Assembly: GCA_031177355.1 (NCBI GenBank)
Contig: JAPSGR010000009.1
Location: forward strand, 16,602 to 55,186
Direction: 5' to 3'
Source: Candidatus Nitrosocosmicus sp.
GTDB taxonomy: Archaea; Thermoproteota; Nitrososphaeria; Nitrososphaerales; Nitrososphaeraceae
DNA length: 38,585 bases
Position numbers and translations under genes: made by a program. This document shows, piece after piece, positions 1 through 38,585 of the stretch. The notes under the pieces are model-generated. The model ran no database searches. It was not told the origin of the DNA and saw nothing but the letters and a program-made list of their open reading frames with translations. The stretch's first letter is position 1; each line of letters starts with the position of its first letter.

Positions 1-1
1 A

Positions 2-145
2 CCACAACCAGCTAATCAAACTCAACCACAACCAGCTAATCAAACTCAACCACAACCAGCTAATCAAACTCAACCACAACCAGCTAATCAAACTCAACCA
101 CAACCAGCTAATCAAACTCAACCACAACCAGCTAATCAAACTCAA
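2..145 (+). repeat. Six exact 24-bp tandem repeats, in frame
   Basis: The unit CCACAACCAGCTAATCAAAC plus TCAA is repeated six times without a mismatch, and a seventh copy begins at 146 before diverging. The array may extend left of the window. Because the unit is 24 bp, copy-number change keeps the frame and adds or removes eight residues. Absence of any synonymous change indicates recent expansion or active homogenisation. Confidence 0.97.
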
Positions 146-346
146 CCACAAGATCCTGAGATGAATGAAAAATTGCTTAATTACACCAATACTGCTATAC
201 TAGCCTTAAACGATGATAATATCAGTTCTGCACAAGATAGTCTAGTTCAAATTCAAAACGAATTAATCAATGCCAGTGGAAAACAAGTAATAGTAATTCC
301 AGCTCCAGCATTATCAACTGATGATGATGAGGAAGACTCAGACTAA
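2..346 (+). CDS. 3' part of a secreted/surface protein with PQPANQTQ repeats
   Basis: The reading frame is open from the left edge to the TAA, so the gene starts outside the window and the ATG at 161 is internal. The first 48 codons are six exact octapeptide repeats (Pro-Gln-Pro-Ala-Asn-Gln-Thr-Gln), a flexible Pro/Gln/Asn-rich linker. A helical stretch follows (NYTNTAILALNDDNISSAQ, then DSLVQIQNEL), and the protein ends in an acidic tail (DDDEEDSD). The helical part resembles in pattern the small secreted protein at 24733-24996, which has the same Leu/Ala heptads around an Asn-rich turn. Thaumarchaea encode many such exported proteins. A signal peptide would lie upstream of the window. Function is unknown. 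Copy number of the repeat is probably variable between strains. Confidence 0.8.
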   Translation, partial: PQPANQTQPQPANQTQPQPANQTQPQPANQTQPQPANQTQPQPANQTQPQDPEMNEKLLNYTNTAILALNDDNISSAQDSLVQIQNELINASGKQVIVIPAPALSTDDDEEDSD

Positions 347-358
347 TTTTTTTAATTT
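347..358 (+). terminator. U-rich terminator
   Basis: A run of seven T followed by AATTTTA starts directly after the TAA at 344-346. Archaeal intrinsic termination uses such U-tracts without needing a hairpin. Confidence 0.5.
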
Positions 359-679
359 TATTGCATTTATCGATGTTTGTTATTATAAAATTGCTCACTA
401 ATTATTGAATCTAATATTTGTACATGATCAGAACTGAGCAGCGCTTAAATTCCATTAAATAATTAATCCAATACTAGTAAACCCAGAAGAATAGTAGGCT
501 AAATAATCTAAATAGCATATTTTAAGGTTTATTGGGTAGTTTCTATAAATGAATATCAATAGTAATAGAGTATATAAAATAGATAGAGTATTGGTAAACC
601 TCTAATGAAAAGTTGGAGTCCCTTGAGATGTTCAAATATTCTTCAGAATAAGAATTGCATCACTAAACTACGTAAGCAA
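359..679. other. Gene-free stretch with a plus-strand TATA box
   Basis: No convincing gene. A good archaeal TATA-like box (TATATAAAAT, 571-580) faces right and would start transcription near 600. A 65-codon plus-strand frame begins with ATG at 605, but its product is not protein-like and it is antisense to the signal-peptide gene at 680-904. An antisense transcript is possible. Confidence 0.4.
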
Positions 680-904
680 TTAACCAGTGCTAGATTCATC
701 TGTATTATTTTTATCATCGTTGCCAGTATTCCAGGGAGTTATAATCGAAAAGCTCTTGCCTGTAGTTGTTATATTTGCCCCAGTAGATGCATCATTACTT
801 AATGCCTCACCTTGAGCGTTGACACTTGATGCCCATTCTAAGGCTGTTGCCAAAATTATAAATATTGAGAGTAAAGATATTACAAAGACTAATTTATTGC
901 ACAT
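680..904 (-). CDS. Small secreted hypothetical protein
   Basis: The product is 74 residues. Residues 1-31 form a clear signal peptide: MCNKL, a hydrophobic core (VFVISLLSIFIILATAL), then a cleavage-like SSVNAQG. The mature part is short, polar and rich in Asn, Thr, Ser and Asp (ANITTTGKS, NTGNDDKNNTDESS), typical of thaumarchaeal exported proteins that are probably N-glycosylated. The strand was chosen over an overlapping plus-strand frame because of the signal peptide and the well-placed TATA box upstream, which predicts a nearly leaderless mRNA. No conserved domain was recognised and the function is unknown. Confidence 0.7.
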   Translation of the reverse strand: MCNKLVFVISLLSIFIILATALEWASSVNAQGEALSNDASTGANITTTGKSFSIITPWNTGNDDKNNTDESSTG

Positions 905-927
905 AGTATATTTGATTAAAGATTATC

Positions 928-937
928 TTTTATAATC
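928..937 (-). promoter_or_regulatory. TATA box for the 680-904 gene
   Basis: Read on the minus strand the sequence is ATTATAAAAG. Its centre lies about 28 nt upstream of the ATG at 904, the spacing expected for a leaderless or near-leaderless archaeal transcript. Confidence 0.5.
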
Positions 938-1185
938 CTGATACATTTACTCACTGTCAATCTTTTAATCCTTTTTTTTACTTAGCTATCTGATATTAAC
1001 ACATATTGATATTATTTGCAATGCTCTTTGAGGAATTTTCTTAAGTTTTGTAACCTTTATTGATCAAGTTTCATCTGGCACTGTATATTTTAATCAGTCA
1101 AATGAACTCAAACAATACTTGCTATTATCAATATTGCTATTACAAGAAATTAAATGCTGATAAATTAACACTTCTTAGTTGTTCT

Positions 1186-1362
1186 TTATAGACGAACACC
1201 AGAAGAATACCAATTTCCATGGGATGCTTCGGTAAATACTACTATAACTTCTTCTTTGTCCACCCTCAATATTTTAACTACATCCTCCGTTATTGCTTCT
1301 GCCAATCTATCCTTCTCTCTTTGAGTTCTTCCATTATACATTTGCACGTTAATTATAGGCAT
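1186..1362 (-). CDS. 4-oxalocrotonate tautomerase family protein
   Basis: This 58-residue gene starts with Met-Pro-Ile-Ile-Asn-Val, so Met removal would expose the N-terminal catalytic proline that defines the 4-OT/tautomerase superfamily. The body follows the family plan: strand PIINVQMYNGRTQ, helix REKDRLAEAITEDVVKIL, strand EEVIVVFTEAS, and a terminal HGNWYSSGVRL that matches the usual K-x-NW-x-x-G-G end. The length is typical (about 60 residues, acting as a hexamer of short subunits). The family catalyses keto-enol tautomerisation or related reactions, and the physiological substrate cannot be told here. It stands alone between small hypothetical genes. The frame contains no internal stop and ends with TAA. 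Confidence 0.88.
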   Translation of the reverse strand: MPIINVQMYNGRTQREKDRLAEAITEDVVKILRVDKEEVIVVFTEASHGNWYSSGVRL

Positions 1363-1497
1363 GATGAATATTCATTACCGATACTAATAAGATTTCATAA
1401 GTCACAATTGCTATTTTGTGATAAATCTATCAACATTATTTGATGAAAACTATTTTAAAACAATGATTTTATATTCTCTTAAAATATTATAGAAGTT

Positions 1498-1692
1498 ATG
1501 CCTGAACAACAGAAGATAGATGAAACAATTGAATCTATAAAAAGCGCCAATAGAAAAAAATTATCAAAGATTGAACAATCCGCTACATCTTTGGAAACCG
1601 AACAAGACACGGCTGCGACAGAGACAGGCTCGGATGATAATGAGAATGTCATGAGTGTTTTAGAAACACAAGATGATGAAGTAAAAGAATAA
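1498..1692 (+). CDS. Small acidic hypothetical protein
   Basis: The product is 64 residues, highly charged and with no hydrophobic segment. A basic/helical N-terminal half (IDETIESIKSANRKKLSKIE) is followed by a Glu/Asp/Thr-rich half (ETGSDDNENVM, ETQDDEVKE). It is likely cytoplasmic and largely disordered or coiled-coil. ATG start, TAA stop. No family was recognised. The composition, free of the Phe/Ile/Tyr bias of chance frames in this AT-rich DNA, supports a real gene. Confidence 0.55.
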   Translation: MPEQQKIDETIESIKSANRKKLSKIEQSATSLETEQDTAATETGSDDNENVMSVLETQDDEVKE

Positions 1693-2409
1693 TCAAATTA
1701 ACAGTTAACTTCATACTAAAGCGGAAAGTTTGGACTATATCTACATCGTTTAATAATATGTGAAAGGAATACCGTCAAATAAATACAGAGCAACAGAGTC
1801 TGACAATAGATATTCCCCAGAAAGAAATTACGTTCAACTATGCTATGTTACGAGTCAACATTTGTATTATTAAAATCCTGCGACTTCCAGGAACTTAACT
1901 CCCTGTTTATGAAGACATTACTAGATTATAGTATATACTCAATCCAATAATAGTTGAGTATCAAAAAGACCACACCACGTTCAACATACCCTTTAAGAAG
2001 GTTACACATATGAACCCAAAGAGTTTGTTGTTATTGATTTCGGGTAGGTATTGATGTGATAACTGACAGACTGACATACTGACAGATAGATAGACAAACC
2101 TACAAATGAGCTCAATGCAAGTGCCTGCTACTGCTTTGCTAGTCGTGGAATTAGTAAACAAAATAATAGAATAAATTATTTAGCCATAAATATAAGCAGA
2201 ATAGAGTCTATTTTATCAGTGCCTGTAACAAAGCCCAAATGTAATTGATTTTATAATTCGTATTACCATTCTTAGAAGAATCTATGAAATAGTGTAATTA
2301 TCTTCCATATTATAAGGGCAATGTTAACTTATCTTTGTTAATCATAAAAGTACATTTTATCGGATGGGCATACTGCTTCTTAAAATACTTTGTTAGACTT
2401 GATTATGAT
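1693..2409. other. Gene-free stretch with hairpin and tetranucleotide tract
   Basis: No supported gene. It holds an 8-bp perfect inverted repeat ATACTCAA...TTGAGTAT (about 1933-1959, loop 11) and a degenerate GACA/GATA-type tract around 2061-2097. A minus-strand 66-codon frame (1961-2161) runs through that tract and was not accepted. A 22-codon frame, ATG at 2106 to TAA at about 2174, is too short to call. Confidence 0.4.
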
Positions 2410-2655
2410 ATGTCAAATAATACTGAAAGTACCAAGTTACCAAATTCAACATACAATATCCTTTCTGCATTAGGAAGAGAAGCTGATTTTCTATATTCTA
2501 CGGTTGATAAATACATACAAGATGCTCAAAGTGAGGGAAGACAAAATCTAGTAGACTTGTGGAATGAAATTAAACAGGATAAGCAAAGACATCTATCTAG
2601 ATTAAGAGAATGTCTTGAAAAAGAGGCAAAAGACAATAAATTGACAACAACATAG
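2410..2655 (+). CDS. Small helical conserved-type protein
   Basis: The reading frame is open from 2335, but the upstream 25 codons (hydrophobic/aromatic, unlike the rest) are probably not translated. Starting at the ATG at 2410 gives an 81-residue soluble protein beginning MSNNTESTKLPNSTYNILS. The body is two amphipathic helices, ALGREADFLYSTVDKYIQDA and LVDLWNEIKQDKQRHLSRLR, with the E...H spacing seen in ferritin-like two-helix modules. That resemblance is only structural guesswork. The protein looks cytoplasmic. The next gene on the strand encodes a 50-residue zinc-ribbon-like protein 177 nt downstream. Function unknown. Confidence 0.7.
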   Translation: MSNNTESTKLPNSTYNILSALGREADFLYSTVDKYIQDAQSEGRQNLVDLWNEIKQDKQRHLSRLRECLEKEAKDNKLTTT

Positions 2656-2831
2656 TTACATAGCGATTCCGAAAATCAAATATCTTTTTAGAGATGCTGG
2701 ATACAACGCTTTTATTCTTTGTTTATTAACGAAATGAACTGCATTTATCTTCAGCACGAATTCTTTAATCTTTTACTACTTTACACTTTTATTAAAAAAG
2801 CATTAAATAGAATAATTGTGGGACTATATAA

Positions 2832-2984
2832 ATGAATGATGGATTACATCCTGATGAAAAGAAAAGATGCAAGAGATGTTCTCATCAAAGATACCACCAT
2901 AGGTATGTTGTAAATGAGCAGAATAACAACCTTAAATGTGATTATTCAGGGTGTAATTGTAACCAATTTATAGAATGGATATAA
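2832..2984 (+). CDS. 50-residue zinc-binding protein
   Basis: ATG to TAA gives 50 residues. Cysteines are arranged C-x2-C (KRCKRCSHQ, residues 13-16) and C-x4-C-x-C (KCDYSGCNC, residues 36, 41 and 43), with four His between (SHQRYHHRY), a plausible single zinc site. The protein is basic at the N-terminus and ends FIEWI. Small zinc-ribbon proteins of this size are common in thaumarchaea, usually without known function. Nucleic-acid or protein binding is the usual guess. A TATA-like ACTATATAAA lies only about 6 nt upstream of the ATG, so the true transcript start needs mapping. Confidence 0.72.
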   Translation: MNDGLHPDEKKRCKRCSHQRYHHRYVVNEQNNNLKCDYSGCNCNQFIEWI

Positions 2985-3624
2985 AGATAACTTCAAAACA
3001 ATATATTAATAACTCTAGTTCGCCTAGATATGATAATTATTACCGTAGACTTTAAGTAACCACTACCAAATCTTACATTTCTAAATCAGTGTTAATTTGT
3101 TACAGTGAACTATTAAAATATAATAATAGATGGGGGGTTCAAAAAATTTAGAAATGAAAGTTTAAATTTTATGGCTCCACAGAGTCGATGTCTTGATGTT
3201 TCCTATAGAGTTTTAATTGTAGGTGTCTGAATTGTAATTTCTTTATCTTGTTTGATTATTTTGCTGATGTTTTGTATGACTGATGACGATTATGATGTTA
3301 TAAAGATTGAGTCCAGTTGTATTTTGTTTTATATATTTTAAAAGAACTTTTCAATTGTTATTCTTTTAGATATGTAGTCACCTTGTGATTGTTGCATCAA
3401 CTAAGATTATAATGAATAATAGACTTTATTGCCAAATGACGTTACCGATACTTGTTACAATAATTTTCATACGAACTAAGTATGACTAGTATATTTTCCC
3501 TAAGAGAAAGGGATAGGGTTACCATAAAATGAATAAGCTATTAAATGCTAAACCTATAGAATTTGTCATTATTAAATAGGCAGTTACCTCTACACTTAAT
3601 AATTAGTATCTATGGATTAATCTG
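2985..3624. other. Gene-free stretch
   Basis: Both strands were read. The longest plus-strand frames from ATG are under 20 codons (for example one at 3171). A G6 run lies at about 3133-3138. There is no signal peptide, zinc motif or family match. It probably holds the promoter of the secreted protein that starts at 3625. Confidence 0.4.
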
Positions 3625-4299
3625 ATGATTAGCACTAAGATTAGAGTTCTAGCCACATTTGTAATTATTACAACATTGTTATCTTTAACAGGATTGAATG
3701 GTTATGCAACCTCGGTACAGATTCCTGACTATGAATATGGTTACGGTCCAATTGCAAGTATAAATAAAGACTGGATTTTGGCTGGAAATTACATGGGTTA
3801 TGGTAATCCTTCAAATCTCTCTGATTCAGGTTTTCATGCTACATTCAGTATGGTAATGAAAAATGGTACGGCTTATCATACACATCAGATATCTAATGCA
3901 ACCATAGATGATGTTAGAATGGACAGAAATAATACAATTATGCAAGGTTCAGTGACTGTGACAATGACCGACGGTCCTGTTTCCAATGTATCAACTACTT
4001 GGACAATTTATAACAATAATACACTTGCAATATCTATGGACCAATCAAAAATCAATGACCACTTTGGGGATACTCCAATTTATGGCCTGGAATTAACCCC
4101 TGAAAAGGAGATGGCGATTGTAAATTTGATGTCTAAGGATTCCAAGTTTATGGATAAATGGATTCCGTTAACGGTGCAAAATACGATGAGCGCATTAAAT
4201 ATTGATGCTGGAAATATTTCGGCTTCCTCAGTGACAAATCAATCAATAGTCAACGAATCTTCGAATTTGAACCTCAGAAATAATTCTGCAATACCTTAG
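3625..4299 (+). CDS. Secreted hypothetical protein
   Basis: The product is 224 residues. An N-terminal signal peptide (residues 1-29, TFVIITTLLSLTGLNGYATS) is followed by a beta-rich domain: YEYGYGPIASINKDWILAG, GFHATFSMVMKNGTAYHTHQ, VTVTMTDGPVSNVSTTWTIY, TLAISMDQSKINDHFGD. The tail (from about residue 185) is Asn/Ser-rich with several NxS/T sites, such as NISAS, NQSIVNESS and NNSAIP. It resembles in layout the secreted single-domain proteins found in several copies per genome in ammonia-oxidising archaea. The HTH and DHFG motifs could bind metal, but that is speculative. No named family was recognised. Confidence 0.75.
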   Translation: MISTKIRVLATFVIITTLLSLTGLNGYATSVQIPDYEYGYGPIASINKDWILAGNYMGYGNPSNLSDSGFHATFSMVMKNGTAYHTHQISNATIDDVRMDRNNTIMQGSVTVTMTDGPVSNVSTTWTIYNNNTLAISMDQSKINDHFGDTPIYGLELTPEKEMAIVNLMSKDSKFMDKWIPLTVQNTMSALNIDAGNISASSVTNQSIVNESSNLNLRNNSAIP

Positions 4300-4701
4300 T
4301 TAGCTTCTATCTTAATTTTTATTATACCTTGAAACCTTTTGACTTTAGTTAAGTCTATTGATATCAGATTAATTTTTAAACATCCATATCTAAATTTATT
4401 AATACATTGTCGCCCTTTTTTATTGACTTGCCTTGCCACAACTTTGAATCCATAATATATTTATTGATAAATCCATTGACATGATATCTTTTTAGTGACA
4501 ATCTAAAGTCCAAATCTTCAAAGGTATCACTTAATTATACAAAGAATCTGTTTCATATTTGGTAATTATTATGCATTGAAACTTTAGAAATGTAGGTGAA
4601 TTAAAAAGAATTTTATAAACTAGGGTGAATTAAATAGTGGACTACCACCGGATCAGTTAAATCGTTTTCTTTATGGATATAGTCTACTACATTTTTGGGA
4701 T
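4300..4701. other. Gene-free stretch, with an orphan minus-strand frame
   Basis: No gene with a start codon. On the minus strand about 31 codons of coding-like sequence follow the zinc-ribbon gene in another frame (VVDYIHKENDLTDP, then VVVHYLIHPSL), ending near 4613 and lacking any start codon. It could be a relic. Confidence 0.35.
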
Positions 4702-4935
4702 CTAATTAACCATTGGCTTCAAGATTGTTAGCAATTGTTCAGCGTTTGATGGACTAACATAACTAATATCGCTAAAAACATATTGATGAACTCCCACGAT
4801 AAATTGATCGCATGCGGGACAATATTGAGTATATACCGTATTAAATATCTGAGTATCGGGATTATAATCGGAATCTTTCCTTTTAAACTGGGGATGAAAT
4901 GCTATATTACAATATGGACATTGCATAGTTTTCAT
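4702..4935 (-). CDS. Zinc-ribbon protein
   Basis: The product is 77 residues with two knuckles: C-P-Y-C at residues 5-8 (MQCPYCNIAFHPQF) and C-P-A-C at about 39-42 (YCPACDQFIVGVHQY). This is a four-Cys zinc ribbon with a long insertion between knuckles, followed by a short C-terminal helix (SNAEQLLTILKPM). It is likely cytoplasmic. The fold is shared by many archaeal small proteins and does not define a function. ATG start is supported by the motif three residues in. It is transcribed away from the secreted-protein gene upstream. Confidence 0.75.
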   Translation of the reverse strand: MKTMQCPYCNIAFHPQFKRKDSDYNPDTQIFNTVYTQYCPACDQFIVGVHQYVFSDISYVSPSNAEQLLTILKPMVN

Positions 4936-5240
4936 ATTATCAAAAGTTAATATTAAGGTATTTGAAAATTTGATTACTTAATGATATTTTAATTAGTAAG
5001 ACAGTTATATCCATTTTCGATAAATTGCTCACTCTTAACGGTCAGTTTGATAATTCCATATACATTTTGATTACAAATCCCACCAAATCCGTATCCTAAT
5101 GTTTAAACTATAATAATTGTATGTACATGGATTCTAACTCATTGCCACCACAATCAGCCAAGACCCAGTAGGGATAAGACATGTTGATTTTAATCTCTAC
5201 GTTTGTTCTACGATCTAGTTATCATCAATTTTCTTTTTAT
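4936..5240. other. Gene-free stretch
   Basis: No frame beyond about 16 codons has a start on either strand. It probably contains the promoter of the zinc-ribbon gene and the 3' end of the protease transcript. Confidence 0.35.
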
Positions 5241-6572
5241 CTATAGTTTCTTATCATTTCTTGCTATATTTAGCAAATCTGACTTACTAACAACTCCTTC
5301 CAGCTTTACTTTGAGAGATTGATCATAATCTGGCAATAATGTAGATGACGAGGGTCGGATTGATTCTCTATTTTTATTTACAACTATTTTATTATTGATA
5401 AAACCATTTATCATTTTATTCTTGTGATAATTATTACCTACATACACTCTATTCATATTTCGTTGATACATTTGTCTTAATGCTTCATCCGCTCTGCCAT
5501 TTTTTTCCATAATAACCAAGTCATTAACAGAGGTCATGATCTCAGATAATTGTATTTCAGAATATTTGTCAGGAGAAATAGTGTTTATTTGTTTATTCGA
5601 GACAGATCCAACCAAGTATCCTTCTTCATCTAAGACAGGAAATTCGCTTTTTCTGTACACATTAAAATAATTTTGAACTACTTGTCCTATAATCCAATTT
5701 GACTTGACATAGATAAAATCTGTTATCATTATATCTTTTAATTGTAAGCTGGCTAAATTTCGAGTTATCTCGTGTTGCTGAAGATATGTTTGTGCAGCAG
5801 TTTGTAAAAACCAACCGATAATGATAAACCACAATCCTCCAAAAGCAGACCCTGTAAATATAGTTATAAAACCATATGCCATTAAACCAAATGAAATACC
5901 CGTTCCCACTCTTACTGATGTTCTGGTGGCTTGATCATAATTATTGTGTTGCCTGACTAATAAAGCCCGTAATATTCGGCCTCCGTCTAATGGAAACGCT
6001 GGTAACAAGTTAAAGGCTCCTACTAAAACATTTGCCACTACGGAATAAATTAGAATTCCTGATAATATAGATACAATTGTTGACGAATAAGAGGATGGCT
6101 GTGAATTATCGAAATTTGAGTCATTCATGTTTACCATGTTTGTAGATAAATTAGTTGGTAATGCGTCATTACCTACAAAAAGAAACATCAAATACCATGC
6201 TAGAAGAAAAACCAGTGCCAATCCAAAGCTAGCGAGAGGCCCAACCACTGCGATTCTAAACTCTTTTTTGTAATCTTTTGTTTCTTCTTTAATGTCTGCT
6301 ACGCCGCCAAAAACAAAAAGAATAATTTGTCTTACTTCTAGTCCATATTTTAGTGACACAATTACGTGAGCTAATTCATGTAAAAATACTGAGAATATCA
6401 ATATGATTGCTCCAGCAACACCCATGATCCAATATGCTAATGGATCTAAATTCGGATAAAACCTAGGCATAAAACCTGAAGAAAGTGTCCAGGAAAGAAG
6501 GGCTAAAATTATGATTAATGTAAAATGCAGTCTTATAGGTACTCCTTTAACTTTTGATATTTCTAAAGACAT
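5241..6572 (-). CDS. Site-2 protease family zinc metalloprotease with CBS domains
   Basis: This 443-residue M50-family intramembrane protease hydrolyses peptide bonds inside the membrane. The zinc motif HELAH is at residues 65-69 in a membrane helix (ILIFSVFLHELAHVIVS). The second active-site motif NLLPAFPLDGGR, around residues 188-199, supplies the third zinc ligand Asp. GPLAS at 111-115 matches the conserved G-P motif between them. Several further membrane segments lie between 15 and 265. The C-terminal 170 residues are soluble and carry two CBS repeats (LKDIMITDFIYVKSNWIIG..., LSEIMTSVNDLVIMEKNG...LEGVVSKSDLL). This is the layout of the CBS-containing S2P subgroup found widely in archaea, thought to sense adenylates. 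The substrate is unknown. It stands alone, with no anti-sigma-like partner. Confidence 0.95.
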   Translation of the reverse strand: MSLEISKVKGVPIRLHFTLIIILALLSWTLSSGFMPRFYPNLDPLAYWIMGVAGAIILIFSVFLHELAHVIVSLKYGLEVRQIILFVFGGVADIKEETKDYKKEFRIAVVGPLASFGLALVFLLAWYLMFLFVGNDALPTNLSTNMVNMNDSNFDNSQPSSYSSTIVSILSGILIYSVVANVLVGAFNLLPAFPLDGGRILRALLVRQHNNYDQATRTSVRVGTGISFGLMAYGFITIFTGSAFGGLWFIIIGWFLQTAAQTYLQQHEITRNLASLQLKDIMITDFIYVKSNWIIGQVVQNYFNVYRKSEFPVLDEEGYLVGSVSNKQINTISPDKYSEIQLSEIMTSVNDLVIMEKNGRADEALRQMYQRNMNRVYVGNNYHKNKMINGFINNKIVVNKNRESIRPSSSTLLPDYDQSLKVKLEGVVSKSDLLNIARNDKKL

Positions 6573-7124
6573 ACTATGATCGATTTATTATCATGAAATT
6601 ATATATACAAGCAAACAAATTCAAAACCAAAAAATCAGTGAATTCTGTTTGAAACGAGATTATACTTTATATTAAATTAATTTAATTGATTGTCAAGAGG
6701 TTGGAGTTAGCAGTATTTACACTCTAACATTCTATCTGTTTTATAATGCAATAGTGCCATGAACTATAAATAATCTTTTTTCCTCTTTTTCCATAAGAAA
6801 GGGACTAAATCTATCAATCTAAAATTAGAAACATATGTATCTAACTTGATTTTGATAAGTCAACCTGCAATGCTGGGGTTGGTCATGGGATCAAGATTCA
6901 CAAACAGAATAAGAGAATCAAATCTAATGTTGATTATCTAAATTGTTTAGATTCATATGTAGTGATTACGATACTTTATAGAGTATTAAGATTACTAAAT
7001 ACTAATTAAAAGATATATTCAAGAGCAATAATAGAAAAATCAACAAAAGATTAAAATCATTGTCTTCCTCTAATGCCCAAGTTTACGTGCTCTTGTGCAA
7101 GGTCAGTTTGAATAGTTTGAGCAG
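6573..7124. other. Gene-free stretch
   Basis: It holds the promoter of the protease (AT-rich TATATAATTT on the minus strand near 6597-6606). One plus-strand frame without upstream start (ending near 6941, containing GLVMGSRFTNRIRE) looks mildly coding-like, but only 23 codons follow its ATG. Nothing else was supported. Confidence 0.35.
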
Positions 7125-7457
7125 CTATTCTATTTTAAGAGTAAGGTCAGAATAGTTTACAATTCCTTTTTCTCGTTGGAAATAAATTATTTCTAATATA
7201 TCTAAGCCTCTTGGTGTAATAAAATACAACTTCATTATTCCTTTATATGACACTAAAACGCTGTTTATCAAATGAAATAGATAATTTTTTATAATGCGTT
7301 CAGAAGTTGGACTTATCCTTTGTACACTTAAACAGATTTCAGGTAATGATGCTCCATCTATGCAAGCCAATAGTATAGGCTCTGTTATAGCTACTCTCAG
7401 ATACACTGAATTAGCATTTTTGTTAGTGAATGCCCGATCCACTTCTATAGATAGCAC
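7125..7457 (-). CDS. Winged-helix DNA-binding protein
   Basis: The product is 110 residues. An in-frame stop lies six codons upstream and no ATG fits, so the GTG at 7457 is the best start. The middle carries a helix-turn-helix pattern: PILLACIDGASLPEICLSV, then the recognition-helix region SPTSERIIKNYLFHLI. A wing follows (VLVSYKGIMKLYFITPRGLDILEII), with the 'Y.IT.rG...L' ending typical of MarR/PadR-like and thaumarchaeal wHTH regulators. It is likely a dimeric transcription factor. The target is unknown and the neighbours are unrelated. Confidence 0.7.
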   Translation of the reverse strand: MLSIEVDRAFTNKNANSVYLRVAITEPILLACIDGASLPEICLSVQRISPTSERIIKNYLFHLINSVLVSYKGIMKLYFITPRGLDILEIIYFQREKGIVNYSDLTLKIE

Positions 7458-7989
7458 AATTTTATTTTCTATTTAATGTTGTCACTAATAATACTACTAG
7501 TCTTTAATCGTTTCTCACTTTTCTCAATTCTTCTTCTGATTTTAATCAGTGTTTTCTTATAGAATTTGTAGCCAGATGAATTGTGTTATAATCAATCTTG
7601 CTACTTTTCACAATTATCTATCCACTCTAATGAACATCATTGTGAGATTTAAAATGAAAAATACAAATCGTTTTTTACTGTATCTCTCTATTTAAGATGG
7701 ACTTTTTGGTTTTTCAAAGTCTGTAAAGAATTAGAGTACTGAAAGATATGTTCTTAAATTACCTTTGATTTCGATTTCGATATAGGACATAACATATTTG
7801 AAAATTCAATAGAAACATGATTGAATTATCTTTTGCATGCACCGATTGGATCGAATCTATCTTAATAAGCAAAATATTATCTCTAGATTATAAAAATACT
7901 TGTCTCTTTGTATTTTAAACTATATCTTCTATGCCATTGACTTGTCAAATTGCTATGTATGTAATTGTTAAATACACCATTGTCATAAA
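7458..7989. other. Gene-free stretch
   Basis: No supported gene. A basic minus-strand frame of 38 codons (about 7470-7583, containing KKTLIKIRRRIEKSEKRLK) has no start codon and may be a relic. A 33-residue plus-strand frame (7817-7918) has a start but no recognisable feature. Confidence 0.35.
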
Positions 7990-8484
7990 ATGGTTATGAA
8001 AAATATTTCTTTACTGATATGTGTCGTATCTTTAACGTCTATATTATATCTGTATCCTCTTTCGGTTAGCCCTGCCCAGTCGCAGTCAGGCGATGGGTTG
8101 GAGATTACGCCTAGCATTCAATGGAGCGAGAATATCGATGGACAATTTAGTTATTGTGTATATGAAGGAACTGTCACACTTGATTCCGGTAATGATCCCC
8201 AAGCATTCTGCATTATTCCCACGTCGGATTCCTCTTTTAATAATATGAAATCTCTGGTAGACGATAATATTGATATATATGAGATGTCCCAAATAGAAAC
8301 TCCAGCGGGTCTGTTCAAAGATGGTGCACCATATTCTGTATGTGTGGCCTTTTTTCCATCATCTCCACAAATAGCAGGATTTAGTACGGCAGAAAGTTGC
8401 CAGCAATTCACAAACAAAAAAGGTAGTCATCCTGAAGAACCGTTTATTAACTTAGATGAAGGAGTATTCTTTAGGAATAATTAA
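7990..8484 (+). CDS. Secreted four-cysteine hypothetical protein
   Basis: The product is 164 residues, with a second possible ATG two codons in (7996). A signal peptide covers residues 1-31 (LLICVVSLTSILYLYPLSV, then SPAQSQ). The mature protein has four cysteines (56, 74, 118 and 137), enough for two disulfides, within a compact beta-rich domain: FSYCVYEGTVTLDSG, FCIIPTSDSS, YSVCVAFFPSSPQIAGF, ESCQQF. No NxS/T cluster is present, unlike neighbours. The conserved cysteine pattern suggests a folded extracellular domain. No family was recognised. Confidence 0.72.
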   Translation: MVMKNISLLICVVSLTSILYLYPLSVSPAQSQSGDGLEITPSIQWSENIDGQFSYCVYEGTVTLDSGNDPQAFCIIPTSDSSFNNMKSLVDDNIDIYEMSQIETPAGLFKDGAPYSVCVAFFPSSPQIAGFSTAESCQQFTNKKGSHPEEPFINLDEGVFFRNN

Positions 8485-9174
8485 TATTTATAAATAGTCA
8501 AATAATATATTTTTTGTCAATATCTTCTTGTGGAATTTATTAGTTAAATTCGGATTTTATAATTGAGACTGTATTCTTTCTGCCATATAAAAAAATTTGT
8601 ATCGATGTCCTAAAGTAATACTGCCGCTAATCCAGTTTTACTTTAATTTTTTTGTATCCATCTCCTTTTATGGTTTTACAAATGATAGACAGATGCCGCA
8701 TATTGAATGATAGAATCTACTGAGTTGTTATGTTGAGATGGATGGATACATAAAACAGAAACTCCTAATTGATATACCATTAGGATTTGAAATGCCCGTT
8801 GTTTAATTATATTTATTATAAAATGATGTAGAAAATGTCGGTGGAGCCTACATAGGATTGCTAATGACAATCTCCTTTGATATTGGTTAGAGCATCCTAC
8901 ACAATTATCAATAACACTTATTTAATATATCAACTTCATAATGAGAGATTTCTTTATTTCGATCATGTGCCCAAATAATTAGAATCCTGACTATCTATTA
9001 CTAGACTCATCGATGATGTTATATAATCTAGTAATTGTTCTATCTACTGAATTAGTGAGAGTAGGTGTGTAATTGAAAACTTGGAAATATTCATGATCGT
9101 CTATAGTTTAACATTTGTTTTATATATTCATGGCATACATAAACTATTATTATAATCAGATTGTATTCTTTTGT
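8485..9174. other. Gene-free stretch with a 9-bp inverted repeat
   Basis: Frames on both strands lack credible protein features. A minus-strand frame at 8676-8870 was considered and not accepted. A perfect 9-bp inverted repeat ATTACTAGA...TCTAGTAAT occupies 8997-9035, with CATCGATG in the loop. Confidence 0.4.
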
Positions 9175-9375
9175 TTATTGAGTATATTTATTCTTCACAA
9201 ATTTTCTTGCTTTGGTTATGATACTGTGATAAGTTACTGCCTGTTGGAAAACCATGCATACTATAAATGATATTGTAAAAATCACAGCCACGAGAAAAGA
9301 TAAGTATCCCAGGAAATTCATTATCGCTGTAAAAATCACAGCCACGAGAAAAGATAAGTATCCCAGGAAATTCAT
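9175..9375 (-). CDS. Small membrane protein with duplicated first helix
   Basis: The product is 66 residues. Two identical copies of MNFLGYLSFLVAVIFT come from a 54-bp tandem duplication. They are followed by ISFIVCMVFQQAVTYHSII and a basic tail (TKARKFVKNKYTQ). Without the duplication the gene would start at the inner ATG (9321) and encode a 48-residue single-helix membrane protein with a positive tail. Each repeat copy brings its own ATG, so either start can be used. The frame on the opposite strand encodes a Lys/Arg/Phe-rich peptide with no domain. The gene call rests on the membrane-protein character only. Confidence 0.45.
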   Translation of the reverse strand: MNFLGYLSFLVAVIFTAIMNFLGYLSFLVAVIFTISFIVCMVFQQAVTYHSIITKARKFVKNKYTQ

Positions 9376-9382
9376 TATCGCT
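9275..9382. repeat. Exact 54-bp tandem duplication
   Basis: Two units (9275-9328 and 9329-9382) are identical over 54 bp. The length is a multiple of three, so the overlapping small membrane-protein frame stays open. No divergence between copies implies a recent event. Confidence 0.97.
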
Positions 9383-9519
9383 CACCATACCTTCTATTTT
9401 TCATTGCACATCTTTATAATATTGACTAGATATTTGCTAGAATTCTTCACGTCTTTATTATTTTGAATCTCGGGCATTGCAAAAGAGGTTATATAACATA
9501 ATATAAATATTTAATACCT

Positions 9520-9768
9520 TTGTTACTAATTATTCTTGCGATAATAAATTTTTTTTGTATATTGTTTATTATTAGTAGAGGTTTCTTTTCATTAATGAGT
9601 TTTTTTCTAGATTCAATAATTGAGTCTATTAATAATTTACGATCCATAGATTATGCTTCAAAATTTCTAAAATCACCGAATATGTCAAGTCTTGCTTTTG
9701 AACTCAAAACCTCCTTGACACCTCGACATTATAATCACCTGAATACGAAAGTTTTTAACATTCTATGA
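9520..9768 (+). CDS. Doubtful small membrane protein
   Basis: This 82-codon frame starts at TTG. The N-terminal 30 residues are hydrophobic (LLIILAIINFFCILFIISRG), the rest is polar (SLAFELKTSLTPRHYNH). It follows a TATA-like ATAATATAAA about 20 nt upstream. AT-rich non-coding DNA easily yields such hydrophobic frames, so this is a weak call. Confidence 0.25.
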   Translation: MLLIILAIINFFCILFIISRGFFSLMSFFLDSIIESINNLRSIDYASKFLKSPNMSSLAFELKTSLTPRHYNHLNTKVFNIL

Positions 9769-9881
9769 TAAACTGTAAATTTCCTAATAGTTTGTTATTG
9801 AATAGTAGTTTTGTTTAGATTAAGTAATACTATGGTAGATATTTGGCACTCATCCAATTATAATTATTTCATTATTCTTTG

Positions 9882-10177
9882 ATGTTTAATACAGATCTGA
9901 GTAGAAGGCAATACTACTCGTTTAGCCATTGCAGGTTTCAAAATGATACGTTGAGTAAATTGACTTTGAGGAATTAGTCAAATCTGTTGTTAATACGCCC
10001 GGATTAGATTTCTATCTATTAACATGCATAATAATTGATATAAATGAATATTTTCATGTTTATGTATTCAAACAAAATCAAATTATTCCTAAAGGTGAAA
10101 ATTTCATGCTTGCCTTCAAAGAAGTACGGATTGATATTATTAGGGGTGGGAAATGTACACGATCTTTACTTCTATAG
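9882..10177 (+). pseudogene. Possible frameshifted relic gene
   Basis: Two overlapping coding-like frames adjoin. ATG 9882 to TAG 9977 gives 31 residues (LSRRQYYSFSHCRFQNDTL). A second frame, open from 9959 to TAG 10177, reads DFEELVKSVVNTPGLDFYLL, then INEYFHVYVFKQNQIIPKG and ENFMLAFKEVRID, but has no start codon. Joining them needs a single shift around 9960. The second frame has normal amino-acid composition for this genome. No family was recognised. Confidence 0.35.
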
Positions 10178-10224
10178 CAGTTGTCTACAGTCGACAAGAA
10201 AAGTTTCTAAAATTTAGTATCAGA

Positions 10225-10234
10225 CTATATAAGG
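10225..10234 (+). promoter_or_regulatory. TATA box for the 10265 gene
   Basis: CTATATAAGG is centred about 35 nt upstream of the ATG at 10265, giving a predicted 5' UTR of roughly 10 nt. A second AT-rich box (TATATATATAC) lies closer to the start and is less well placed. Confidence 0.5.
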
Positions 10235-10264
10235 TATGTTATATATATACATATAGCGAAAATT

Positions 10265-10639
10265 ATGGATTCACTTTTAAAAAATACCTTAAAGCGTCAA
10301 ATGCCTTATCTCATTGGCGGTACAATAACTGGAACAATTATTGCATATTATTATGGTTTTCTGTTCTCGATTATAGTAAACAGCATCATCTGGTTTGTGA
10401 TATCAACTATAGTTAACAAATATTACTGGAACTATACTGGTTTTAAGGATGAGAAGCGTCTCATTTCTAAATATCTCATTCACAGAAAAGATTCTAACGC
10501 CCAAGCCAATAATGTAAATGGTTACAGCAGAATGAGAAAAGAAGATGACGGTATGACAACAACCAATAACATTCATACTTCTATTTCTAAAAAATTAGGA
10601 GAAAGTAATCAAGAAAATATTGGAAGTCCTATTAAATAA
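10265..10639 (+). CDS. Small membrane protein with two TM helices
   Basis: The product is 124 residues. A basic N-terminus (LLKNTLKRQ) precedes a hydrophobic hairpin of two helices (PYLIGGTITGTIIAYYYGF and SIIVNSIIWFVISTIV). Then comes KYYWNYTGFKDEKRLISKYL and a polar tail rich in Asn, Ser and Lys. The hydrophobic half looks well conserved in type: Gly-rich first helix, aromatic YYYGF turn. The tail looks variable. It is likely an inner-membrane protein with the tail in the cytoplasm. No function known. ATG start agrees with the upstream TATA box. Confidence 0.72.
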   Translation: MDSLLKNTLKRQMPYLIGGTITGTIIAYYYGFLFSIIVNSIIWFVISTIVNKYYWNYTGFKDEKRLISKYLIHRKDSNAQANNVNGYSRMRKEDDGMTTTNNIHTSISKKLGESNQENIGSPIK

Positions 10640-10783
10640 ACATAGGCCGAAGGGACGGTTATTAAATCTTCAATAACTAAAAGGTATTGCTAAATAGATT
10701 TATTACCAATTATTGTGATTTTTTTTCCAGTCTTTGCCTTGGATAGAGAATCACTATGATAGAGAGATTTGAAGGATGTTCTA

Positions 10784-10909
10784 ATGAAGGTTTTTTCATA
10801 CTATCGTTTGATATCCGTCGATTTAATTTGTTTGAAAATATTTATCTTTACTGGTATTATTATCTGTAGATATTTCGAAGAGATAATAAAGAAAAAGTAT
10901 TCAGCTTAA
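10784..10909 (+). CDS. 41-residue single-TM protein
   Basis: ATG to TAA gives 41 residues: MKVFSYYRL, one hydrophobic helix (LICLKIFIFTGIIICRY), and a charged end (FEEIIKKKYSA). A Shine-Dalgarno-like GAAGGA stands 7-8 nt upstream of the ATG. The topology rule (positive tail inside) fits. It lies between convergent genes. Too short for family recognition. Confidence 0.42.
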   Translation: MKVFSYYRLISVDLICLKIFIFTGIIICRYFEEIIKKKYSA

Positions 10910-10913
10910 ATCC

Positions 10914-11348
10914 TTAGATTATTTTATTTAATAGCAATGCTCTACCAATCTTTTGCTTATTTATGTGCTTAGGTAACGCTCTGACGGCCGTGAATACCAC
11001 TATAGCCGTTAATACACAGATTCCAAATGCCATTAGAACGTCATTTGTAGTTAAATTGTGTAACCCGGGCACACCATGGCCAAATGCTCCTGGAGATAAA
11101 GCTGCTTGAACTTTGGACTGGGCTAACTCTAATGAGTGATACCATGGATCAGTAGTTGGTATTTGACTTTGCTGTTGTATCTGTTGCGCATAAGCCGTCA
11201 TACCTCTGTTAGGTATTGATGTTAGAGACAGCAATCCAAGAGTAGAGATTGACACTGTTGACAATAGTTTAGGTAGAGATTTCACCCTTTGCATTATTTG
11301 ATTTTGACCTTTATCGATGATTTTGTTTATAAATCCTCTTACCTTCAT
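10914..11348 (-). CDS. Membrane-anchored hypothetical protein
   Basis: The product is 144 residues with two hydrophobic segments. The first, about 30-46 (LLSTVSISTLGLLSLTS), ends at a signal-peptidase-like TAYAQQ. The second, near residues 105-123 (VLMAFGICVLTAIVVFTAV), is followed by basic RALPKHINKQKIGRAL. Between them is a Gln/Pro/Gly-rich external loop (QQIQQQSQIPTTDPWYHSL, SPGAFGHGVPGLHN). It may be an exported protein held by its C-terminal helix. Divergent from hsp20, with about 130 nt between starts. No family was recognised. Confidence 0.68.
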   Translation of the reverse strand: MKVRGFINKIIDKGQNQIMQRVKSLPKLLSTVSISTLGLLSLTSIPNRGMTAYAQQIQQQSQIPTTDPWYHSLELAQSKVQAALSPGAFGHGVPGLHNLTTNDVLMAFGICVLTAIVVFTAVRALPKHINKQKIGRALLLNKII

Positions 11349-11427
11349 AACTAGATCACCATCTTTATTTATTTTAATATCTGTAATTTATTTTTAACTT
11401 TATTCTAATTAGAATGAAAATGTTAGA

Positions 11428-11470
11428 AAAATATATATTTGTAATATTCATTACATAAATATTAAGGTGA
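11428..11470 (+). promoter_or_regulatory. hsp20 promoter and ribosome site
   Basis: A TATA-like run AAAATATATATTT (11428-11440) is followed by AAGGTGA at 11464-11470, a Shine-Dalgarno sequence with 5 nt to the ATG at 11476. An overlapping ATG at 11472 leads to a stop after two codons. The leader is about 15 nt if transcription starts 26 nt past the TATA centre. Confidence 0.55.
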
Positions 11471-11475
11471 CATGA

Positions 11476-12045
11476 ATGTTTGACTATTGGGATAAAGATG
11501 TAATTCCAAGAAGAAATTCATTCAGAAACTTTTTTGATGATATTGACAGAGAATTTGCACAGGCTGAGGAAATGATGAATAGAGTCTTTAATACTGCACG
11601 GGGTATAGGTCCTACGACGGTAGATGCGTTTAGAGAAGCATCGACCTTCCCATATTATTATGGATACCAAATAACGGTCGGTCCAGACGGAAAGCCACAT
11701 GTAAGAGAATTTGGGAATGTTAAACCAGGAGCGAGAGGACTCGTACAACAGTCAAGTGTAAGAGAACCTCTAGTTGATACAGCATTAGACGAAAAGAACA
11801 ACTCTCTAGTCATTACTGCAGAGATGCCTGGTCTATCCAAAGAAAATATCAAAGTGAATTCAACAGACAATCTTATAACCATACATGGAGAAAAGGATCA
11901 AAAAAAGTATCATACCGAAATACCGCTGAATTTAGAAATAGATGATTCTTCAATAAAGGCTAGTTACTCAAATGGTATACTAGAGTTGAAGTTAAAATTA
12001 AAGAAAGAGACAAAACCAAATGGAAAAGAGATTAAAATAGAGTAA
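11476..12045 (+). CDS. Hsp20/alpha-crystallin family small heat-shock protein
   Basis: The product is 189 residues. The C-terminal half is an alpha-crystallin domain: VREPLVDTALDEKNNSLVITAEMPGLSKENIKV...LITIHGEK...EIPLNLEIDDSSIKASYSNGILELKLKL. This includes the A-x-x-x-N-G-I-L-E motif written here as ASYSNGILEL, and the 'MPG' turn. The N-terminal 95 residues are longer than usual for archaeal Hsp20 and acidic/aromatic (NFFDDIDREFAQAEEMMNRV), followed by FPYYYGYQITVGPDGKPHV, a segment common in thaumarchaeal members. It is an ATP-independent holdase that keeps unfolding proteins soluble as an oligomer. It is followed 71 nt later by cdc48, so holdase and unfoldase are probably co-transcribed. 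Confidence 0.95.
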   Translation: MFDYWDKDVIPRRNSFRNFFDDIDREFAQAEEMMNRVFNTARGIGPTTVDAFREASTFPYYYGYQITVGPDGKPHVREFGNVKPGARGLVQQSSVREPLVDTALDEKNNSLVITAEMPGLSKENIKVNSTDNLITIHGEKDQKKYHTEIPLNLEIDDSSIKASYSNGILELKLKLKKETKPNGKEIKIE

Positions 12046-12061
12046 GATAAGGTGAGCGCAT

Positions 12062-14384
<2,323 letters not shown>

Positions 14385-14401
14385 AGTCTATTAATCCAAC
14401 T

Positions 14402-14431
14402 ATTAATTTTAATTTTCTTTTGTTATTTTTG
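14402..14431 (+). terminator. U-rich terminator after cdc48
   Basis: Several T runs (AATTTT, AATTTTCTTTTG, TTATTTTTG) begin about 20 nt after the stop and form a broad pyrimidine tract, the expected archaeal termination signal. Confidence 0.5.
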
Positions 14432-14561
14432 TATGTTTACTCTTAAAAAAAATAATACTGAAAAAAAGCATCAATTTTGTTATATTCTTTATCGTTGATT
14501 TGAGATAACTAATTTATTTTGTTATTAATATTACAATTTTTTATAAAGCATATGTAAATTG

Positions 14562-14687
14562 ATGCATATACAGAGTGACTCTACCACAATTGTATTAGAA
14601 CCCTACTACCAATGGGAACCTTCTCCACGGGTACAGATGTTATTTGTAAGTGGAACTTATCTCCAAGCTACTGCTTCTTTATCTTAA
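14562..14687 (+). CDS. Possible 41-residue protein
   Basis: ATG to TAA gives 41 residues with balanced composition (TTIVLEPYYQWEPSPRVQM, then LFVSGTYLQATASLS), unlike chance frames in this AT-rich DNA. A TATA-like TTTTTATAAAG stands about 20 nt upstream, so the mRNA would be near-leaderless. No family was recognised. Part of the DNA (AGAACCCTACTACC) resembles a stretch at about 16754-16767, so it might instead belong to a non-coding element. Confidence 0.33.
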   Translation: MHIQSDSTTIVLEPYYQWEPSPRVQMLFVSGTYLQATASLS

Positions 14688-14760
14688 ACACTCGAATTGT
14701 ATTGGCCGTTTACACAATTTAATTGAACAAATTTTTTTAAAACAGGCATGGAGGGTACGC

Positions 14761-14786
14761 AATGTAGGGACTTATCGACCTACATT
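14761..14786 (-). terminator. Hairpin just past the broken membrane gene
   Basis: AATGTAGG (14761-14768) and CCTACATT (14779-14786) form a perfect 8-bp stem with a 10-nt loop. It begins 4 nt after the restored stop codon (14790) of the minus-strand gene, which fits a 3'-end structure. Confidence 0.45.
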
Positions 14787-14789
14787 CAC

Positions 14790-15162
14790 CTATTTTTCTA
14801 AATACTTTTCTGCAAGACTTTTCATAAAATGCTCGTATTCTTTTCTGTTCATTCCTAATTCTAATAATTTTTCCAAGATTTTTTCTTTTCTTTGATCTCC
14901 TAGTCTATCCTGTGGTGATGCTACTGCGAATAAAATCATGAGTCCCCCCAATTTGCCAAGAAAGTTGTAGATATTCAGATTGCCAGTTTTCTGTAGTTTG
15001 TCTTATAAATTCATTCCAGAAAATATTCATTTTTACTGGCTGTCCGTGTTGATTTTGCTCCTCACTAAATTGGTTAAATGCCGTTATACCATGTATTAGC
15101 CATGAAACCGAGAAAAAAATGATAGTAACATAAAGATACCCTCGCTTTTCATATTCTTGCAT
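14790..15162 (-). pseudogene. Membrane protein (DUF6766-like) frameshifted at a G6 run
   Basis: The first frame gives 85 residues: a TM helix (LYVTIIFFSVSWLIHGITAF), then EEQNQHGQPVKMNIFWNEFI and ENWQSEYLQLSWQIGG. It then goes out of frame at six consecutive G (plus-strand C, 14944-14949) and stops 12 codons later. Dropping one G restores a second helix and a charged tail (GLMILFAVASPQDRLGDQRK ... MNRKEYEHFMKSLAEKYLEK), ending at TAG 14790, for 123 residues in total. The EEQ-x-HGQP and NW-x-SE-(F/Y)-LQ motifs are those I associate with DUF6766 membrane proteins. The restored tail is long and well formed, so the change is recent, a sequencing error, or a length-variable switch. Confidence 0.75.
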
Positions 15163-15290
15163 GAATAATTATAGGATAAAACTAATTAAATTGTATATAA
15201 AAATAACAAAAAACAAACTATTGAGTACACCCGACTTATATTAACGTTCTTGCCATATGTAATAATGATAATTGTGATATAGTATTTCGT

Positions 15291-15389
15291 CTAGTCAAAT
15301 AAGTTACTTATAGAAATAACTAATCCAGTAATGAATGTGCTGATGATAATTCCTAATACTATACTCCCAGATATTTTTTGGTTACTCAT
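15291..15389 (-). CDS. 32-residue single-TM protein
   Basis: ATG to TAG gives 32 residues: MSNQKISGS, a hydrophobic helix (IVLGIIISTFITGLVISI) with small residues and Gly spaced for helix packing, and SNLFD. This is a typical small archaeal membrane protein. It lies between the broken DUF6766-like gene and the methyltransferase, all on the minus strand but widely spaced. Confidence 0.5.
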   Translation of the reverse strand: MSNQKISGSIVLGIIISTFITGLVISISNLFD

Positions 15390-15759
15390 TTTCAATTCAT
15401 TTGTATTAAATTTAATATATAACATACTATAAAAGAGAATATTATATACAAAAATTATCCAAATTAATTATCAAATTAAATTTATTAGAATTATTCTATC
15501 CGGTTACATTGTATGATGACTTGTGATTGCCTTAATTCTTCGTTCTTATACTCATGAGTAAGGTTGTTCCTATTAGCTATTCTCGACTACTACCATATTT
15601 TTAACGATTGCATGATATTGAGAATTACAATATTAAATTAAACATCAAGAGAAATGATCTTAATTTGTCTATGAGTAAAAGTGTAATTAATTGAAACTCA
15701 CGTTGATATCAATTTCGTATGGTACAAATTCTACTATTTCAAAGATTTTTAATTCAGTT
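15390..15759. other. Gene-free stretch
   Basis: Both strands were read. No frame has both a start and coding character. It holds AT-rich boxes such as TATATAACATACTATAAAAG (about 15416-15435) that may be the promoter of the 32-residue membrane protein. Confidence 0.35.
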
Positions 15760-16641
15760 TTACTTGGTACCAACTATGCATATAGCTTCATTATTGAGAC
15801 TTACTGGTCCTTGCTTATCAGCACTATCAGTTCCAGTAGTTGTGTATTTTGATACCTCTTGAGTTATTGTATTCCATATTTGCTCAGTATGCTCTTTAGA
15901 CTGGTTTTTCAACATGGCATTGACAGGAGCTGCTATGTCTTGAGTGAACTTTGTATATTCTTCTGCTGTTTCAAACTTGAAAGTTACATTGACTTTTTCT
16001 ATCTGAATATTTCTAAATCCCGACTTTTCAAAAGCTCTGTAAAGTAATTTCTCATCCGCCAAACTAAAAGGTCCTGGGGTTCCGGGTGGAGGCAATGGGG
16101 TATTAGTTTCGCGACTGGCGATATTCATAGGAATAGAAAGTTGTGGCACTTTATCAGCCGTAGACCAAACTGCTGCAGCAAAGCGTCCACCATCTACTAA
16201 GGATTTATAAATATTTGAGAGCCCTGCCTCAATATTTGGAAGAAACATCAATCCCCATCTACAGAGTGCTACATCAAATGTAGATGACTGCAGAGCAATT
16301 GTTTCTGCATCACCTTCTTTAAACTCCATTATGTTATCTATGTTTTGGGATTTAGCTCTTTCTTTGGCTATAGATAGCATTTGAGGTGACAAGTCAGTGG
16401 CCAAAACATGTCCACCACTATTTCCAACACGATAGGCTGCCGAAATGGCTGGCTCACCTATGCCTGTTGCAATATCCAGAACCTTTGAATTTGGTTTGAT
16501 ATCTGCAAGCTCTATTAATTTATCACTTACGGTTTGCGCCCCGTTTTCAAATATCTTCCACCATTTTTGCCATCCTAATGCCACACTATCCCAGCCTTGA
16601 CGTTGACTTTGTTTAATTTGGTGAGATTGTGAATTGGACAT
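15760..16641 (-). CDS. Class I SAM-dependent methyltransferase
   Basis: The product is 293 residues and UbiE/Methyltransf_11-like. Motif I VLDIATGIGEP is at residues 54-64. The acidic residue ending the second strand is in HVLATDLSPQMLSIAKERA. Then come MEFKEGDAETIALQSSTFDV (motif II region) and CRWGLMFLPN. A C-terminal part (VNVTFKFETAEEYTKFTQDIAAPVNAML) resembles the substrate cap of ArsM/UbiE-type small-molecule enzymes. It transfers a methyl group from S-adenosylmethionine to an unknown acceptor. It does not show the cysteine pattern of arsenite methyltransferases. It is cytoplasmic and single-gene, with ATG start. Confidence 0.92.
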   Translation of the reverse strand: MSNSQSHQIKQSQRQGWDSVALGWQKWWKIFENGAQTVSDKLIELADIKPNSKVLDIATGIGEPAISAAYRVGNSGGHVLATDLSPQMLSIAKERAKSQNIDNIMEFKEGDAETIALQSSTFDVALCRWGLMFLPNIEAGLSNIYKSLVDGGRFAAAVWSTADKVPQLSIPMNIASRETNTPLPPPGTPGPFSLADEKLLYRAFEKSGFRNIQIEKVNVTFKFETAEEYTKFTQDIAAPVNAMLKNQSKEHTEQIWNTITQEVSKYTTTGTDSADKQGPVSLNNEAICIVGTK

Positions 16642-16901
16642 ACTAATGATTTATAGAATATCGTAGATTTTATAGCCTTTGTTATGTTATGATAATTTAT
16701 ATCAATCTTATTTTCTATTGCATGGAAGAGCCTCTATTGTCATTAAGTCGTAGTAGAACCCTAATACCGCAAGGAACTTAATCCCCTCTTGATTAAATCT
16801 CACTGATCTATATGTCCTGTTATTGACATAATTTGGCTCAAAATAAAAGTCTCACTTGTATTAAAGATATTTTTAAATAACTAATTATTTCATACAGTCC
16901 A

Positions 16902-17774
16902 ATGTTAAAAGATATCCTTTTTTCACAGAAGATTTCTTTCAAACCTTGTTATATTATTTTAATTTTCATTGGAGTTTTTATGACTGGCATCACTGTATAC
17001 AATGCTGGTAATGCTCTCTCCTTTGCAAGATATGATACTATGGATAATACATATCAGATAAAACTAGGAGAACCTCATCAACCACAAATTATACCTATTG
17101 ATAATCAAGTTGAACCGTCTATTTTCAAAATTTCAAGTTCTAATCCTACTGTCACTAGCGACAGTAACAACAGTATTAACACATTTACAGACAGCTCTGA
17201 ATTTAGAAAAGACATTAGTGGAAAATACACAAATCCTAAATATGGTATAACAGAATTTGAAATTCCACATGGCTGGTATGCAACAGAAAGTATGAACGGC
17301 GAAAATGGTATTATCCTTACTATGCTTCCCGCAACAACCGAAGAATTTTTCACAAAGTTAAATTCTTTATCTAATAACGAAACACTTCCTGTAATGAATC
17401 TTATTGTACAAGATAAGGAAGACCTCAAAGACCGACAAGTGTCAGCCTCCTTGTCCGGTACTGGGCCATCATCTTTTTCCACTGAGTGTACAGAATTGGC
17501 ATCCAATTCGACTTCTACAATAAACGATAAGCAGTTTCAAATTTCGACAATGAAATGCTCAACAGCGGATAAAGAGCCTATTGTAGACGGAATTGACTTT
17601 GGCCATGATGAAATTATAAAGTCTTACCAATATGATTCACCCACTACAATGTATATCTTACAATTGGTATTATCTAGTGATTACTCATCAAATAAAATAG
17701 TAAATGATGCAAACTTGTCAAAATTCCAGCCAGTCGTTGATGAAGCGATTCGAACTTTAAAAATAGGAGGATGA
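16902..17774 (+). CDS. Secreted PsbP-like protein
   Basis: The product is 290 residues. A membrane anchor or signal segment occupies about 16-40 (CYIILIFIGVFMTGITVYNAG). A Ser/Asn-rich spacer to about 100 precedes a folded domain that opens with 'YTNPKYGITEFEIPHGWYAT'. This is the aromatic/'y-G-i-x-y-P-x-g-W' start of PsbP/DcrB-like domains. Later strands include GIILTMLPAT, PVMNLIVQD, FQISTMKCSTA and TMYILQLVLSS. Two Cys (about 198 and 223) might pair. Thaumarchaea have several such exported domains of unknown role. ATG start. Confidence 0.72.
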   Translation: MLKDILFSQKISFKPCYIILIFIGVFMTGITVYNAGNALSFARYDTMDNTYQIKLGEPHQPQIIPIDNQVEPSIFKISSSNPTVTSDSNNSINTFTDSSEFRKDISGKYTNPKYGITEFEIPHGWYATESMNGENGIILTMLPATTEEFFTKLNSLSNNETLPVMNLIVQDKEDLKDRQVSASLSGTGPSSFSTECTELASNSTSTINDKQFQISTMKCSTADKEPIVDGIDFGHDEIIKSYQYDSPTTMYILQLVLSSDYSSNKIVNDANLSKFQPVVDEAIRTLKIGG

Positions 17775-17933
17775 TCAAAGATTTTTATTTAGTTGTTTTT
17801 TATTAGTTTCGCAATATTGCTTGTCTGGATTCTGTTTAATATTGAATCATCCTCTTATGTGCAAGGACTGTCACTATATATTATATCAAATTAGAAATTA
17901 ATAACCTGTAATTGATTAAATCTTGTCGTCTTG

Positions 17934-18257
17934 TTATTTCATATCCCTTGTAATTTCAACAATTGAGCCGATAACGTATTTAGACTTCATCAACTCCTTT
18001 ACCGATTTAGACAATTCCTGCTCTTTTTTATTATCTAATATTCGAGCTGTGGCTTCAAATGCATTGTTACCTATCTCAATTGATACCCTTGGATAATGAA
18101 TAATGTTTTGGACCCAATGTGCTTTTGTAGAAGTTTCTGAAGTGATATAATAACGATCGTTATATTCTACGAACCATATTCTTATTTTGTGACTTGTCCC
18201 CGTTTTCCAACCCTTAGTGGTCAATAGTAGATATTGAGATTGATCACCTTTTCCCAT
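17934..18257 (-). CDS. Deazaflavin-dependent nitroreductase family protein
   Basis: The product is 107 residues and matches the short split-barrel (Ddn/nitroreductase) family: 'YLLLTTKGWKTGTSHKIRIWFV' (the L-T-T-x-G-x-K-S/T-G motif), then 'YYITSETSTKAHWVQNIIHYP' (the W-x-x-N-x-x-x-x-P motif), and VSIEIGNNAFEATARIL. Members bind coenzyme F420 and reduce quinones or nitro compounds. F420 use is plausible in thaumarchaea but not proven by sequence. The protein is shorter than mycobacterial Ddn, lacking the N-terminal arm. The ATG has a near start at the Gly-rich MGKGDQ. Confidence 0.82.
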   Translation of the reverse strand: MGKGDQSQYLLLTTKGWKTGTSHKIRIWFVEYNDRYYITSETSTKAHWVQNIIHYPRVSIEIGNNAFEATARILDNKKEQELSKSVKELMKSKYVIGSIVEITRDMK

Positions 18258-18515
18258 TATGTATGATCAGTTCATTTACTATTTGACATTATCTGAAATA
18301 TATCCAATCTAATATCTTATCATCAGATCAACTTACGTCTGGTTGGATCATATTCACCCTTTTAACAAGAAATGAATTTAGTTTTTTTCTTTTGTTATCG
18401 ACCTTAAGTTTTATAAATGTTTATTGTTGATAAAGGTATTTGGTAGATATTCATAGTAATGATCGGAACATGTGTTTCTTTTTTATAGATACAAGATGTT
18501 TTGACTAATTCCAAG

Positions 18516-19277
18516 TTAAACAATATTGGAGTATATTTTATAAAGATCTCCCGTCTGCGGATTGATATACTTCCATTTTTCCGTATCAAATCTTACTTCC
18601 TTGTAATTTTGTTTCTCGTTCAATGGTAAATTATTAAATACATTCTGCCCTATGGTAATGCCATTCGGTGGGGATAGTGAAGTAATCTTTGCAGTTCTAT
18701 TCATCGTGTATCCAAGTATATCTATTAATGAAGTCGTATCGTGACCATATTGGATAATTAGATCCTCACCTTCGTCTATTCCTACCTTTACTTTGAGTTC
18801 TGGCATGTTATTCTGAATTAACACCGGGTTAATGCCTTTTTCTATAGCCTCAACCATCAAATTCGCCCCTTCTAAAGCTAACTTCACTGCTGATTTCTTG
18901 TTACTGTTTGACGGAAAAAAAGCGATTACTGCATCCCCAGAATACTTTAGTACATATCCCCCATGAATGTTTATAATATTTGACATTTCATATGAAAAAG
19001 ATCTTATGATAGTAACCATCGATTGAACCGGCAGACTCATACTCATCTTAGTCGAACCTACTAAATCGGCATACATGATTACTAAAGGAACTTTGGTATT
19101 AACAAAGTCAAGTAAGAATTTTTGAGCAGCTCTTAAATTGGATTCATATTGATAACGCTTTTTTATTGCTCTTGATAATCTTTCCTGTATTTTATCAGTT
19201 AATATTTGCAAATTTTCAACCTTAACCTCAAAATTCTCCTCATTCACAGAAGTATTTACATCATTAAGTCCTATCAC
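18516..19277 (-). CDS. Class III adenylate/guanylate cyclase
   Basis: The product is 253 residues. An N-terminal coiled-coil (about 15-50) leads into a cyclase homology domain. Metal-binding Asp71 is in YADLVGST, Asp115 in VLKYSGDAVIAFF, and the transition-state region is GYTMNRTAKITS, where Asn is kept and the usual Arg position is Lys. It makes cAMP or cGMP from NTP as a dimer. No receiver, HAMP or membrane part is present, so regulation may come through the coiled coil. The start is GTG (19277), but a TATA box (CTTATATAAG, about 19280-19289) sits almost on it. An in-frame GTG at 19247 would suit a short-leader transcript better. Confidence 0.9.
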   Translation of the reverse strand: MIGLNDVNTSVNEENFEVKVENLQILTDKIQERLSRAIKKRYQYESNLRAAQKFLLDFVNTKVPLVIMYADLVGSTKMSMSLPVQSMVTIIRSFSYEMSNIINIHGGYVLKYSGDAVIAFFPSNSNKKSAVKLALEGANLMVEAIEKGINPVLIQNNMPELKVKVGIDEGEDLIIQYGHDTTSLIDILGYTMNRTAKITSLSPPNGITIGQNVFNNLPLNEKQNYKEVRFDTEKWKYINPQTGDLYKIYSNIV

Positions 19278-20020
19278 ATCTTATATAAGAGTTAATAACG
19301 ATAAATGTATGCTCCGTTAGATGTTTTGGTCATTTATCCGCTACTTATTTTTTATGACTTCTAACTGGAAATGAATAGAATAAAAAAATGGAAATACGCG
19401 ATGAGATCTATCTTTGTATTTATTTAATTATGATAAATATGCAAGAATTCATATTAATCGATTCAATATCCTATTGAGTTTAATTTGATAAAAGATACTC
19501 TATAAAATAATAAATTCTCTTCCTTTTTATCGGTCCCCATTATATGAAAATTATTAATTCTACCAAGCCTAACGATAACTGGACTTGTTTAAAGCTAACA
19601 AGCTCCGAATGAGAACGAGGTCCGGACTGAACAATAATCGTAACCGGCTGTACAAATATCTTGTATCTTGTAGAAAGATGGATGGATGGATATTTTCGGC
19701 TTTACACCCCAAACTGTATTAGGAAATGAAAAATACAAAATACAATGAAAATAGTATATGGTATACCTTAAAAGATAAAATTAAAAATTAAGTAACAAGA
19801 TATAAAATCAGGTCAGGCTTAAATGACTCCATAGTATAGCCTGGTATAGTTGAAATTTTTCTTAGTCTTGTTTGCTTTCTGGCACCAGGATGTATTTAAT
19901 CTGTAGATTTTCGTTAATTTAATAGTTGTATTGTTCTCTTGATTGATATCTTTATTAAAGATAACTAACCATGAATTTAGACTACAAATGATGATTCTGT
20001 CATATGCTAACGCGACGACT
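19278..20020. other. Gene-free stretch containing a GC-richer, structured island
   Basis: No gene supported. Most is very AT-rich, but 19575-19690 is clearly less so and folds (see the ncRNA entry). CAGGCT...AGCCTG near 19820-19850 is another small inverted repeat. Short plus-strand frames (19389, 19543) are 22-30 codons and featureless. Confidence 0.4.
19570..19690 (+). ncRNA. Candidate structured RNA
   Basis: A TATA-like CATTATATG lies at about 19538-19546, placing a transcript start near 19570. The following 120 nt hold a 6-bp hairpin CTTGTT/AACAAG (19584-19602), a GTCCGGAC palindrome, CCGG...CCGG pairing (around 19622 and 19644), and TACAA...TTGTA (about 19651-19665). An unbroken minus-strand frame without start also spans the island (QPVTIIVQSGPRSHSELVS), so a decayed gene is the alternative. 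Confidence 0.3.
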
Positions 20021-20371
20021 TTATAAACCCCAACTAGTCTTTTTAATGGGTATGATCTTAATATAATCCTCTCCTCTTAATATCTCTGTGATTCCTCTAA
20101 TTTCAATTCCTCTAGGTAGCCATGGATTGATAGACACTAAATCATCCACCACCATTGCGACCTTGTTATTCTTCAAAATATGTCGAAACTTTAAACTACG
20201 CTTAAGATTCCAACCCCCAAAAAATAAATCTGTTCCGTCAAAATTATATGAAACAGGAACTACATGAGGTTGATTATCCGACGAAACGGTTGCTAGTCTG
20301 CCTAACCGATTGTCAAACAAATATTTAGTTTCACTTTCAGAAAACACTACCGGATTATTATTTTTATTCAT
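20021..20371 (-). CDS. PPOX-class FMN/F420-binding split-barrel protein
   Basis: The product is 116 residues. N-terminal FSESETKYLFDNRLGRLATV is followed by 'QPHVVPVSYNFDGTDLFFGG', which matches the pyridoxamine-5'-phosphate-oxidase-like fold (R-x-A-x-x-x-x-x-x-G/Q-P-H-V-x-P-V). 'FRHILKNNKVAMVVDDL' and the terminal 'IKIIPIKKTSWGL' match the F420-dependent PPOX subgroup, whose members usually end in a W-G-(I/L). It is likely a flavin- or F420-dependent reductase acting on an unknown small molecule. The barrel is complete. A second, distant barrel protein lies 180 nt upstream on the same strand. Confidence 0.85.
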   Translation of the reverse strand: MNKNNNPVVFSESETKYLFDNRLGRLATVSSDNQPHVVPVSYNFDGTDLFFGGWNLKRSLKFRHILKNNKVAMVVDDLVSINPWLPRGIEIRGITEILRGEDYIKIIPIKKTSWGL

Positions 20372-20550
20372 GCATCCTTCAATATTTGTATATTATACTC
20401 TACTTATTATTTTATCAGTTCCTCATTTTAATATTATATAAAATTGCAATAAAGAATATTTCTATACCGATCAATTAGAATGCACTTATTCGAAGATTAA
20501 ATCGCAATTACAAATGTCCAAAGTGATTGATATAATAGATCAGGATGTTT

Positions 20551-20988
20551 TTATATTAAATCCTTCATACGATTAGTATAATCCCATTCAAATATTCTTA
20601 TAGGATCTATTACTATAGCAACTTCTGTCTTTAGGTGATTCTCTGATAGTAAAAATTTGTGTAATGGTGATGACTCTTTGCCCTCAAAATATCTCTGCAA
20701 TAATATGCGCAGAATCTTTTCTCCTAAAATTTCATCTATCGTAACTTTTCCAATACCTCTTACTCCAAGATAAGGAGGAGAATCCCGAGCAATTTCAAAA
20801 CCACATTTGGAATTTATCTTTAAAGACTTGATAAGTTTTGATGTCCCTTGCGTAGCACAAAAAAATTTCTCATCCATATAAATATACATTAGTGACACAA
20901 TCATAGGATAACCTGACGCAGAAATACAAGATACCCTAATAGGGATATGGACGTCCTCTATAAATTTTAACATTTTTTGACCAATCAT
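20551..20988 (-). CDS. Pyridoxamine 5'-phosphate oxidase-related protein
   Basis: The product is 145 residues with a split-barrel fold: 'PIRVSCISASGYPMIVSLMYIYMDE' then 'FFCATQGTSKLIKSLKINSKCGFEIARDSPPYLGVRGIGKV', which is the A-T-x-x-x-x-K-x-x-x-L-x-x-N and Y-x-x-V-x-G-x-G pattern of FMN-binding barrels. The C-terminal 'VAIVIDPIRIFEWDYTNRM' is the closing strand and helix. It lacks the catalytic set needed for true PdxH. It is likely an FMN- or F420-binding oxidoreductase of unknown substrate. In the same direction as the shorter barrel gene (20021-20371) but separated by 180 nt of AT-rich DNA. Confidence 0.75.
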   Translation of the reverse strand: MIGQKMLKFIEDVHIPIRVSCISASGYPMIVSLMYIYMDEKFFCATQGTSKLIKSLKINSKCGFEIARDSPPYLGVRGIGKVTIDEILGEKILRILLQRYFEGKESSPLHKFLLSENHLKTEVAIVIDPIRIFEWDYTNRMKDLI

Positions 20989-21282
20989 CCTTTTAGTTGT
21001 AATATTATTATATGGTTTTAATATTTATAGTCATGTTGAGCAAGATTCTGAATTAATTAAACTATTTTTCAATAGGTTTGATATCATCAGCTAATTTCAC
21101 ATAATCTCTAAATTTTTATCTGCATAATATTCCTCGTATAAGAAAAGTAGAGTTAAAGGATGATAGTATAAATTATGAAAGGGCAGAAGGCATTGATAAT
21201 TATTTTCGATGCGTAACCTATGATCATATACAACATAAGTACATTGTTGGTTTCCTTTTCGTTTGTATAATTCTTACATTTC

Positions 21283-21466
21283 TTATCTTGGTAAACTAAA
21301 TACAAAAGTAGATCCATTTCCATCATTGTTGTTAAAAGCCCAAATTCTTCCGCCATGAGCCTCAACTAATTTTCTGGTTATAAAAAGTCCAGGACCTGTG
21401 CCAAAATCAGAGTCTGTTGCGAACTGCTCATACTGTATCTTCTATCTTAAATCTATAAAAACATAG
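21283..21466 (-). pseudogene. Remnant of a sensor histidine kinase C-terminus
   Basis: Read on the minus strand, 'YEQFATDSDFGTGPGLFI' continues to TRKLVEAHGGRIWAF and GNGSTFVFSLPR, then TAA (21283-21285). This is the end of a HATPase_c domain, with the G2 box (normally GTGLGL, here GTGPGL), and E-A-H-G-G-x-I-W. Upstream in another frame is FKIEDT, the start of the G1 'D-T-G' segment; about a dozen residues between the two are missing. A stop (TAG) precedes the long piece and no start is present. The rest of the kinase is gone. The adjoining cupredoxin gene is intact. Confidence 0.85.
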
Positions 21467-21516
21467 ACACCTACCATACATCTTTTTCTCCTTTTTTTTA
21501 GAATTATCCTAACAAG

Positions 21517-21924
21517 TTAGTTATACATATACATGCTATTAAGATAAAATGAACCGTACAAATTTACAATTATTTTTCCGATCATTTCAGGATGAAGTTT
21601 GCAATGATAGTCATATGTTCCAACATCTTCAAATGTATATTCAAACGTGTCATCAGGACGCAAATTTTCAGAACCAAACAATCCTTGATTCTCTGTTACT
21701 GTATGAATTCCAAAATCGTTGTTTATCCAAACTACTTTATCTCCTCTGTTAATTGCAATATTATTAGGATTGTAAACATCGTCGCCATCTCTAGATGGAT
21801 CAGGTCCAATCAAAATCTCTTTAACAACTAGTTGAGAATAACTAGTCATTAAAAAGATATCAGTAAAAGACAGAATGCAAGTTATTATACTGGCTAAAAA
21901 TATGAGTTTTGTGTTTATATTCAT
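21517..21924 (-). CDS. Cupredoxin (plastocyanin-like blue copper protein)
   Basis: The product is 135 residues with an N-terminal signal or anchor helix (about 5-28). The cupredoxin domain reads 'VYNPNNIAINRGDKVVWINND', then His74 in GIHTVTEN, then Cys108, His111 and Met114 in 'YDYHCKLHPEMIGKIIV'. That gives all four type-1 copper ligands with plastocyanin-like C-x2-H-x2-M spacing. It sits outside the membrane and carries electrons. Ammonia-oxidising archaea use many such proteins in place of cytochrome c. The tail beyond the last strand (NLYGSFYLNSMYMYN) is unusual and may come from a shifted stop. ATG start. Confidence 0.92.
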   Translation of the reverse strand: MNINTKLIFLASIITCILSFTDIFLMTSYSQLVVKEILIGPDPSRDGDDVYNPNNIAINRGDKVVWINNDFGIHTVTENQGLFGSENLRPDDTFEYTFEDVGTYDYHCKLHPEMIGKIIVNLYGSFYLNSMYMYN

Positions 21925-23231
21925 TTTGAGTCCTCTGGTATCAATTCGTTTAAATGTTTAAGTGTTATTATCTAATTGTAAAATAATACTAAAAGATGTT
22001 TCTACAACTTGAAGACTAGCTGACTGATTTACCTGTCTATACATGAATATGAATAATTTGTTTTATAAAAAATAATCAAAGTTATTAATATTCATTATCG
22101 AATTCTAGAATCTTATTTCAGATTACAAAATGATAATCTAGATCAAAAATATATACAATTTGTTATTAGATGTTCCTTACTGTTAGGCCTCAAAAGGGCA
22201 AAATCGCCCATGTCTAATTTCGAATGGAAGGAAAGAAGAAAGAACAACGATAAAGGCTACAATCATGTGATAAGTGTCTTAAACATCATGAACTTCGGTC
22301 ATAATATACCACATATCATGTCTTGAAAATCTTGATGACGGCAAAAATACAAGAGGGTGAGTTCAAATCTATACTGCGCTCAGTAATCCATACCGTCTCG
22401 TATCTTACCATTCTCTTGTGCAAAAAGAGATACAAAAGCATGAGAAAGTTCCCCATGCGAGCTTCTAATTGATGCCTTGGTTGATAAGCTCTTTCTTCTA
22501 TTCTGTCATTCTCTATATTATATCACTGTATTAATTCGGCCCGTTCAGATAAAGGCAGAATTGTTGCCAAATGGGGTGCTAATAATCCAAAGAATTATTT
22601 TACAAATAAATGTCTCTTTTAGGTCCACCAACTTTGCTTAATTTATTAATGTAGAGTCAGTTAAGGAACATCAGGCTAATTTTCTGTCTAGATAATCAAA
22701 GAAATAGATATTTGCTAGTTTACTTCATAGCAACTACTCAGAAACATTCGAAAGAAAATAGTAGGTACTCACATTCACAATGAGAGGTTTCTCCGTTGAT
22801 CCTTCTCATTGTGGATGTAACTTTAAAAAATAAAGCATTATTTGAGTAACTTGCTTCTCTATAATCCATATGAATAGTTGTTAACACATCTCATATCAGC
22901 ATCTGTAAACCAACCAAGAATTTATCTGCAAAAATTGCTTATTATTTTCAACAGTAAAGTTACAAAAACATCTAAATAGGATTTGTAGTTATGTAATGTC
23001 TATTATCAAGCCTAAATGCTAATTCTAACCTTTTTTTTAAATTCAAGATAATTAGATGTATGCAATCAGCATAATACGGAAGACTTATTCTAGTACTCGC
23101 AGATTAATTTACATCATGGATTTGAAAATAGATTAAACTTACTATTCAATAATATATCCACTAAAATAGAAATATTTACTTTTGAGATTCCTACTAATTA
23201 AAAGAAAAGGTGAAGATAACACCTGTTTTTG
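21925..23231. other. 1.3-kb gene-free tract with relic-like frames and a long hairpin
   Basis: No intact recognisable gene. A plus-strand frame at 22335-22472 (45 residues, MTAKIQEGEFKSILRSVIHT start) and others at 22211-22327 and about 22475-22675 are coding-like but broken by stops and shifts. They may be one decayed gene that I cannot name. A 15-bp hairpin lies at 22771-22818. The cupredoxin promoter must lie at the left end. Confidence 0.45.
22771..22818. repeat. Long inverted repeat (15-bp stem)
   Basis: ACATTCACAATGAGA (22771-22785) pairs with TCTCATTGTGGATGT (22804-22818), with a single G-U pair and an 18-nt loop. It is much stronger than chance in this AT-rich DNA. It could be a structured RNA, a transcript end or a relic of a mobile element. 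Confidence 0.85.
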
Positions 23232-24329
23232 TCATGGTGAATTTAACACAGAAATCGATTCATCTAAAACCTTGTTAATATCTGCAATGGTTTGTTTTAT
23301 CTCATCCAGTGTTGCGTTTCCATCAATTTGATTAGATAGGTTCTCCCTCAGCAATGTTTCGCCTCTATCGGATAATTCCTTTCCTATTGGGGTCTCTATA
23401 TATTCAAAATTATCCAAATACGCAGTGGTGGCCAATTCTTTTGCCTTCAACTTATCATTAGATTCATATGCAGTTATAACCTCATTTAATAGTCCTCGTA
23501 TTGTGGTGACGTATTCTTCACTTGATTTTTCAGTGGTAACAGTTGCGTCTACAGTTGACGAAGTTTTGTTACTTGGCACCAATTTGCTGTTTATGTTTTC
23601 AACTATTTGATTAATGACGGTGGGGTCTTCAAGATTTTGGACTGAACTAGTCAAATTTGAAAAATCAGTTTGAAGCTGTGATAAGACGGCTGTATCGTTT
23701 AAGATATTAAGAGTGCTGTTAAATAGACCATATGCTCTATCAATGAAAGCGGAGCCATCTTGATATTCTAATTCCATTATTATCTTCCCATCAGCGACAC
23801 CTTCCGTATATTCAGCAGCTGACACAGTCAAGAGATCTCGAATTACACTAGCATTATGTTCTGCACTTCCAAGAACAGTTGGGGGCACCACGGTATCTAT
23901 AACCTTTTTAGATAGATCAATAGAAGAAACACTTTGATTTTCAAATTGATCTGTTGTGCTATTTCCTGGGTTAGCCAATCCCGACAAAATATACAAGCTG
24001 TCAAAGTATGTTTTATTCAAGTTTGCATCAGCATTCGATAGTGGTATTGTCACCAAAGACAAAACTTCCTCAATAGGGTGAAGTGCGTGACCTAAGGTAT
24101 TTGTTTCATTATTATTAATTTTGTTGAATAAAGCTTTTTCAATGTGACCTGTAATTTGCTCGATATTAGAGTGAAATCCTGTATAATCAATTTCATCGGA
24201 AGATTGTAGATTTGAATTATTTGATTGAGCCAAGACAAATGTTGGTGATGTTCCTATCATAAGTATTGGGAGCGCAATTATTGTTACTATTATTGGAAGC
24301 AACGATGTGTTATATTTAATCGAATACAC
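23232..24329 (-). CDS. Secreted protein resembling the FTR1 periplasmic domain
   Basis: The product is 365 residues starting at GTG. A signal peptide (about 9-35, ending FVLAQS) is followed by an all-helical region. One part reads 'HIEKALFNKINN...HALHPIEEVLSLV'. Next comes 'AAEYTEGVADGKIIMELEYQ' with DGSAFIDRAYGLF, and near the end 'AYESNDKLKAKELATTAYL' with DNFEYIETPIGKEL. These three elements follow the order seen in the extracellular helical domain of FTR1/EfeU iron permeases (H-P-x-E, E-Y-Q-D, A-Y-L-x-x-F-E). No permease REXXE helices are present, so this would be a free-standing or partner domain. A role in iron handling is an inference. Promoter holds a palindromic hairpin. Confidence 0.62.
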   Translation of the reverse strand: MYSIKYNTSLLPIIVTIIALPILMIGTSPTFVLAQSNNSNLQSSDEIDYTGFHSNIEQITGHIEKALFNKINNNETNTLGHALHPIEEVLSLVTIPLSNADANLNKTYFDSLYILSGLANPGNSTTDQFENQSVSSIDLSKKVIDTVVPPTVLGSAEHNASVIRDLLTVSAAEYTEGVADGKIIMELEYQDGSAFIDRAYGLFNSTLNILNDTAVLSQLQTDFSNLTSSVQNLEDPTVINQIVENINSKLVPSNKTSSTVDATVTTEKSSEEYVTTIRGLLNEVITAYESNDKLKAKELATTAYLDNFEYIETPIGKELSDRGETLLRENLSNQIDGNATLDEIKQTIADINKVLDESISVLNSP

Positions 24330-24365
24330 CTCTCGGATTCTTTTTTTTTACATTTAAATGAAATG

Positions 24366-24389
24366 TCGATTCTCAGCACCGAGAATCGA
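24366..24389. promoter_or_regulatory. Perfect 9-bp palindromic hairpin upstream of the FTR1-like gene
   Basis: TCGATTCTC (24366-24374) and GAGAATCGA (24381-24389) are exact reverse complements around AGCACC. The element sits 37-60 nt before the GTG start, about where an operator or a leader hairpin would be. Confidence 0.55.
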
Positions 24390-24390
24390 T

Positions 24391-24624
24391 TTATCTTCTT
24401 CTTCTTCTTCTTCTGTCTGTCTGTCTGTCTGTCATCATTAATAGCCAAGGTATTACAAATCTTTTGTGACTATTTTTTGTATGTGTTGAAAAAAGTAGGT
24501 TGTCTTTGTTTCGATTGATCTTGACCTCCATATTAAAGTTTGATATAGCATTGACATAAATGTCATAGTCATTAATACTATGTATTTCTAAGAAAACATT
24601 AAGAATCTCAGAGGAATATCTCAC
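24391..24624 (-). CDS. Doubtful small protein running into a microsatellite
   Basis: GTG-started frame of 77 codons. The first 60 residues look fairly protein-like (YSSEILNVFLEIHSINDYD, AISNFNMEVKINRNKDN). The last codons are microsatellite-derived (DRQTDRRRRRRR). No family was recognised. It could be a truncated or overextended gene. Confidence 0.28.
   Translation of the reverse strand: MRYSSEILNVFLEIHSINDYDIYVNAISNFNMEVKINRNKDNLLFSTHTKNSHKRFVIPWLLMMTDRQTDRRRRRRR
24394..24433. repeat. Compound microsatellite (TCT)n-(TGTC)5
   Basis: About seven TCT units (24394-24413) run straight into five TGTC units (24414-24433). Copy change of the tetranucleotide would shift the frame of the small minus-strand ORF that crosses it and alter spacing to the adjacent promoter. 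Confidence 0.95.
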
Positions 24625-24732
24625 AGTAAACCACCCTCAAACAGATGCGATACGTATATCGATTTATAATTGATATTCTCCAAATCAAGAAATTACAAAA
24701 TCATTATATAAGAAGAGAATAGTTTTACCACG

Positions 24733-24996
24733 ATGAAGAATCTGAATTCAGTTACCTCCGTTCACTTCCTATTTGTGGTGGGAATAATAATAGGTGTAGG
24801 CTATGTAGATAATTTAGCATATGGAGACGCACAAAAAACCCAGGAATTGCAAATGCATTTGGGTAAGGTAATGGATGAGTTAAATAATAACAATACAGAA
24901 AGTGCAAAAATGCATCTTGAGGGAGCTCAGAAGCTGGTTGCATCAATGAATGATCAAAATGGTACCTCGGTTGCAAGCAATCATACCACTCCGTGA
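24733..24996 (+). CDS. Small secreted helical protein
   Basis: The product is 87 residues. A signal peptide (FLFVVGIIIGVGYVDN, then LAYGDA) precedes a single amphipathic unit: LQMHLGKVMDELNNNNTES and AKMHLEGAQKLVASM. The tail carries NxS/T sites (NGTSV, NHTT). The unit 'L-x-x-A/V-x-x-x-L-x-x-N-N-x-T-x-A-x-x-H-L' recurs in the C-terminal part of the repeat protein at the left edge of the window, so they may belong to one family of thaumarchaeal exported proteins. ATG start. Function unknown. Confidence 0.75.
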   Translation: MKNLNSVTSVHFLFVVGIIIGVGYVDNLAYGDAQKTQELQMHLGKVMDELNNNNTESAKMHLEGAQKLVASMNDQNGTSVASNHTTP

Positions 24997-25758
24997 TAAT
25001 TTGATGATCCTTTAGAACAAAATTTATTCCAGATTGAAATGAATTACAAAACTTTTTTTACATGATTACCATTTACGTATTTGACCGTTATTCTTGATTT
25101 TATAACGTCGGTATCCCTGTCCAAAAGTAAATTATCAAAAGTTTGTAAAACCTTGGCTATTAATGATAGATTTTTAATTAAATAGTGTTATTATCTTTGA
25201 CTTTTAATATTACTATAATGTGGTCATCAATCAATCTCTTTAAATTCCAGAATGTAGTTAATGAAGCCTTATTATATGAAGTCATATTTTCTTAAAATTA
25301 CTTTCCCCGTTATAATGTAAAAATAGTTTTATTTTACGGGTAGTTTCGTTTTTTAAATATAATATAACAAAACGGTACAGTCGTCTGTATAAAAATAGAA
25401 AAATATTGAGTTATCTTCCATTTAAACACATTACTACCTTAAGATAATAGTTTTTATCCAAAATACAAAGGGAATATAATATAATTCTATTATTACGTTC
25501 GGTAATTTGAGCTAAATCGTTGTATCTTACGCTAGGTAATTGATTAATTAGATGCATTATGGTGAGTATATTATTGCTATTATTATTATTATTGTCTGTC
25601 CAGTTCTCTAAAACCCTTCTTTAATTTTTCATTAATTGTAAAACTTTGATGTTTGTCGATTTGTTAGACAGTAAATATTCAATACTGTTAGTCATGTAAA
25701 TTTAGAAAAAAAATTTGAAAGTTATGGTTGTTAGACAGGGTTTTTAATACCTATCTAA
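24997..25758. other. Gene-free stretch
   Basis: Very AT-rich. An (ATT)n tract lies at about 25577-25596. No frame longer than about 15 codons has a start and protein character. The 3' ends of the convergent neighbours lie here. Confidence 0.4.
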
Positions 25759-26955
25759 CTAATTCCAATCTGGTGTTACCGTGTTTTCTGTTGGTTTTTC
25801 CTTTATTATAAAGGCGGTTGTTCCAAGGACATTCTTTTGAGCCCATTTTACAAACTCATTGGATCCAATTGGTAGTGGCTTTTCTGTAACAACATATGAA
25901 ATACCTCTCTCATCAAGTTCATGCATCATTTCGTCAAATCCATGACCCCCTGTTGCTGGAACAAGAACTACCTTGTCTGCATTGTTTTCAGCCAATGACT
26001 CTTCTATTTTATCAGCAGCCATAGGAACAGTTTGAGCCATCAAGTCTGGCCAATCTTCTCTAACAGTAACTCCAAATGCATCAGCATATCCCATTTTTTG
26101 TTCAACATATTTGGCTGCGTTGGTTAACTCTTGTACCTGCGCCATATCGTTTAGATTAGATCTTGCACCGTGTCCTACCATCACAAATATTTCATTTTCA
26201 GGATTTCCATTATTTTCTGTGTTTGATTTCTTTGCTATTTTGACAAATATCTCTCTCAAGATAACATCATCTGGACTGGCTGGTCTTGAGAACACCATGA
26301 CTGCATCGCTTGTTTCACTAGCCGGCTTTGTAAGCATTCCCATGTACAAACAGTTGTTTGGACCCATTGGAACACCTGGACAGTATTTGTACTCTTCAAT
26401 CCCACCGAATATTCCTCTAGTTACGTTATGTATAACTGTGGAGTCTGGACCGAATAGATCAGTGTATAAAAATATAACGTATTTTACACCCTTCTCATCT
26501 AGCTTTGCTAAGCCCTCATCCCATGTGTATGGCATATGAGTAATTATTTCTGCATGATAGCCCATTTTTTCTAGAGCACTTTTTATCTTTTCCGTCTTTG
26601 CTGGCTCATGACCGTCTGGAATATTTGGATTTCCATGGGTATATATCAGAACACCTATCTGGCCAGTGATTCCTCCTCCTCCTATATTACCTCCAGGAAA
26701 AGGAATAATATTCTTGAATTTTTCAAGGATTTCAGATATATCCAAATCCATAAAGCTTTGGATATCGCCAATCTCTCCTATCCTTTGTTGAGCTTCCTCC
26801 AAACTTTGGTTTATTCTTTCTTCTGCGTCTCCGATGCGTGAATTAGTTAAATCTGAACTGGAGCTTTGGGCAAATACAGATGACTGGAACCCTGCTAATA
26901 GTAGGGCCATCACAGCAATTGCACTAATAGTAACGATAGTTGTCACAATTGCCAT
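25759..26955 (-). CDS. Secreted chelatase-fold (CbiX/sirohydrochlorin chelatase-like) protein
   Basis: The product is 398 residues. A signal peptide (1-30, ending FAQSSS) is followed by a coiled-coil-like stretch (AEERINQSLEEAQQRIGEI) and a Gly-rich linker at 88-97. Two chelatase-like halves follow. One starts 'GVLIYTHGNP' (His108), the other 'IFVMVGHGARSN' (His262), with 'VVLVPATGGHGFDEM' (His338) near the end. CbiX/HemH-type chelatases insert metal into tetrapyrroles using such His at strand ends. Export is unusual for this fold, so metal binding or sensing outside the cell is as likely as catalysis. Related exported proteins occur in ammonia-oxidising archaea by my recollection. Confidence 0.7.
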   Translation of the reverse strand: MAIVTTIVTISAIAVMALLLAGFQSSVFAQSSSSDLTNSRIGDAEERINQSLEEAQQRIGEIGDIQSFMDLDISEILEKFKNIIPFPGGNIGGGGITGQIGVLIYTHGNPNIPDGHEPAKTEKIKSALEKMGYHAEIITHMPYTWDEGLAKLDEKGVKYVIFLYTDLFGPDSTVIHNVTRGIFGGIEEYKYCPGVPMGPNNCLYMGMLTKPASETSDAVMVFSRPASPDDVILREIFVKIAKKSNTENNGNPENEIFVMVGHGARSNLNDMAQVQELTNAAKYVEQKMGYADAFGVTVREDWPDLMAQTVPMAADKIEESLAENNADKVVLVPATGGHGFDEMMHELDERGISYVVTEKPLPIGSNEFVKWAQKNVLGTTAFIIKEKPTENTVTPDWN

Positions 26956-27420
26956 TAGTATAAATAAAAATATATAATGATATCACGATTCTAATTTTTG
27001 AAAGTGTATTTTTTACAAAAGATCTATAGGAAGAGAATTACCTTATTAGGTTGGGGAACACTTGTGCAAATAAAAATACTCTAACCTAATAACAACACTG
27101 ATTCTAATATTAAGATTTTATCATAATATGATATATCTAATTAGTATCAGAATCTAACGTCGTTGTATTTAGATTATAAATACGACTATTCATGCCAGTA
27201 CTGTTTCACATCACTTTTTCAAAAGATTTCTTTGGTAATTTTGCGATATCAGATAGTTGTTAACTGTTCTAGAATTTTACTCTCGTCATATAATAACACT
27301 TCATCATCAATATGATCTATATATCCTATTAATAATATTTTATTGTTTAATAATCGTTAGTAACATTATTACAAAATTAAATTAAATAATCTAAATATCG
27401 TTATTTGAAATCAATTCTTT
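26956..27420. other. Gene-free stretch with a 10-bp inverted repeat
   Basis: TTATTAGGTT (27043-27052) and AACCTAATAA (27083-27092) form a perfect 10-bp stem about 90 nt upstream of the chelatase-like gene, a possible operator. No gene was supported on either strand. Confidence 0.45.
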
Positions 27421-27681
27421 GTGAATAAAAAAATTCAATTGTCGATTTTGTCAATCTTTATTGCTGCAGCCTTAATTGGTTCGGTAGTAGCATATGGCGA
27501 CAACATGGCATATGCCGGTGGAAAGAAGAAAGTCAATGAATCAGAACAAGGAATAAGCCAAAATACAACAACTGCTCAAGCAGCAGCCTGTGATGCTTTG
27601 GGAGATACAACAGCATCCTGTAATAATGTTGCATTGTCATTTAACTTAAATGACGGTAACAACGCAGCAGGTCAACAATAA
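27421..27681 (+). CDS. Small secreted two-Cys protein
   Basis: The product is 86 residues from a GTG start. A signal peptide (1-32: LSILSIFIAAALIGSVVAYG, DNMAYAGG) precedes a short polar domain containing 'TTAQAAACDALGDTTASCNN', with two Cys ten residues apart, and ending LNDGNNAAGQQ. The 'G-N-N-A-A/S-x-Q' ending and the paired cysteines recur in a large set of thaumarchaeal exported proteins of unknown role. A T8 tract follows 15 nt after the stop. Confidence 0.72.
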   Translation: MNKKIQLSILSIFIAAALIGSVVAYGDNMAYAGGKKKVNESEQGISQNTTTAQAAACDALGDTTASCNNVALSFNLNDGNNAAGQQ

Positions 27682-27696
27682 TCTCATCCATCTATA

Positions 27697-27704
27697 TTTT
27701 TTTT
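27697..27704 (+). terminator. T8 terminator
   Basis: Eight consecutive T start 15 nt after the TAA of the secreted two-Cys protein. Confidence 0.55.
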
Positions 27705-28074
27705 ATTTAAATTATTGAAATTATTTTGAATTTTTGGACGCTTTAATTCTAGAAAATGGGATCATCCTAAGTGTAACCCGAGTCTAATATCACCATTGAG
27801 TGCAAAAATATTTAAGTAATATTGAAAATCCATAGCTCATTCTTAAAGTATTAGAACATGACTCGTGCCGTTAAATCTTTATATCTTTACAATGATGAGA
27901 TGAATATTTTCAAAAAATTTTATAATCATACTAAAGTTTAGAAAAAAAGGGAAAGATAATCTCGAATTTGTCCTAATTTATAAAGACTTCTATTTTTAAG
28001 ATAAGTCCATCTAGCTGACATATATCATGCGGTTATCTTTCTCCACATTTTACTCATCACTTTAATCACTTTAT
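27705..28074. other. Gene-free stretch
   Basis: Only a 27-codon plus-strand frame (ATG near 27858) has a start. Its product shows no feature. The rest is AT-rich spacer before the HxlR promoter. Confidence 0.4.
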
Positions 28075-28105
28075 GTTATTAACTATAATTAGGTAAGTAT
28101 ATAAA
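28075..28105 (+). promoter_or_regulatory. Operator/promoter element of hxlR (copy A)
   Basis: This 31-bp element recurs exactly, inverted, at 28862-28892. It contains the dyad TTAACTATAATTAGGTAA (28079-28096; 14 of 18 positions symmetric, TTAnCTA-N4-TAGnTAA) fused to a TATA box (AAGTATATAAA). Binding there would block TBP access. The predicted transcript start is near 28128. Confidence 0.85.
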
Positions 28106-28146
28106 ATAGTACTCGGTTAATAAACATATAAAGGATTTAGGGCAAA

Positions 28147-28602
28147 TTGGTAGAACTCAACACCTCTGACCATTATCAAAAAAAAAATGGAGATCCAGGT
28201 CGTAGAAGGCTAATTGAGAACATGGAATGCAAATGTTGTCCTGTTTATAACACCTTTAATATAATTGGTAAAAAATTTTCTATATTGATATTACGCAATA
28301 TGATTTACGAAAACCAAAAGCGATTCAATGAATTTCTTAATTCTATAGAAGAGATTAATCCAAAGACCCTCTCAATCCGACTAAAAGAAATGGAGAAGGA
28401 TGGTCTCATAAGACGCCAAGTTTATAATGAAACTCCAATAAGGATAGAATATTATCTTACTCAAAAAGGTAAAGAACTGCAGCCTATTTTGGAACAGATG
28501 GCACTATTCTCAGTAAAATATTGTCGTGATCAAATATTTGACAACCCGGATCCTGTTAAGATTGAAAAAATAACTACCGAATCACTTAGAAATTATGTGT
28601 AA
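28147..28602 (+). CDS. HxlR family transcription regulator
   Basis: 151 residues if the TTG at 28147 is used (AAGGAT stands 10 nt upstream), or 126 residues from the ATG at 28222, which gives the usual HxlR start 'MECKCCPVYNTFNIIGKKFS'. The winged helix reads ILILRNMIYENQKRFNEFL, EEINPKTLSIRLKEMEKDGL (recognition helix) and IRRQVYNETPIRIEYYLTQK (wing), then KGKELQPILEQMALFS (dimer helix). C-K-C-C at residues 28-31 is at the position where some HxlR proteins sense electrophiles or oxidants. It most likely represses itself and the MFS gene through the shared operator. Confidence 0.92.
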   Translation: MVELNTSDHYQKKNGDPGRRRLIENMECKCCPVYNTFNIIGKKFSILILRNMIYENQKRFNEFLNSIEEINPKTLSIRLKEMEKDGLIRRQVYNETPIRIEYYLTQKGKELQPILEQMALFSVKYCRDQIFDNPDPVKIEKITTESLRNYV

Positions 28603-28861
28603 ATTAATATACGGATTTAAACACATACTTCAATTTTGGCCCTTTGAAAATCATCTGTTGGAAAGATGAACCATTATTTTGTTATTTTGTAACACAACTA
28701 TAATTTTCTAAATTGATACTATTGACTCTAACATAGCCTGATATGTCTCATCTATAATAACTAATTATGCTTTATAATGAATATTTCACAAATAGACATA
28801 TTTCCGTCTGTTAGTATCAGTCTATTATGTTTAATCTGCTTACCAAAAGTTCACTTAATAA

Positions 28862-28892
28862 TTTATATACTTACCTAATTATAGTTAATAAC
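28862..28892 (-). promoter_or_regulatory. Operator/promoter element of the MFS gene (copy B, inverted)
   Basis: Exact reverse complement of copy A over 31 bp; the dyad is at 28871-28888. On the plus strand its left end reads TTTATATA, the archaeal TATA consensus, with the MFS ATG 40 nt further on. One sequence therefore serves as a core promoter in both orientations. Confidence 0.85.
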
Positions 28893-28908
28893 GAAAGGAA
28901 AGTTAATT

Positions 28909-30408
28909 ATGGTTAAAAATATACGAAAAAATAACGATTTAATCAATGAAACAACTATTGTCAGTCGTCATGCATGGCTCACTTTGACAATATTAAGCAG
29001 TACGCTTTTGACAGTCTTTTTCTCAGAGACTATGCTTTTACCTGCAATACCAGATATAATAATTGAGTTTAATATATCCTATGGTACCGCTGCGTGGATA
29101 TTCAGCGCATACCTTATTGTTGCTGCAGTAATGACTCCGGTTGCCGGCAGATTGTCTGATCTATACGGCAAAAAGAAGGTGCTGTTGACAATGCTTGGAA
29201 TTTATATAGCAGGGCTTATCGCAGGAGGATTCGCAGACAATATAATATCTTTGCTTATAAGTAGGATTATACAAGGAGTGGGATTAGCAGCTATTCCCGC
29301 GGCTTTTAGTCTTCTAAGGGATACTTTTCCCCCCGCCAAGCTCTCTATTGCAGTCGGTGTATTTGGATCTGCATATTCAGCAGGGTCTGTAATAGGATTA
29401 TTAGTTGGAGCTACTATTATACAATTTTTTGGATGGCATACAACGTTCTTAGCTATAGTTCCTTTTTCTATTTTAGTAACTATACTTATTGTAAGATACG
29501 TCAAAGAGGGCGCTACTTTAGAAGAAAAACCCTTATTAAAAGAGAAGAACGATCATTCAAAATTAAACATAAAGAACAAATCCCTTCATATCGACATAAG
29601 AGGAATAATATCATTATCTTTTACGATTTCCTTTTTCTTGATCGCACTTACACTAATTCAAATTGATACAAGTATTAATAGTATGCAGCAAATCATTGGT
29701 GCATTTGCAATATCTGCAATTTCCCTATCCTTCTTTGTCGCAATAGAAAGGAAAATGGAAAATCCATTTGTCAATTTAAAGCTCTTAAAAGATAAAATAT
29801 TGTTACCATCATATATACTGCTAATAGCCACTGGTATTACAATGTTTATGATCTATCCTGCCATTGTTCAATTGGTCAGGAGCCCGATCCCATTAGGATT
29901 TGGAGGCAGTTCTGTTGATGCCGCAAATGTGCAACTTCCGTTCATGATTAGCTTTTTGGTATTTGCTAGCGTCACACCATTTATAATAAACCGAATAGGA
30001 AGTTTAAAACCAATTATCATTGGTGGCATGGTAAGTCTATTTGGCGCCGTAGGGTTATTTACATTTCATTCAACCGAATTCGAAGTATCAGTAAACTTGG
30101 CAATTTTAGCAAGCGGCCTGTCTCTTACAATGACAGCAGCATGGAATTTGGTTGTGTCAATGTCTCCTAAAGAGTATACAGGCATCTCAGTAGGTGTTGG
30201 CGCACTATTGCTATTCATAGGAATGGCAATCGGTCCTGCTCTGGCAGGAGTCTATATGGCGAGTCACGAAACAGTTAGCGGGATACAGGGATCATACCCG
30301 TCAAGTAATTCATATAATCTGGTCTTTATTACTGCAGGTGTCCTTTCAGCAATTACAATTGTATTTTCTTTATTGCTAAAAAGGATAACCTCATCTCGGG
30401 TTAAATGA
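28909..30408 (+). CDS. MFS multidrug exporter, DHA2 (14-TM) type
   Basis: The product is 499 residues. After a 20-residue polar N-terminus come TM1-6: LTILSSTLLTVFFSETMLLP; motif A as 'GRLSDLYGKKKVLLTML'; motif B-like 'LLISRIIQGVGLAAIPA'; motif C 'GSAYSAGSVIGLLVGA', the antiporter motif of drug/H+ exchangers. A charged central linker (about 205-225) is followed by more helices, ending KRITSSRVK. Length and TM count fit the DHA2/EmrB-like group. It exports toxic compounds using the proton or sodium gradient. Controlled with hxlR via the shared inverted operator. GAAAGGAAAG precedes the ATG. Confidence 0.93.
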   Translation: MVKNIRKNNDLINETTIVSRHAWLTLTILSSTLLTVFFSETMLLPAIPDIIIEFNISYGTAAWIFSAYLIVAAVMTPVAGRLSDLYGKKKVLLTMLGIYIAGLIAGGFADNIISLLISRIIQGVGLAAIPAAFSLLRDTFPPAKLSIAVGVFGSAYSAGSVIGLLVGATIIQFFGWHTTFLAIVPFSILVTILIVRYVKEGATLEEKPLLKEKNDHSKLNIKNKSLHIDIRGIISLSFTISFFLIALTLIQIDTSINSMQQIIGAFAISAISLSFFVAIERKMENPFVNLKLLKDKILLPSYILLIATGITMFMIYPAIVQLVRSPIPLGFGGSSVDAANVQLPFMISFLVFASVTPFIINRIGSLKPIIIGGMVSLFGAVGLFTFHSTEFEVSVNLAILASGLSLTMTAAWNLVVSMSPKEYTGISVGVGALLLFIGMAIGPALAGVYMASHETVSGIQGSYPSSNSYNLVFITAGVLSAITIVFSLLLKRITSSRVK

Positions 30409-30529
30409 TTTACTATCAAACCAAAAGCTTGATAATCTGGTGTTATAGCTTTGGTATATAATGATATGAGGGTTGTGATATGGTCTAGGATACATATACA
30501 AATTGAAAAATAAATTAATAAAAATCTGG

Positions 30530-30559
30530 TATCTCAAACCCTAAAGTAACTTTGAGATA
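30530..30559. terminator. 9-bp hairpin after the MFS gene
   Basis: TATCTCAAA (30530-30538) and TTTGAGATA (30551-30559) form a perfect stem with a 12-nt loop, about 120 nt past the MFS stop. It may mark the transcript end. Confidence 0.45.
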
Positions 30560-30586
30560 ACAATCTTACTAGCAGTAACAACTAGA

Positions 30587-30632
30587 TATTTGTTTATGCT
30601 TAAAAAATGACCAATCTAGATATAAACAAATA
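30587..30632. repeat. 11-bp inverted repeat upstream of sixA
   Basis: TATTTGTTTAT (30587-30597) and ATAAACAAATA (30622-30632) are exact reverse complements with 24 nt between, about 120 nt before the SixA-like gene. CTAGATAT precedes each half in the same orientation. Possible operator. Confidence 0.6.
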
Positions 30633-30749
30633 AATTTGACAATTGGTTGATGTAACACCCAATTAAAAAGCAATAAAAGAACATTATTTTCATTTTGTAA
30701 TAATTACAAAGATTGAAACTGTAATAATAGATTACTTTTTTAATGCGTT

Positions 30750-31292
30750 ATGATTTATATTTTCATGCATGCTATTGAAAATAACAAGAATTACAAAATA
30801 TTACTAATACTTAGACATGCAAAATCAAGTTGGAAAAACAAGAAATTGAATGATCATGATCGACCTTTAAATAAAAGAGGAAGAAGAGAGGCAGTCAAAA
30901 TGGGAAAGTATCTCAAGAAAATAAATATGATACCAAATACAGTAGTAACTTCCTCTGCACTTAGGGCAATTCAAACAACCGCTCTTGTATGTAGACATAG
31001 TGAGTATAAGGGATTGGTCAAAGTCAATTCTGGATTCCATCTAGGCGGGATGGATTCATACCTTCATTCTATAGCCGAAACTGCTTCAAATACGACCCGC
31101 CTTTTAATAATTGGACATAACCCGGGACTTGAAGAATTGGTAAGATTTCTTACTTGTAGATCTTTAAAGATACATACATGTACGCTTGTTCAATTAAATC
31201 TGGAAATTGTAAACTGGAAAAATATTGCTTTTCAACAGGTTGTCCGATCCGAAATAATGAATATTTGGAGACCAAAAAAATCGAATAATTAG
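30750..31292 (+). CDS. sixA: SixA-type phosphohistidine phosphatase
   Basis: The product is 180 residues (a second ATG lies five codons in, 30765). It belongs to the histidine phosphatase superfamily: RHG-type motif 'LLILRHAKSSW' with Arg22-His23, then 'DHDRPLNKRGRREA', 'TSSALRAIQT' (Arg72), and second catalytic His123 in 'LLIIGHNPGLEELVRFL'. Length and motif order match SixA, which removes phosphate from phosphohistidine in HPt or PTS-type proteins. In organisms without PTS the substrate is open. The next gene on the strand is a CHAD protein, and SixA with CHAD recurs near polyphosphate genes in other genomes by my recollection. Confidence 0.9.
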   Translation: MIYIFMHAIENNKNYKILLILRHAKSSWKNKKLNDHDRPLNKRGRREAVKMGKYLKKINMIPNTVVTSSALRAIQTTALVCRHSEYKGLVKVNSGFHLGGMDSYLHSIAETASNTTRLLIIGHNPGLEELVRFLTCRSLKIHTCTLVQLNLEIVNWKNIAFQQVVRSEIMNIWRPKKSNN

Positions 31293-31293
31293 C

Positions 31294-31359
31294 GTTTAAG
31301 TAATTATATTACGATAAGACATACACTTTTCATTTCTCTACTTTGTTTAAGTAATTATA
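31294..31359. repeat. Direct repeat of 15 bp between sixA and the CHAD gene
   Basis: GTTTAAGTAATTATA occurs at 31294-31308 and at 31345-31359, spaced 51 bp start to start. Role unknown. Confidence 0.7.
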
Positions 31360-31521
31360 CCTTCATGTCTTCTCAAATTTGTGTAGAGTAACAATTATTG
31401 TCTAAAATCTCCTGGTTATATTCAAATCATTTAATTTCTAAATTTTTGGTTATACATTACTAATTAAAAAATTTTAATGTTCACATAATTCAAATAGTAT
31501 AGGATAATATACTTTTGAAGG

Positions 31522-32415
31522 TTGGTATATTTTTCCATTCATTATGATCTGGAAACCTATATTAATAATTGCACTCGAAATCTTAATAGAGTTTATGTCA
31601 AGTTGGAAAAGTTCTTGTGTAATCCAACTGAAGAAAATATTCATCAGATGAGAACATCTTTACGTAGACTGGAAGCCACCTATCGGTCCAGCCCTAGGCA
31701 ATTCATAAAAAGAAATAATGTAAAAGTCTTTGCTAAAAGAGGTAAGAAGCTTTTTAGAATTAATAGTAGAATAAGGGATATCGACATAATACTCGAGAAA
31801 TTAAACACTGAGGGTAAGATGCCTGACCAAGAACTAAAATACATTGAACGTTCTCTTAAGCATGAGAAACAACTAAAACTTAAAGAAGCGAGAGCTATGG
31901 CACTAGATCTAAAAGAAATCAATGTTTCCAATGTATACTATCGAAAAAACATCAACAAGAAATTTGAACAAAAATCCAAGAAAAGAATATTAAAAATGGT
32001 AAATAAGTTAAAAACCAAAATAGAATTAAACATTCCATTAGTTATTAGTGATGACACCAAAATATTGGAGTTACACGGAACTAGGAAGGATGCAAAGAAA
32101 TTACGTTATTTGATAGAACTTTTACTATATAATAGGGCCAATGTAAGTTCTAATAAGGGGATCGAAAAGAACTCTATTAACTCTGTCATCCAAAATAATC
32201 AACAAGTCTTAGTACATCTTGAAAAAATCCAAGAAATACTAGGCAATATCCATGATTATGACATTACAATTGATTATTTGAACAACTACCATATATTCAG
32301 TGAGCCGCATATAGCTGATGTTATAGCAAACATTGAGAAGATTAGAAAGACAAAATTCGATGAATTTGTTAATTACATTACGCTGAACAATAACCAACAT
32401 AATTATAAGAACTAG
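31522..32415 (+). CDS. CHAD domain protein
   Basis: The product is 297 residues, all helical and very basic. The start is TTG (31522) with GAAGG just upstream. The CHAD signature residues are present: 'NIHQMRTSLRRLEATY' (His41, Arg44, Arg48), 'INSRIRDIDII', 'LHGTRKDAKKLRYLIELL' (His185, Arg188) and 'LEKIQEILGNIHDYDITIDYL'. CHAD domains are conserved-histidine, Arg/Lys-lined helical bundles that bind polyphosphate and localise to polyphosphate granules. No CYTH triphosphatase domain is fused. It is probably functionally linked to the SixA-like phosphatase upstream and to the two kinases that face it. Confidence 0.92.
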   Translation: MVYFSIHYDLETYINNCTRNLNRVYVKLEKFLCNPTEENIHQMRTSLRRLEATYRSSPRQFIKRNNVKVFAKRGKKLFRINSRIRDIDIILEKLNTEGKMPDQELKYIERSLKHEKQLKLKEARAMALDLKEINVSNVYYRKNINKKFEQKSKKRILKMVNKLKTKIELNIPLVISDDTKILELHGTRKDAKKLRYLIELLLYNRANVSSNKGIEKNSINSVIQNNQQVLVHLEKIQEILGNIHDYDITIDYLNNYHIFSEPHIADVIANIEKIRKTKFDEFVNYITLNNNQHNYKN

Positions 32416-32712
32416 GCGACATTGAAAAGATCATATTGATATACATATCACAGAACAGAGGGCTAGCAATACTTCGGAGAAGAATCTTTTATTACTTGTA
32501 AAATTATTTTCGCCTAATAATTTGAAGTTGCTACTGGGTATAGTTAGTGTTGCCTTAATTTGATTATGATTCTGATAAGATAATTTAGATGTTAGTATCC
32601 ATATTATTTTGATTATGCAATATGATTTTTAAATGTAAAAATTGTAAATTTTTAAAAGAAAATTCCGAATAAATATGTAATGAATTATGTTATTTTTTTG
32701 TTAACGTAATCA

Positions 32713-33480
32713 CTAATATGTCACATTGTTCTTACTCTGATTTAGGAAATCGTTTATTTTTGCCTGAATCTCATCATAAATACCATTAATGTCCTTATCA
32801 CCATTAATGTCTATTAGACCGTATTTTTTTTGCATAATAGCAAACTCCTTTTTCAATAAATATTGATATTTAATGAATGAATCAAATATATCTGCTGATA
32901 TTCCTAGATCTGCACCTGATTCATAATAATCAAGAGACTTATTTTTTTTAAATACTCTATGAATTAAATTATAGGGATCAACATTAAGATAGAAAATAAG
33001 ATCAGGCTTGATTGCAAAGCTATGTAATTTATGCAACCAATTCTTATCTATCCCTCTGACGGAACTCCTTGCAATTAGAGTATAGATGTATCTATCCGCG
33101 ATTACAACAAAACCGGCCTTGAGCGCCGGGATTATTTTGTTTTCTAACTGATCAGCAAAATCGGCTGCATAATAGAGTGCCATCGTTCTTCTACCTACAT
33201 AATTTCTTTTTGCTTCTATAATTCCTTTTGAAATTAGATCAGATCTTTTTAGCCCCGTATTGACCACTGCATGTCCGTTTGCTTCTAGTTTTTCAGTTAT
33301 TTTTTGAATTTGAGTGCTACGTCCAGAGGCATCTGGTCCCTCTATCACTATGAACGAGCCATTAATTTCGATGTCCTTTAAATATTTAATTCCTGTATTG
33401 CCGATAAATCTAATTTTCTTGTTGCGTTCTTTGTGACTATCACTAGAAATATTTTTTTTATTTCTTATTTTTGATGACAT
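32713..33480 (-). CDS. Thymidylate-kinase-like protein with altered P-loop
   Basis: The product is 255 residues. A basic 40-residue extension precedes the P-loop GPDASGRST (48-56), in which Arg54 replaces the invariant Walker A Lys. Other TMK elements are kept: 'YYAADFADQLENKIIPALKA', 'VVIADRYIYTLIARSSVRG' (Asp129-Arg130) and 'YYESGADLGIS' (lid-like). In the family the enzyme phosphorylates dTMP with ATP. Arg at the Lys position usually weakens or abolishes transfer, so this copy may be regulatory or use another donor. It is the second gene of a pair, 31 nt after its canonical paralogue, and converges on the CHAD gene. Confidence 0.88.
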   Translation of the reverse strand: MSSKIRNKKNISSDSHKERNKKIRFIGNTGIKYLKDIEINGSFIVIEGPDASGRSTQIQKITEKLEANGHAVVNTGLKRSDLISKGIIEAKRNYVGRRTMALYYAADFADQLENKIIPALKAGFVVIADRYIYTLIARSSVRGIDKNWLHKLHSFAIKPDLIFYLNVDPYNLIHRVFKKNKSLDYYESGADLGISADIFDSFIKYQYLLKKEFAIMQKKYGLIDINGDKDINGIYDEIQAKINDFLNQSKNNVTY

Positions 33481-33511
33481 TTTATTTTCATAACCTCATT
33501 TGTAGATCTAT

Positions 33512-34210
33512 TTACGAAATAATGTCATGAATCTTGTTCTTCGTTTTAAGAATATTAAGCACGTTTCTTCTTACGGTATTTTGCTGCCTTTCTATTTCAA
33601 GTGTACCATCAATCACAATAAAATTTTCGTCAGCTACCATGGATTCATACTCATCTACAATTCTTCCTTGAAATATTCGATAGCTTTCATACTCATCTTT
33701 GCTTAATCCTAGATCCATTCCTGCTTCATAATGCTTCAACTTGGGCCGACCGGAAATAATTCTATTTACTGCAGTTTCAATCGGTACCTTAAAATAGAAC
33801 ACTATGTCCGGTTTTCGAGCATAATTGTACATATTCTTTACCCAAGACTTTTCACATCCTCTAACGGTATCTCGAGCTAATGCCGTGTAAATGTACCTGT
33901 CGGCAAGAACAATATATCCAGCTCTTAATAAAGGATATATATTTTTTTCATATCTGTCAGCAAAATCAGTAGAATGTAAGAGTGAAAATGTCATAGGGGT
34001 AAGACTTGCTTTTTTCTTACCTTTAGATGTAATTTCTTTAACGGTTTCTGATGAATTCCATTCTGTAAAGAAAACATCATATCCTTTTGACCTTAGCCAT
34101 CTATCCACTAGATGAATCTGTGTTGATTTGCCCGATCCATCAATCCCTTCGACAACGATTAAAATGCCCTCTTCATTCTTATTTTCATTACTTTTGTTTA
34201 ATACCTGCAA
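33512..34210 (-). CDS. Thymidylate kinase family protein (canonical P-loop)
   Basis: The product is 232 residues. Walker A 'EGIDGSGKST' has Lys28, then 'LLHSTDFADRYEKNIYPLLR', 'VLADRYIYTALARDTVRG' (Asp104-Arg105) and the lid region 'GRPKLKHYEAGMDLGLS'. It fits dTMP kinase, which converts dTMP to dTDP, although this subgroup may have another nucleotide or phosphate acceptor. The unusual shared 'Y-E-x-G-x-D-L-G-(L/I)-S' motif in both neighbours marks a paralogue pair. It is first in the two-gene unit, with ATG start. Since it may not be the cell's housekeeping enzyme, I give no symbol. Confidence 0.9.
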   Translation of the reverse strand: MQVLNKSNENKNEEGILIVVEGIDGSGKSTQIHLVDRWLRSKGYDVFFTEWNSSETVKEITSKGKKKASLTPMTFSLLHSTDFADRYEKNIYPLLRAGYIVLADRYIYTALARDTVRGCEKSWVKNMYNYARKPDIVFYFKVPIETAVNRIISGRPKLKHYEAGMDLGLSKDEYESYRIFQGRIVDEYESMVADENFIVIDGTLEIERQQNTVRRNVLNILKTKNKIHDIIS

Positions 34211-34549
34211 TACTAATCACCATTGATTAATGATCTCATCAAACTAAATACAACAAAATAATTATGAGGTTTCATATGATTCTTAACTAATTTGAATAAT
34301 AGACATATTTAATATCTATTATCCCATATCCTATAAAATCGATATATTCTATTTGTATAAGGGATAATTTTGAATTTTTATTGGTAATGTTGTATAATCT
34401 TATCGAATTACTAGTTACAAATGGGTATAATTATGCCTATAATGCAAAATAAAATGATGAACCCAAAAGTATTTTTTTATGGAGATTTTACCTGATGTAT
34501 CAATTTAGAGTATGCATAAGGATTATCAATACCAAGTTAAGTAAAAATA
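34211..34549. other. Gene-free stretch
   Basis: AT-rich, containing the promoter of the kinase pair at its left end. No frame with a start and protein character on either strand. Confidence 0.4.
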
Positions 34550-35442
34550 TTAATTTGTATTGACTTTAGGTTTCAAAGCATTTCTATTCCATTTACCAGT
34601 AGTTGTTGATGCATCATAAGTACTTTCTAAAAGTCTATATGAATCATACCAGGAGATTCTGCTTTTCGAACTGCCTCGTAAGGTAACAAATATTCTCTCA
34701 TTCTTTTATCATAATATGCCTCTTTTGGTTTTATGGAAAATTATATGAAACCCTATAGTTCTGGATAGGTATAAGAATAATAAATGGGATTATTTATTTC
34801 ACCTTCACCTGGTCAAAAACCATAACTATTTAATTCGTGTAAACAAACTTTAATTGCAACGAATTAAGCCAACCTAGGAGCTATAAGATGTGGTGGGGAC
34901 CATGTGACCTGAAAAACCTTCTCACAGTCAGATCAAACGTTCCCAAAAAACTATCCAAGATTGGCCTTTCCTATAAAAGACTAACGAAATTGTGTATGTA
35001 TTCTGTTAGAATGAATTACGATGCGCCATAATCGTGTAATATAATGACGATCATAAGAAGCATGTTTGTAATCCTCTTCTAATGGTGTTCTATCGGTAAC
35101 TTCTACTGGCGTTGTCCATAAAGGAACATATATGTTGATGTCTGCTAATGCCCACATTATATCCTTATAGATGTCTAGAGTGCACGCGATTCTAACGGAA
35201 TTTTTCTATTTATCCCTTTGCTTGTTTGAATGATGATATATGATCTATAAAATTAGAATCGATTTGAAATTTAATGTCTTCATGTAGCATTGTAGACGTG
35301 GTAAACCCCCTAGAATTTAAGTATAAAGTGTTTCACCAGTGATTTACCAAGGGTTCTAGTATAGGGCTATTTTTCCCACTATTTGGGTCCATCTATGCAG
35401 TGTCTTATAGGTATCTTTCCATTCAGATAATGGCAATGAAGG
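34550..35442 (-). pseudogene. Decayed DUF5996 family gene
   Basis: Stitching minus-strand frames recovers the family from end to end. 'PSLPLSEWKDTYKTLHRW' then TQIVGKIAL (35442 to a stop at 35356). 'VNHW*NTLYLNSRGFTTS' (the second Trp of NHWW is a stop) then DIKFQIDSNFIDHISSF. 'DIYKDIMWALADINIYVP', then PVEVTDRTPLEEDYKHASYD. 'GTFDLTVRRFFRSHGPHH'. 'PIYYSYTYPEL*GF', 'KPKEAYYDKRMREYLLPYE' and 'FLESTYDASTTTGKWN'. It ends at TAA 34550-34552. There are at least five stops and several shifts. The total of about 890 bp equals the family's usual 300 residues, so nothing large is missing. The biochemical role of DUF5996 is unknown. Confidence 0.87.
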
Positions 35443-35459
35443 TCAGGTATCTTTTGTTG

Positions 35460-35648
35460 ATCACATATCTATTTGTAGTTTTAATCATCAACAACTGTTA
35501 TTGTATGAAAAACGAACCAAGCCAAGGTTATAGTCCTTTTTACTCTGGTGTCGTAATTATGTGAATATACCTAAATTTTGAGGATGAGCATTAGCAGTTT
35601 ACTCTTAAGTAAACCATTAGCACCAGTAACTAGAATTGTTTCCTTCAT
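35460..35648 (-). pseudogene. Truncated sugar-nucleotide reductase/epimerase-like relic
   Basis: It starts with ATG at 35648 and 'MKETILVTGANGLLKSKL', a Rossmann NAD(P) motif of the RmlD/extended-SDR type (T-G-A-N-G-x-L-G-x-x-L) in which the third Gly is Lys. After a stop it continues in other frames as NYDTRVKK and KDYNLGLVRF. Only about 60 of some 280 residues remain before the DUF5996 relic begins, so a deletion joined the two. Confidence 0.6.
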
Positions 35649-35756
35649 AACTATTTAAATTTAAAAACTTGTCTATTATCAGTGACATAGAATCTAAACA
35701 TATGGATGCAAACATTTTTTATGAATTGGTAAATCAATATCATCCAGTAGCGAATA

Positions 35757-36569
35757 ATGACAGTTGATATAATCCAATCCTTGATTTTGGGAATAGTACA
35801 AGGGATAACTGAGTGGTTGCCAATCTCAAGTTCAGGTCACTTAGCATTGACCCAACTATTATTTAATATCCGTGTACCAATTTTTTTTGATTTTATTCTT
35901 CATATAGGAACTCTTGCTGGGCTAGTTGGATTTTATAGAACTGATCTTTCAAAGATTTTCAGATCTATTATATATCCTCAATCAATGAATGTTGCCGAAG
36001 TAAAAGAATATCGAAATCTACTGATGCTCATTATTATCGGAACTATTCCTACAGCAATTATAGCTTTTGCACTAAAATCATTATTTGAATTTTCGTTTTA
36101 TGATTTCCTTTTACTGTCGATAGGATTTTTGATTAGCGGTATATTTATTTTCACAACAAAGTTTTTTAAAAAGGGTTCTAGAAGCATCGGCAAACTTGAT
36201 GCAGTTATCATTGGAATTGCCCAAGGATTCTCAGTTTTCTCCAGTATTTCTAGAAGCGGGATCACAATTTCGCTAGGAATGATAAGACAAATAGATCATT
36301 CTCAATTAGTCAAGTTTTCATTTCTGTTATCTATTCCCTCTATTATTGGTGGTTCCATATTTGATTATTTGTTAATGAATGAAACACAAGTATCGGCCAT
36401 AGACGATATTCCCATTTTATCTTACGTATTTGGATTTTTATCTTCAGCTTTAGTTGGATATATAACGATAAAATTGTTAATAGATATCGTTAACAGGGGT
36501 AAACTTCATTACTTTGCATATTATTGTCTGACATTAGCATTAATCCTGTTGGTTTATTCATTCATGTAA
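35757..36569 (+). CDS. uppP: Undecaprenyl-diphosphatase (UppP/BacA family)
   Basis: 270 residues, polytopic membrane protein. Signature 1 'GIVQGITEWLPISSSGHLA' holds Gln15, Glu19 and His28, and signature 2 'IAQGFSVFSSISRSGITIS' holds Ser165-Arg166-Ser167. The usual Pro-Gly before the Ser-Arg-Ser core is Ser-Ser here. It dephosphorylates polyprenyl diphosphate to the monophosphate that carries glycans across the membrane; in archaea this serves protein glycosylation (dolichyl-type carriers). It is full length. A 21-codon frame (35702-35767) overlaps its start by 11 nt. It sits next to relics of a sugar-nucleotide gene. Confidence 0.94.
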   Translation: MTVDIIQSLILGIVQGITEWLPISSSGHLALTQLLFNIRVPIFFDFILHIGTLAGLVGFYRTDLSKIFRSIIYPQSMNVAEVKEYRNLLMLIIIGTIPTAIIAFALKSLFEFSFYDFLLLSIGFLISGIFIFTTKFFKKGSRSIGKLDAVIIGIAQGFSVFSSISRSGITISLGMIRQIDHSQLVKFSFLLSIPSIIGGSIFDYLLMNETQVSAIDDIPILSYVFGFLSSALVGYITIKLLIDIVNRGKLHYFAYYCLTLALILLVYSFM

Positions 36570-37073
36570 TATTGATTATGGATGTCGCGTTTATTTAAAA
36601 ATAAAATAGGCTCCTTTTTTTAATTGACATGTATTACACCTATTATTTTAATCTCATTATATCCGTACAAGTAATATTAATATTATCAATTCAGCGAATG
36701 GGTATGAATTTAGGTAAATACGAAAAGAAAGATATGATAATTCTAAACTTTACATATTTCGAAGATCAACTAAATATTGCAATTTCAGTCCCATAATATT
36801 TTGTATTATTAGATTGTAGTATAATCAACTGAGCAAAAATTTCAAATGATCATATTTTATAATATCTTGACCACAGCCGTATACAGATCAAAATATCTGG
36901 AATCCACGAATAAATAGAGATGGAGCAATTTATTTCCTACCATTACCATTCCTCCATTTCTATTTTTAGATTTAGATCATTATCAGATTGAGGAAAATGA
37001 ATACTATTACAAAACTATACACTATAGTAAACATTTAGATAAATAATTAATATATACGCATTCTTAAACCGTT
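36570..37073. other. Gene-free stretch
   Basis: A 32-codon plus-strand frame, 36698-36796 (MGMNLGKYEKKDMIILNF start, ending AISVP), is the only one with some protein character and is too short to call. Promoter of the next gene lies near the right end (AATTAATATATACGC, about 37045-37059). Confidence 0.4.
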
Positions 37074-37499
37074 ATGGAAGAAAGACAGTTTCTCCATAAG
37101 TTATGTAACATTGCACTAAAAGTCGACACTTCAATTGAGTTTGCTGGTATAGTTGACGCACATGGTAAACTCTTAGTGGGACAATCGAGAGAAATACTGC
37201 TTTATGATTATTTGTATAATAAAAAGAAAAACAATTCCACAAGTAAATATGCCAATTTTTATGGACGAGCTGTCTTTAAGGATAAGGCAATCACAGCTAA
37301 TAGCATAAAGAGTATTATATCTCTGCAGTCCTCTTTGGTAGATGATCAATCATTATTTCGACTTATCAATCTAAACGATGATGTGTTCCTTGCATACATA
37401 CCTATTAATGAATTAAATGACAAGTTCTTGTACATTTATTTTAGAACTGGGGAATTTTTAGAAGATATTTTATTACGACTGGACTCTACTTTCTCCTAA
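37074..37499 (+). CDS. DUF6659-like / roadblock-type protein
   Basis: The product is 141 residues. The start 'LCNIALKVDTSIEFAGIVDA' with HGKLLVGQSRE matches the 'I-x-F-A-G-I-I/V-D-x-x-G-K-L-V-x-G' strand-turn-strand of DUF6659, a family expanded in thaumarchaea. The rest (LFRLINLNDDVFLAYIPIN, LYIYFRTGEFLEDILLRL) fits its alpha/beta, roadblock/profilin-like fold. It is cytoplasmic, with no catalytic motif. These proteins are suspected to be small binding or scaffold modules. ATG start. Confidence 0.72.
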   Translation: MEERQFLHKLCNIALKVDTSIEFAGIVDAHGKLLVGQSREILLYDYLYNKKKNNSTSKYANFYGRAVFKDKAITANSIKSIISLQSSLVDDQSLFRLINLNDDVFLAYIPINELNDKFLYIYFRTGEFLEDILLRLDSTFS

Positions 37500-37659
37500 A
37501 CAAATTGATAACTTTATCTAGTTGATGTTATATAATTGGGATCTATATCTTCAGCCATCTGTAAATATGTTATTATTATACAGATCGTTATTCATATTTT
37601 TGGAATTGAGGATATACAGAATAAATAGAAAATATAATTTTACCATATACCTGTCGATT

Positions 37660-38109
37660 TCATTGTGGAACAACATAAATCTTCTTATTCTCTTTTCTAA
37701 GGATTTCTAACAATCTACCTGCCTTGTTGTTAGTTCTCCTTAAATAATCAAAAACCAAAGTACATGATATTTTTTCCATAATTTTAATTATCGAATTATA
37801 AATCCTCTTGATAATCTCATCTTTTACTTTCGATCTCTTGTTTAACTGCTCAATAGTAGATTTCGAATCGCTTCTAATGATTATGATTTTTTTCTTTCCC
37901 TTTCTCTTCAATTTTTTTCTAAATGTCTTGAGATTATCAGATAATGCGAAGTATACAGCCAACATTTCCATTCTTTGGACACCAAATCGTTCAGTTTTTT
38001 TATATGGTTTTAATGTTCTTATTTTGCTCTTATTATGGAAATGATTATGCCAAGAAATATATCCAGATGGTGATCCGTCCACATCAATTGCGATATGTAT
38101 GTTGCGCAA
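37660..38109 (-). CDS. RNase H-fold protein, last catalytic Asp missing
   Basis: The product is 149 residues. RNase HI-like elements are 'IAIDVDGSPSGYISW' (Asp9 and Asp11), 'GVQRMEMLAVYFALSDN' (Glu48), 'IIIIRSDSKSTIEQL' (Asp81) and the final helix 'LRRTNNKAGRLLEIL'. There the Asp of the usual N-x-x-A-D is Gly131. Three of four metal-binding acids are therefore present. The linker is very Lys-rich (KTFRKKLKRKGKKK), which would favour nucleic acid binding. It may be an RNA:DNA-hybrid binder or a weak nuclease. My recollection is that archaeal relatives also have Gly here, so this may be a subfamily trait and not decay. Confidence 0.8.
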   Translation of the reverse strand: MRNIHIAIDVDGSPSGYISWHNHFHNKSKIRTLKPYKKTERFGVQRMEMLAVYFALSDNLKTFRKKLKRKGKKKIIIIRSDSKSTIEQLNKRSKVKDEIIKRIYNSIIKIMEKISCTLVFDYLRRTNNKAGRLLEILRKENKKIYVVPQ

Positions 38110-38585
38110 TCTGACTTGTTATTAAATGGGTCTGCATATAATTATTATCTATATAGTTACCATAAAACGTATATGTGTAAGACGATTATTGACACTAATG
38201 ACGATTTAATTAGCAAATACCGGAGGCAAATATTGTCAGTTGTGAGAGATATAAATAAAACTTTGTTTATTCCTAATTATTAGTTCTTTATTTATTTTTG
38301 ATTATGCAGATGGAAAAGTAAACCAGCTACTATTTTAAGTAAATTAAAGTTTGTCATAATTTTATATGTAGTTCATTGTATAACATTCTGTTAATATTCA
38401 ATTTTATATTTAGATCATGATTAATAAACAGGTTCAAGCCTGCTTGCTTACAATAACTATTTCTTTAAATTTAGAAGCTTATTTCTGATTCAAAAAATTT
38501 GATATTTTTAAAAATCCTTAACATATTTAATTATAGTAAATTATTATATTCTATATAGTATATGAATATTATATAGGTAATTGAT
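38110..38585. other. Gene-free right end
   Basis: Extremely AT-rich. A plus-strand 62-codon frame that starts inside the RNase H-like gene (38095) was not accepted. No other feature was seen. Confidence 0.4.

Follow-up and report, generated by a model that had tools for sequence, protein, structure and literature searches.

An inverted pair of 31-bp sequences in the window (the whole 38,585-nucleotide stretch analysed, from what we take to be a soil ammonia-oxidising archaeon of the genus Ca. Nitrosocosmicus) was identified, by comparison across genomes, as a conserved putative promoter/operator accompanying one HxlR-family regulator in Nitrososphaeria. Its reversed copy, in front of a major facilitator superfamily (MFS) gene, appears to be the second face of a two-way promoter that the common ancestor of the tandem hxlR-MFS loci, which form a monophyletic clade, acquired. 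The favoured reading, with a probability of roughly 0.75, is that an HxlR/DUF24 regulator controls its own gene through this element, which serves as core promoter and operator in two directions, and that the MFS gene received a copy of the element while a Cys-rich gene was lost.

The two copies (GTTATTAACTATAATTAGGTAAGTATATAAA at hxlR; Table 1) were exact reverse complements, as previously reported, and formed the longest exact inverted repeat of the window, the runner-up measuring 18 bp. Shuffling the sequence 60 times with dinucleotide composition preserved gave longest inverted repeats of 17.4 bp on average and never above 24 bp, confirming that the pair is real and well beyond chance. The earlier note had described the surrounding DNA as otherwise unalike, but inverted similarity continued beyond the pair at a lower level (73% over 80 nt), indicating that the repeat comprises some 80 bp of promoter region and not merely a 31-bp box. 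Exact occurrences of the motif TTAnCTA-N4-TAGnTAA in the window were limited to the two element copies, and these were also the only sites matching TTAACTATAMTWAGGTAAGTATWTAAA with up to three mismatches in the whole 2.32-Mb genome. In these genome-wide scans, which were pattern searches with allowed mismatches, no extra regulon member was detected in the window's genome within three mismatches of the long core, and one-mismatch matches of the shorter core or of a two-half-site pattern were no commoner there than those of reversed controls.

Table 1. Features of the hxlR-MFS locus, in window coordinates. Offsets are counted from the start (0) of the 28-mer core.
Feature	Coordinates	Strand	Description
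hxlR	28147-28602	+	HxlR/DUF24 regulator, 151 aa, TTG start; Pfam HxlR match
MFS predicted exporter	28909-30408	+	499 aa; DHA2/EmrB-like, under all curated cut-offs
31-bp element, hxlR promoter copy	28075-28105	+	exact inverted match; kept upstream of hxlR orthologs
31-bp element, inverted MFS promoter copy	28862-28892	-	exact inverted match; in 10/10 tandem loci
Arm of longer imperfect inverted similarity	28032-28111	.	80 nt, 73%; partner 28856-28935
hxlR regulatory region	28058-28147	.	offsets ~-20 to +69; homologous to the spacer (85-91 bp) of divergent loci in relatives
MFS regulatory region	28838-28908	.	architecture of the hxlR region reversed; GGTAAGT-like at 14, 30, 45; ACTTTCC/ACTTACC-type half-site at -14
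TATA-type tract TATATAAA, hxlR	28098-28105	+	offset 20-27 in every copy; predicted start site ~28128 (23-bp rule, PMC6640164)
TATA-type tract TTTATATA, MFS	28862-28869	+	hxlR-type tract read the other way; predicted start site ~28892
GGTAAGT half-site, offset 14, hxlR copy	28092-28098	+	adjoins TATA tract; most conserved heptamer of the element
GGTAAGT half-site, offset 14, MFS copy	28869-28875	-	
GGTAAGC half-site, offset 45, MFS copy	28838-28844	-	GGTAAGT-type heptamer (<=1 mismatch) there in 10/10 MFS copies
GGAAAGT, opposite-facing half-site, offset -14, MFS copy	28897-28903	+	ACTTACC-type heptamer there in 9/10 MFS copies

The most likely start codons were TTG at 28147 for hxlR and ATG at 28909 for the MFS gene. 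The hxlR product scored 87.2 bits against Pfam PF01638 (cut-off 20.8), which identifies an HxlR-type winged-helix domain, and its sequence relatives among solved structures (PDB) were YybR/HypR, YodB and HxlR. Its CCPV motif aligned with the CPV of YybR/HypR, which places a Cys-Pro pair at the N-terminus, and the Cys preceding Pro was retained in all hxlR orthologs listed. In named records, the close relatives of the regulator belonged mostly to Ca. Nitrosocosmicus, and no entry in the literature collection searched combined HxlR with Nitrosocosmicus. The MFS product scored 95.7 bits against efflux_EmrB, under the cut-off of 230.2 for EmrB-type membership, and only the MFS superfamily level was reached in family scoring. 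Downstream of it, at 30750-32415, the window contained genes for a SixA-like histidine phosphatase and, next to it, a CHAD-domain protein, possibly a phosphate or polyphosphate pair.

Tandem hxlR-MFS loci were compared in 10 genomes (G000, the window's own, G002, G003, G005, G007 and G009-G013). The element, in the identical inverted layout, was present at all MFS copies and at 9 of the 10 hxlR copies, bearing out the expectation that it would recur at hxlR/MFS pairs of related genomes. The remaining hxlR copy (G003) was degraded, with 7 mismatches, suggesting that self-control of hxlR would not be universal. The variable core bases (AATTAGG, AATAAGG or ACTTAGG) were usually alike in both copies of one genome, with 1.22 core mismatches within a locus versus 2.17 between loci (nine loci; permutation p = 0.014, a guide only since the loci are related). 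This agreement could stem from a shared binding protein or from gene conversion. In the HxlR tree, the tandem loci formed one clade (support 97/70) nested among divergent ones, and in 98% of bootstrap trees a single change accounted for the tandem layout.

In most relatives, hxlR was divergent from a Cys-rich gene, with one element copy in a spacer of 85-91 bp, while in Nitrososphaera sp. CW1 it was divergent from the MFS ortholog itself, with a single, diverged copy. Across these loci the geometry was shared: TATWTAAA occupied offsets 20-27, GGTAAGT-like repeats lay at 14, 30, 45 and 64, hxlR began (TTG) at about +70 and the left-hand gene (ATG) at about -20, be it the Cys-rich or the MFS gene, with the MFS start codon falling exactly in the slot of the Cys gene. 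Clear GGTAAGT repeats were absent at offsets 30, 45 and 64 in the window's hxlR copy, a point against the two-way promoter/operator. The near-symmetric TATA tract was situated midway, its centre lying about 44 bp from one start codon and about 46 bp from the other, and the divergent spacers held no further A/T tract recurring at a fixed place. The earlier suggestion that the TATA sequence works in both orientations was thus matched by the placement of the tract, which suits either direction, its two-way use being a prediction. In Pyrococcus furiosus, one TATA box serves two directions in vitro, with starts 49 bp apart (PMC6640164); combined with the 85-91 bp spacer, this spacing would give the transcripts in either direction a leader of about 20 nt.

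As the MFS start codon lies in the Cys slot of a fixed geometry and the tandem clade is nested among divergent loci, the MFS promoter would represent the left face of a two-way promoter that had become duplicated. Its reversed orientation would follow from a divergent ancestor, the target-gene face being turned to the MFS gene. A historical explanation is hence preferred to the unusual and economical design put forward in the earlier note, relatives sharing one copy between divergent genes. The MFS copy may have originated by duplication or by fusion with a lost divergent pair. A decayed second hxlR was also considered as the source of the inverted copy and was rejected, as neither profile nor tblastn searches detected an hxlR remnant in the hxlR-MFS spacer.

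The pattern ACTATA-N4-RGTAAGTATWTAAA gave 28 exact matches in 70 family genomes, every one of them at a promoter of the module, before hxlR, the MFS gene or the Cys gene; matches at one or two mismatches include chance ones, as the reversed control pattern also matches. MFS orthologs with 65-75% identity located elsewhere, without this regulator, did not carry the element. Together with the tandem loci, this upheld the earlier claim that the element stands at both promoters, and showed it to follow this HxlR regulator from genome to genome. Among wider-family regulators below about 55% identity, a recognisable core was mostly missing, another point against the two-way promoter/operator. Three of the MFS orthologs without the HxlR element (L077, L078, L079) had a different palindromic-looking promoter (cacacttatatgcgtgtatatacac), which points to another regulator probably being in control there.

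The Cys-rich protein (about 130 aa) combined a variable Cys-rich N-terminus (CxC, CC) with a conserved helical C-terminal part (L133, L134, L137-L139, L144 and others). PDB and family searches returned nothing above cut-off, and its AlphaFold model was weak (mean pLDDT 51.6). One tandem genome (G009) possessed the intact Cys gene, hxlR and the MFS gene together, with two element copies, whereas the Cys gene was broken by stops in G011 and G013 and only a partial match was found in G012. The window's genome appears to have lost the gene: sister genomes have intact or broken copies, and no decayed copy was detectable upstream of the window's hxlR. Four Cys-rich genes stood alone with a full element (L211, L212, L213 and L214), and the hxlR remnant to the right of one of them (L211) suggests trans control by another copy of the regulator. 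In addition, a PIG3-like quinone oxidoreductase gene occupied the left start-codon slot off the main locus in G005 (L258, 2934-3915) and in G011 (C370; L259, 358-1400), the latter with a decayed hxlR on its right of which the first ~24 codons were left.

From the repeat positions, the N-terminal Cys-Pro aligned with YybR/HypR, the kinds of target genes and the biology of DUF24 regulators (PMC6943732, PMC8063818), we infer HxlR binding, repression by occlusion, two-way use of the TATA tract and an inducer. The near-symmetric TATWTAAA would direct transcription towards hxlR in the right slot and towards the target gene in the left one. HxlR dimers on the GGTAAGT repeats near TATA would exclude TBP/TFB or RNA polymerase in both directions; since the half-sites lie beside TATA and over the predicted start-site region, a bound regulator would compete with these factors, and occlusion of TBP by HxlR is plausible. 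Release of HxlR would likely be triggered by a thiol-reactive or electrophilic signal. In the ancestral state, one copy would have been common to hxlR and the divergent Cys-rich gene, as in most relatives. The MFS gene downstream of hxlR would have received its own copy in the tandem Nitrosocosmicus ancestor, with the target-gene face towards it, and the Cys-rich gene would have disappeared from the window's lineage, leaving hxlR and the exporter as sole sites.

A different operator had been proposed, in which HxlR binds the dyad TTAnCTA-N4-TAGnTAA at two independent promoters inverted by design. The dyad was perfect in the window and well formed in the tandem clade, where 4.1-4.2 of 6 pairs across its axis were complementary, but the value fell to 2.6/6 in Cys<->hxlR loci. 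The regulators of those loci share 64-82% identity, and GGTAAGT and ACTATA persisted there. The features conserved across copies were ACTATA, GGTAAGT, the TATA tract and more GGTAAGT repeats at fixed offsets, giving a wider signature of ACTATA-N4-GGTAAGTATWTAAA with spaced GGTAAGT repeats. None of the candidate dyad axes scored was conserved in all groups, on which basis a single dimer dyad was rejected as the operator. As the inversion also follows from the divergent ancestor, this proposal is considered unlikely.

It is similarly improbable that another regulator binds the element, or that both genes merely share a strong core promoter (BRE + TATA). The TATA tract and a GGTAAG resembling a TFB-recognition element would agree with such a promoter, and the GGTAAG adjoining TATA could partly be that element rather than operator. 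However, a general promoter would recur genome-wide, which the element does not; it follows the regulator and not the MFS gene, and its repeats lie outside core-promoter positions.

In one further genome, a metagenome assembly (G006), the hxlR segment was flipped relative to its neighbours on two contigs (L103/L128, C124, 1-1400; L261, C120, start), with the inverted element followed by an intact Cys-rich gene in place of the MFS gene. Both contigs begin inside the element, and the flip may be a real inversion across the repeats or an assembly error. There is a small chance that the hxlR segment is invertible by recombination, turning hxlR towards the Cys-rich gene in one state and towards the exporter in the other, with the two-way promoters intact and the copies kept alike. 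That gene conversion or inversion across the repeats, and not selection for one binding protein, explains the near-identity of the copies is very unlikely. Although the within-locus agreement given above (1.22 versus 2.17 mismatches) and the flipped order in G006 are in its favour, the core was equally conserved in single-copy genomes, where conversion is impossible, and the G006 order may itself be artefactual. These processes are compatible with the two-way promoter/operator and can act together with it. Finally, carriage of hxlR by a mobile element with terminal inverted repeats, as an 818-bp segment between perfect 31-bp inverted repeats might suggest, was ruled out for practical purposes by the two-copy genome count and by synteny: no further copy occurred in the genome, no target-site duplication was visible at the outer ends, and ten genomes had the same neighbours, with fixed start-codon distances, besides the single copies at divergent loci.

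The preferred reading, a two-way promoter/operator, shares features with several known systems. HxlR/DUF24 proteins (MarR-like; YodB, HypR (YybR), CatR, QsrR and HxlR, in Bacillus and Staphylococcus) are electrophile or redox regulators with a common domain. The present regulator resembles them in its N-terminal Cys-Pro before the winged helix and in its association with promoters of detoxification or export genes, a quinone oxidoreductase being among the likely targets, but differs in its archaeal promoter, with a putative operator around TATA in which several direct GGTAAGT repeats are spaced out. The sequence preferred by YodB is TACT-N7-AGTA (PMC8063818), whereas the core offers at best (T/A)ACT-N11-AGTA together with the direct GGTAAGT repeats. 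As in the two-way promoters of Pyrococcus furiosus (PMC6640164), a near-symmetric TATA tract lies between two start sites, here predicted ones. Two-way initiation in that species is mostly antisense noise, whereas here genes lie on both sides and the putative operator around TATA is portable between loci. A known arrangement in efflux control of the TetR/MarR type is the divergent regulator-exporter pair with a common operator region. Nitrososphaera sp. CW1 is similar, the regulator adjoining the exporter with one control region for both, while the window's pair is tandem, with two inverted copies of the ancestral common region.

Transcription control in ammonia-oxidising archaea has been little explored. 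The module outlines a small predicted regulon made up of the regulator, the exporter, the Cys-rich protein and the quinone oxidoreductase; its candidate operator is retained in different genera of one family and can be traced in related families. If a two-way promoter was transferred whole to unrelated genes, at start-codon distances that vary by no more than a few bases, it would clearly exemplify promoter capture. The uncharacterised Cys-rich protein family is a likely stress effector.

Two further loci are of note. In G020 (L101, 1594-2569), a thioredoxin gene followed the hxlR ortholog, which is consistent with thiol stress. In a locus from Nitrosopumilales (L143, 3826-3950), two opposite-facing partial elements were present, one before a divergent gene encoding 111 aa (ACTATACTTAGGTAAGT|ATG) and the other before hxlR.
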